Assembly (NCBI GenBank): GCA_021413735.1
Contig: JAIOPV010000065.1
Location: forward strand, 1-44,919
DNA: 44,919 bases
Direction: 5' to 3'
From: Planctomycetota bacterium
GTDB lineage: Bacteria > Planctomycetota > Planctomycetia > Gemmatales > Gemmataceae
The notes below the pieces were generated by a model. That model was not told where the DNA came from. It searched no databases and was given only the letters and a program-made list of their open reading frames with translations. Below, in pieces: positions 1 through 44,919 of this stretch; within the stretch, counting starts at the first letter, position 1, and each line of letters opens with the position of its first letter. The translations under genes and the position numbers were made by a program.

Positions 1-3000
1 GTTGCGGTTCGCCCTTGCACAATCTCGACAGCACGCGCAAGGAACTCGCGGAACGCGGGTGTATCGATCTCCGCGAGCTTGTGAACGACAATCACGACCT
101 GCTGAATCCCTGGACCGGCGATCACCTCCACACGGTTGCTATCCCGTGAGAAACCTTCCAAACCTGGCGTATCGCTGAGCGGCTTCAGCCCGAGTTTCGC
201 CTCAAGCTGATCTTGCTTGAACGGTCGCCCCGGCAAGCGGAACACGAGTTTGAAGTATGCCTCGTGTCCTGTCATTGCGTGGAGGAACCAACCGTCGGAC
301 TTCTTAGCCAGCGGAATCTCGACGATGCTGCGATGGTTCCAGTTCGTGTCCGAGAACGTGCCGAGCTTCTGGATTTCGTCGATCACCCAAGTCAGCGCAT
401 TACCGTCCCACTTGCAGGGCTTGCCGGTGGTGGTAACGCGGTCTTGGGTGTGCCACTTCGGACCGTTCGCCTCCCAGGGCAACTTCTGATCCTTGCCGAC
501 CTCGGCAATGTCCATGTCGCCATCACGAGCCTTGAGCGTCGCCATCGGATCGAACTTCACGCGCTCGAGGTGTGGCCCGGCTTCGAGGACGCCTTGCAGA
601 ATGCGCCCCGTGTGTGTCGCGGCGCCGGTCTCGAATTGCTGCACCACGGCTTCCGGCGTGCCGTGCGCGACGACTTGCCCGCCGCGAATGCCCGCATCCG
701 GTCCCATGTCGATGACCCAATCCGCCGTCTTGATGACGTCGAGGTTGTGTTCCACCACCACGACTGTGTTCCCGAGATCGACGAGCCGATGGAGCACGAG
801 AAGCAGCTTCCGAATGTCGTCGAAGTGGAGACCGGTCGTGGGTTCGTCGAGCAAATAGAGCGTCTTGCCGGTGCTTGGGCGAGCGAGTTCCGCAGCAAGT
901 TTCACACGTTGAGCTTCGCCGCCAGACATCGTGGGTGCCGGTTGCCCGAGTGCCATGTAACCGAGGCCAACGTCGTCGAGCGTCTGAAGGATTTGACGAA
1001 TCTTTGGGATGTTGCCGAACAGCTCAAGCGCCTCGCCGATTCGCATGGTCAGCACGTCGGCGATGCTCTTGCCGTGGTACTGCACCGCGAGCGTTTCGGG
1101 GTTGTAGCGTGTGCCGTGGCACGTGTCGCACTCGACCCACACATCTGGCAGAAAGTGCATCTCGATCTTTTTCTGCCCCATGCCCTCGCAGGCGTCGCAA
1201 CGGCCGCCCTTCTGGTTGAAACTGAAGCGTCGCGGGTGGTAGCCACGCACCTTTGACTCGGGCAGTCGAGCGTAAACTTCGCGGATGAGGTCGAAGACGC
1301 CGGTGTATGTGGCGGGGTTCGACGACGGCGAGTTCCCGAGCGGATCCTGATCGACCGCAATGATCTTGTCGAGGTGTTCCAGTCCGCGGATGTCGTCGTG
1401 GGCGGCCCCGGGCGTTTGAGCGCGGTTCAACTTGCGAGCGAGCGTGTTGTACAGCACCTCATTGATGAGCGACGATTTCCCCGAACCGCTTACGCCTGTG
1501 ACCGCGACGAACGCCCCCAGCGGAATATCGACGGTGACATTCTTGAGGTTGTGCTGCCGGGCACCGACGATGCTGATTTGGTTCGCAGACGCGGGCCGCC
1601 GGTTCGTCGGTACGGGAATCGACAACTTCCCGCTGAGGTACTTTCCGGTCAGCGATTTCGTGTCCTTCAGCACTTGCTTGGGAGTGCCGCACGCTGTGAT
1701 TTCCCCGCCGTGATCGCCCGCTCCTGGCCCAAAGTCGAGCAGATAATCCGCAGCAGCGATCACTTCGCGGTCGTGTTCGACGAGAACGAGGGTGTTGCCG
1801 AGATCGCGAAGCCGCTTCAGCGCCTGAAGAAGTCGTTCGTTGTCGCGTGGGTGCAAGCCGATCGTGGGTTCGTCGAGAACGTACAGCACACCCGTGAGCC
1901 CACTGCCGATCTGCGACGCGAGGCGTATTCGCTGAGCTTCGCCACCGGAGAGCGTTGGCCCTAGGCGCGAGAGCGTGAGATAATCCAGTCCGACATCAAC
2001 CAGGAACTTCACGCGGTTCGTGATCTCGCGAATGACTTCCCCCGCGACCTTCTGCACGGTCTTCGTGAGGCCGAGGGTCTGGAACATCGTGAGCGTGTCG
2101 CCCAGGGGCTTATCGCAGAGTTGCCCGAGCCGCAAGCCTGCGAATCGCGTCGCGGCAGCGTCGGAACGAATGCGAGCCCCACGGCAAGCAGAGCAGGGGA
2201 CTTCGTCAACAAGATGGTCGAGACGATGACGATACACCCACGAGACGCGAGACGCCTCGTCTATGGCGGGGAACAGCCCCTTGTACTGGAACTTCGCCCC
2301 GTTTAGCCGCGACGCGGAGTCCTCGGAGCGGAGCGATCGTGTGCGTTTCACGCTCCGCTTCGAGGACTCCGCATCGCGGCCTAGCGAAATCCACGCTTCG
2401 CCGGTGCCCTGCGTGATCGCACGCTGGTGTTCCGGCGTCAGCTTTTCGTATGGCGTGTCGACGTCGAAACCGACGTGCTTCGCAAGTGCCTCCGCGAAGG
2501 GCAACCACGCTGAACTAGCCTCAAGTGACGGCCACGCGGTGACCGCTCCCTTTCGGAGTGACAACGCGGTGTCACCGATGAGGAGATTCTGATTCGCCCC
2601 GCGTTGGAAGCCAAGCCCCTCGCACGTCGGGCACCATCCGAGTGGGCTGTTGAACGAGTAATTGTGCGGATTCAACGGCTCGAAGCTCAGGTTGCAGTGT
2701 TCGCACGCCAGGTGCTGCGAGAACTTCTCGACCCGCCATTTCGGTTCGTCCTTGTCGGCCTCGACGTGCGCAATGTGCATCACGCCACGACCCAGATCGA
2801 GCGCCTGCTCGACTGCTTCTGCGATGCGGGTTCGCGTGCCGGGCTTCACCACGTTGCGGTCGATCACCACTTCCACCGCGTGCTTCCGGCGGTGGTCGAT
2901 CGCGGGCGGCTCGTCGATGCCGTAACTCTTGCCGTCGACCCGCATCTTCGTGTAGCCGGCCCGGCGAATCTCCTCCCACAGCGTTTCGTACTTCTCCTGC

Positions 3001-6000
3001 CCCGAGCGCTCGAGCGGTGCCATGATGTAGAGCTTGCTCCCCTCGGGCAGTGACAACACCTTGTCAACGATCTCGTCAGCGGTTTGCGTCCCCACCGCCC
3101 GGTCGCACTTCGGGCAGTGCCGTTCCCCGAGGCGTGCGAACAGAATGCGAAGGTAGTCGTAAACTTCGGTCACGGTGCCGACGGTGCTTCGCGGGCTTTT
3201 GCTGGTCGTCTTCTGCTCGATGCTGATCGCCGGCGACAGACCCGTGATGTGTTCGACCTTGGGCTTCTGCACCTGCCCTAGGAACTGCCTCGCGTAGCTC
3301 GACAGACTCTCGACGTAGCGTCGCTGTCCCTCAGCGTAGATCGTGTCGAGTGCCAGCGACGACTTGCCCGAACCTGATGGGCCGCAGAACACGCTCATCT
3401 TCTCGCGGGGCAAGCTCGCCGACACGTTCTTGAGGTTGTGCTGACACGCACCCTCGACGCAGAGATGAGTGATGTATTTTGTGGGTTGTGGGTTGTGGCT
3501 TGTTTGTCGGGTTGGCTTCTTTGCCTTGCCGTTGGTCTGCTTCGGCTTCACGCCGAGGAGCGGAGCCAATGCTTGTCCTGTGTACGACTCCGCGCACTTC
3601 GCGATCTTTTCCGGTGTACCCGTTGCAACAACGCGACCGCCACCAGAGCCGCCGTCAGGCCCCATGTCGATGACCCAATCCGCTGTCTTGATCACATCGA
3701 GGCTGTGCTCGATCACGAGGACGGTGTTGCCTTGCTCGGCGAAGCCGTGCAGCACTTCGAGCAACTTCCGCGTGTCCTCGAAGTGCAGGCCGGTCGTCGG
3801 CTCATCGAGAATGTACAGCGTTTTGCCGGTGCCTTTGCGGACCAACTCCTTCGCCAGTTTGATGCGCTGCGCTTCGCCACCAGAGAGCGTCGGCGATGGC
3901 TGACCGAGCTTGATGTAATCCAGACCCACATCGTGTAGTGTCTGGAGCATCGGGCGGATCTTCGGGACGTGCTCGAAGTGCTCGAGTGCTTCCGCGACTT
4001 CCATTTCGAGCACGTCGTGGATCGACTTGCCACGGTACCGCACTTGCAGCGTTTCGCGGTTGAACCGGCGACCCTCGCACACGGGGCACTGCACCCACAC
4101 GTCCGCGAGGAAGTCCATCTCCAGCTTGTTGGAGCCGTTGCCCTCGCATGCTTCGCAACGGCCACCCGGACGGTTGAAACTGAAGCGGCCGGGCTGGTAG
4201 CCACGAACCTTCGCGTCCGGCATCGTCGAGTACAGCGAACGGATTTCGTCCCAGAGCTTGATGTAGGTCGCTGGGTTCGAGCGGGGCGTGCGGCCGATCG
4301 GTGTCTGGTCGATGTCGATCACCTTGTCGATATTCTCGACGCCTTCGATTCGCTCGCAACTCGCGGTGGTCGCAAGTTCGGTGTTTTCTTCGTCGGCCTC
4401 AGCGTCTGCGTTGGTTTCATCAGGGGACTTACGTCCCCCGTTCGCCAAAGCAGAAGAAAGAGCGCCGCGAAGCACATCGTTCACGAGCGAACTCTTCCCC
4501 GAACCGCTGACGCCCGTGACGCACACTAACTCGCCAAGCGGTATGTCGACCGTCACATTCTTCAGGTTGTTGTGCGTCGCACCCACGATGCGGAGCGACT
4601 TGCCGTTGCCCTTGCGGCGATTCGCTGGGATCGCGATCTCTTTCGCACCCGTGAGGTATTGTCCCGTCAGGCTGGCCTTGTTCGCGAACACTTCCGCTGG
4701 CGTGCCTGCCGCAACCACATGACCACCACGAATCCCAGGACCGGGGCCGAAGTCCACGAGGTAGTCAGCCGCCCGCATCGTCTCTTCGTCGTGTTCTACA
4801 ACGAGGACGGTGTTGCCCATGTCGCGAAGGCGTTCGAGACTCGCCAGGAGCTGGGCGTTGTCGCGTGGGTGCAGCCCGATGCTCGGTTCATCAAGGACAT
4901 AGAGCACGCCAACGAGTCCGCTACCAATCTGACCCGCGAGGCGGATACGCTGGGCTTCGCCGCCAGACAGCGACGGGGCAGGGCGGTCGAGCGAAAGGTA
5001 GTGCAGTCCGACATTCAGCAGGAACCCGAGGCGACCGCGAATCTCCTTCAGCAACTCGCCGGCAATCACTTGCGACGTATGCGAAATCGTCTTCTCGTAC
5101 TCCGCGAACCACGGCACAAGTTCGCCGATGCTGGTGTGGCCGAGGTCGATCAGCGTGCGACCGCCAACGCGAACATTGCGAGCCTGCGGATTCAGTCTCT
5201 GCCCCTGACACGCCGAGCAACGCACGACCCGCATGTACTTTTCGAGTTGCATCCGTCGCGGGCCTGCTGCCGTCTTCTTGAACTGCGAAAGCATCTGCGG
5301 AACGATGCCTTCCCACTTGCCACCGTGCTTCCAGACCTTGCCGCCACGCTGCTTCCATTCCCAGACAATGTGAGTGTCGCCGCTGCCATTCAGGATGAGG
5401 TTTTGGTGCAGTGCATTCAGCTTGTTCCACGGCGTTTTCAGCTCGATGCCGAGCGACTTGCCGACGCCCTCGAAGATGTGTTTTCGCCAGCGACCCATGC
5501 CCTTCAGCGGACCCACCAACGGAATCGCGCCGTCGTGGAAGCTCTTGGTAACGTCCGGAATCAGCAGACCTGCGTCGAACGTGAACTTGTTGCCGAGGCC
5601 ATCGCACTCGGGGCACATGCCGTGCGGACTGTTGAAGCTGAATAGTTGCGGCGTCGGCGGTTCATAGCTGATGTTGCAGGATGTGCAGGCGTAGTGAGCG
5701 GAAAGGAGAATGTCTTCGGCGAGCGGGGGACGGGAGTCCCCCGGTTCTTGGTCGGGATGACCGGGGGACTCCCGTCCCCCGCTCGCCTCAGATTCCACCG
5801 AGATGATGAGGTTGCCCGCCGCCAAGTTCAACGCCTGTTCGACGGCCTCCGCGATGCGGGTTCGCTGTTTCTGATCGGCCTTCAAGCGGTCAACCACAAT
5901 CTCAATGTTGTGCTTGATCCGCTTGTCGAGCTTCAGGTCGTCGGTCAACTTCACGTGCTTCGCATCGACACGAGCGCGAACGTAGCCGCGCTTCACCATG

Positions 6001-6509
6001 TCCGCGAAGAAGTCCTTGAACTCGCCCTTTTGCCCGCGAACCACCGGAGCCAGTACCAGGAACCGCGTGCCTTCCGGCAGCGCCAGGATGCGGCCAATGA
6101 TCTGTTCCCGCGTTTGGGCTGTGATCGGCCGCTCGCACTTCGGGCAATGTCCCTGACCGAGCCGCGCATACATCACTCGCAGGAAATCCGAGACTTCCGT
6201 GATGGTGCCCACGGTCGAGCGGGGATTGCGGCCTGCTGTCTTTTGCTGAATGCTGACCGAAGGGGAGAGGCCGCCGATGTAATCGACGTCTGGCTTCGGA
6301 AGCTGCCCCAAGAACTGACGGGCGTAGCTGGAAAGGCTCTCGACGTAGCGGCGCTGCCCCTCGGCGTAGATCGTGTCGAATGCGAGCGAACTCTTGCCGG
6401 AACCGCTGACCCCCGTGAAGACGATCAGCTTGTTCCGAGGCAGTTCCAGGTTCACTTCGCGAAGGTTGTGCTCGCGCGCACCGCGAACCACGATGGTCTG
6501 TGTGTCCAT
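1..6509 (-). CDS. uvrA: Tandem-duplicated excinuclease ABC subunit A, C-terminus off window
   Basis: This is the DNA-damage recognition ATPase of UvrABC nucleotide excision repair. The frame is open from an ATG at 6509 to the window edge, giving at least 2169 residues against about 950 for ordinary UvrA. Two complete UvrA units follow each other, at roughly residues 1-960 and 1005-1960. Four Walker A motifs (GSGKSS) lie near residues 40, 673, 1049 and 1678. Four LSGGEAQR signatures lie near 515, 875, 1520 and 1865. CxxC zinc-finger pairs and the region matching the UvrB-binding domain are present in both units. From about residue 1970 a non-ATPase extension follows ([20 protein letters not shown], later [11 protein letters not shown]). 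Tandem (class III) UvrA proteins are known. Three palindromic DNA elements (5719-5786, 4423-4438, 2306-2380) are translated in frame inside loops. The family call is certain; the role of the extension is unknown. Confidence 0.97.
2306..2380. repeat. Imperfect 30-bp palindromic element inside uvrA
   Basis: Arms 2306-2335 and 2351-2380 are reverse complements apart from two mismatches, with a 15-base loop. The inner core is GCGGAGTCCTCGGAGCGGAG. It is translated in the second UvrA unit (about residues 1377-1402) as a Ser/Arg/Lys-rich segment including [19 protein letters not shown]. The sequence differs from the element at 5719-5786, so it belongs to another palindrome family. Its position between WISLGRD and NGAKFQYKG suggests a surface loop in the DNA-binding insertion region. 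Confidence 0.75.
4423..4438. repeat. Short REP-like hairpin inside uvrA
   Basis: The hairpin GGGGAC-TTAC-GTCCCC is followed by CGTTCGCC. It resembles a shortened relative of the element at 5719-5786, sharing the GGGGAC/GTCCCC core and a following CG(T/C)TCGCC tail. It lies in UvrA shortly after the second Walker A motif. There a low-complexity acidic stretch ([18 protein letters not shown]) replaces the usual short linker before [14 protein letters not shown]. The stem is only 6 bp, so the case rests on the similarity. Confidence 0.5.
5719..5786. repeat. Perfect 26-bp palindromic element inside uvrA
   Basis: Two perfectly complementary 26-base arms (5719-5744 and 5761-5786) flank a 16-base loop. 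The arm core is GGGGGACGGGAGTCCCCC, which is partly self-complementary. The element is translated within UvrA at about residues 242-264 as a Gly/Pro/Ser/Asp-rich peptide ([16 protein letters not shown]). It lies just before the second zinc finger (CTSCN), where other UvrA proteins have a variable loop. It resembles REP-type dispersed hairpins, but here it lies in frame in a coding region. That it is an insertion is inferred. Confidence 0.85.
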
Positions 6510-6654
6510 TCCCCCCGCTCCTCCTGAACCGGGCGCCCCCAACGAATCCCCACAGTAGTATACGGATGATTCATCCGAACGAAAGTCGGCTGGGCAAGTT
6601 CGGCACCCAAGAAACGTCGCGGAATTGATTCCGGGCGACTTCCCTACCCCACCC

Positions 6655-6738
6655 CCGGAACCAACCATTTCAGACCCGGAACCACGATTTCAGCTCCGGA
6701 ACCACATCATTCGCCTCCGGAAACGAACGATTCACTCG
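6655..6738. repeat. Four degenerate tandem repeats of about 21 bp
   Basis: Units begin with CCGGAA at 6655, 6676, 6696 and 6717 (spacings 21, 20 and 21) and share the pattern CCGGAACCA, then CATTTCA or GATTTCA. They lie in the 445-base spacer between divergent uvrA (-) and the ECF sigma gene (+). The unit is too short, too degenerate and spacer-free for a CRISPR. An open frame of 76 codons crosses them (6625-6855) but has no recognisable protein features. The rest of 6510-6870 shows nothing else I can assign. Confidence 0.55.
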
Positions 6739-6873
6739 CTGAACCGCACACCGAGTCTCGAAGGGCCCAGAACGTTCAATCCCACCCATAACAATCCACC
6801 ACCAACACCCTTCCCACAATTCCGCAGCACCACTAACCCTCACGACGTGCTATAACTTTCAGCAGATCACAAT

Positions 6874-6937
6874 CATTTTCGAAAATGGTGGCTAGTTCCC
6901 GGACAGTTTTGGGAACTCCGCCGGTACCAGTCACGTC
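6874..6937 (+). promoter_or_regulatory. Putative ECF-type promoter with palindromic operator candidates
   Basis: GGAAC at 6912-6916 is followed after 17 bases by CGTC (6934-6937), the general form of an ECF sigma promoter, 18 bases before the GTG start at 6955. The GGAAC is also the right arm of a GTTCCC/GGGAAC inverted repeat (6895-6900 and 6911-6916). Further upstream is a perfect 14-bp palindrome CATTTTCGAAAATG (6874-6887). This suggests the sigma gene may drive its own promoter. The motif is short and no other targets in the window were found to support it. Confidence 0.35.
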
Positions 6938-6954
6938 GAACCCGGTAGAGCTAC

Positions 6955-7545
6955 GTGAGCGACGACGATCGCCAGCTCATCGCGGAGTGTCTGGGCGGCC
7001 AACGGGATGCCTTCGGAGTGTTGGTTACCCGTTACCAGGCAAGGCTTTATAACGCCGCGATCCGACTGGTGGATAACCCTGAAGACGCTGCCGACGTCGT
7101 GCAGGACGCATTCTTAAATGCGTTTCAGTCACTGCATAGTTTCAAAGGCGACGCGGAGTTTTTTACCTGGCTCTACCGGATTGCGTTCAATACCGCAATC
7201 AGTTTGAAGCGGAAAAAGCGGGCGGCGGTGAGTCTCGATGCGGTCGGTCCCGACGGCGGAATTGACCCCGATGATCCCTCCGAGTATGTGAAGCCTGGAC
7301 TGGCGCTTGAGCGAAGCGAAGACGAACGGCAGCTTCAGGACGCGATGGTTCGGCTGTCGCACGAGCACCGGGAAGTGCTGGTGCTGAAGGATATCGAAGG
7401 AATGAGGTACGAGGATATCGCGGAGATCCTCAAGGTGCCGATTGGGACAATCCGAAGCCGATTGCACCGCGCCCGCCTGGAACTCCGCGAGTTGTTGCAA
7501 CCCACCGAGACCGACACGGATCCGGAAAACGAGGAACACAGTTAA
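6955..7545 (+). CDS. ECF-family RNA polymerase sigma factor (RpoE-like)
   Basis: A 196-residue sigma-70 family protein of group IV. Region 2 spans about residues 5-80, with the DVVQDAFLNAFQSLHSF signature and FFTWLYRIAFNTA promoter-melting segment. Region 4 spans about 125-180, with HREVLVLKDIEGMRYEDIAE followed by the helix-turn-helix IPIGTIRSRLHRAR-type segment (here VPIGTIRSRLHRAR). There is no region 1.1 or 3, as expected for ECF factors. The start is GTG at 6955, which gives the full region 2. It would direct polymerase to stress or envelope promoters. The next gene, 57 bases downstream, looks like its membrane anti-sigma factor. A GGAAC-N17-CGTC element upstream suggests autoregulation. 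Confidence 0.95.
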   Translation: MSDDDRQLIAECLGGQRDAFGVLVTRYQARLYNAAIRLVDNPEDAADVVQDAFLNAFQSLHSFKGDAEFFTWLYRIAFNTAISLKRKKRAAVSLDAVGPDGGIDPDDPSEYVKPGLALERSEDERQLQDAMVRLSHEHREVLVLKDIEGMRYEDIAEILKVPIGTIRSRLHRARLELRELLQPTETDTDPENEEHS

Positions 7546-7602
7546 CTCTCACTGAACCGACCGTCTTGCAGATGTGCGGCGAACGTGCGGGAGCTGAAGC
7601 AG

Positions 7603-8964
7603 ATGATTACCGACGACCTCCTACAACTGATAACCGCTGGCATCGACGGCGAATTGACGCCGCTCGAAAGCCGTCGTCTCAGTCGTTTGCTGAACTCCTC
7701 TGCCGAAGCCCGCGCGATCCATTCCAAGTTGCAGGCCGATCGCAATAAGCTCCAGGCACTCCCCCGCATTGCGCCGCCGCCCGAACTTCAGAGCCGCGTG
7801 ATGGCTCGCATTGCGTCCCTCACGCCGGTGCCTTCGCGCCTCACGAAACTTCCACCCCGCCCGAATACCAGCCCGAAAGCCGAACCCGCCCGGAAGTCAC
7901 TGCCGTTCGCCCCGAAGTCGCCCCGATGGGTGCCGGTGGCGATCGCAGCGAGTTTGCTCCTTTGCGTCACAACCGGATCGTTCTTGTTCTTCAATCAGAA
8001 GAACCCTCAACAAACTGTTCGAAGCACAGCGCGCGCACCTCTTGGGAATCACAGTGGGGCATCGGATCCCGCCTGGGCGAAATGGCTCCCGGCCGAGAGT
8101 GCGCCGCGTCCGTCGGCTCCGATCGGTCGCGACCTTCCGCCTGTTTTTGAACACACGATTGTCCGGAAAGACACGCCCGTTGGTCCGGCTCCCGTCGTAA
8201 TTGCGATTGCGCCAACACCGCGAGCGGTTTACGACATCTTCACGCACCAACCGCTTCCCGAAACGCATTTCGAGACGGTTGAAGTTCGGATTCCGTTCCT
8301 GAAGTTGGTTGCGGATTTCGACCGCGAAGACACCCGCGAGCAACTTGCGAAGGAACTCAATCAACCGACCTCTTACCGGATAGACCTGTTTACGCGAAAT
8401 CCAGTTCGTGCGGTTGAGTTGTTCCGAGAGGCTTCAAAAGCTGCTGGCGTGAACCTTCTGATTGACGCGAACACGCTGACCCAACTGCAGAAGCGAACCG
8501 CGAATGCGAGCGTGATCTACACCGAATCGCTGACTGCGGAAGAGATCGCCGCTCTGATTGGCAAACTGAATGCGGAAGATGCGAAGGTTTCGCCGCATGT
8601 GTTCGACATGCTTCATGCGTTGCCGGCTTCGCCTCACGATGCCAGCGACCTCAAGGGCATCTTCGGCATCGACCCAGGACTCTTCAAGCGTCCGGCCGAC
8701 AAGGTGAACGAGAAGAGCGAACGCACGCCGGACCCGAGCAAGCCGTTGAGTGCTGGCACGGCCGATCAGATCGTGAAGTCGGTGCTGTCGGGGCCAACGA
8801 AGCCGGGCGAGAAGCCAGCGGTGCTGCTGATGTGGAACGTGGCACAGGGTCGCCCGATTCCGCAAGCGAACTCGGCTGAACTGAAGCAATTCCTGGCGAA
8901 GCGTGGCGACCGCAAGGCGAACGCAGTTCCTGTGATCATTGTCATCCGACCCGGCAACGGGTGA
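7603..8964 (+). CDS. Putative membrane-anchored anti-sigma factor with large exported domain
   Basis: 453 residues from ATG 7603, chosen over the GTG 18 bases upstream because GGGAG lies at about 10 bases before this ATG. Residues 1-60 are a short helical domain (DGELTPLESRRLSRLLNSS) like the cytoplasmic anti-sigma domain, with no HxxxCxxC zinc motif. A Pro-rich linker follows, then one membrane span at about 109-128 (VPVAIAASLLLCVTTGSFLF). The remaining 325 residues would be outside the cytoplasm. They contain FREASKAAGVNLLIDANTL and a C-terminal VPVIIVIRPGNG, and I do not recognise the fold. Position directly after the ECF gene supports the role; direct homology is not evident to me. Confidence 0.7.
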   Translation: MITDDLLQLITAGIDGELTPLESRRLSRLLNSSAEARAIHSKLQADRNKLQALPRIAPPPELQSRVMARIASLTPVPSRLTKLPPRPNTSPKAEPARKSLPFAPKSPRWVPVAIAASLLLCVTTGSFLFFNQKNPQQTVRSTARAPLGNHSGASDPAWAKWLPAESAPRPSAPIGRDLPPVFEHTIVRKDTPVGPAPVVIAIAPTPRAVYDIFTHQPLPETHFETVEVRIPFLKLVADFDREDTREQLAKELNQPTSYRIDLFTRNPVRAVELFREASKAAGVNLLIDANTLTQLQKRTANASVIYTESLTAEEIAALIGKLNAEDAKVSPHVFDMLHALPASPHDASDLKGIFGIDPGLFKRPADKVNEKSERTPDPSKPLSAGTADQIVKSVLSGPTKPGEKPAVLLMWNVAQGRPIPQANSAELKQFLAKRGDRKANAVPVIIVIRPGNG

Positions 8965-8991
8965 TCATTCACCCGATCGGTCGTGATGCCG

Positions 8992-9031
8992 CGTCAGCCC
9001 TGGGAAGTCCACCCGGGGCTGACGTGTTTTT
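8992..9031 (+). terminator. Rho-independent terminator after the sigma/anti-sigma unit
   Basis: A 13-bp stem with one mismatch (CGTCAGCCCTGGG / CCCGGGGCTGACG) and a 7-base loop, followed by TGTTTTT. It starts 28 bases after the anti-sigma stop codon. The remaining bases to 9205 show no gene. Confidence 0.75.
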
Positions 9032-9205
9032 GTGGGGTAGGGCGGGTCTGGAAACGCTGGCATCCCTGAACGTTGTTCCGACTCACAACTGGACAGCAAC
9101 CCCCCCAGAAAAAAGCGAAATATCTTGCAAGCCCGTCTGGCACAAACTATTCTTGTGGATGTTTGATCGTGTACAAAAGACCCCTCTGGCGGACATTTTC
9201 CACAC

Positions 9206-10027
9206 GTGACCGGATTGAGATGTTTTGTGCCGCTGTCCTTCTTGGTGGTTTGCGGCGTGGTTCCCATTTTCTCCAGCGATTGGAAGAGCCGTCCACATGC
9301 GCGGATCGAGCCGTCTCAGGAGCCGACGGAGTCTCCCGAGGGGGCTCAAAAGCCCACTATGCCCACGGAGCCACTCGCTGACGTTCGCAAAGCAGAGCGG
9401 AGTCGACGAGCACGGCGGCCCGCTGGCGATCCAGAGCGGAGGAACGGCTGGACAATGCTGTTGAACTACGAGGGAGTGTTGAAGGGATGGGAAAACTATC
9501 TCGCGCGGCAGAGCCCCAAACCTGCTGAGCCGAGACCGCCGACATTATGCAATTCGATCGAACCCACCCCGAAACGTGACGTCCCATTTTCCGGGCCAGA
9601 GCGCGTCCACCACCTCACGGTCGCCTTGTTCGAGAGCCAGTCAGGTTTTGGCGCCGCGCGCATGAGCGTCACGGCGAACAATCGCGGCGTCGTGATGGCG
9701 TCGGGGATCGTCGACCGCGTCGAACTCGTCAGTCTGCTGACCGACTATCAACCGTCCGTGTATGTCCTCGACGAGATGCCGACGCCGGCGCTCGCCCGTC
9801 AAGCAAAACGCCGGCCACTCGACGAGTTTGAACGCCTCGGCCTCGACGCCGTGCGGCGCGGCGAGGAATTGGTTTGGACCCGAGTGGCACCAACGCGGAT
9901 GTTTGGGTCGATCCGAGCGAGCACGGACTGTCTGGACTGTCACTCGACCGCCAAGGAGGGCGAACTGCTCGGCGCGTTCACGTACTATCTCAATACACCC
10001 GTCGATAAGGTGAAGGCTCGACGCTGA
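9206..10027 (+). CDS. Secreted monoheme cytochrome-like protein of unknown function
   Basis: 273 residues from GTG 9206; GTG 9227 is an alternative. Residues 1-24 form a hydrophobic export signal (CFVPLSFLVVCGVVPIFSS). A charged low-complexity stretch follows to about 110. A folded domain then ends in a single c-type heme motif, CLDCH (C242, C245, H246), within a segment like planctomycete periplasmic heme proteins (DCLDCHSTAKEGELLGAFTY). The cysteines would carry covalent heme with His246 as one axial ligand. No neighbouring oxidase or reductase is evident; it stands alone between terminated units. No clear ribosome binding site precedes the start. The redox partner is unknown. Confidence 0.7.
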   Translation: MTGLRCFVPLSFLVVCGVVPIFSSDWKSRPHARIEPSQEPTESPEGAQKPTMPTEPLADVRKAERSRRARRPAGDPERRNGWTMLLNYEGVLKGWENYLARQSPKPAEPRPPTLCNSIEPTPKRDVPFSGPERVHHLTVALFESQSGFGAARMSVTANNRGVVMASGIVDRVELVSLLTDYQPSVYVLDEMPTPALARQAKRRPLDEFERLGLDAVRRGEELVWTRVAPTRMFGSIRASTDCLDCHSTAKEGELLGAFTYYLNTPVDKVKARR

Positions 10028-10140
10028 CTCAGGGTAACCAGTTCGTAACACTCCAGCACACAACCCATCGCTTCCGCATTCTCCTCCGTCTTATAATCAG
10101 CGGCGTTCTCGCCGATTGTCTCGTCCATTGGAGGTGAATC

Positions 10141-12618
10141 ATGCGGTTCCTTCGCTTCACAATCCCGGCCATCGCCGTCCTGCTGGCCGCGTCCAGTCAG
10201 GCACGAGCCGTCGGCCTGCTCATGCCCGACGACGTTAAACTGCCACCACTCGCGATGGTGAACCACAAGGTCACCGTCTCCATCGACGATCAGGTCGCCA
10301 TCACCACCGTCGAGCAAACGTTCCGCAACCACACCGACCGCAACCTCGAAGCCACCTACATCTTCCCAGTCCCCAAAGGTGCGAGCGTCGACAAATTCAC
10401 CATGTGGGTCGATGGGAAAGAGCAGGGGGGGGAACTCCTCGACGCCAAGAAGGCTAACGCGGTCTACACCGAAATCGTTCGGCGGACACAAGACCCTGGC
10501 CTGCTCGAATACATGGGCAACAGCATGATGAAGTTGCGGGTGTTCCCAATCCTGCCGAAGTCCGACCAGAAGTTGAAGATCAGTTTCAAGTCGGTTTCGC
10601 AAAAGGAAGGCTCGTTCGTCGAGTACATCTACCCGCTCAAGACCGACGGCAAAAGCACCAGCACTCTCGAAGAGTTCTCGGTGAAGATCAACCTGAAGTC
10701 GCAGCACGCGATCCACAGTATCTACAGCCCGACGCACGCCATCACCACCGTTCGCAAGGGCGACAAGGAAGCGAACATCGAGTTCGAGAAGAACCAGGCC
10801 GTGCTCGATAAAGACTTCCAACTCTTCTACGGCTTCGGTGACAAGGACATTGGCCTCACACCGCTGATGTACAAGCCGATCGGCGCTGAAGACGGCTACT
10901 TCATGTTCCTCGTGTCGCCGCAGGTCGAAGCGGAAATGAAGCGCATGCCGCGCGACCTCGTGCTGGTTCTCGACGTGTCGAGCAGCATGTCGGACATCAA
11001 GATGGCACAGGCGAAGAAAGCTCTGAAGTATTGCCTCGGGCAGCTTCACCCCGAAGATCGGTTCTCGGTCATCAAGTTTTCGACTAGCGTGACCCCGTTC
11101 CGCGACAAGCTCGTGCCAGCGAACAAGGACTACCTCGAAGCCGCGATCAAGTGGGTCGACGGGTTGAAGCAGCAGGGTGGCACCGCGATTTGGCCAGCTC
11201 TCGACGAAGCCCTCGGCCAGCGAACCGATGACGCCGGCCGTCCTTTCAACGTCGTATTCTTCACCGACGGCCTGCCGACCGTGGACGAAACCGACACCGA
11301 CAAGATCGTGAAGAAGACACTCGCGAAGAACAGCAGCAACACTCGGATCTTCACGTTCGGCGTCGGTGACGACGTGAACGCCGCGATGCTCGACCAACTT
11401 GCCGACGCCACTCGAGCTGTCAGCACGTATGTTCGCCCTTCGGAAGACATCGAAACGAAGGTGGCGAGCCTGTACGCGAAGATCAGCAACCCCGTCCTCA
11501 CCGACGTGAAGCTGACCGCCGGCGAAGCGGTTCGGCTGCACGAGATCTACCCGCCGAAACTGCCTGACCTGTTCCACGGCACGCAGTTAGTCGTCATCGG
11601 TCGGTACACGGGTTTCGGCCACGTTGCGGTGAAGATCAGCGGCAACGTCGGCGCCGAGAAGAAGGAATACGTTTACGACGTGACCTTCCCCGAGAAGACG
11701 GCTTCGGATACGGGCAAGGATTTCGTGGAACCGTTGTGGGCACGCCGCAAGGTCGGGTTCATCCTCGATCAGATCCGAGCCAACGGCGAGAAGGACGAAC
11801 TCATCAAGGAAGTCGTGATGCTCGCGAAGCGATACGGAATCGCGACGCCATACACGAGTCATCTCGTGGTGCCGGATGGTCTCATGCCGGTGGTGCCGAT
11901 CACCCCACGACCTCCGATCCATCACGGGAAGTTCCCAATGCCAGCGCCACCGATTGCTGTTCCGCTGGCAGGCGGTGGTTTCGGTCCAGCTCCGGGTCTT
12001 GCTCCGGCAGCGCCCGGGGACAAGCCGCGACGAGTCGAGGACTTCGCGAAGGATCAGGCCAAGGGCGACGCGAAGGGTCTCGGTGCCATCGCGAACAACC
12101 GCGGGGAAGCGGCCGAGCGCCAAATCAAGGACGCGACCGCACAACTGGCGGCAGAGAAAGACCCAGAAAAGAAGGCGAAACTGACCGAGGAAGTGCTTCG
12201 GTATTCGCAGCAGAAGCAGACGTGGGATCAGTCGAACACCGCGTTCAAGGGCCGTCGCGATGGCTACCAGAGCGGTCAACTTGGTGTCGATCTGGCGTGT
12301 GCCTCGAACAACCTTCGCAACCAACAGCGGGTCAGCCTGACCGCGAACCGTCAGGTTCAAGGTCGAAACGTGCTGGAAGTCGGCGGCGTGTGGATTGACG
12401 ATGCGTACAAGGCCGAGACGAAGTCGTTGACCGTGAAGGCCCAGAGCGATGCGTACTTCGCGATTCTCGCGGCACACCCGGAGATGAAGGACGTGTTCCG
12501 TCTGGGGAACTCGGTCGTGTGGATCAGCCCGAGCGGCACTGCTCTGGTGATCGACCAGAACGACGGCAAGGAAAAGATCGACGCACAGGACATCGAGGCT
12601 CTGTTCGTGAAGAAGTGA
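10141..12618 (+). CDS. VIT and von Willebrand factor A domain protein, exported
   Basis: 825 residues with a strong ribosome site (GGAGGTG) 5 bases before ATG 10141. Residues 1-23 are a Sec signal ending QARA. A VIT domain (about 25-160) includes VEQTFRNHTDRNLEATYIFP and the ARR-type QDPGLLEYMG segment, as in inter-alpha-trypsin inhibitor heavy chains. A vWA domain (about 270-445) keeps the MIDAS motif DVSSS (D278, S280, S282), a later threonine region (QQGGTAI) and FFTDGLPT. A Pro/Ala-rich linker (600-640), a charged coiled-coil (about 665-715, AAERQIKDATAQLAAEKDPE) and a unique C-terminal domain follow. Metal-dependent protein binding outside the membrane is the family role; the ligand is unknown. 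Confidence 0.92.
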   Translation: MRFLRFTIPAIAVLLAASSQARAVGLLMPDDVKLPPLAMVNHKVTVSIDDQVAITTVEQTFRNHTDRNLEATYIFPVPKGASVDKFTMWVDGKEQGGELLDAKKANAVYTEIVRRTQDPGLLEYMGNSMMKLRVFPILPKSDQKLKISFKSVSQKEGSFVEYIYPLKTDGKSTSTLEEFSVKINLKSQHAIHSIYSPTHAITTVRKGDKEANIEFEKNQAVLDKDFQLFYGFGDKDIGLTPLMYKPIGAEDGYFMFLVSPQVEAEMKRMPRDLVLVLDVSSSMSDIKMAQAKKALKYCLGQLHPEDRFSVIKFSTSVTPFRDKLVPANKDYLEAAIKWVDGLKQQGGTAIWPALDEALGQRTDDAGRPFNVVFFTDGLPTVDETDTDKIVKKTLAKNSSNTRIFTFGVGDDVNAAMLDQLADATRAVSTYVRPSEDIETKVASLYAKISNPVLTDVKLTAGEAVRLHEIYPPKLPDLFHGTQLVVIGRYTGFGHVAVKISGNVGAEKKEYVYDVTFPEKTASDTGKDFVEPLWARRKVGFILDQIRANGEKDELIKEVVMLAKRYGIATPYTSHLVVPDGLMPVVPITPRPPIHHGKFPMPAPPIAVPLAGGGFGPAPGLAPAAPGDKPRRVEDFAKDQAKGDAKGLGAIANNRGEAAERQIKDATAQLAAEKDPEKKAKLTEEVLRYSQQKQTWDQSNTAFKGRRDGYQSGQLGVDLACASNNLRNQQRVSLTANRQVQGRNVLEVGGVWIDDAYKAETKSLTVKAQSDAYFAILAAHPEMKDVFRLGNSVVWISPSGTALVIDQNDGKEKIDAQDIEALFVKK

Positions 12619-12651
12619 TCGCTTCCTGTGGCGCGATCGGCTAAACTCCCA

Positions 12652-12690
12652 AAGCCCACCGATTGCCATCGGTGGGCTTGTTGCATTTTC
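12652..12690 (+). terminator. Rho-independent terminator after the VIT/vWA gene
   Basis: A perfect 12-bp stem AAGCCCACCGAT / ATCGGTGGGCTT (12652-12663 and 12668-12679) with a TGCC loop, followed by GTTGCATTTT. It begins 34 bases after the stop codon at 12618. Confidence 0.85.
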
Positions 12691-12705
12691 CACGGAGCCT
12701 CCCCA

Positions 12706-13563
12706 ATGAATTCCCACCCAATTGACCGCCGTTCGTTTCTGACATCTTCGGCGGCCGCTGCTGGCTTGCTCGCGTTGCCAAAGCTGGCAGTCGCAGAGGA
12801 AAAGAGCAAGATCAGCCTCGGCGTGCAGAGCTACACGTTCCGCAACTTCGATCTCGAACCGGCGCTGAAGCGAATGAAGGAACTCGGCCTCAAGAACGCC
12901 GAATTCTATTCGAAGCACATTCCCCCCGATTCCAGCCCTGAGAAGTTGAAGGGCATTCTCGATCTGTGCAAGGAATATGAGGTCACGCCGGTTGGTTTCG
13001 GCGTCTCGGGCTTCGGCAAGGATCACGAGAAGAACAAGAAGCTGTTCGAGTTCGGCAAAGCGGTCGGGCTGAAATATCTGAGCGCAAGCCCCTCGATGGA
13101 CGCCTTCGATAGCCTCGACAAGCTCTGCGAAGAGTACAAGATTGCGATCGCGATTCACCCGCACGGACCGTCAGGGAAGGGCCGCGATCAGTGGTGGTCG
13201 GCCGAGATCATCATGAAGGCGGTGAAGGATCACAACAAGCTCATCGGCGCGTGCCTCGACACGGGGCACCTTCTGCGGATGGCCCAACTCGGGGAAAAGC
13301 TCGACCCCGCCGAACAAGTAAAGATCATGGGCGATCGCAACTTCGGAATGCACTTGAAGGATCACGATAACAAGAAAAAGGAAGACGTCGTGTTCGGGGA
13401 TCCGAAGGGGACACTTGATGTTGCAGCAGTGTTCAAGGCGTTGAACGAAGTGAAGTTCGCGGGTGCGGTGTGCATCGAGTACGAAGCGAATCCATCGGAC
13501 CCTTCGCCCGACATGAAGAAGTGTGTCGCGTATGTTCGGGAGACGGTGAAGAACCTGGGCTAA
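12706..13563 (+). CDS. Tat-exported sugar phosphate isomerase/epimerase-like TIM barrel
   Basis: 285 residues from ATG 12706, preceded by GGAG. The upstream in-frame ATG at 12628 lies before the terminator hairpin and is unlikely. Residues 1-30 form a twin-arginine signal (DRRSFLTSSAAAAGLLALP, ending AVA). The rest is an AP-endonuclease-2/xylose-isomerase-like barrel. Likely metal and substrate residues lie in NAEFYS, IHPHGP, CLDTGHLL, HLKDHD and CIEYEANP. Such exported barrels are expanded in planctomycetes and often have sugar or myo-inositol-like substrates; the substrate here is unknown. A second, more divergent copy lies at 32046-32927. Confidence 0.88.
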   Translation: MNSHPIDRRSFLTSSAAAAGLLALPKLAVAEEKSKISLGVQSYTFRNFDLEPALKRMKELGLKNAEFYSKHIPPDSSPEKLKGILDLCKEYEVTPVGFGVSGFGKDHEKNKKLFEFGKAVGLKYLSASPSMDAFDSLDKLCEEYKIAIAIHPHGPSGKGRDQWWSAEIIMKAVKDHNKLIGACLDTGHLLRMAQLGEKLDPAEQVKIMGDRNFGMHLKDHDNKKKEDVVFGDPKGTLDVAAVFKALNEVKFAGAVCIEYEANPSDPSPDMKKCVAYVRETVKNLG

Positions 13564-13607
13564 TCCCAGATGGGTGTCGATTCGTATAATGGGGGACGGG
13601 GCACCCG

Positions 13608-13641
13608 CACCCCCGCGGACCGACCGCGGGGGTGTTCGTTT
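13608..13641 (+). terminator. GC-rich hairpin terminator or REP-like element
   Basis: A perfect 11-bp stem CACCCCCGCGG / CCGCGGGGGTG with a 5-base loop (13608-13634), followed by TTCGTTT. It lies 44 bases after the TIM barrel stop. A TATAAT at 13585-13590 just upstream has no convincing -35 element. Confidence 0.6.
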
Positions 13642-13688
13642 CTCTCCAATACACCACCTGTCTGGTGGCAGATGAGGGCCGTTCGCCC

Positions 13689-14618
13689 ATGACTCCTGAG
13701 GAAGTCGCCGAACTCCGAACGAGGAGGTACAACGGCACTGTCGTGTATCTCCAGAAGCTCCATTCCGATCTGATGGTAATGCGCGTCAAACCGGACTTTG
13801 ACCGACCCGCGCACCAAGCAGGGCAGTATTGCACACTTGGTTTGGGCTTTTGGGAGCCGCGAGTCGAAGGCTGCCAGCTCGAAGCCCTCAAGCCGGAGGA
13901 ATTGTCGAAGGTGGTTCGGCGGGCATACTCGATGAGTTGCCCTGTGGAGCTCGAGCCTGGGAAGTTATACGATCCAACTCCGACTGACTGGATAGAGTTC
14001 TACATCGTCCTCGTGCGTGAAAACGCCGACGGTCGTGTGCCAGCGCTGACTCCACGGTTGTTCGCTCTCAAGGAAGGGGATCGCATCCAGATCGGGGAGA
14101 AGGTTGCGGGGCACTACACTCTCGACCCCGTCCATCCCGGCGACAATGTGGTGTTTCTCGGAACCGGAACTGGCGAAGCGCCTCACAACTATATGCTGTG
14201 GGAGCTACTTAGCCGAGGACACACGGGCAAGATTCTCTCCGCGTGCTGCGTGCGATTTGGTCGCGACCTCGGCTACGTCGAGTTGCATCGTCGGCTGATG
14301 GGTGAGTACCCAAACTACAAGTATCTCGGCCTGACGACTCGGGAAGCGGGCTTGACGAAGAAGGTGTACATTCAGGATTTGATTACGGCTGGTGAGTTGG
14401 AGGATCATCTCGGAGCGCGACTCGATCCGAAGAATACGCACGTATTCCTGTGCGGTAACCCGAAGATGATTGGTGTGCCGATCCGCGACAAGGCAACTGG
14501 AAGCATTACGTATCCGCAGCCAACGGGAGTCATCGAGATTCTGGAAGGGCGGGGCTTCCAGGCCGACGTCTCGGCCACGAAGTTCAAAGGGAACATTCAC
14601 TTCGAAGAATACTGGTGA
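13689..14618 (+). CDS. Ferredoxin--NADP reductase (Fpr-type)
   Basis: 309 residues of the plant-type FNR superfamily. It transfers electrons between NADP(H) and ferredoxin or flavodoxin through FAD. The FAD domain (about 15-130) contains RRAYSMS, the RxYS FAD-binding motif. The NADP domain (about 135-309) contains FLGTGTGEAPHNYM and VFLCGNPKMIGV. The chain ends HFEEYW, the aromatic C-terminus typical of bacterial Fpr enzymes. ATG 13689 is preferred; an in-frame GTG at 13632 lies inside the preceding hairpin. The kinase gene starts 10 bases after this stop, so the two are probably co-transcribed. It may supply reductant to biosynthesis near accA. Confidence 0.93.
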   Translation: MTPEEVAELRTRRYNGTVVYLQKLHSDLMVMRVKPDFDRPAHQAGQYCTLGLGFWEPRVEGCQLEALKPEELSKVVRRAYSMSCPVELEPGKLYDPTPTDWIEFYIVLVRENADGRVPALTPRLFALKEGDRIQIGEKVAGHYTLDPVHPGDNVVFLGTGTGEAPHNYMLWELLSRGHTGKILSACCVRFGRDLGYVELHRRLMGEYPNYKYLGLTTREAGLTKKVYIQDLITAGELEDHLGARLDPKNTHVFLCGNPKMIGVPIRDKATGSITYPQPTGVIEILEGRGFQADVSATKFKGNIHFEEYW

Positions 14619-14627
14619 GGTGTGCCG

Positions 14628-15497
14628 ATGGCCGACGTGATGGAAATGATAGGCGGCTACCGCCTGCGGAACATGCTGCAAACTGGGCAGTTATCGCAGG
14701 TGTTTGAGGTGGTGGAGCCAACGAGTAATCGCCACTTCGCCATGAAGTTGCTGCTTCCGGAAGCAGCCGGCGTGACCGAACACCGGAACATGCTGTTCAA
14801 TGAAGCGGAAGTCGGGGAGAAACTGACGCACCAGAACGTGATCCGAATTTACAAAGTCAGCCGGAGCATGACGACGCCGCACTTCATTATGGAGTTCTTT
14901 CCTTCCGGCAGTTTGCGATTGCGGCTTCAAGCAAAGGAAATGGGCTTCGTGAAAGAGAATGCTCGGAAAATCTTCAAGGGGACAGCGACGGGATTGGCTT
15001 ACATGAACGCGATGGGCTACGTTCACCGCGACGTGAAGCCAGACAACATTCTGGTGAACGCACTTGGGGAAACGAAGATCATCGACTTTGCGATCACAAA
15101 AAAGATACCGAAGGGGATAAAGCGGTGGTTTTACCGCAAAAGCCGACCACAAGGAACGCCGAGTTTCATGAGCCCGGAGCAGATCAATGACGAGATGCCC
15201 GAGGCTCGACAAGACATTTACAGCTACGGTTGTACACTGTACGAACTGACGACGGGGCGACCTCCGTTCCGAGGCAGTACGACGAACGATCTCCTGAGTC
15301 GGCACTTCAAGGAGAAGCCCGCACCGCCATCATCCTACAACGCGGACATCACGGATGAGTTTTCGCAATTCGTGTTGAAGCTCATTGCGAAGAAAAAAAC
15401 GGATCGCCCTGCGAATTTCCACGAAGTCCTGATGGCACTGAAGAAGGTGAAGCAGATCTTCAAGTCGGTGACGGACAAGCACGACGAAGAAATGTGA
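14628..15497 (+). CDS. Divergent Hanks-type Ser/Thr protein kinase (DFA instead of DFG)
   Basis: 289 residues consisting of one cytoplasmic kinase domain without membrane span or sensor. The glycine loop is degenerate: LQTGQLSQV at residues 17-25 keeps only one of three glycines. Lys40 (FAMKLL) fits the ATP-anchoring lysine. The catalytic loop HRDVKPDN (H133, D135, N140) is intact. The metal-binding DFG is DFA (D153-A155). GTPSFMSPEQ and DIYSYGCTLYELTTGRPPF match the activation segment and F helix. It probably retains activity, since Lys, both Asp and Asn remain, but the DFG change is unusual. It lies between the ferredoxin reductase gene and accA, which suggests a link to fatty-acid or redox metabolism. 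Confidence 0.92.
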   Translation: MADVMEMIGGYRLRNMLQTGQLSQVFEVVEPTSNRHFAMKLLLPEAAGVTEHRNMLFNEAEVGEKLTHQNVIRIYKVSRSMTTPHFIMEFFPSGSLRLRLQAKEMGFVKENARKIFKGTATGLAYMNAMGYVHRDVKPDNILVNALGETKIIDFAITKKIPKGIKRWFYRKSRPQGTPSFMSPEQINDEMPEARQDIYSYGCTLYELTTGRPPFRGSTTNDLLSRHFKEKPAPPSSYNADITDEFSQFVLKLIAKKKTDRPANFHEVLMALKKVKQIFKSVTDKHDEEM

Positions 15498-15536
15498 CAG
15501 ATCAGTAAGAACCGAAAGCGCAGAAGAGGGACAGGA

Positions 15537-16493
15537 ATGACAGTGCCGGCGCCGCTCCCGTTCGAGCAAGACATCCACGACATGGAGGAGCAGTTGGCGC
15601 GGCTTGAAGCGTCAGCGGAGGCAGCGGGGAGTACCGAGGCAATCCGTCGGATGCGGAAGGAATTGATCACATTAAAGCGCGATCGTTATGCGAACTTGAA
15701 GGCATGGGACACGGTTCTGGTCGCGCGTCATCCTGCTCGTCCGCAAACGATGGACTATGTCGAAATGATGCTCGACGAGTTTGTCGAGTTGCACGGAGAT
15801 CGGGCGTTTGGCGACGATCGGGCAATTCGGACCGGTTTCGCTCGACTCGACGGAGAGAAGCTCCTGCTGGTCGGACACCAAAAGGGGAAAACGCTCGCGG
15901 AGCGGCAGCAGTGCTATTACGGTTGCGCGCATCCCGAGGGATATCGTAAAGCGCTGGCGAAAATGCAACTGGCTGCGAAGTATCGGCTTCCGGTGGTGTG
16001 TCTGATTGACACACCGGGGGCGTTTCCGGGAATTGGGGCCGAGGAGCGCGGCCAGGCTCAACTGATTGCGACAAGCATTCTGGAGATGTCGCGTTTGCTG
16101 ACGCCGATTGTCTGTGTGGTGATTGGAGAAGGCGGTTCTGGAGGCGCGTTGGGGATTGGAGTGGGGGACCGCGTCGGGATTCTCCAGCATGCTTATTACT
16201 CGGTCATCAGCCCCGAGGGGTGCGCGGGGATCCTCTGGCGAAATGCGACGGAAGAAACGAAGCCGAGGGCAGCCGAGGCGCTCGGATTGACGTCAGTCCA
16301 GTTGCAACGATTGGGAGTCGTCGATCATGTCATCCCGGAACCGCTCGGAGGCGCCCACCGAGCACCGCGAGAAATGGCAAACACGCTGAAATTGTCACTG
16401 AGTCGCCATCTTCGCGAATTGGCACAAATCCCCCGCGAAAGCCTCCTGGCGGGCAGATACTCGAAAATCCGGGCGCTGGGCGTCCTGGGCTGA
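15537..16493 (+). CDS. accA: Acetyl-CoA carboxylase carboxyltransferase subunit alpha
   Basis: 318 residues, the normal AccA length. With AccD it forms the carboxyltransferase that makes malonyl-CoA, the first committed step of fatty-acid synthesis. An N-terminal coiled region (DIHDMEEQLARLEAS) is followed by the crotonase-like fold. Conserved segments include ELHGDRAFGDDRAI, CLIDTPGAFPGIGAEERGQA, the oxyanion-type GEGGSGGALGIGVGDR and AYYSVISPEGCAGILWR. GAGGG-like bases (GAGGGACAGGA) precede ATG 15537. It follows the kinase by 39 bases. No accD, accB or accC is in the window, so the complex is encoded at several loci. Confidence 0.97.
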   Translation: MTVPAPLPFEQDIHDMEEQLARLEASAEAAGSTEAIRRMRKELITLKRDRYANLKAWDTVLVARHPARPQTMDYVEMMLDEFVELHGDRAFGDDRAIRTGFARLDGEKLLLVGHQKGKTLAERQQCYYGCAHPEGYRKALAKMQLAAKYRLPVVCLIDTPGAFPGIGAEERGQAQLIATSILEMSRLLTPIVCVVIGEGGSGGALGIGVGDRVGILQHAYYSVISPEGCAGILWRNATEETKPRAAEALGLTSVQLQRLGVVDHVIPEPLGGAHRAPREMANTLKLSLSRHLRELAQIPRESLLAGRYSKIRALGVLG

Positions 16494-16549
16494 TTCACCC
16501 GGCTCCGGCCGTCCGAGACAATTCCAAAATCTGAACCGCATTTCTAATC

Positions 16550-16646
16550 AATACATAATTGACATTATCGGACACTACTCGGCTGACGGTCAAACTGGGG
16601 CGAACTGAGTCTGCTTGGTAACGTCCGATAATGTATCTTATGTATT
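16550..16646. promoter_or_regulatory. Long spaced inverted repeat, candidate operator
   Basis: Left arm 16550-16573 and right arm 16623-16646 are inverted copies. Both contain AATACATAA and ACATTATCGGAC, separated by a few unmatched bases, and the arms are 49 bases apart. The region is AT-rich compared with its surroundings and sits 60 bases before the Gfo/Idh start at 16708. The left arm includes TTGACA and the right arm GATAAT. Two inverted sites could bind a regulator dimer or bend the DNA. No regulator gene is adjacent. Confidence 0.5.
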
Positions 16647-16707
16647 AATAAAGATCGAGTTCACGTGGGTTCTGGCCAGCGATCTTGCCGGTCGTTACGA
16701 TTTCTCC

Positions 16708-18000
16708 ATGACACACACACCACCGCAAACTCTTCCGAATCTCGCCGTGGGAATGATCGGCTTCGGCATGATCTTCGACGACACCTACCGCCCTTTCTTC
16801 GAGGCCGTTCGCCGGACACCGCTTTACACGCCCGTGACCGGTCCGATCACCGTGTCGCTGACTGCCGCAGCATCACGTACGGGAACGCGGGTTGCACGTT
16901 ATCTCGACGACCCAGCAGCTTCTCTCGGAGTCTTCCAGAACCTCTCGGGATCAAACGCTATTCCGGAGCTCCTCGAATCTGGGGTCAGAGCTGTTTGTGT
17001 CGCGACGCCCGATGATCGCCACTTTGGCCCCGCCCATGCCGCCCTGTCCGCCAGGAAGCATGTTTTGATCGAAAAGCCCTCCGTGCTCAACCTTTCCGAT
17101 CTTGACAACTTGGTTGCTCTTGCTGAACGCAACGATGTTCTCGCCAAGGTCGTTTATCACAAACTTGCTGACCCAGACCACAAGAAGCTCCACACCCTCG
17201 TTGTCGATCAGGTTCTCCAACATGTGAACAACGGCTATTGCTCCCTTCTCGAACCGAAGTCCATCAGTGGTGGCCAATTTTCGGAATGGATTCGCGGACG
17301 CAACCCCGGCACATACGTCGCCGTCCACTACCTCAAATTGATCGACTTCACCTTTGGCCCGCTGTGGTCTCTCGATCGCATCTCCGCGACAGGGCAGCGA
17401 GGGCTTGTTGGCTCACCCGATGGTCCGACCTGGGACTCGGTTCAACTCCAAGTTGTGTACCGTCACCCCGATGCTCGCGAGGCTGCGTTCGACATCCACA
17501 CCAGTTGGGTGACCCCTGATAACTTCCCTGGCTACGTCGAACAGGAAGTGCAATTTCGGTTCGACAATGGTGTTTGGAACGCACACCAACGCAAGAGGGG
17601 CGTCGAGTTGACCGTTGAAAATCGCACGCCGAGCGAACTCAAGAACACTCCGAACTATCACTACAACGGCACGTTCCTGGAACCGTGGGGCGAACGTTCA
17701 CAACGCGGGTACGGAATCGAGATCATCGAACGCTTCTTCCGCGAAGTCGCATTCGTCGAACACGGCGGCCCCGCCGACCAGCGGCCGGAGCGACTTCGAC
17801 AGATGCGCAGCCTGACCTACAACGACCTTTCCGCTGACCGGAATTGCGTCGCGATCGTTCAGGCGATGGAAGCCATCCTTGCACGAGCCGCGGCCGGCAT
17901 CCCCGGCAGTCTCGTGAAAGTGAATGGCCCCGAAGGCGGCCTCGCCCTCTTTGAACCTGGGAACGCCAAGCCGACTATCCTTTACTCCGGGCGGGTGTAA
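16708..18000 (+). CDS. Gfo/Idh/MocA-family NAD(P)-dependent oxidoreductase
   Basis: 430 residues. The N-terminal Rossmann fold starts with VGMIGFGMIFDDTYRP, a G-x-G-x-x-x type dinucleotide motif, and continues through CVATPDDRHFGPAHAAL and HVLIEKPSVLNLSDL. The EKP motif lysine (VLIEKP) is the usual catalytic-site Lys of this family. The C-terminal half is the alpha/beta substrate domain. ATG 16708 is used because upstream in-frame TTG 16615 lies within the inverted repeat. The substrate, probably a sugar or inositol derivative, cannot be told. It stands 26 bases upstream of kptA and may start a long operon to 23137. Confidence 0.9.
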   Translation: MTHTPPQTLPNLAVGMIGFGMIFDDTYRPFFEAVRRTPLYTPVTGPITVSLTAAASRTGTRVARYLDDPAASLGVFQNLSGSNAIPELLESGVRAVCVATPDDRHFGPAHAALSARKHVLIEKPSVLNLSDLDNLVALAERNDVLAKVVYHKLADPDHKKLHTLVVDQVLQHVNNGYCSLLEPKSISGGQFSEWIRGRNPGTYVAVHYLKLIDFTFGPLWSLDRISATGQRGLVGSPDGPTWDSVQLQVVYRHPDAREAAFDIHTSWVTPDNFPGYVEQEVQFRFDNGVWNAHQRKRGVELTVENRTPSELKNTPNYHYNGTFLEPWGERSQRGYGIEIIERFFREVAFVEHGGPADQRPERLRQMRSLTYNDLSADRNCVAIVQAMEAILARAAAGIPGSLVKVNGPEGGLALFEPGNAKPTILYSGRV

Positions 18001-18026
18001 TTCCCCGCCCCTCACGGCGGGTTCCC

Positions 18027-18584
18027 ATGGACACCAAACGCAGCGTTAAAGTCAGTAAGTTTCTTTCGCGAATTCTCCGCCACGCACCCGAGGATCTCGG
18101 ACTCACACTCGAATCCGGTGGGTGGGTTCCGATCGGCGATCTTCTCGCGGGAGCCAGCAAGGTCGGAATGCACCTCACCCGTGCTGAACTCGATGAAGTC
18201 GTTCGATCCAGTGACAAGCAGCGGTTCGCCTTCGATGACACCGGCACCAAAATTCGAGCCAACCAGGGGCATTCCACCGAAGTCGATCTTCAACTCGAAC
18301 CCGTCGAACCGCTCCCGGAACTGTTCCACGGCACCACAACGGCAAACCTGGAAGCGATATTGCATGACGGCTTGCTGAAGATGGCCCGGCACCACGTTCA
18401 CCTTTCGGCTGACACCCCCACTGCCCTGAAAGTTGGCGGTCGCCACGGGAAGCCAGTCCTTTTGCACGTTGACGCGGCCCGAATGCGGGCCGACGGTCAC
18501 ATCTTTTTCCTGTCGGCGAACGGGGTTTGGCTTGTCGATCACGTTCCGCCGCAATACCTTCGTGTGATGACCCCGGAGAACTAA
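18027..18584 (+). CDS. kptA: RNA 2'-phosphotransferase (Tpt1/KptA family)
   Basis: 185 residues. Family members remove an internal 2'-phosphate from RNA using NAD+, giving ADP-ribose 1'',2''-cyclic phosphate and nicotinamide. The N-terminal winged-helix part contains SKFLSRILRHAPEDLGL, with the Arg-His pair of the active site. The C-terminal ADP-ribosyltransferase-like part contains LFHGTTTANLEAIL and HHVHLSADTPTAL. The RNA substrate in bacteria is unclear, since most lack the tRNA splicing pathway that yields 2'-phosphates. The aminotransferase ATG follows the stop by only 2 bases, so the two are translationally coupled. Confidence 0.95.
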   Translation: MDTKRSVKVSKFLSRILRHAPEDLGLTLESGGWVPIGDLLAGASKVGMHLTRAELDEVVRSSDKQRFAFDDTGTKIRANQGHSTEVDLQLEPVEPLPELFHGTTTANLEAILHDGLLKMARHHVHLSADTPTALKVGGRHGKPVLLHVDAARMRADGHIFFLSANGVWLVDHVPPQYLRVMTPEN

Positions 18585-18586
18585 CC

Positions 18587-19993
18587 ATGGCGACCATCCA
18601 CCACGCCGGCGAGCCCACCGCGAACTCTTCCCGCGAGAAACTCGCCCGCGTCGAACCGAAATCACTCCGCACTTTCACCCCCACACAGGCCGTCATCAGC
18701 CGAAGTGCAGGGGTGTTTCACTGGACGGCCGACGGTCGCCGATTGTACGACTTCTCCTCGGGTGTTCTCGTCTCGAATCTCGGACACAACCCGACCCGCT
18801 GGATGGCTCGCTTTGCTCAACTCATGGGCTGGCCCGCGGGTGGCTTTCCCACCTCCGGTGCGCCCGAATACACGCCTGCTGTCGCGATGACGGCTTACAA
18901 CGCAGTCACGCCCATCGAGATCGAAGCCAGCGATCGACTTCTTGCTTCGCTCCGCCGATCCCCGGGCGGCGGGCGAATGGAACAGGTGATGTGGGCCGCA
19001 TCCGGGTCTGAGGCGATTCAGAAAGCACTCTGGGCTTCCGCAGCTCGTGACCGCACACGACCGATGATCCTTGCGACGCGTTTCGGCTTCCACGGCAAGA
19101 AGGGTCTCGCGAACGCGGTCACCGGTTCCGAAACCGACTCGGAACGCGACCCGCGAGTGCGGTTCATCTCGTTCCCGATGGCCGAGTGCCGCGATGTTTC
19201 GATGCGAGCGGATGCCTTCGATCCGGCACCGTATGAGCGAGAACTAGCCGCCCTGCTCCATCAGTTTGGACGCAAGATCGGCACGCTCATCACGGAACCG
19301 TACCTCGGCGGCGGCGGCTCCTACCACCCCCCAAAAGCGTATCTGCAACTTCTCCAAAAGTTCTGCCGCGACAACGACATCGTTTTCATCCTCGACGAAG
19401 TGCAAGCCAACTTCGGCCGGACGGGATCGCTGTACGCTTACGAAGCATATGGCCTTGAACCCGATCTCGTTGTTCTCGGAAAGGGACTCGGCAATGGCGT
19501 GCCGGTCGCTGCTGCTGTCGGTCGCGCCGACATCTTCGGCGCACTCGACTACGGCGAAGGTTCCGACACCTGGAGCGCGAACCCGCTCTGCTGTGCGGCC
19601 GTAATAGCCACACTCGACGAGTTCGAGAGTCGAGATGTCCTCGGCGGTATGAAGCCAGCCTCGAAGCTGATCGAAACTGCTCTGGTTGCGCTGAAGGAAT
19701 ACCCGTTCGTCGCTCAGGTTCGCGGAGAGCAGGGCGGCATGGTCTGGGGCGTCGAGATGAAGGATCACGCCGGGAAGACTGCCGCGGAATGGGCGAACGC
19801 GTTCGTGCTCGCTTGCTACACGGGTGAAGGCAAAGGCGACGGCGTCCACCTTCTTGGGCCTCTCTCGAAAAAAGTCGTTCGCGTTTCGCCACCGTTGACC
19901 ATCACGCAAGACGAAGCCACGGCTGCGGTATCTATCATCAAGCAGGCTGCCGCCCGACTCGCGACGAGTCCTCACGCAATTGCGGTTGGCTGA
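18587..19993 (+). CDS. Class III pyridoxal-phosphate aminotransferase
   Basis: 468 residues of fold type I, similar to 4-aminobutyrate or acetylornithine aminotransferases. The PLP pocket motifs are visible: AASGSEAIQKALW binds the phosphate, FILDEVQANFGRTG holds the Asp that contacts the ring nitrogen, and LVVLGKGLGNGVPVAAAVG carries the Schiff-base lysine. TWSANPLCCAAVIATL matches the following subunit-interface segment. ATG 18587 lies 2 bases after the kptA stop; an upstream frame start would overlap kptA. The amino donor and acceptor cannot be assigned. The metal permease gene follows by 13 bases. Confidence 0.92.
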   Translation: MATIHHAGEPTANSSREKLARVEPKSLRTFTPTQAVISRSAGVFHWTADGRRLYDFSSGVLVSNLGHNPTRWMARFAQLMGWPAGGFPTSGAPEYTPAVAMTAYNAVTPIEIEASDRLLASLRRSPGGGRMEQVMWAASGSEAIQKALWASAARDRTRPMILATRFGFHGKKGLANAVTGSETDSERDPRVRFISFPMAECRDVSMRADAFDPAPYERELAALLHQFGRKIGTLITEPYLGGGGSYHPPKAYLQLLQKFCRDNDIVFILDEVQANFGRTGSLYAYEAYGLEPDLVVLGKGLGNGVPVAAAVGRADIFGALDYGEGSDTWSANPLCCAAVIATLDEFESRDVLGGMKPASKLIETALVALKEYPFVAQVRGEQGGMVWGVEMKDHAGKTAAEWANAFVLACYTGEGKGDGVHLLGPLSKKVVRVSPPLTITQDEATAAVSIIKQAAARLATSPHAIAVG

Positions 19994-20006
19994 CCCCGGA
20001 GGTTGC

Positions 20007-21017
20007 ATGTCCCTCGATTGGCTATCCGATGTGCTGGCAACCGTGGCCAAGACCCTCGGTATGGACTCTTGGGTGCTCAATGGCCTTCTCGCGGTCGTGC
20101 TTGTTTGCGCGATGTGCGGCATGCTGGGGGCAATGGTTGTCGGCAATCGAATGGCCTTCTTCTCCGACGCGATGGCTCACTGTGCCTTCGCGGGCGTTGC
20201 TCTTGGCTACCTGAGCATCCTCTTGTCAGGAAGCGACAAGGCGACAGCAACGTGGGTTGTGCCGCTTGTTATGGTGGCCGTTGGGGTCGGGGTCGGAGCC
20301 GGAATGGTTTACGTCCGCGATAACACAGGATTGGCACACGATACCGTTATCGGAGTCTTTTTTGCGCTCGCGATTGGCTTTGGTGCGATGCTCTACAAAG
20401 TTCTTTCCGAGCGGTTCAACTTCAACCCCGAGTCGTTTTTCTTCGGGAACCTCGTTCTTCTCCCGATCGAAGAGCTCTTCCCTCTGATGCTCTTGGCTGT
20501 GATCGTCACGCCGCTTTTCGCCTGGCGATACAACCAACTCGTGTTCGCCAGCTTCAACCCGACGCTCGCTCGAACTCGCGGGCTGACCATGACATTCAAC
20601 AACTACCTCTTCATCATCATCCTTGCCTTGGTTGTGAACCTGTCGATCAAGGCAGTGGGAGCGTTGCTTATCAATGCGATGCTCGTGGTTCCGGCTGCGT
20701 CGGCCGCGAATTTGTCGCGGAATCTCAGGCAGATGTTCTGGCTCACCTTTGCGTTCTGCCTTGGGTCGGGACTGCTCGGTTTCGCAATCCGGAACTCGGT
20801 GCAACTCAGCGTTGGGGGAGGGAAACCGATCTCCTTCGGGCCAAGCGGGCTGATTGTCGTCATGAGTGTGTTCGTGTTCTTCGCAACGATGGTAGCTGGG
20901 GCCGTGTGGAATCGCTTCGCGCCGGTCCTCGGATTCGCCCCCCTGCCCCTCCGCGGTCTCCGCCACATGCACGACGACACTTGTTCCGACGACCACGGCT
21001 CCGGACAATGCCCGTGA
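20007..21017 (+). CDS. ABC-3 family metal (Zn/Mn) transporter permease, ZnuB/MntB-like
   Basis: 336 residues, mostly membrane, with about eight hydrophobic spans. The signature VVGNRMAFFSDAMAHCAFAGVALGYL is typical of ABC-3 permeases for zinc, manganese or iron. A later segment, NLSIKAVGALLINAMLVVPAASAANL, is also conserved. CGGAGG precedes ATG 20007. The C-terminus is His/Asp/Cys-rich (LRHMHDDTCSDDHGSG), a possible metal-binding tail. No ATPase or solute-binding protein gene is adjacent, so those must be encoded elsewhere. The two downstream genes point to zinc. Confidence 0.92.
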   Translation: MSLDWLSDVLATVAKTLGMDSWVLNGLLAVVLVCAMCGMLGAMVVGNRMAFFSDAMAHCAFAGVALGYLSILLSGSDKATATWVVPLVMVAVGVGVGAGMVYVRDNTGLAHDTVIGVFFALAIGFGAMLYKVLSERFNFNPESFFFGNLVLLPIEELFPLMLLAVIVTPLFAWRYNQLVFASFNPTLARTRGLTMTFNNYLFIIILALVVNLSIKAVGALLINAMLVVPAASAANLSRNLRQMFWLTFAFCLGSGLLGFAIRNSVQLSVGGGKPISFGPSGLIVVMSVFVFFATMVAGAVWNRFAPVLGFAPLPLRGLRHMHDDTCSDDHGSGQCP

Positions 21018-21083
21018 GGGCGAACCAGTCTTCACGATCCAGCGTAGAAATATCGTTAGGGTACCTCGCAACCGGGTAACGCA

Positions 21084-22064
21084 GTGTCGCAGCTCACGCC
21101 GGAAGAAGCAGTCTCCCTGTTCCTCATCAAATTCCTCGCCATCCTTTGGGAGGCGATGCCGTTCATCGTTCTGGGTGCGGTCATCGCCGGCATCCTTGAG
21201 GAATTCCTGCCGCAACAAGCGATCACGAAGTTCTTGCCGAAACAGGTCGTTCCAGCCGTGATGATTGGTGCCGTCCTGGGGCTTGTCTTTCCGATGTGCG
21301 AATGCGGCATTCTCGTTGTCATGCGCCGCTTGCTGCGGAAAGGCTTGCCGCTTTCGTGCTGCATCGCGTACATGCTTGCGGGACCGATCATCAATGTCGT
21401 GGTGATCTTCAGCACCTGGGCTGCTTTCGATGGGCATGGCATCGCTCGCGAAATGGTTGGCCTTCGGGTTGGTTTGGGTTTCGTCGTGGCGTGCCTCACG
21501 GCACTGATCGTTCACGTTCAGTATCTGAAGCACGGCAATGCCCTGCTCACCGAAGTCGCGATACCGCAAGCGGAGAGTGTCCCAGTGACGGATATTGCGG
21601 ACTCTGTGGCTCCGGTGAAGAAGCCGTTCGGTCGTCGGCTCGCGAACATCTCGGCAACGAGCATGCACGACTTCGTCGATATTACGCTGTTCCTGACGCT
21701 TGGGGCAGTGCTGGCTGCGACCGCGAAGCTCTTCATCTCGACGAGCGAAGTTGAAACGCTCTCGAAGGATCAGCCTTACCTCGCAATCCCTGCGATGATG
21801 CTGCTCTCCTTTCTGATGTGCTTGTGCAGCGAAGCGGATGCGTTCGTCGCCGCGAGTTTCACGAAGATGCACGTTTCGGCGAAGGTCGCGTTCCTCGTGC
21901 TTGGCCCGATGCTCGACATCAAACTGATGCTGATGTACACGCGGGTCTTCCGTCGTCGGCTCATCCTCACGATTGCCGCGAGCGTCGTGACGTTCGTGTT
22001 TCTGCTGTCTATTGTGGTTCACCTTGTTTACCAGGCGAACGGCTGGGCTGGCGTTCCGAACTAA
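21084..22064 (+). CDS. UPF0718 permease (YraQ/YcgR-like)
   Basis: 326 residues with about eight predicted spans. GTG 21084 starts the protein. Conserved features are a Cys pair in FPMCECGILVVMRRLLRKGLP near residues 71-91 and LAGPIINVVVI. A second Cys/acidic motif, CLCSEADAFVA, lies near residue 250. In Bacillus the related permease ycgR pairs with ycgQ (TIGR03943) under Zur control, and the same pairing occurs here with the next gene. A role in zinc uptake or trafficking is therefore likely but not proven. The 66-base gap before this gene shows no Zur-box consensus that I can recognise. Confidence 0.88.
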   Translation: MSQLTPEEAVSLFLIKFLAILWEAMPFIVLGAVIAGILEEFLPQQAITKFLPKQVVPAVMIGAVLGLVFPMCECGILVVMRRLLRKGLPLSCCIAYMLAGPIINVVVIFSTWAAFDGHGIAREMVGLRVGLGFVVACLTALIVHVQYLKHGNALLTEVAIPQAESVPVTDIADSVAPVKKPFGRRLANISATSMHDFVDITLFLTLGAVLAATAKLFISTSEVETLSKDQPYLAIPAMMLLSFLMCLCSEADAFVAASFTKMHVSAKVAFLVLGPMLDIKLMLMYTRVFRRRLILTIAASVVTFVFLLSIVVHLVYQANGWAGVPN

Positions 22065-22099
22065 CTGGCCCCTTCCCTTCGCGCCCGAGGACACCGATC

Positions 22100-23137
22100 A
22101 TGGCTCATAGTCATTCGCCTGGCGAGTCGCTACGGGACTACTTCACCGAACAACTCCTCGGGATCATGGTCTGCGCCGGACTCGGTTTCGTCGCGGTCCG
22201 GATGTACACAAACGGGATGTTGAACTTCATCCTGGCGAAGCCGTTCCACATGCCGGTGCTGCTTGGCGGCCTTGCCGTCCTGATTGTGATCGTCCTGCTT
22301 CGATCAATCGCGGTGTGGCGTGAAGCTGGTGCGTTCCAGGCGCCCGCCTACGACGGCCCCGAATGCAGCCCACAACACGTTCACGACCTGACGTGCAACC
22401 ACGGCGACTCGTACCCCGGCCAAACCGACGAGGACGGCGAACACACTCACTCGCACGACATGACCTGGATGTTCGTGACAATGCTCATTCTGGTGATCCC
22501 GATCACGCTGTTTGTCATTGGGATGCCGAACAGCAGCATGGCCCGTCTCGCGGCGATCGCCGAAGCTAAACTCGACGGTCGCAACAGCCCTGCGGAGGAA
22601 TCGCTCGGCGGACCCAACCTGAAAGAAGAAGCGAAGGGCGCGACCGTTGAGAGCGAAGAGAAACAATCTGACGGCAGCAGTGTGCGAATTCTGAAGGCAG
22701 CATCCGGACTGCGATTCCGTGAGACTGTCCCGGTTTCGGGGGAACCGAAGTACGCTCTGATCGCGGGAACTGGCAGCGAGATGCGGTTTAGCGATTTGAA
22801 TGATGCCGCGTTCAACGAAGACAAACGGAAGAGTCTTGAGGGACAGACGGCGATCATCGAAGGACGCTTCAAGCGGCTCGGCGACAAGGAGTTCACACTG
22901 TTCCGTCAGAAGCGAACTTGCTGTGCCGCGGATAGCGTGACTCTGAAGGTGCGAATCGTGGTTCCGCAGGCATTGAACAACATCAACCCCTACGATTGGG
23001 TGCAGGCGAAGGGACAGATTCAGTTCATCAAGTTGCCGGGGGGCAAGGCAGGAGCCGAGACGTACATACCCGTCATTATGGTGGCGGATATCACCGACGT
23101 CAGCACACCGCAGCCGACGAACGAGTACGAGGATTGA
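22100..23137 (+). CDS. TIGR03943/DUF1980-type membrane protein (YcgQ-like), His-rich
   Basis: 345 residues from ATG 22100. Two N-terminal membrane spans (about 18-38 and 50-72) are followed by a His/Asp/Cys-rich segment, HVHDLTCNHGDSYPGQTDED then HTHSHDMTW, which could hold zinc. A third span (about 115-138) leads to an exported C-terminal domain, with CCAADSVTLKVRIVVP and VKGQI-like (VQAKGQIQF) segments typical of the family. It forms a pair with the UPF0718 permease 35 bases upstream, as in zinc-regulated ycgRQ. The N-terminal MAHSHSPG adds further histidines. Confidence 0.88.
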   Translation: MAHSHSPGESLRDYFTEQLLGIMVCAGLGFVAVRMYTNGMLNFILAKPFHMPVLLGGLAVLIVIVLLRSIAVWREAGAFQAPAYDGPECSPQHVHDLTCNHGDSYPGQTDEDGEHTHSHDMTWMFVTMLILVIPITLFVIGMPNSSMARLAAIAEAKLDGRNSPAEESLGGPNLKEEAKGATVESEEKQSDGSSVRILKAASGLRFRETVPVSGEPKYALIAGTGSEMRFSDLNDAAFNEDKRKSLEGQTAIIEGRFKRLGDKEFTLFRQKRTCCAADSVTLKVRIVVPQALNNINPYDWVQAKGQIQFIKLPGGKAGAETYIPVIMVADITDVSTPQPTNEYED

Positions 23138-23142
23138 TTCGG

Positions 23143-23213
23143 TTTGGTGAGCGTCGTGCCGTCAGGCCGACGGTGTTTTCAATCTGCAAAACACCGTCAC
23201 GACGCTCACCAAA
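23143..23213. repeat. Palindromic element between convergent genes, possible bidirectional terminator
   Basis: TTTGGTGAGCGTCGTG (23143-23158) pairs exactly with 23198-23213, and ACGGTGTTTT (23170-23179) with 23188-23197. The loop is CAATCTGC. The left side has an 11-base insertion (23159-23169) that would bulge. It fills the whole 78-base space between the TIGR03943 gene (+) and the cytochrome gene (-). Stem length and a T-rich inner arm fit a terminator for both strands. Size and form also fit a dispersed REP-type element. Confidence 0.7.
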
Positions 23214-23215
23214 AA

Positions 23216-26179
23216 TCACTTCCCCGCGATCCGCAGATACGCAAAGAGATCGGCCACGTCTTGCGGCTTCAATTCCTTCTCCAACCCGACCGGCATCAGC
23301 GATAACGTCGTCGCACGGAACAGCGACAGATTCGTTCGCAGGATGACGTCCTCAGCTCCCTCCGCACGGCGAACCGTTATGCTCGTGGGAGTCTCGGCAA
23401 CGACGATGCCTGTCAGCACTCGCTCGTCGGCTGTGCCGATCTGATACGTCAGGTAACGCGGATCGACTTCGCGGTTCGGATCGAACACCGAGACGAGCAA
23501 ATCCTCGCCGGACTTGTTCCCGAGAACCGCTAGCAGATTCGGCCCGACTTCATGACCGACGCCATCGAGTTTGTGACACGCGGAACAGTGCTTCACGAAC
23601 AGCAGTTTACCCGGCTTCGCGTCACCCTTGAGTTCGAGAGCTGCCGCATACGATGCCACAACCTTCGCACGGTCGGCGTCGAGAACCTGCTTGAAGACCT
23701 CCCCCGCCCGGAGTTTCACGGCAGCGTTGGGATGTGCCTTCAACTGCTGAATCTGTGATGGCGACAGTGCCGCAGACGCCACGGTCTTCTTCTCCACAGC
23801 GGCGAGCAGCGAGAGAATGCGATCGGGTTTCGCGAGCATCGCGTCGAGTACGACAGCCCGAACGGAGGGGCCGTAGCCTTTCCAGTTCGCGAGGAGATGT
23901 TCGCTGACCTTTGGGTCGGAGTGTGCCGCGAGGGAACGCACCGCAGCGAGTTGCACATCACCGGGAAACGTCGGCGACAGTGCTTCGGAGAGTGCCGGTC
24001 CCGCGACCTCGAAGGGAGCGTAAGCGAGCAACCCCACTGCGGCGACACGCTCCCCTGCCCCGCGTTGCGCGTCCTTGAGAATGGTTGCGGCCTTCGTGAA
24101 CCGCTCGCGGAGGCTCACCACCATTCGGTCGCTTCCCTTCGGCGGGTTCGCGAACCATGCGGGGAGCGTCGTCTTCGAGCTTCGCATCCCCTGCCCCAGA
24201 CCTTCGAGTATCGCGGCGTCAACCCCGACGGCGAGCTTGTCTTCCACGATCATCCCCAGAGCAAGAACCACCTCAAGATGGTCGCCTTTCGTTCCGATCA
24301 GGGCCGCGACACGCACGATGAGTGGAAGGTTGGGCTGCTTGCGGGTCGCCAGTTCCTGGAGAAGTAGTTCCTGGCAGTCTTTCGCGGAACTCAGCGCTGC
24401 CGTGACTGTCCACGGATCGCCGCTGTCGGTCTCGAGGATCTTTGCGATATATTCCGCCTTGGTTTGGGGTGCTGCCATCTCCCCCGCATAAAGTGCGAGC
24501 TGGAATCGAACGCGCGGCGAGGGGTCTTTGAGAAGCATTTCCGACACACTCGGAAAGAGCTCCGCAAGTCGGAGGGCATTTTCACGCACCCCCGCTTCGG
24601 GGTCTTTCAGTGCGGCAGTCACGTCGCCGTTACCGAGCATTCGGAAATAGTTGAGTGTCCACATGAGATTGACGCGACCGGGCTTGCCCGTTGCTTTTGC
24701 GAGCCGAGTTTGAAGTTCAGGAACGACCGCTTCCAGGTTCCTTTCCACGATCAATCGTTGTGCGGTCAGCCGTCGCCAGGGAATACCGCTCACCAGTTCA
24801 TCCACGAGTTGAGCGGGCGTGTGCTTCGACAAGTCCGGCATCTTCGATGGCTTGAAATCGGTCGGCGTGATTCGCCAGATCCGACCGCGGCCACGGCTTT
24901 CGAGGTCGAGTTGCTTCTTGATATCCTCCGGCAACGAGATCGGTGTTTCGATCACCTCGCGGTAGAAGTCGAGAACGTAAATCGCGCCGTCGGGACCCGT
25001 GATGAGATTTACAGGGCGAAACCATGTGTCGGTTGAGGCGAGGAATTCGCGGTCGGGGTACGCACGCACAGCCGTGAAGACCGCCCCGTTCTCCTTCAGC
25101 AACTCGCGATGAATCAGGTTGTTCGCGGGGTCGCAGACGAAGTTGTTGCCGTAATACTCCTTCGGGAAGAGGTCGGCGGTGTAGATCAACGGGCTGCACG
25201 CCGACGTGAAGTAGCCGCCGGCGACGAGTTCCGTTTTCGGGAAACGGCTGGCGTCGGGGGCCCCTGCCCTGCGGTTCGTGCGCTCGACTCGCCACGGCTC
25301 GAACGGCGAAATGCGAAACACCTTCGCGGCGGCTCCGTGTTCGGGGATGTCGAGCGTGACCGCCGACACCGGCAGATACGGATTGCGTTTCAGGTAGTGA
25401 TCGGGCAACACGATTTGCCGTAGGTGCTGGCTGTTCGTCGCCGTGAACCAGCGTTGGAAGTCGTCGGCGGCGAGTCCAAACTGGCCACCGCTGCTCGTGG
25501 GTTCGAGGCTCCCGGGAACGTCCGGCTTGAAGCGAAACCCACGATTGCGGAGAGCGATTGCAGGCATGTCTGGCTTCTCGACGGACTTGATGGTGCCGCC
25601 GTCGCTCCCTGCGCATCCATAGATCCAGTTGTCGAGCCCCCATTGCAGGCTGTTCACCATCTGCTGGATGTTTGCGAGGTTGAACCCCGTGTACAGCACC
25701 GTCGTCTTGTCAGCCTTGCCGTCGCCGTCGGTGTCTTGGAGGTAGATCAAGTCCGGAGCGACCGCGACGAGCAGCCCGCCCTTGTACGGCGTCACCCCCA
25801 TCGGGAACCGCAGTCCTTCCGCGAACGTGTGGCACGTCTCGAAGACGCCGTCGCCGTCCTTGTCGGTGAGGCAGCGAATGCGTCCGCGTGTCTCCTTCCC
25901 GGTGCCGACGCCGCCGTTCGGGTAGCCTCGCATCTCGCAGACGAACAGCCGGCCTTTCTCGTCGAAGCACATCGCGACCGGATCGACGACATCCGGCTCC
26001 GCCGCGACGAGCGAAACCTTCACGCCTTCGGGCACCTTGAACGACGCGAGTTCTTCCTGGGGCGTGAGTGCGCTCGGTGCCTTCGGCAGCTCGCCGGCCT
26101 TGGGCTGCTGGGCTAACGCTGTCGTGCAGCAAAATCCTGCGATGCCGCAAGCGGCAAGAAAGGTCAGTTCGCGTATCAT
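23216..26179 (-). CDS. PVC-type membrane-bound dehydrogenase with C-terminal cytochrome c domain
   Basis: 987 residues from ATG 26179, preceded by a strong AAGGAGG. A Sec signal (FLAACGIAGFCCTTALAQ) is followed by a beta-propeller sorbosone/glucose-dehydrogenase-like domain (about 45-430; FVCEMRGYPNGG, GLLVAVAPDLIYLQDTDGDG). A HEAT-like helical region runs to about 840. The C-terminal part is a cytochrome c with CSACH (C865, C868, H869) and a TIGR02603-like domain (SLMPVGLEKELKPQDVADLFAYL), whose Met in SLMP is the likely second heme ligand. This architecture is widespread and expanded in planctomycetes. It probably oxidises a sugar outside the cytoplasm; the substrate is unknown. A small ORF ends over its start (ATGA). 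Confidence 0.95.
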   Translation of the reverse strand: MIRELTFLAACGIAGFCCTTALAQQPKAGELPKAPSALTPQEELASFKVPEGVKVSLVAAEPDVVDPVAMCFDEKGRLFVCEMRGYPNGGVGTGKETRGRIRCLTDKDGDGVFETCHTFAEGLRFPMGVTPYKGGLLVAVAPDLIYLQDTDGDGKADKTTVLYTGFNLANIQQMVNSLQWGLDNWIYGCAGSDGGTIKSVEKPDMPAIALRNRGFRFKPDVPGSLEPTSSGGQFGLAADDFQRWFTATNSQHLRQIVLPDHYLKRNPYLPVSAVTLDIPEHGAAAKVFRISPFEPWRVERTNRRAGAPDASRFPKTELVAGGYFTSACSPLIYTADLFPKEYYGNNFVCDPANNLIHRELLKENGAVFTAVRAYPDREFLASTDTWFRPVNLITGPDGAIYVLDFYREVIETPISLPEDIKKQLDLESRGRGRIWRITPTDFKPSKMPDLSKHTPAQLVDELVSGIPWRRLTAQRLIVERNLEAVVPELQTRLAKATGKPGRVNLMWTLNYFRMLGNGDVTAALKDPEAGVRENALRLAELFPSVSEMLLKDPSPRVRFQLALYAGEMAAPQTKAEYIAKILETDSGDPWTVTAALSSAKDCQELLLQELATRKQPNLPLIVRVAALIGTKGDHLEVVLALGMIVEDKLAVGVDAAILEGLGQGMRSSKTTLPAWFANPPKGSDRMVVSLRERFTKAATILKDAQRGAGERVAAVGLLAYAPFEVAGPALSEALSPTFPGDVQLAAVRSLAAHSDPKVSEHLLANWKGYGPSVRAVVLDAMLAKPDRILSLLAAVEKKTVASAALSPSQIQQLKAHPNAAVKLRAGEVFKQVLDADRAKVVASYAAALELKGDAKPGKLLFVKHCSACHKLDGVGHEVGPNLLAVLGNKSGEDLLVSVFDPNREVDPRYLTYQIGTADERVLTGIVVAETPTSITVRRAEGAEDVILRTNLSLFRATTLSLMPVGLEKELKPQDVADLFAYLRIAGK

Positions 26180-26307
26180 TTCGCCTCCTTCGCCTTGAGC
26201 AATTTTCGCATCGCCTTGAGCATGATGTCTTCGGAATCGGGACCCGCCAGCGTGACCGTCGGGGGAGTTACGTCGCAGGAGAACGTCGCGAGATGCAGTG
26301 GTGGCAT
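26176..26307 (-). pseudogene. Small gene remnant overlapping the cytochrome gene start
   Basis: A 43-codon frame (ATG 26307 to TGA 26176-26178) reads MPPLHLATFSCDVTPPTVTL and ends MLKAMRKLLKAKEAK. Its stop overlaps the downstream start as ATGA, and its last codons carry that gene's AAGGAGG. The N-terminal ATFSCDVTPP resembles the start of larger planctomycete proteins with an N-terminal TDVTPP-like strand (ceramidase-like or hypothetical). The C-terminus looks like the natural end of a protein. The parts joined directly suggest an internal deletion that kept the frame and the translational coupling. It could instead be a genuine small leader protein. Confidence 0.5.
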
Positions 26308-26314
26308 TGAAGAA

Positions 26315-26418
26315 ACTCACCGCGGAGGGCGCAGAGGAAAACGGAGAGCAGCATTATGCCATGTTCTTCTCGTCTTGTCTGTCTTCTCTCTGCGTTCTCT
26401 GCGCACTCGGCGGTGAAT
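26315..26418. repeat. Dispersed inverted-repeat element (CACCGCGGAG...GCAGAG type)
   Basis: Left arm 26316-26352 contains CACCGCGGAGGGCGCAGAGG. The right arm (to 26418) contains CTCTGCGTTCTCTGCGCAC then CGGCGGTGAAT, its imperfect reverse complement. This matches the widespread bacterial element built on CACCGCNGAGNNCGCAGAGG. It spans the end of the DMT transporter gene, whose stop codon (26354) and last 20 or so codons lie within it. Confidence 0.75.
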
Positions 26419-27352
26419 GTTGCTTTCTCTGGAACGGAACGTACTTCCACACGAGCGCCAGCAGAATCAGACTACCGCCAAGGAACATTGCGGGCGTCGG
26501 CGTGTCGGTGTGCGGCGTCAGCAGGTATGCCCACACGGGATTCAGGAGCGGTTCGATGAGCGTGATGATCGCGGCTTCCTGTGCTGAGAGCGATCGCAGA
26601 CTTCGCGTGAACAACCAGTACGGTACGCCCATCTGCAATACGCCGCACGCAGCGAGGACAGCGAACTGGGCCGCACTCGGAGTCGTGACCCACGCCACGA
26701 AAGCAGTCGGGCCGTCGGCGATGAGCATGTACAGCCCGAGCATGATTGCTGTGCCGAGCAGGTTCAACGCGACGAGCCACACAGCCGCGTGACCCCGCAG
26801 TACCCGCAAGAACAGCACGACACCGGCATACACGACCCCGCTGCCGAGACCCATCAACAGAACGAAAATCTCCTGGCGTTCCTGCTGGGGAGTGGAAGTT
26901 GCGGGCCAGCCACCGGCCACAATCACGACAGCTCCCGTCGCAGCCAGGAACACCGTCTGCCAACCGCGTCGGTCGCCAGATTCACCGAGCAGCACCACAG
27001 CGAACACGAACACCCACACCGGAGCCGTGTTCTGCAAGAAGATCGCGTTCGCGGCAGCACCCAAACCGAGCGCCGAAAGATACAGCCCGCTCATCACGGT
27101 GAACGTGACAACCATCGGAATCATGACGGGGCGGAAGGTGTGCTGTCCGCGTCGAACGAGAGCGAGCATGAACAAGCCGCCGAAGAGTCCGCGATAGAAA
27201 GCGATCAGCAGCGGTGACAATGCTGGCGACTCCAGCCCCAGGCCGAGCGGTTCGCGAAGCAAGCGCATGAACACGCTGCCGGTACTCCAAAGAACCGCAG
27301 CCAGCACCAGACACAATCTCGCCCCGGCAGTGGATTGCACCACAGCAGACAT
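26354..27352 (-). CDS. DMT-superfamily transporter (EamA family)
   Basis: 332 residues with ten hydrophobic spans in two EamA repeats (about 12-145 and 165-305), e.g. LCLVLAAVLWSTGSVFMRLL and IITLIEPLLNPVWAYLL, the conserved end of the second repeat. Such proteins are drug/metabolite exporters; the substrate is unknown. The last residues, after KYVPFQRKQ (HSPPSAQRTQREDRQDEKNM), are hydrophilic and are coded by the inverted-repeat element at 26315-26418. The natural C-terminus has therefore been replaced or extended by repeat DNA. No clear ribosome binding site is seen before ATG 27352. Confidence 0.92.
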   Translation of the reverse strand: MSAVVQSTAGARLCLVLAAVLWSTGSVFMRLLREPLGLGLESPALSPLLIAFYRGLFGGLFMLALVRRGQHTFRPVMIPMVVTFTVMSGLYLSALGLGAAANAIFLQNTAPVWVFVFAVVLLGESGDRRGWQTVFLAATGAVVIVAGGWPATSTPQQERQEIFVLLMGLGSGVVYAGVVLFLRVLRGHAAVWLVALNLLGTAIMLGLYMLIADGPTAFVAWVTTPSAAQFAVLAACGVLQMGVPYWLFTRSLRSLSAQEAAIITLIEPLLNPVWAYLLTPHTDTPTPAMFLGGSLILLALVWKYVPFQRKQHSPPSAQRTQREDRQDEKNMA

Positions 27353-27454
27353 GCATGCGACCCCAAATCTACCGGGATCGGCTCAAATTGAGGCGGCCAG
27401 GCAGTGCAGAAGATTATTGTGGTTCGACGCAGGAAGACCACAGGGAATGCTGGG

Positions 27455-28939
27455 TCAGCGCAAGTGAGCAGCGCGAATTGTGCGAAGGCGACCAAGAAGC
27501 GGCTTCGGAACGCCGTTGGCGTCGATGAGACCGCCGCATGGTGTGAGATGCGGGTCGCCATCCGACCAGTGATCCCAGGTCACGGCGCGAACGTGCGGCG
27601 TGCAGAGCCCAAGAGTCGCGAACGACGCACCCCATTCCGACTGACCTTCCGGCGATGGACCCGTGCGAGAACTTGGAGCCCACACCGATTGCCCGTGATG
27701 TGCCGCGACGGCGTCTGGTGCTGGCGAAGAAGGCAGGCTCAGCGCCAGTTCCAGCGGTCGCCCAAGAACCGTGAACAGGTTGATGAGGCGTGCGGTGTCG
27801 AGCAGGTCACGCGGGAAGCTGCCTCGGGGTGTCGTCGCGATGCGAATTTCCAATTCGACCGCCGCGACCTTCAAGCCTGTGCGGATCAGATCGTCGGGGA
27901 ACGTCAGCGGCGAAATGGTGTGTTCGTCCTTCACCAAGTAGTCGCCCCAGGGCTGCGCCACGCTCAGGATCAATTCCAAGTTGGGGTCGATCTGATTCGC
28001 CGCTTCGAACAAACGGAAGGCGAGCCGGAGGCGTTCGTCGTCGTCGAGGCCGAGCGAGTCGGCTTGGTTGAAGCCAGCACACACAATCCAGCGTGGCACA
28101 TCGGCCTTATATCGGCGGATCGCCGTTTCGAGGAAATCGCACATGAATGCCGCGAGTGTGGGCAAGTCCCCTTCCCAACCGGCAGCCCAGATCGGCAGCA
28201 TTCCCGGAGCCAGGTCGATGATCGGGCCAATCGTGATCGGCAGCTTCGCGGCCTTCGCAGCAGCGACGGCAGCATCGGTGTCCGACCAGTCGTAAGCCGA
28301 TTCCTGCGGTTCGACATCGCGCCATCGAAGCGCAATTTGTGCCGCGTTGAATGTGCGTGCATACTCGGCACCCATCGTGCCCCAGCCGCGCATCGTGCGA
28401 GCCGCGAGCCGTGTGTCGAGCATTTCCTCTTCTTGGTGCCGCGTGTCAAAGAGTTGTTCAGCGAACTCACGAGCCAGCAAATCCGCGAGCGCGAAGCTCT
28501 GTTCGAGCACCCGTCCGGAGAGATTGTCCGACTCTGCAGCCGGAGCTTGGACGGCTTTTCCAAACATCCGGGTCGCTTCAACGAGTCCACGGTCGAAATT
28601 GTGCGGCGTGACGAGGCCAATCGCCTGCCAATCCGCCGACTGCGTGCGAACCTGATTGAGCTTCCCACGAGCCAGTTCAAGGAGCAAGCGATACGGCTCG
28701 GCTCGCTCACGAAGAGTCGGACTGGCCGCGACGAGAGTACCGAAACCGCCGACTGGCCAGGGCATCAGAAGATGCCCGCTGTCCGCCAGACTTTTTGTGA
28801 GAATTATTTTGCCGTCACGCACTTCGACAGCAGTTGCGTCGATGGTTTGCTCAAAACCGTGCGCGAAGGACGCCCGGCGCAATGTCGCCTGAGCGAGCGC
28901 GGGCATTGGGTGCGGCAGGAGAAACGAAATCGACCCCAT
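27455..28939 (-). CDS. GH10-like TIM-barrel protein with a lost acid/base residue
   Basis: 494 residues, no signal peptide. The central part (about 195-400) follows the glycoside hydrolase family 10 pattern: ALRWRDVEPQESAYDWSDTD parallels the xylanase WxxxEP strand, and IDPNLELILS the later strand. The usual acid/base NEP motif is replaced by GFNQADS (N291, Q292). The nucleophile-like glutamate remains in AAVELEIRI (E362). The HxLVWH motif is absent. It may be a non-catalytic carbohydrate-binding barrel or use another mechanism. The N-terminal 190 residues are family-specific. It lies 108 bases downstream of lpxI; a functional link is not shown. Confidence 0.7.
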   Translation of the reverse strand: MGSISFLLPHPMPALAQATLRRASFAHGFEQTIDATAVEVRDGKIILTKSLADSGHLLMPWPVGGFGTLVAASPTLRERAEPYRLLLELARGKLNQVRTQSADWQAIGLVTPHNFDRGLVEATRMFGKAVQAPAAESDNLSGRVLEQSFALADLLAREFAEQLFDTRHQEEEMLDTRLAARTMRGWGTMGAEYARTFNAAQIALRWRDVEPQESAYDWSDTDAAVAAAKAAKLPITIGPIIDLAPGMLPIWAAGWEGDLPTLAAFMCDFLETAIRRYKADVPRWIVCAGFNQADSLGLDDDERLRLAFRLFEAANQIDPNLELILSVAQPWGDYLVKDEHTISPLTFPDDLIRTGLKVAAVELEIRIATTPRGSFPRDLLDTARLINLFTVLGRPLELALSLPSSPAPDAVAAHHGQSVWAPSSRTGPSPEGQSEWGASFATLGLCTPHVRAVTWDHWSDGDPHLTPCGGLIDANGVPKPLLGRLRTIRAAHLR

Positions 28940-29047
28940 AGCCGGGAGGACTCAACGGGGATGACCGGGATACAAAGGAGAATACAGTAGTTCTGCCCAG
29001 ACCACAATGGTGAGGGGAAGACTCCCGGCCGAGTGGCAAAATTCCAC

Positions 29048-29959
29048 TCAAACCCGAGGATCGCTTCCCAACGCCGTGATTGCAATGCCGTAACGATCTG
29101 CCAGTGCTACGGTTTGGGCCTCGTCAAGAAGAATAGTCTGACCGGCTTCAATGGCAAGAACGCGCGCACCCGCACGATGCATCGTCTCAATCGTTTCGGT
29201 CCCCACTGCGGGAACATCAAACCGTCGATCTTGCCCCGGCTTCGCCACCTTCACCACCACAAAACCCGAACGGGAACACAACTCGCCGGCGCGTTCGATG
29301 GCGCGATCGGTTCCCTCGATGGCCTCGACCGCCAGCACAGCCCGTTCGCGGATCATTACGCTTTGACCGATGTCGAGTCGGCCCATTTCGCGAGCCAGTG
29401 CCCAACCAACCGAGATATCTTTTTGCTCGGTGGCGGTCGGTTTCCGGCGAGTCAGAATTCCCTCACGCACAAGCAACTCCGGAAGAAGATCGAGGGAGGA
29501 CACACATTCCAGTCGATGCGCCCGGAATTCCGAAATGAGACCCAACAGAAGCGAATCGTCGTTGTTCGCTCGCCGTTTGCGGAAGAAGTAGAAGCGAACC
29601 ATTCGCCAATCGGGCACCAACTGAATCCACCGCCACGGCTGATAGATCATGTGCTTGTGAAACTTGCCCGCCATCGTCCAGCGTTCGACACCACCCCGCC
29701 GAAATGTCCGTATCAGAAACCCAAGCGACGCCCGGCGAAGCGTGTGAAACTCCGTGCAGATCTCTTTCAACGCGGGATCGGCCATCCCCGCAACACCGAT
29801 GCACACGACGGGAATGCTATGCTCGCGTGCTTTTTCCGCGAACGCGATGGGGAACCGCCCGGCGCAGGCAAGCAACCCAACGGGACGTGGTCCCATTGGC
29901 TTCGTTACGGAACTCGCTCGCTGAGTGCGAAGTCCCGCCCAGCCGGGGAGACACAGCAT
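29048..29959 (-). CDS. lpxI: UDP-2,3-diacylglucosamine pyrophosphatase LpxI
   Basis: 303 residues from ATG 29959, with GAGGAAA about 8 bases upstream (an in-frame TTG at 29974 is the alternative). LpxI hydrolyses UDP-2,3-diacylglucosamine to lipid X and UMP, the fourth step of lipid A synthesis, in place of LpxH. Family marks are PVGLLACAGRFPIAFAEKA at the N-terminus, the DUF1009 core SVGWALAREMGRLDIGQSV and the C-terminal KVAKPGQDRRFDVPAVG (D244, D248), near the Asp shown to be catalytic in Caulobacter LpxI. It starts 1 base after the lpxD stop, so the two are translationally coupled. Confidence 0.95.
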   Translation of the reverse strand: MLCLPGWAGLRTQRASSVTKPMGPRPVGLLACAGRFPIAFAEKAREHSIPVVCIGVAGMADPALKEICTEFHTLRRASLGFLIRTFRRGGVERWTMAGKFHKHMIYQPWRWIQLVPDWRMVRFYFFRKRRANNDDSLLLGLISEFRAHRLECVSSLDLLPELLVREGILTRRKPTATEQKDISVGWALAREMGRLDIGQSVMIRERAVLAVEAIEGTDRAIERAGELCSRSGFVVVKVAKPGQDRRFDVPAVGTETIETMHRAGARVLAIEAGQTILLDEAQTVALADRYGIAITALGSDPRV

Positions 29960-29960
29960 T

Positions 29961-30983
29961 TCAAGTTTCCTCAAGACCCAGATGCTTCTTGATCCGCGTG
30001 ACGTCCTTGCGGATCTCTGGCAACTTATCCATCGTCATCAGTATGCGGACTTGTTCCTTATGCGGTCGCGCCGGCATGCCGAGCACCCGCGCACCAGAGG
30101 CGACGTTGCCCGAGACGCCGCTCTTGGCCATGATCGTGACGCCGTCCCCGATGGTCAGGTGATCCGCGACTCCGACCTGCCCCGCCATAATCACATAATC
30201 ACCCGTGCTTGTCGAACCCGCGATACCAACCTGACTGCAAAGGATGTTGTGTTTCCCGATTGTGCAGTTGTGCCCGATCATGACGAGATTGTCGATCTTC
30301 GTGCCGGCACCAACTCGAGTTGGTCCGAATGTACCGCGGTCGATCGTCGTGCAGGCACCGACTTCCACATCGTCTTCAAGTTCAACCCACCCCAACTGCG
30401 GCACCTTGACGTGTCGCCCGTTCTGCACGCGATAGCCGAAGCCATCGGCTCCGATCACGGAGTTCGCATGAATTACGACGCGATTCCCGAGGACACACTC
30501 GTCATAGAGCACGGTGTGCGGGTGAAGGGTGACATCTTCGCCAAGTTTGCAGTACCGACCAACGACCACGCCCGCATGGATCGTTGTGTTCGCGCCGATC
30601 TCGGTATGTTCGCCGACAACCGCGAATGGCCCGACACGCACACCCGGAGCGAGTTTCGCCTTTGGGTGAACATGCGAGGCCGGGCTGATGTCCGGAGCCT
30701 GTTCTTGCGGCCGACCACGAAGTTGCTGAACCACTCGGGCAAATGCCATGAGCGGATCTGCAACCCTGATGATGGGCCGGCCATTGACCGGAACCGACAG
30801 TGGCACGATCGCAGCCGACGCCCGGCTGCCGTGCCAGGCCGTCAGATGTTTGTCGTGCTCAACAAAGGTAATGTCGCCAGGCTGAGCCTCGGCGAGTGTG
30901 CGCGCATTCGAGATGGGGAGGTCGCCGTCACCGAGGACTTCGCCCCGCACCCACTCGGCCAAATGCCGGACTGTGATGGTCAC
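29961..30983 (-). CDS. lpxD: UDP-3-O-(3-hydroxyacyl)glucosamine N-acyltransferase LpxD
   Basis: 340 residues from GTG 30983, matching E. coli LpxD length (341). A longer start at 31073 adds 30 basic residues of poor quality. It transfers a hydroxyacyl group from ACP to the 2-amino group in lipid A synthesis. The N-terminal uridine-binding domain (about 1-95) contains DITFVEHDKHL. The left-handed beta-helix of hexapeptide repeats runs from about 100 to 305, with the signatures HANSVIGADGFGYR, DRGTFGPT and KIDNLVMIGHNC (catalytic His). A C-terminal helix ends the chain. GAAGAGG precedes the start. Coupled to lpxI. Confidence 0.96.
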   Translation of the reverse strand: MTITVRHLAEWVRGEVLGDGDLPISNARTLAEAQPGDITFVEHDKHLTAWHGSRASAAIVPLSVPVNGRPIIRVADPLMAFARVVQQLRGRPQEQAPDISPASHVHPKAKLAPGVRVGPFAVVGEHTEIGANTTIHAGVVVGRYCKLGEDVTLHPHTVLYDECVLGNRVVIHANSVIGADGFGYRVQNGRHVKVPQLGWVELEDDVEVGACTTIDRGTFGPTRVGAGTKIDNLVMIGHNCTIGKHNILCSQVGIAGSTSTGDYVIMAGQVGVADHLTIGDGVTIMAKSGVSGNVASGARVLGMPARPHKEQVRILMTMDKLPEIRKDVTRIKKHLGLEET

Positions 30984-31186
30984 GGTGGGCCTCTTCTTCC
31001 CTGCTTGCCGCGGAACCCGCTTCCGTGGGGTTTGGCGGAAGTTACCGAACGCTGGCAACCGAGGCAAGAGCAACCGTCTGCTCTGGCCGCACGGAAGCTG
31101 GCTGTCCGGTTACTATCGGTCGAAAACGCAGGATATATGCAGCGAGAATCTGCGCGATTTGAGTGGAAACAGTCTGATCGCGGTGG

Positions 31187-31561
31187 TTACGTCGGGGAAA
31201 TCCCTTCGCTCTGTGCGAACTGCTCGGCGGCTGTTGGGCCTGCTGGCGTGTCGATAACGCCAGTACCTGCTGTCGCGCAAGCCCAGATTACCTTGGCCCA
31301 CGCTGCGTTCATCGCTGGGTCCGCGTTTCCCCAGACGACGCACATGAGGACGCCAGCCCCCCGGCGAATCGTGACCATTCCTGCTGCGGTCCCGACGCGA
31401 AGTTCCTTCCAGTTCTCGGCTGGGTCTTCGTCGGGGAATGCCGGAAGACCGTCGATCATGCGAAGTTGGCCGGTCTCGCCGACCCGCACGAGTTGCGCAC
31501 GAATGGCTTCCCATGCGGGAGTTTCGGCTGTCGGAAAGCGAATCGTGCGGTCGAGACCCAT
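31187..31561 (-). CDS. Hypothetical protein, 124 residues
   Basis: The start is ATG 31561 (MGLDRTIRFPTAETPAW). There is no signal peptide or membrane span. The sequence keeps a normal protein composition throughout, with alternating strands and a helix (VRVGETGQLRMIDGLPAFPD, then NAAWAKVIWACATAGTGVID). I do not recognise the family. It lies downstream of a terminator and 204 bases upstream of the lpxD start on the same strand, so it could lead the lpxDI transcript. 31074-31186 shows no separate gene. Confidence 0.6.
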   Translation of the reverse strand: MGLDRTIRFPTAETPAWEAIRAQLVRVGETGQLRMIDGLPAFPDEDPAENWKELRVGTAAGMVTIRRGAGVLMCVVWGNADPAMNAAWAKVIWACATAGTGVIDTPAGPTAAEQFAQSEGISPT

Positions 31562-31587
31562 GCTGCACCCGATGGCCAATTGAAGAA

Positions 31588-31611
31588 GCCCACCCGTTTT
31601 AGCGGATGGGC
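31588..31611 (-). terminator. Hairpin terminator after the small exported protein gene
   Basis: On the minus strand GCCCATCCG pairs with CGGGTGGGC, with one G-U pair and a 6-base loop, followed by TTCTTCAATT. It lies 12 bases past the stop codon of the 31623-31940 gene. Confidence 0.65.
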
Positions 31612-31622
31612 GAGTTGCTGAC

Positions 31623-31940
31623 TCACTTATCCTTACCGACCAGAATCTCTTCGAGCTTCTTCTTCTGGTCGGCTGTCAGAACTGCCTTCAGTTCTTTGTC
31701 CTTCGTCGCCTTCAACTCCTTGATCTTGGCTTCGAGTTTGTCGATCTCGTCGTTGTACTTGCCCTGGATCTTGTAGATGGTCTGAACTTGGTCCTCGGTG
31801 AGGCCAATTTTCTTCCAGTTGTTTGGCAGTACGCCCTTCGCCTTCACTGGCGGATCGTCCTTCTTGGGTTCTTGCCCAACCAGACCGCCTGACAGCACGA
31901 ACATTGCAGCGAACAACACAACAGGGGCGAGACGCGACAT
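31623..31940 (-). CDS. Small exported helical protein (Spy/CpxP-like layout)
   Basis: 105 residues from ATG 31940. A Sec signal (MSRLAPVVLFAAMFVLSGGL) is followed by a Lys/Pro linker and two helices: TEDQVQTIYKIQGKYNDEID and a Lys/Glu-rich coiled-coil ending LTADQKKKLEEILVGKDK. The LTxxQ-containing repeats (GLTEDQVQ and VLTADQKK) resemble the LTxxQ motif of Spy/CpxP periplasmic chaperones and many planctomycete small proteins. Assignment to that family is inference. It is followed by its own terminator. Confidence 0.7.
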   Translation of the reverse strand: MSRLAPVVLFAAMFVLSGGLVGQEPKKDDPPVKAKGVLPNNWKKIGLTEDQVQTIYKIQGKYNDEIDKLEAKIKELKATKDKELKAVLTADQKKKLEEILVGKDK

Positions 31941-32045
31941 CGTACACCTCGATCCGCTTTCTGGGAGTAATGGGGTTCTGAACAACACCTATTAAGATGT
32001 ACACGTTATCCGCGTGCAAGTGAAAAACCGTCAGTTCATCGCAAA

Positions 32046-32927
32046 TCATGCCTTGACGAGTTTGTCCCATAACTCCTTGTACTTTTTGAGGAATTCGGTG
32101 CCTTCCGCGACGGGGTATGACTTCCCAACTTCGCACATGGTGTAGCGATCGTAACCGATGCCGCGTAACAGCGAGAACAGTTCGCGATATGGGTACTTTC
32201 CGTTCGCGTCGTTCTCCAGATCGTTGATGTGGCACGACCGAATCCACGGCTTCAACAAGTCGAACGACGCCTTTACAGATTTGTTCTCGATGTCGGTTGG
32301 GTTGGAGTTCCACGTCAGCCCGACAGACTTCGATTCGCAAGCGTCCATGAATGACTTCACGTTCTTGGGAACCTGCGTGACCGCTCCGTGAACTTCGACC
32401 CAAATTTCGACGCCTGCATCTGTCGCAGCTTTGCCGCACTCCGTGAGCGCTTTGCCGATCTGCTCGAAGGTCTTTTGCGGGTCCGCGTCTTTGGGCACGC
32501 CATTGGGGCGAACCTTCACGCCCTTCCCGCCGAGATCCTTCACGAGCCCGACAAATTGTTTGCAGTCCTCGATGTTCTTCTTCACGACGGCAGCATCAGC
32601 GGCGTGAAACTCGCAGACGCTGCCACAACCCCAGAACACGACGCCCGAGTCCGCGAACTGCTTCTTCACAGCGGCCCGCTGTTCAGCGTTGAGCGACGGT
32701 TCGACGCCATGTTTGTGTGTGGTTCGACACTCCACTGCGGCAATGCCGACTTCCTTGCACACCTTCAGGATTGTGGGGAGATCCCACATTGCAGGGACGT
32801 TATAGGTGACGAGGCCGAGTTTGAACTTGGCAGCATCGTCGGCACTTTTGGCGGGTTGGGGGAGCAAGCCCCCGGTTAATCCAACCGCTGACGCAGCAAC
32901 AAATTCACGACGAGAGAGAGTGTTCAT
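32046..32927 (-). CDS. Tat-exported sugar phosphate isomerase/epimerase-like TIM barrel
   Basis: 293 residues from ATG 32927. A twin-arginine signal (LSRREFVAASAVGLTGGLLP) leads an AP-endonuclease-2-like barrel. Likely metal and substrate residues lie in AAVECRTTHKHG, IWVEVHG, GLTWNSNPTDIE, SCHINDLEND and TMCEVGKSYP. The ligand set differs from the copy at 12706-13563 (for example Asn-Pro-Thr instead of a TGH motif), so the substrate is probably different. Part of the signal peptide (LTGGLLPQPA) is coded by a small GC-rich palindrome at 32859-32874. Substrate unknown. Confidence 0.85.
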   Translation of the reverse strand: MNTLSRREFVAASAVGLTGGLLPQPAKSADDAAKFKLGLVTYNVPAMWDLPTILKVCKEVGIAAVECRTTHKHGVEPSLNAEQRAAVKKQFADSGVVFWGCGSVCEFHAADAAVVKKNIEDCKQFVGLVKDLGGKGVKVRPNGVPKDADPQKTFEQIGKALTECGKAATDAGVEIWVEVHGAVTQVPKNVKSFMDACESKSVGLTWNSNPTDIENKSVKASFDLLKPWIRSCHINDLENDANGKYPYRELFSLLRGIGYDRYTMCEVGKSYPVAEGTEFLKKYKELWDKLVKA

Positions 32928-33047
32928 GGCTGACTTCCGGGACAATGTGACGAGACCGATCTCATGATGGGGATTCGAGATCGGTTCGCAAGAGAAAAAA
33001 GTTTCGACTTGGCACAATAACTCCACCGTGGCGCGCACCGTAGTTGG

Positions 33048-33148
33048 TGAGAGGTGTCTGGCAGCGTCACCTCTCAAATGTGGGAGCGACTCAGTCGGGC
33101 CGGTTGGTTCAAGGGGTTGGCAGCGTCCCCTGAATCGGCCGGCCCGAC
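33048..33148. other. Two consecutive hairpins sharing a loop sequence
   Basis: Hairpin 1 (33048-33076) has a 9-bp stem TGAGAGGTG/CACCTCTCA and loop TCTGGCAGCGT. Hairpin 2 (33094-33148) has a 10-bp outer stem GTCGGGCCGG/CCGGCCCGAC, an inner stem with mismatches, and a loop containing TTGGCAGCGT. Both display TGGCAGCGTC at the tip. They fill the 242-base space between two minus-strand genes. They could be a structured RNA, a repeat family, or a terminator pair for the coiled-coil gene. Confidence 0.5.
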
Positions 33149-33169
33149 CGTCCATTTCTGGTCTCCCCT

Positions 33170-33952
33170 TCACTTCCCCATCAGCAGATCTCGCTCAGTT
33201 CGCAATTGATTGATCTGCGATTCCAGAACAGTGATTCCTTTGCGTGGTGGTTGCCATTTTTCGAGCAACTCAACTGCTGGCAGAAGGGCTTCTTTCTGTC
33301 CCGACAGCACCTTCAAAAGCGCATCTTGCTGGATGTTGAACCAGGCTAAACCATCGGCTTCCGTCGCGATGCGACAATCGAGCGTGGCGATCTGGTTTTG
33401 GAGTGCAGTGACAGTTTTGAGGGTTTCGAGAGCGCCCAACGGCGTATCGAGAGCGACCTTTTGGCCTCGCAACTCCTCATCAGCCTGTTTCAATTTGCCG
33501 CGGAGAGTCGTGCGTTGGGTTTCGCCTTCTGCTCTCGCTGCTGTGGTCTGTGCGAGTTTAACTGCGAGTTCGCGACTCGTTTTGCGGAAGAAGGCCAGTT
33601 CGTTCTCGACCCTGACATCGCCCTTTGCAACCAGATCGCCGTAACGCTTGATTGTGCTGGCGAGTATTTCCCGCTGCTTGCTCTGATGGATCTCCTGCTG
33701 TTTCAGGTCGGCAACGACGCTCTCCAACTTTGCGATCTCGATGTCGATGCCAGCACGGCTGCGTCTGGGCGTCATCTGTGTTGGCTGCATGACGGGTTGC
33801 GGAATCGGAGCTGGTTCGGGAATCGTGGGAAGCGCAGGCGGGGGTTCGTCGGATCCCTCGTCGCGGAGAACAAACCAGAACACTGCGCCGCTGACAACCA
33901 TGACCGCGGCCCACCCGAGAACGAGCAACGGGAACCAGGATGTGCGTGGCAT
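33170..33952 (-). CDS. Membrane-anchored coiled-coil protein
   Basis: 260 residues with AAGGAA before ATG 33952. An N-terminal membrane span (about 7-29, FPLLVLGWAAVMVVSGAVFWF) is followed by a Pro-rich linker (PPPALPTIPEPAPIPQPVMQ). From about residue 70 to the end it is mostly helical and coiled-coil (IEIAKLESVVADLKQQEIHQ; LKQADEELRGQKVALDT). The coiled-coil would lie outside the cytoplasm. No family was recognised; a structural or adaptor role in the envelope is plausible. It lies 24 bases downstream of the SnoaL-like gene and is likely co-transcribed. Confidence 0.75.
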   Translation of the reverse strand: MPRTSWFPLLVLGWAAVMVVSGAVFWFVLRDEGSDEPPPALPTIPEPAPIPQPVMQPTQMTPRRSRAGIDIEIAKLESVVADLKQQEIHQSKQREILASTIKRYGDLVAKGDVRVENELAFFRKTSRELAVKLAQTTAARAEGETQRTTLRGKLKQADEELRGQKVALDTPLGALETLKTVTALQNQIATLDCRIATEADGLAWFNIQQDALLKVLSGQKEALLPAVELLEKWQPPRKGITVLESQINQLRTERDLLMGK

Positions 33953-33976
33953 GACTCGTTCCTTGTGTTCGCGAGT

Positions 33977-34438
33977 TTACTTCTTGCCCTTCTCTGGCAC
34001 CGACGTGTGATCGTGGACGATACGCCATCCGTCTGGCGTTTTGCGTAACAAGAGCGTGAAGCGGCCGGTGTCGATTTGCTCCCCACGAACAAGTTTGAAC
34101 TGTCCGCGCACCATTGCAGCGTCAGTTCCGAAACTCTCGGTGTGTACCTCGTCGAACGAGAGTGTCCCCATCTTGTCCTTGCCTTCGGCCTGGTAACGCT
34201 TGATGTACCGCTCGCGGGTTGCGTCCCAGCCCTGTGTGATGTTGCCCCCTGAGATGAACGTCAGCTTTTCGTTCTTCCAGTAGCCTTTCATGAATCCGTC
34301 GATGTCACCTTTGTTCCAGGCCACAACTTGAGCGTCGAGGACAGCACGAACGTCTTTCGCATCGCCACCGGGCGGCTCGGTCTGTGCCGATATCGCGACA
34401 CCAAGACTCCACATCAAAGCGAGAACGACGGAAGGCAT
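33977..34438 (-). CDS. Exported SnoaL/DUF4440-like (NTF2-fold) protein
   Basis: 153 residues from ATG 34438. A Sec signal (VVLALMWSLGVAISAQ) is followed by one NTF2-like cone-shaped domain. Typical segments are DVRAVLDAQVVAWNKGDIDG, FMKGYWKNEKLTFISGG, TQGWDATRERYIKRY and the final strands GRFTLLLRKTPDGWRIVHDH. Members bind small molecules or act as enzymes or immunity-type proteins; no catalytic residues can be assigned. The upstream ATG at 34492 would place 18 non-signal residues before the signal and is disfavoured. Confidence 0.85.
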   Translation of the reverse strand: MPSVVLALMWSLGVAISAQTEPPGGDAKDVRAVLDAQVVAWNKGDIDGFMKGYWKNEKLTFISGGNITQGWDATRERYIKRYQAEGKDKMGTLSFDEVHTESFGTDAAMVRGQFKLVRGEQIDTGRFTLLLRKTPDGWRIVHDHTSVPEKGKK

Positions 34439-34555
34439 GATTCGGTTCCGTGAGGTGACACTGCCCGCGAGATGACCCCTAATAGCATACATGAGCGGGT
34501 TTACCTCGACGCCTCCGAGGGCTAGAGTGAACTCACCCTAACACAGGAGCCAGAC

Positions 34556-35959
34556 ATGACGCAGGCCGCACTCGACTGGTTGGGCAAGAATCACGAAGAA
34601 ATCGTTCACGGGTTGGCAGACCTCGTTGCGATTCAAAGCATCAGCACCGACGGCGAACACCATGCCGAGATCGACCGCACCGCAAAGCTGACCTGCGACA
34701 TGATGCGGCAGGCCGGTCTCCATAACGTCGATCTGCTCAAGGTCGGCGGTTCGCTGCCCTACGCCTACGGCGAATGGCTCGATGCCCCCGGCAAACCGAC
34801 GGTGTTTCTGTATGCTCACCACGACGTGCAACCGGTGAACTTCGTCGAGCAATGGCAGTCTGATCCGTGGAAGCTCACCCGGCGCGATGGTCGCTTGTTT
34901 GCTCGCGGGGCCGCAGACGACAAGGGTGCAATTTCCGCGTTGCTCGGTGCGATCGCCGCGTATCGCAAGACTGGTAACACGCTTCCCGTGAACGTGAAGA
35001 TGCTCGTCGAGGGCGAAGAAGAGATCGGCTCGAAATACCTGTTGAAATTCTTCGAGGCACACAAGGAACGAATCAAGTCGGACGTGATTGTGGTGTGCGA
35101 CACCGAGAACATCGAGGTCGGCATTCCGAGCCTCACGTATTCACTGCGTGGAATCGTCGGGGTACAGGTCGATGTCAGCACAGCCAAGACGCCCGTTCAC
35201 AGTGGAATGGCCGGAGGTGCCCTTCCCGACGCAGCGATCGCGTTGAACTCGATCCTCGGTCGGCTTTACTGGAACAACGGTGCGCTGCCGATCCCTGGCA
35301 TGTACGATCAGGTTCGCACTCTCACCGACAAGGAGCGGGCTGCGTTCGCCAAGTTGCCATTCAATGCAGACAAATTCCGGCAGGGTGCTGGCCTCGTGCC
35401 GACAGCTCGGTTCGCGGTCGAAGAGGGCTACAACACTTACGGCCAAACCTGGCGACGGCCCGCAGTAACGGTCATCGCGCAGGAAGCGAGTTCGATCAAG
35501 GGGGCGTCGAATCAGGTGTTGCCGAAGGCGTCGGCGATTGTGAGCTGCCGAATTGTGCCAGATCAGAAGCCGGAGAAAGTGCTCGCCGACCTGACGGCAT
35601 TCTTGTCGAAAGACCCGCCGTGGGGTTGCGAAGTGAAGGTGACGCCCGCCGGTCCGCCGGTCGATTGGTGGATGACAGACCCGAACGGTCCGGCGTTCGA
35701 GGCGGCGCTTGCCGCGATGCGAGGCGGCTACGACCGTGACCCCGTGGCGATTGGTTGTGGTGGGAGCATCGGATTCGTTGGCCCGTTGTCGGCGCTGTTC
35801 AACGGTGCCCCGGCGCTACTGATGGGGATTGAGGATCCAGCGAGCAATGCTCACGCGCCGAACGAGAGTTTGCATGAGGGCGATTTCAAGAAACTGATGG
35901 CGTCGCTTGTGCGGCTGTTCGACAACCTCGGCAAACTCACGCCGGCCCGTGTGAAGTAG
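34556..35959 (+). CDS. M20-family metallopeptidase (dipeptidase-like)
   Basis: 467 residues with CAGGAG before ATG 34556. The di-zinc site of M20 enzymes is visible in order: His in LYAHHDVQP, bridging Asp in GAADDKGA, Glu pair in VEGEEEIGS (catalytic base and ligand), Asp in VVCDTENIEV, and the last His in SNAHAPNES. The dimerisation (lid) domain lies at about 205-360 (TPVHSGMAGGALPDA). There is no signal peptide, so it is probably a cytoplasmic dipeptidase or carboxypeptidase of the CNDP type. It is divergently placed from the SnoaL-like gene. Confidence 0.94.
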   Translation: MTQAALDWLGKNHEEIVHGLADLVAIQSISTDGEHHAEIDRTAKLTCDMMRQAGLHNVDLLKVGGSLPYAYGEWLDAPGKPTVFLYAHHDVQPVNFVEQWQSDPWKLTRRDGRLFARGAADDKGAISALLGAIAAYRKTGNTLPVNVKMLVEGEEEIGSKYLLKFFEAHKERIKSDVIVVCDTENIEVGIPSLTYSLRGIVGVQVDVSTAKTPVHSGMAGGALPDAAIALNSILGRLYWNNGALPIPGMYDQVRTLTDKERAAFAKLPFNADKFRQGAGLVPTARFAVEEGYNTYGQTWRRPAVTVIAQEASSIKGASNQVLPKASAIVSCRIVPDQKPEKVLADLTAFLSKDPPWGCEVKVTPAGPPVDWWMTDPNGPAFEAALAAMRGGYDRDPVAIGCGGSIGFVGPLSALFNGAPALLMGIEDPASNAHAPNESLHEGDFKKLMASLVRLFDNLGKLTPARVK

Positions 35960-35972
35960 ACCCTTGGTATTA

Positions 35973-36022
35973 TTGCCGCTTGCGGCGTCGCGTCAGGAGG
36001 AGCGCAACGCCGCAAGCGGCAA
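35973..36022. repeat. Palindromic TTGCCGCTTGCGGCGT element between convergent genes
   Basis: Perfect 16-bp arms, TTGCCGCTTGCGGCGT (35973-35988) and its complement (36007-36022), flank an 18-base loop. It lies between the peptidase (+) and ung (-) stop codons. Each arm is itself partly palindromic (GCCGCTTGCGGC), a mark of REP elements. It could also act as a bidirectional terminator. Confidence 0.75.
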
Positions 36023-36037
36023 AGACCACACCATTTC

Positions 36038-36832
36038 TCAACTCTCCTCTGTGACTCTCTCAGGCAGTTGCCAGTCGATCGGCGTTTCGCCCAACTTCTT
36101 GAGGGCAGCGTTGATCTTCGAGAACGGTTTACTCCCGAAGAAACCATTCGCAGCAGACAGTGGCGACGGGTGAGCCGACTTAATCACCACATGCCGAGTT
36201 TCATCGATCAGTTTGATCTTCTTCTGGGCGTAGGCTCCCCACAGCAGGAACACCACCGGCTGTTTGCGTTCGTTCACAACCGTGATGACGGCATCCGTGA
36301 ACTTCTCCCATCCTTTGTTCGCGTGCGAGTTCGGAGCGTCGGCACGGACGGAAAGGCAGGCGTTGAGCATTAAAACGCCTTGCTTCGCCCACGACGCGAG
36401 ATAGCCGTGCTTTGGCGTTTTGAGGCCAAGATCGTCGGTCAGTTCCTGGTAGATATTCCGCAGCGAACCAGGCAAGCGAACGCCAGGACGGACCGAAAAG
36501 CACAACCCGTGCGCGTGCCCCGTCCCGGGATAGGGGTCTTGCCCGAGGAGGAGAACTTTCACCTGATCGAGCGGGGTGTATCGGAACGCGTTGAACACGT
36601 CGGCTTCCGGTGGGAAAACCGTGTGCGCTGCTCGTTCCCCTGCGACGAATTTCTGAAGATCAGCCCAATACGGCTTGTGGGTTTCGGGAGTGAGCGCGGT
36701 AAGCCACGACGGTGCGAGGTTTGCCGGGAGTGGGAATTCGGGTGGTTGTTTGGTGTTGGGAGTGTTCTCCGCGACTTGGTTACTGTCTTCGTTGAAAAGA
36801 GATGGAGTTGTAGCTTGTTTCTTCTTGCCCAT
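36038..36832 (-). CDS. ung: Uracil-DNA glycosylase, family 1
   Basis: 264 residues from ATG 36832, with GAGGG about 5 bases upstream. The enzyme removes uracil from DNA to start base excision repair. Family 1 motifs are complete: GQDPYPG (water-activating Asp), CFSVRPGVRLPGSLRNIYQE, VVFLLWGAYAQKK and HPSPLSA (catalytic His and minor-groove loop). The first 45 residues are a hydrophilic, Lys/Gln/Pro-rich tail beginning MGKKKQATTPSLFNED, longer than in E. coli Ung (229 residues). A similar disordered tail binds clamp or SSB in some homologues; here that is speculative. Confidence 0.97.
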   Translation of the reverse strand: MGKKKQATTPSLFNEDSNQVAENTPNTKQPPEFPLPANLAPSWLTALTPETHKPYWADLQKFVAGERAAHTVFPPEADVFNAFRYTPLDQVKVLLLGQDPYPGTGHAHGLCFSVRPGVRLPGSLRNIYQELTDDLGLKTPKHGYLASWAKQGVLMLNACLSVRADAPNSHANKGWEKFTDAVITVVNERKQPVVFLLWGAYAQKKIKLIDETRHVVIKSAHPSPLSAANGFFGSKPFSKINAALKKLGETPIDWQLPERVTEES

Positions 36833-36910
36833 TGTGCCCTCGGGAAAAGTGGTTGTGGATACTTTACCCGCACAGTTGCGAATCCGCACTGTCGGCAGCG
36901 TCGTTTCGAC

Positions 36911-36938
36911 TTGACGTGGGGTGAGGATCGCGTAAAAA
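36911..36938 (+). promoter_or_regulatory. Sigma-70-like promoter for tRNA-Val
   Basis: TTGACG (36911-36916) and TAAAAA (36933-36938) are spaced by 16 bases, and the tRNA begins 13 bases after the -10 element. Divergent ung starts 79 bases upstream of TTGACG. Confidence 0.45.
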
Positions 36939-36951
36939 GTGATTGTCAGAA

Positions 36952-37025
36952 GCGCGTTTAGCTCAGTTGGCTAGAGTACTACATTGACATTGTAGGGGTC
37001 ACTGGTTCAAATCCAGTAACGCGCA
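36952..37025 (+). tRNA. tRNA-Val, anticodon GAC
   Basis: 74 bases. The acceptor stem GCGCGTT/AACGCGC pairs fully, with discriminator A at 37025. The anticodon stem CTACA/TGTAG encloses the loop TTGACAT, giving anticodon GAC. The T arm ACTGG-TTCAAAT-CCAGT is canonical. CCA is not encoded and must be added. It reads GUC and GUU valine codons. Confidence 0.96.
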
Positions 37026-37033
37026 CTCAACAC

Positions 37034-37065
37034 GAAGGCCGGAATCCACAAGGATTCCGGCCTTC
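37034..37065 (+). terminator. Terminator hairpin after tRNA-Val
   Basis: A perfect 14-bp stem GAAGGCCGGAATCC / GGATTCCGGCCTTC with a 4-base loop begins 8 bases after the tRNA. No T run follows, but position and stability fit transcript end formation. Confidence 0.75.
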
Positions 37066-37160
37066 GGCATTTAAAGCATTCGACATCTCAAACGATGCCG
37101 CCATGTTGCGGGACTGGTCGGGCACAGCACCGGACGAGGACACTCTCCCAAGGAAAAGAA

Positions 37161-37530
37161 CCGCCCAGACCGGGGAAACGAGGGCGCTGGGCGGCCTCAC
37201 CCAGTCTGAGCGGCGTTCCGAGGGCAAACCGGAACGTGAGTCGGCTGTCTTTGTGAAATCGGTTCGTAGTGGGGCGAGGTTGGCGGGCAGCAAGAAGGGC
37301 GGTCGGGCAGGTAAATGAATCGTAGCAGATGTTCCGTGAATATGGTGCGATTTTGTACGATTGACGCAAGGCGTGATGAATTTCCGCGTTGCGCGCGGGA
37401 ACGGCTTGCAAGCCACAGTTTTTTCACCTCCGAGGTGTTGGGTCGGGTGCGCTCAAAGGGTATCATTCTCTCAGACCGGCCGCGGTTGTCACACTGAATG
37501 GGCGACAGTGAGATGATTCAGCGGCCGGTC
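37161..37530. other. Spacer with several strong stem-loops, no supported gene
   Basis: The 698 bases from 37066 to 37763 hold no convincing gene. Visible structures are CCGCCCAG/CTGGGCGG (37161-37168, 37187-37194), CGTTCCG/CGGAACG (37214-37220, 37230-37236) and GACCGGCCGC/GCGGCCGGTC (37474-37483, 37521-37530) with an inner CACTG/CAGTG. A 71-codon frame at 37103-37318 covers the first two but has no recognisable protein features. RNase P RNA, tmRNA and SRP RNA signatures are absent. An unknown small RNA or long 5' leader is possible. Confidence 0.35.
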
Positions 37531-37763
37531 GTTCTTTGCGCTCACAGATCACCTCAACACTCCCACACTCTCGAACTGGCCACTCGCAACCCTTGATAAT
37601 CGAAAACCACTCCACCTGACGACCCAAAAGCACAGTCCCTATAGCCGTTGCAATCGGTTTTCGCCGCCCAAATCCCCTTCGTTCCCGAGAATTACCTTGT
37701 TTCTGCTTGGCTTCCTCGGATGGCCTCCGGTACTTTGACGTTGGTGCTTGAGATTGTGGTGGA

Positions 37764-38948
37764 GTGTTTGGGGAAACTCGCGCAGTTGCTGACCCAAACC
37801 AAGCGAGATCACCCCTGTCGCCGACCACACCAACTTCTGATCGTGAGGCCGCGCCGGTTGTGGCTCCCCCTCTGCGGAGCGTTCACACGGCCAGTTTCCC
37901 CGCGTTGCTTCGCGAAATTGGCGCATCCCTGCTCGTAACGACCTACCAAGCGGGCAAGCTCGTCATCCTGCGTGCTGAAGACGACGTCCTCAACACACAC
38001 TTCTGTGGCTTCAGCCGACCGATGGGACTTGCAGTTCGTGAAGGTCGTCTCGCGATCGGAACATCCGTCGAGATTTGGGAGTATCACGATATCCCAGCTG
38101 TCGCTCGCAAACTGGAACCCGTCGGCAAACACGACGCTTGTTATCTGCCCCGATCCAGTCACGTGACCGGAGACATCCTGATTCATGAAATGGATTGGGT
38201 CGGCGATGAACTTGTGTTTGTAAACACTCGCTTTTCCTGCCTTTGCGTGCGAGACTGGCAATACAGTTTTCGACCGATCTGGCGCCCCTCGTTCGTGAGT
38301 GCTTACACACCCGACGACCGATGCCATCTCAATGGCATGGGGTTGAAGGATGGTCGGATTCAGTTTGCGACGGCGCTTGGTCGCACCGACACTCCGGGCG
38401 GCTGGCGCGAGAACAAGCGAGATGGCGGTCTGCTCATCGACATCCCTTCTGGCGAAATCATTGCCCAGGGGCTGTCGATGCCGCATTCGCCTCGCTGGTA
38501 CGACGGCCAACTTTGGGTTCTCGATTCGGGGACAGGCACACTCGGCGTCGTGGATCTCGGCACGGGCCAATATCGCTCAGTCGTCCGGCTCCCTGGGTTC
38601 ACGCGCGGGTTGGATTTCTGGGGGCCGTTTGCGTTCGTTGGTCTGTCGCAGGTACGTGAATCCGCCGTCTTCAGCGGCATTCCTTTAGTCGATCGCCTTG
38701 AGAAGCGTTCTTGTGGTGTGTGGGTCATTGATCTACGGAGTTGCCAGGTTATCGGCTGGGTGGAATTCGAGGATGCACTGCAAGAAATCTTCGCCGTGCA
38801 AGTGCTGCCCAAGAAACAATTCCCCGACGTGATCAACGACAAGAACGAGTTAGTCATGCATTCGTATATCTTGCCGGATGAGGCGCTCGCCGAGGTGCCT
38901 GCGGTCTTTCAACGACGAGAGAATCCCGTAGGGAGTTCGTCGAGTTAA
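37764..38948 (+). CDS. TIGR03032-family protein
   Basis: 394 residues from GTG 37764. The first 35 residues are a low-complexity lead; the conserved part starts at about 38 (SVHTASFPALLREIGASLLV, then TYQAGKLVILR). Further family-like segments are FCGFSRPMGLAV, MDWVGDELVFVNTRFSCLC, NGMGLKDGRIQFATALGRTD and GLSMPHSPRWYDGQLWVLDS. The repeating strand pattern suggests a beta-propeller. No signal peptide is seen. Function is unknown for the whole family, which I associate with planctomycetes, cyanobacteria and other large genomes. The start is uncertain within the lead. Confidence 0.85.
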   Translation: MFGETRAVADPNQARSPLSPTTPTSDREAAPVVAPPLRSVHTASFPALLREIGASLLVTTYQAGKLVILRAEDDVLNTHFCGFSRPMGLAVREGRLAIGTSVEIWEYHDIPAVARKLEPVGKHDACYLPRSSHVTGDILIHEMDWVGDELVFVNTRFSCLCVRDWQYSFRPIWRPSFVSAYTPDDRCHLNGMGLKDGRIQFATALGRTDTPGGWRENKRDGGLLIDIPSGEIIAQGLSMPHSPRWYDGQLWVLDSGTGTLGVVDLGTGQYRSVVRLPGFTRGLDFWGPFAFVGLSQVRESAVFSGIPLVDRLEKRSCGVWVIDLRSCQVIGWVEFEDALQEIFAVQVLPKKQFPDVINDKNELVMHSYILPDEALAEVPAVFQRRENPVGSSSS

Positions 38949-39192
38949 AGGCGTTTGAGGGAGGAACTCGGACGCTCGGGAGTTGAAACAGTGGCTTGAA
39001 CGGCTCAATTCAAACTGCCGGGAGCAGGCTGCGAGTTGAAGCCCGGATGACCCGAAGAACAAGAAATTCTGTCAAGAAAGCAATCAACCTGGTTTTCGAT
39101 GAGGTAGGGTGAACCATCAAACCTCCAAAAACCGGATTAACTTTCCAAAATTCTTAATTTGATGCATCATGCACTCCATCTGAGGATCCCCC

Positions 39193-42100
39193 ATGCCCTC
39201 CCTCGCTCGTTGGCAAAATCTCGTGTCCTGGTTCTCCCGTCCTTCGCGTGCTTCTCGGACCTCGCGAGACCGTCTTCGTCTTGAGGATTTGGAGGATCGG
39301 GTGGTTCCTGCAGGGTGGACGGGACTGACCAACATCCCCGCGAGTGGGAACGTCGGAAATATGACGCTCCTGACGGATGGCCGAGTTCTCGTTCACAGCA
39401 ACTTTGGGGCGTACGCAAACGCGGACCAGGTGTTCGTCCTCACGCCAAGTGCGACAGGGAGTTACGTTAATGGAACCTGGTCGCAGCTTGCCTCGATGAG
39501 TCTTCAGCGTCTCTACTTCGGATCGAACGTGTTGCCAGACGGGCGCGTCTTTACTTTGGGTGGGGAGTACTCAGGCTCTTCGCTGACTCAAAACTTCACC
39601 AAGACGGGTGAGATCTACAATCCACTCACCAACACGTGGAGTGCGATCGCGAACTTCCCCCGCGCTCAGTTCGGTGATGATCCCACAATCCTCCTTCCGG
39701 ACGGGCGTATCCTCGCCGGTTACATCTCAGGGCCCGAGACCTATCTGTACAACCCGGCGACGAATACCTGGTCACAGACCGGAACCAAACTCCGGAACGA
39801 CCAAAGTGACGAGGAAACTTGGACGCTTCTGGCCGACGGCAGCGTCCTGTCTTACGACATCTTCGCGAGTATCTCCGACGGGACTTTCGGGCACGCACAG
39901 CGGTATATTCCTGCGACCGGCAAATGGGTCGATGCTGGCAACCCCCCTGTGGATCTCAGCAGCAACGCCACCGGGGATGAATTCGGCGGTGCCCTGCTTC
40001 TCCCCGATGGAAGGGTTCTCGAGATCGGGGCGACGGGCAAGACTGCATACTACACCCCCTCGACCAACTCCTGGACAGCAGGCCCGACGATCCCCAACGG
40101 ACAAGGGGCAGATGACGCGCCGGCCGCTCTCCTCCCCAACGGCCATGTTCTCCTATCCGTTGACACTCCGCCCTTCGGCACCGTCGTGGCCGGGACCACG
40201 GTCTATGAACTCGATCCCATCACAAATATCTATACAGATGTCACGCCGTCTATCACCGGTCTCAATATGATGGGGGCCGCGTTCACTGACAACTTCCTCA
40301 TGTTGCCAACAGGGCAAGCTCTCTTTTCCACGGGTGGCGGGAAACTCGCAGTCTATGACGGGACCGGAGGCCCAAACAATGCTTGGCGACCAACAATCTC
40401 CACCGTCGTCCCCACCGGCGGGACGACCTTCACCTTGACGGGAACCCAGTTGACAGGGCTTTCCGCTGGCGCGTCGTATGGTGACGACTCGGAGATGGAT
40501 AGCAACTACCCAATTATCCAACTGACCGATGGAAGCGGGAACGTCTTCTATGCACGCTCGCATGATTGGACACCGGGCGTTGCGACTGGTGCAGCAGTCG
40601 TGACCACACAGTTCGATCTGCCCGCAGGGTTGCCCAATGCCAGCTACAGTTTGCGAGTCATTGCCAGCGGGATTGCTTCGCAGCCATTCACCTTCAACCC
40701 ATTCGCACCCCTTGTCACGGGCGTGACCTCCTCGAACGCCAACGGAAGTTACGGCCTGGGAAGTACTATCTCGATCCAGGTCACGTTCAACGATGCAGTC
40801 ACGGTCGATACTACCCTTGGCACCCCAACACTGACACTCAACACCGGTGGCACGGCCACGTATGTGTCGGGAAGTGGGACGAACACACTGACGTTCAATT
40901 ACGTTGTGGGGGCAGGGCAGAACACTGCGGATCTGGATTACACTTCGATCACAGCCCTGGCACTCAACGGTGCCACCATCAAGGACACGGCTAATGGCCT
41001 CACGGCAACTCTCACGCTCCCGGCGCCTGGGACAACCGGTTCTCTCGGGGCGAACAAGGACATCATCATCGACACGACTGCTCCGGTAATCACGAGTGTC
41101 ACATCGACCACGGCCGATGGATTCTACAAGGTTGGCGCGACGATCAACGTCACCGTGAACTTTTCCGAGTCTGTGACTTTGTCGAGTGGGACACTTACGG
41201 TGAATCTGGACACAGGCAGTTCTGTGATTATCAGCAGTCCTTTCACCGGTCTCAGCGCAAGCGGGACTTACACCGTGGTTGCGGGACAGAACAGTGCCGA
41301 CTTGAACTCCCGATCGCCACTCATCCTCAGTGCCGGGGCGACTCTTGTCGATGTTGCAGGCAATAACGCCACACTGACTATTCCCGTCGGTCAGTCGCTC
41401 GCCGATCTGAAGGCAATCGTTATCGATACGCTTTCTCCCACGGCCACCATCAGTGCCCCCTCGGCCAGCTACACGGCAAGTGCCTCGGTCACGTACACGA
41501 TCACGTACACGGATACGAACTTCAACGCCAGTACCCTGACAGCCGAAGACATCACGTTGATTACAACGGGCACAGCAACAGGGACAGTCAGCGTCAGTTC
41601 TGGCACGGGCAGTACGCGGACCGTGACGATCAGCGGCATCACAGGAAACGGCACCCTCGGCATCTCGGTCGCTGCGGGAACTGCAAATGACAAGGCGGGG
41701 AATCTCGCTCCCGCCGCAGGACCGAGTGCAACCTTCGTTGTTGACAATATCAAGCCGACGGTGGCGATTAGTCCCCCTTCGAAGTCGAAAACATCGACCG
41801 GACCGATCACGTTCACAATCACCTATTCGGATGTCAACTTCAACGTGAGTACGCTGACCGCGGCCGATATCACGCTGACGAAGACGGGGACCGTCGCCGG
41901 GACCGTGAGTGTGAGTCCTGGCAGTGGAACCACGCGAACCGTCACGATCAGCAACATCACTGGGGATGGTCGATTCAGCATTTCACTTGCTTCGGGCACG
42001 GCCAATGACAAGGCCGGCAATCAGGCCCCAAGTGCTGGCCCGAGCGGCACCGTTTCCGTCGTGAACACCTCGCTTCTGGCGGTCGGGGGTGCGAACGGGA

Positions 42101-43218
42101 GCGTTCGCATCTTCGATGGCAAAACGGGGCAACCGCTCTCGAATTTCCGCCCGTTGGATATTCCCGGCGTCTCGCAGTACACGGGACTCGTTGAAGTTGC
42201 GCTCGGTGACATCACCGGCGACGGAATCGCCGACCTATTCGTCGCTGCCGCAAATCCTCTTGGGGTTCAAGGGCTCAATGTGACCAAGACCGCCGAGGTC
42301 TACGTGTACGATGGGACCACGCTCACCAAGGGGACAACTCCCACTCTGATCCGCGAGTTCACCCCATTCGCGACCCACTACGGACCGGGATCGGATGGAA
42401 CACTGGATGTGACCGGCATCTACATCAATGGCCTGAACATTGCGGTGGGCGACGTTAATGGCGACGGGATTGCCGATCTCATCGCAGGCACACGCGGCGG
42501 TTCGGCGGCGGGCGGTGCCCCTGAGTCCGGTCGCGTCGTCGTCATCAATGGTTCCTCGCCCGTTGGTTCCAATACGGTCATTGGCTCGATGACACCATTC
42601 GGGCAGACCTATGTGAAGGGCGTGATCGTCGCCGCTGGAGACCTCGATGGTGACGGTCGTGCTGAGGTTGCCGTCACCCGCGGTGGCCCCGTCGCTGACA
42701 GCAACCCAAACCAAGAGGTGAAACTCAAGGCTTACAAACTCACTGGGAGTACGCTCGCTGAACTCAATCTCTCCGGCGACTTGTCCAATCCGCTCGCTCC
42801 GTTCACGGGTATCAATGGACCCAATGGTGAGGTTCTGAGCCGTGATGCCCGCCTTGCCTTCGTGGATCAGAACGGCGACGGAAAAGATGTCCTGGTCATC
42901 TCGATTCTGGATCAACTGACCGATCCATCGAATCCCCAAGTCCGAATCGCGGCATTCACGGTGAGTGCCGCAACCGGGTTAGCAACGGCAGTGAGCACTG
43001 GATCAGGACCAAGTCGCAGCTATCTCGTCGACTCGCACGTCACGAACCACGCGATCACGCACGTCTCAGTGAATGGGAACGACACGAGTTCTCTGGCATT
43101 GCTGACCGAATCCGCGACATCCGGAATTCAGTACTTGAACCCGCGTACCGGAGCAGTGCTGCCGGGTGGATTTAGCCTGAACGTGGCGACCGGCGGAGTC
43201 GCTCTCGACGGAAACTGA
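39193..43218 (+). CDS. Giant surface protein: kelch-type propeller, Ig-like repeats, FG-GAP propeller
   Basis: 1341 residues with GAGGA before ATG 39193. Residues 1-40 hold an Arg/Ser-rich lead and LEDLEDRVVPA (30-40), the N-terminal motif of many planctomycete surface proteins. Residues about 45-500 form a kelch/galactose-oxidase-like propeller (VLPDGRVFTLGGEYSGSSLT, TGEIYNPLTNTWSAIANFP) with a following early-set domain. About 505-955 are four Ig-like modules in two pairs, with DIIIDTTAPVI and ITYTDTNFNASTLTAEDITL. About 956-1341 are FG-GAP/VCBS repeats with DxDGDG calcium loops (DITGDGIADLFV, DVNGDGIADLIA, DLDGDGRAEVAV). The catalytic Cys-Tyr of galactose oxidase was not identified. Likely adhesive or glycan-binding. 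Confidence 0.92.
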   Translation: MPSLARWQNLVSWFSRPSRASRTSRDRLRLEDLEDRVVPAGWTGLTNIPASGNVGNMTLLTDGRVLVHSNFGAYANADQVFVLTPSATGSYVNGTWSQLASMSLQRLYFGSNVLPDGRVFTLGGEYSGSSLTQNFTKTGEIYNPLTNTWSAIANFPRAQFGDDPTILLPDGRILAGYISGPETYLYNPATNTWSQTGTKLRNDQSDEETWTLLADGSVLSYDIFASISDGTFGHAQRYIPATGKWVDAGNPPVDLSSNATGDEFGGALLLPDGRVLEIGATGKTAYYTPSTNSWTAGPTIPNGQGADDAPAALLPNGHVLLSVDTPPFGTVVAGTTVYELDPITNIYTDVTPSITGLNMMGAAFTDNFLMLPTGQALFSTGGGKLAVYDGTGGPNNAWRPTISTVVPTGGTTFTLTGTQLTGLSAGASYGDDSEMDSNYPIIQLTDGSGNVFYARSHDWTPGVATGAAVVTTQFDLPAGLPNASYSLRVIASGIASQPFTFNPFAPLVTGVTSSNANGSYGLGSTISIQVTFNDAVTVDTTLGTPTLTLNTGGTATYVSGSGTNTLTFNYVVGAGQNTADLDYTSITALALNGATIKDTANGLTATLTLPAPGTTGSLGANKDIIIDTTAPVITSVTSTTADGFYKVGATINVTVNFSESVTLSSGTLTVNLDTGSSVIISSPFTGLSASGTYTVVAGQNSADLNSRSPLILSAGATLVDVAGNNATLTIPVGQSLADLKAIVIDTLSPTATISAPSASYTASASVTYTITYTDTNFNASTLTAEDITLITTGTATGTVSVSSGTGSTRTVTISGITGNGTLGISVAAGTANDKAGNLAPAAGPSATFVVDNIKPTVAISPPSKSKTSTGPITFTITYSDVNFNVSTLTAADITLTKTGTVAGTVSVSPGSGTTRTVTISNITGDGRFSISLASGTANDKAGNQAPSAGPSGTVSVVNTSLLAVGGANGSVRIFDGKTGQPLSNFRPLDIPGVSQYTGLVEVALGDITGDGIADLFVAAANPLGVQGLNVTKTAEVYVYDGTTLTKGTTPTLIREFTPFATHYGPGSDGTLDVTGIYINGLNIAVGDVNGDGIADLIAGTRGGSAAGGAPESGRVVVINGSSPVGSNTVIGSMTPFGQTYVKGVIVAAGDLDGDGRAEVAVTRGGPVADSNPNQEVKLKAYKLTGSTLAELNLSGDLSNPLAPFTGINGPNGEVLSRDARLAFVDQNGDGKDVLVISILDQLTDPSNPQVRIAAFTVSAATGLATAVSTGSGPSRSYLVDSHVTNHAITHVSVNGNDTSSLALLTESATSGIQYLNPRTGAVLPGGFSLNVATGGVALDGN
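41434..42060 (+). repeat. Duplicated Ig-like module within the surface protein gene
   Basis: Two copies of about 104 residues lie in tandem. Copy 1 (41434-41745) contains TYTDTNFNASTLTAEDITL and GTANDKAGNLAPAAGPSA. Copy 2 (41752-42060) contains TYSDVNFNVSTLTAADITL and GTANDKAGNQAPSAGPSG. Identity is high at protein level and lower at DNA level, so the duplication is not very recent. A looser pair of related modules precedes them (about 40712-41430). Confidence 0.85.
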
Positions 43219-43249
43219 GTCAGCGTTCCAGCGAATGCGCCTGAACCGG

Positions 43250-43288
43250 GAGCGTGAGTGATGGAGTTACCAACTCTGTCGCACGCTC
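43250..43288 (+). terminator. Possible terminator hairpin after the surface protein gene
   Basis: The outer stem GAGCGTG/CACGCTC (43250-43256, 43282-43288) and inner stem GAGTT/AACTC flank unpaired bases, 31 bases after the stop. There is no T run. The space to 43410 shows no other element. Confidence 0.4.
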
Positions 43289-43410
43289 TCGGATCGTCGG
43301 ATCGTCTGTCACCGTGAAAACGTGCTTGACTGAGTACATGCAAACGTTCGACCTCCCGGCTGCGGCGGCGGTTCAGGATTTCTCCGTTCCCACCAAGCGG
43401 TGATCTGCGT

Positions 43411-44277
43411 ATGAGCGAGTCTCGAAGTCCCACCCCCACCGCTGCTCGCAAGTTCACGTCGCAGCCCACTCCGACCCCGGAGGATACAACCAGTTGCAAC
43501 GCACAGACCAAGAGACTCATCCTTGAAGTCTGCTGCGAAACATTGGCCGATGTTCTTGCAGCGGAAGCTTGCGGAGCCGACCGCATTGAACTCTGCTCGG
43601 CCCTCGACATCGGCGGACTGACGCCATCCCTCGGCCTTCTGCTCGCGACGCGGTCGGCCGTTTCGTTGCCGATGTGGGTGATGATCCGCCCACGCGGTGG
43701 CGACTTCGTTTACTCGACCGACGAAGCTGACGTAATGGTTCGGGACATCGAACTGTGTCGTGGTGCGGAACCAGCCGGTTTCGTGTTTGGTGTGTTGCAC
43801 CCCGATGGACGTGTCAACCGCGATATCTGCCGGCGATTGCTCGATGCTTGCGGGAATATCCCTGCCGTGTTTCATCGAGCGTTCGACCGCACTCCAGCGC
43901 TGACCGAGGCAATCGGCGCTGTAACCGAACTGGGCTTCCGACGAATTCTGACCAGCGGTCGAGAACCAACTGCCGCTGCGGGAGCACGAACGATTGCTCG
44001 TGTGCGAGACTGCGCCGCGGGGTTGGTCGAAGTTTTGCCATGTGGTCAGGTGCGTGCAGAGAACCTCGAACAGTTGTTGCGAACCACCGGTTGCGATCAG
44101 TTTCACGGCTCCTTCTCCGAGGTGGTCCCTGTCGGAACGGAAGAGGGCTACCGGGGCTACGGTCAGCGGATGCGAGTGAGTCGGGAGCAGGTTGCAGCGG
44201 CGCGAATTGAACTGAATCGGCTTGCGGAACTGCTTGCCACCGAGGGGAACAACCGGCGCCGATTGGCTCACAAATGA
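43411..44277 (+). CDS. cutC: CutC family protein
   Basis: 288 residues from ATG 43411. The first 34 residues are a Ser/Thr/Pro-rich lead. From about 35 the CutC TIM barrel is clear: LILEVCCETLADVLAAEACG, ADRIELCSALDIGGLTPSLG, MWVMIRPRGGDFVYSTDEAD, VFGVLHPDGRVN, HRAFDRTPALTEAIGAVTEL, GFRRILTSG and FHGSFSE. CutC was named for copper homeostasis, but its biochemical activity remains unsettled. The lead is longer than in E. coli CutC and has no signal character, so the true start could be near residue 34. Confidence 0.93.
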   Translation: MSESRSPTPTAARKFTSQPTPTPEDTTSCNAQTKRLILEVCCETLADVLAAEACGADRIELCSALDIGGLTPSLGLLLATRSAVSLPMWVMIRPRGGDFVYSTDEADVMVRDIELCRGAEPAGFVFGVLHPDGRVNRDICRRLLDACGNIPAVFHRAFDRTPALTEAIGAVTELGFRRILTSGREPTAAAGARTIARVRDCAAGLVEVLPCGQVRAENLEQLLRTTGCDQFHGSFSEVVPVGTEEGYRGYGQRMRVSREQVAAARIELNRLAELLATEGNNRRRLAHK

Positions 44278-44310
44278 CCGAACGGTTTTCCAGATGCTAT
44301 CATCTCCATC

Positions 44311-44919
44311 ATGACCACGACCGAAGATGTGTCGCGGGAAAAGTTCCTCGACATCGCCGTCCGCAGCCGAATTCTCGACGCTGCCCAACTCGGGCGTGCG
44401 GCGGCACGTTTCCATGCTGCATCTGCTCGTGAACTCGCCGATGCCCTCGTAAAAAGTGGCGATCTCACGCATTTTCAGGCAGGCAAGCTCGTTCGTGGTC
44501 GATGGCAGGGATTGGTCATCGGACCGTATCATCTTCTTGCGCCGCTCGGTCGCGGTGGCATGGGCACGGTGTATCTCGCACGCGATACCAGACTCGCGGA
44601 ACAACTCGGAGATGAGGTTCTTGTCGCATTGAAAGTGCTTCCGCCAAAGGTTGCTCGCGATGAAACTCGTATGCTCGCCCGATTCCATCGCGAGATTGAC
44701 CTGGGCAAGCGAGTGAATCATCCGAACGTGGTGCGCACGTTTGCGGGCGGTGTCGCCGATGGGGTCAACTTCCTGGCGATGGAATATGTGCCCGGAAAGA
44801 CCGTTGGGCAACTCGTCGTGAACGGTGGCCGTCTTGAGGTAGGGGAAGCAGCACGGCTGTTCGCGGACGTTGCTGCGGGGTTGGCTGGTCTTCATGATCG
44901 TGGTCTCGTTCACCGTGAT
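44311..44919 (+). CDS. Hanks-type Ser/Thr protein kinase, N-terminal part
   Basis: Open from ATG 44311 to the window end (203 codons). An N-terminal helical segment of about 65 residues (FLDIAVRSRILDAAQLGRAA, ADALVKSGDLTHFQAGKLVR) is the planctomycete kinase lead that usually precedes the catalytic domain. The kinase domain begins at about 70 with the canonical GRGGMGTVY loop, the VALKVL lysine, HPNVVR and MEYVPGKTVGQL, and the window stops at LVHRD of the catalytic loop. Unlike the kinase at 14628 its ATP loop is normal. A membrane span and sensor would be expected beyond the edge. Confidence 0.95.
   Translation, partial: MTTTEDVSREKFLDIAVRSRILDAAQLGRAAARFHAASARELADALVKSGDLTHFQAGKLVRGRWQGLVIGPYHLLAPLGRGGMGTVYLARDTRLAEQLGDEVLVALKVLPPKVARDETRMLARFHREIDLGKRVNHPNVVRTFAGGVADGVNFLAMEYVPGKTVGQLVVNGGRLEVGEAARLFADVAAGLAGLHDRGLVHRD

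Follow-up and report, generated by a model that had tools for sequence, protein, structure and literature searches.

The committed step of fatty-acid synthesis is under the control of a protein kinase in mammals, where AMPK phosphorylates acetyl-CoA carboxylase (ACC). Planctomycetota genomes encode anything from 4 to over 1,000 first-look Ser/Thr kinase candidates, and to our knowledge hardly any planctomycete Ser/Thr kinase has an assigned substrate. Post-translational regulation of heteromeric ACC has been described in bacteria for YhcB-AccA in E. coli, by protein binding and also AccA proteolysis (PMC12977641), and for PII/GlnB-BCCP in Synechocystis, by protein binding (PMC5080355); as far as the accessible parts of these two reports go, no kinase encoded beside accA is described there. 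Hanks-type kinases with altered nucleotide and metal motifs are also known in bacteria, as pseudokinase families (PMC12599244). The main text of that report contains no mention of "planctomycet" or "carboxylase", and the main text of a survey of planctomycete kinases (PMC11032199) contains neither "acca" nor "carboxylase". Likewise, we found no report of a kinase-accA pair in the open-access literature among the matches listed, and no open-access paper that combines planctomycetes, protein kinase, acetyl-CoA carboxylase and accA, or Rhodopirellula with kinase and carboxylase. Here we describe a distinct clade of Planctomycetota kinases that has conserved motifs and a deep, same-strand linkage to accA, and of which one member is encoded in the window, that is, the whole stretch of 44,919 nucleotides of Gemmataceae DNA that was analysed.

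The window kinase is a soluble Ser/Thr kinase of 289 aa encoded at 14628..15497 on the + strand, with an alternative GTG start at 14622 (+); its assignment to the accA-linked clade is based on its ORF, Pfam, the trees described below and an AlphaFold2 model. It is followed by accA (15537..16493, +; Pfam and NCBIfam), the gene for the carboxyltransferase alpha subunit of heteromeric ACC, and preceded by a ferredoxin-NADP reductase-like gene (13689..14618, +; Pfam and NCBIfam). An earlier reading of this DNA, made from the letters and open reading frames only (hereafter the sequence-only reading), had named these neighbours AccA and Fpr and had given the spacings as 39 and 10 bases. The 39 bases between the kinase gene and accA were confirmed, whereas the gap between the reductase and kinase genes measures 9 bases. 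Similarly, the name AccA stands, with an NCBIfam score of 403 bits that exceeds the cut-off of 357, but the reductase falls below the NCBIfam cut-off: its best model, the ferredoxin-NADP reductase PRK10926, gives 75 bits against a cut-off of 390 bits, and Pfam NAD_binding_1 matches at 2.5e-8. The upstream gene is thus best called Fpr-like, its identity not being certified by these models. Further upstream lies a TIM-barrel (AP_endonuc_2) gene with a TAT-like signal (12628-13563), a homologue of which is found upstream of the reductase gene in 17 of 20 other Gemmataceae loci, and between the TIM-barrel and reductase genes there is a 12-pair terminator-like hairpin (13607..13635, +), within which a possible GTG start of the reductase (13632, +) falls. 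This hairpin has the longest stem of the three terminator-like sites found and is a possible 5' boundary of the transcription unit, which is suggestive only because the number of such sites is no higher than the 3.5 expected from shuffles. No Rfam match was obtained close to the putative operon. The window genome contains a single accA match at E<=1e-55, and accD is located on a separate contig (C201), so that its ACC looks like the ordinary heteromeric type with dispersed subunits.

Judged by its core features, the window protein is a Hanks-type kinase and hence no new kind of enzyme. Its match to Pfam Pkinase (E 1.2e-48) reaches 166.3 bits, well above the cut-off of 31.7, nothing but kinase-type domains was returned by the Pfam scan, and the AlphaFold2 model has a full kinase fold (pLDDT 89.1, pTM 0.87). 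The nearest PDB match is PknB, both by sequence and by fold (for the fold, 5u94 with 28% identity). The residues listed in the sequence-only reading, namely Lys40, the HRD aspartate, Asn140, Asp153, the DFA motif and a single loop glycine, were all recovered: HRD occupies residues 133-135 (Asp135), and DFA, with Ala155 in place of the glycine of DFG, residues 153-155 (15084..15092, +). In the ATP loop (residues 18-23, Q-T-G-Q-L-S; 14679..14696, +), Gly20, the middle one of the three, is the sole glycine, and Gln18 and Ser23 replace the other two. The glycine loss is therefore real, but to call the loop degenerate was slightly overstated, since a serine is also found at the third position of M. 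tuberculosis PknB in our alignment. The window kinase thus has neither the DFG glycine nor the full GxGxxG, both of which are typical of Hanks-type kinases and not defining for activity. The absence of a membrane span was also corroborated (the highest 19-residue Kyte-Doolittle mean is 0.68), and the protein does not qualify as a PASTA kinase (PknB/Stk1, NF033483), as it scores 183.1 bits where 450 are required and has neither a span nor a PASTA domain.

A first tree compared 66 kinases, of which 63 were accA-linked and the others were L014, L032 and L049, with 53 paralogues, 27 from the window genome and 26, mostly the best-scoring ones, from four other genomes of its class. The two sets separated without misplacement (FastTree 0.817, UFBoot 95, with 99 for the subclade of the class). 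When 19 more profile hits, ten of them accA-linked, were added, the 85 clade members held together against the 53 paralogues (FastTree 0.941). The DFA motif had been presented as a peculiarity of the window protein, and this view had to be given up: 75 of the 85 clade members have Ser (40), Ala (32), Thr (2) or Asn (1) where DFG has its glycine, and ten retain the glycine, whereas none of the 53 paralogues has lost it. Other features are lost to varying degrees. The HRD arginine is retained in 51/85 clade members (and lost in 34/85) versus 51/53 paralogues, a threonine is present in the nine-residue stretch that precedes the GT motif in 23/85 versus 48/53, and the first loop glycine is kept in 2/66 versus 51/53. 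Lys40, Glu59, the HRD Asp, Lys137, Asn140 and the DFG Asp, on the other hand, are invariant in all 85 members, the window protein included. The atypical features are thus traits of the clade, and they speak for a functional kinase whose switch has been altered, and against decay. With PknB/PASTA-type Hanks kinases such as PknB of M. tuberculosis, the clade kinases thus have the kinase fold and the catalytic residues in common; unlike them, they carry DF[A/S] for DFG, have lost the first loop glycine, possess few activation-loop threonines and are fixed beside accA, and no membrane span or PASTA domain was found in the window protein. The clade is thus a conserved kinase family, probably an active one, that is genetically tied to ACC. 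A 1315-residue open frame around the clade kinase of genome G280, which we considered as a possible fusion, looks by eye like a shadow frame that lies upstream of the kinase gene.

The kinases that come closest to the window kinase in other planctomycete genomes share only 33-41% identity with it, yet 27 of the 29 with examined flanks adjoin accA. To avoid a choice by kinase score, we used accA-anchored sampling. The accA gene was detected in 346 of the 392 sampled Planctomycetota genomes, and its flanks (at most 4.5 kb on the upstream and 2.5 kb on the downstream side, less in some cases) were taken for 80 genomes among the matches listed, 39 of the same class (window genome excluded) and 41 from 40 other families. 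On the strand of accA and no more than 2 kb upstream of it, a clade kinase was present in 37/39 same-class and 4/41 other-class genomes, and the frequency in the class is more than chance would give. The class has two exceptions. In G257, a contig end truncates the kinase frame and the accA contig stops 399 bases upstream of accA, so that the pair may have been split by the assembly; in G365, the kinase is located away from accA. A profile of 12 clade kinases was also run on the 392 genomes, the best six first-look candidates per genome being scored; the clade line was set at a profile E<=3.9e-80, and only hits above this line were placed in the tree. Sixty-four genomes pass it, among them every one of the 40 class genomes (including that of the window), and in each of the 64 the top-scoring hit falls inside the clade. 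In 54 of the 64, accA directly follows the kinase gene on the same strand (38 from this one class and 16 from outside it, all from the single phylum Planctomycetota and hence not independent). These 54 genomes span 16 families (f1-f6, f11, f16, f36, f37, f50, f54, f62, f80, f81 and f98), and, at the level of proteins, the same-strand position directly upstream of accA was shown for 73 of the 85 clade members. The kinase and accA genes even overlap by 4-17 bases in f36, f80 and one of the two f98 genomes (with inferred start codons), which points to coupled translation.

The remaining ten genomes comprise three in which contig ends cut the locus (G257, G305 and G253), three in which the two genes are apart (G365, G126 and G080) and four in which accA was not found at E<=1e-40 though a clade kinase is present (G107, G006, G026 and G289). 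Adjacency is thus not obligatory, as clade kinases occur away from accA (in G365, G126 and G080, and also at the Gemmataceae locus L049) or in genomes without detected accA. Conversely, ACC does not need the kinase, because in the majority of the families sampled outside the class accA is present and no clade kinase was detected. As a neighbour control, the frames around accA at 59 loci of the class were grouped by similarity, and groups of at least five loci were considered; the counts are rough, accA itself having been lost to longer shadow frames at 13/59 loci and the kinase group including a few shadow or response-regulator frames. True kinases are found upstream of accA at 44/59 loci, across all of the six class families f1-f6. 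The remaining groups are each confined to between one and three of these families, as illustrated by a membrane protein of f2, f3 and f4 that looks CvpA-like by eye and an oxidoreductase group that, apart from one f2 member, is restricted to f1; the one exception is a mixed group of long reverse-strand frames that touches f1-f4 and probably consists of shadow frames.

Short peptide patterns run over the genome collection yielded 20 orthologous loci in Gemmataceae, including Gemmata, Zavarzinella formosa and Limnoglobus roseus, with 60-89% identity in the best segment. With the window counted, the reductase gene (FPR) is immediately upstream on the same strand at 21/21 of these loci, with gaps of 6-224 bases, and accA is immediately downstream of the kinase gene at 20/21, the exception being L049, where 6 kb of downstream sequence is without accA. 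The order reductase-kinase-accA is therefore a trait of the Gemmataceae and not unique to this genome, and the order kinase-accA extends to the 16 families mentioned above. This also bears on the proposal, made in the sequence-only reading, that the kinase regulates either NADPH/ferredoxin supply or malonyl-CoA synthesis: the wide kinase-accA order favours the link to malonyl-CoA, and the link to NADPH/ferredoxin finds support within the Gemmataceae only. In the 80 accA flanks of other families, no FPR was detected (tblastn, E<=1e-4), and we regard the link between the kinase and the ferredoxin reductase as weak.

Based on these data, our preferred view is that the window kinase represents, in the Gemmataceae, a separate clade of Planctomycetota kinases that have an intact catalytic centre, are encoded with accA and regulate ACC, most likely by phosphorylation; we consider that this view has about an even chance of being correct. 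A regulatory kinase that is linked so deeply and selectively to a single metabolic gene usually shares a function with it, which is why we propose that the kinase acts on ACC. We infer kinase activity, co-transcription, ACC as the target and the direction of control: the kinase would be transcribed together with accA and phosphorylate the AccA/AccD carboxyltransferase or a close partner, and this phosphorylation would set the supply of malonyl-CoA and fatty acids. The loss of the DFG glycine, the HRD arginine and the activation-loop threonines suggests that the kinase would be turned on by binding of a partner or ligand, or would always be on, and not be switched by activation-loop autophosphorylation in the style of PknB. 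A more specific and more tentative form of this view is that the clade represents an old group of dedicated ACC kinases that are activated by docking on the carboxyltransferase, in one family (f2) perhaps by way of a Pro/Gln-rich tether that bears a conserved peptide at its C-terminus, and that would control the committed step of fatty-acid synthesis by phosphorylation, as an independently evolved counterpart of the AMPK-ACC pair. AMPK would then be a functional parallel; it belongs to a different kinase family and acts on a single-chain ACC. A gene order that has outlasted the rest of its neighbourhood names ACC as a candidate target for one planctomycete kinase, and the conserved pair hints that planctomycetes may control fatty-acid synthesis by phosphorylation. 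If true, protein-kinase control of the committed step of this pathway would extend to bacteria. The clade would, moreover, provide a natural collection of kinases that function, provided they are active at all, in the absence of the DFG glycine.

It is possible, though on balance unlikely, that the kinase is active but has its substrates elsewhere, in growth, division or the envelope, and that its gene is located beside accA so that its level tracks the demand for membrane lipids. This would agree with the finding of no strong clade-specific phosphosite in AccA, with the persistence of the kinase in several genomes that have no accA nearby or no detected accA, and with the tail and C-terminal motif of the f2 kinases, which suggest a docking partner that need not be ACC. 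However, in the six class families accA is the neighbour that persisted as the rest were exchanged, and an argument based on expression leaves this constant choice of accA unexplained. We consider it improbable that the protein phosphorylates nothing and, as a pseudokinase or scaffold, only binds AccA or ATP. In favour of such a role one may cite that most clade members have lost the DFG glycine as well as one or two loop glycines; yet the DFG glycine is not itself catalytic, and the beta3 Lys, the helix-C Glu, the HRD Asp, the Asn and the DFG Asp are present in every member. The bacterial pseudokinase families mentioned above lose catalytic residues, and the definition given in the report that describes them, loss of the beta3 Lys, the HRD Asp or the DFG Asp (PMC12599244), does not apply to the accA-linked clade, which keeps all three in 85/85 members.

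There is only a slim chance that the kinase mainly controls the adjoining reductase, and thereby NADPH/ferredoxin. Such a role would explain the FPR gene directly upstream on the same strand at all 21 Gemmataceae loci, but not the lack of any FPR match in the 80 accA flanks of other families, 41 of which hold a clade kinase. Finally, that the kinase and accA genes merely stayed together by chance or inertia seems very improbable to us, even though the genomes are related and not independent and, in the kinase-rich genome G018, the gene of an ordinary kinase stops shortly before accA: it is one clade that is linked in 16 families, no other accA neighbour occurs in all six class families, and, with 166 kinase match rows in the 9.8 Mb window genome, a kinase would be expected only rarely in the position directly upstream.

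The kinase of G018 (family f24, locus L134) was omitted from the main trees as an ordinary kinase, and it falls outside the clade when added (FastTree 0.942). It is of the membrane type, carries DLG and has about 1,030-1,095 aa; its gene, which has the same orientation as accA, covers the stretch from about 3.4 to 0.13 kb upstream and ends 120-130 bases before accA. The genome has 332 first-look kinase candidates, and the position can be explained by chance in a kinase-rich genome, or else by a second recruitment.

With the preferred view of ACC as the target in mind, we searched 102 AccA proteins (59 from the class, 6 other linked and 37 unlinked ones) for columns with Ser/Thr/Tyr in >85% of the class and <50% of the unlinked proteins, and no strong clade-specific Ser/Thr was found in this set, which counts against ACC as the target, as do the clade kinases that occur away from accA or where accA was not detected. 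The sole AccA column that passed the filter, T189, was rejected as a clade-specific site, as it is Thr in 55/59 class and 6/6 other linked proteins but also in 16/37 unlinked ones. A phosphosite could be on AccD, AccB or AccC instead. A different position of AccA, Gly231 in the window protein, is Gly in 58/59 class proteins versus 1/37 unlinked ones, 36/37 of which have Ala or Ser.

The clade kinases that are not linked to accA have no neighbour theme in common among ten neighbouring frames at six loci. These frames include phosphoglucose isomerase and ApbE (L247), gyrase A (L244) and three without a family, besides those of L245 and L246. At L245 (genome G107, a single contig of 9.5 Mb, where 654 first-look kinase candidates were counted and accA was not detected at E<=1e-40), an FHA-domain gene comes after the clade kinase in the same orientation, and a radical SAM gene is also present. 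At L246 (genome G006, 66% complete, accA not found), the neighbours are a DUF1570 gene and, directly after the clade kinase on the same strand, an acyl-CoA dehydrogenase gene, which is another lipid-metabolism neighbour of a clade kinase.

The clade kinases also differ in their C-termini. The 27 members of family f2 have 433-548 residues, the shortest (L032) being cut by a contig end, and possess a Pro/Gln-rich tail of about 200-260 residues. In 21/27 of them the tail ends in an ELP[D/E/P]-type motif, which is ELPDV in 16 of these; in L060, L082 and others the conserved peptide that closes the tail is of the type DDLPFMDELPDVI. When M-[D/E]-E-L-P-[D/E]-V was sought with a narrow DNA pattern, it occurred once per genome in 6/6 genomes, at the 3' end of the kinase gene. 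A conserved peptide on a flexible tail looks like a docking motif. In the Gemmataceae, L046, L052 and L053 have shorter tails that end in IDIDSL, and the window protein has no tail. The ten clade kinases that keep DFG are L059 of family f5 and nine from genus g3 of f2 (L060-L065, L067, L069 and L072), and these nine g3 kinases also have HKD instead of HRD.
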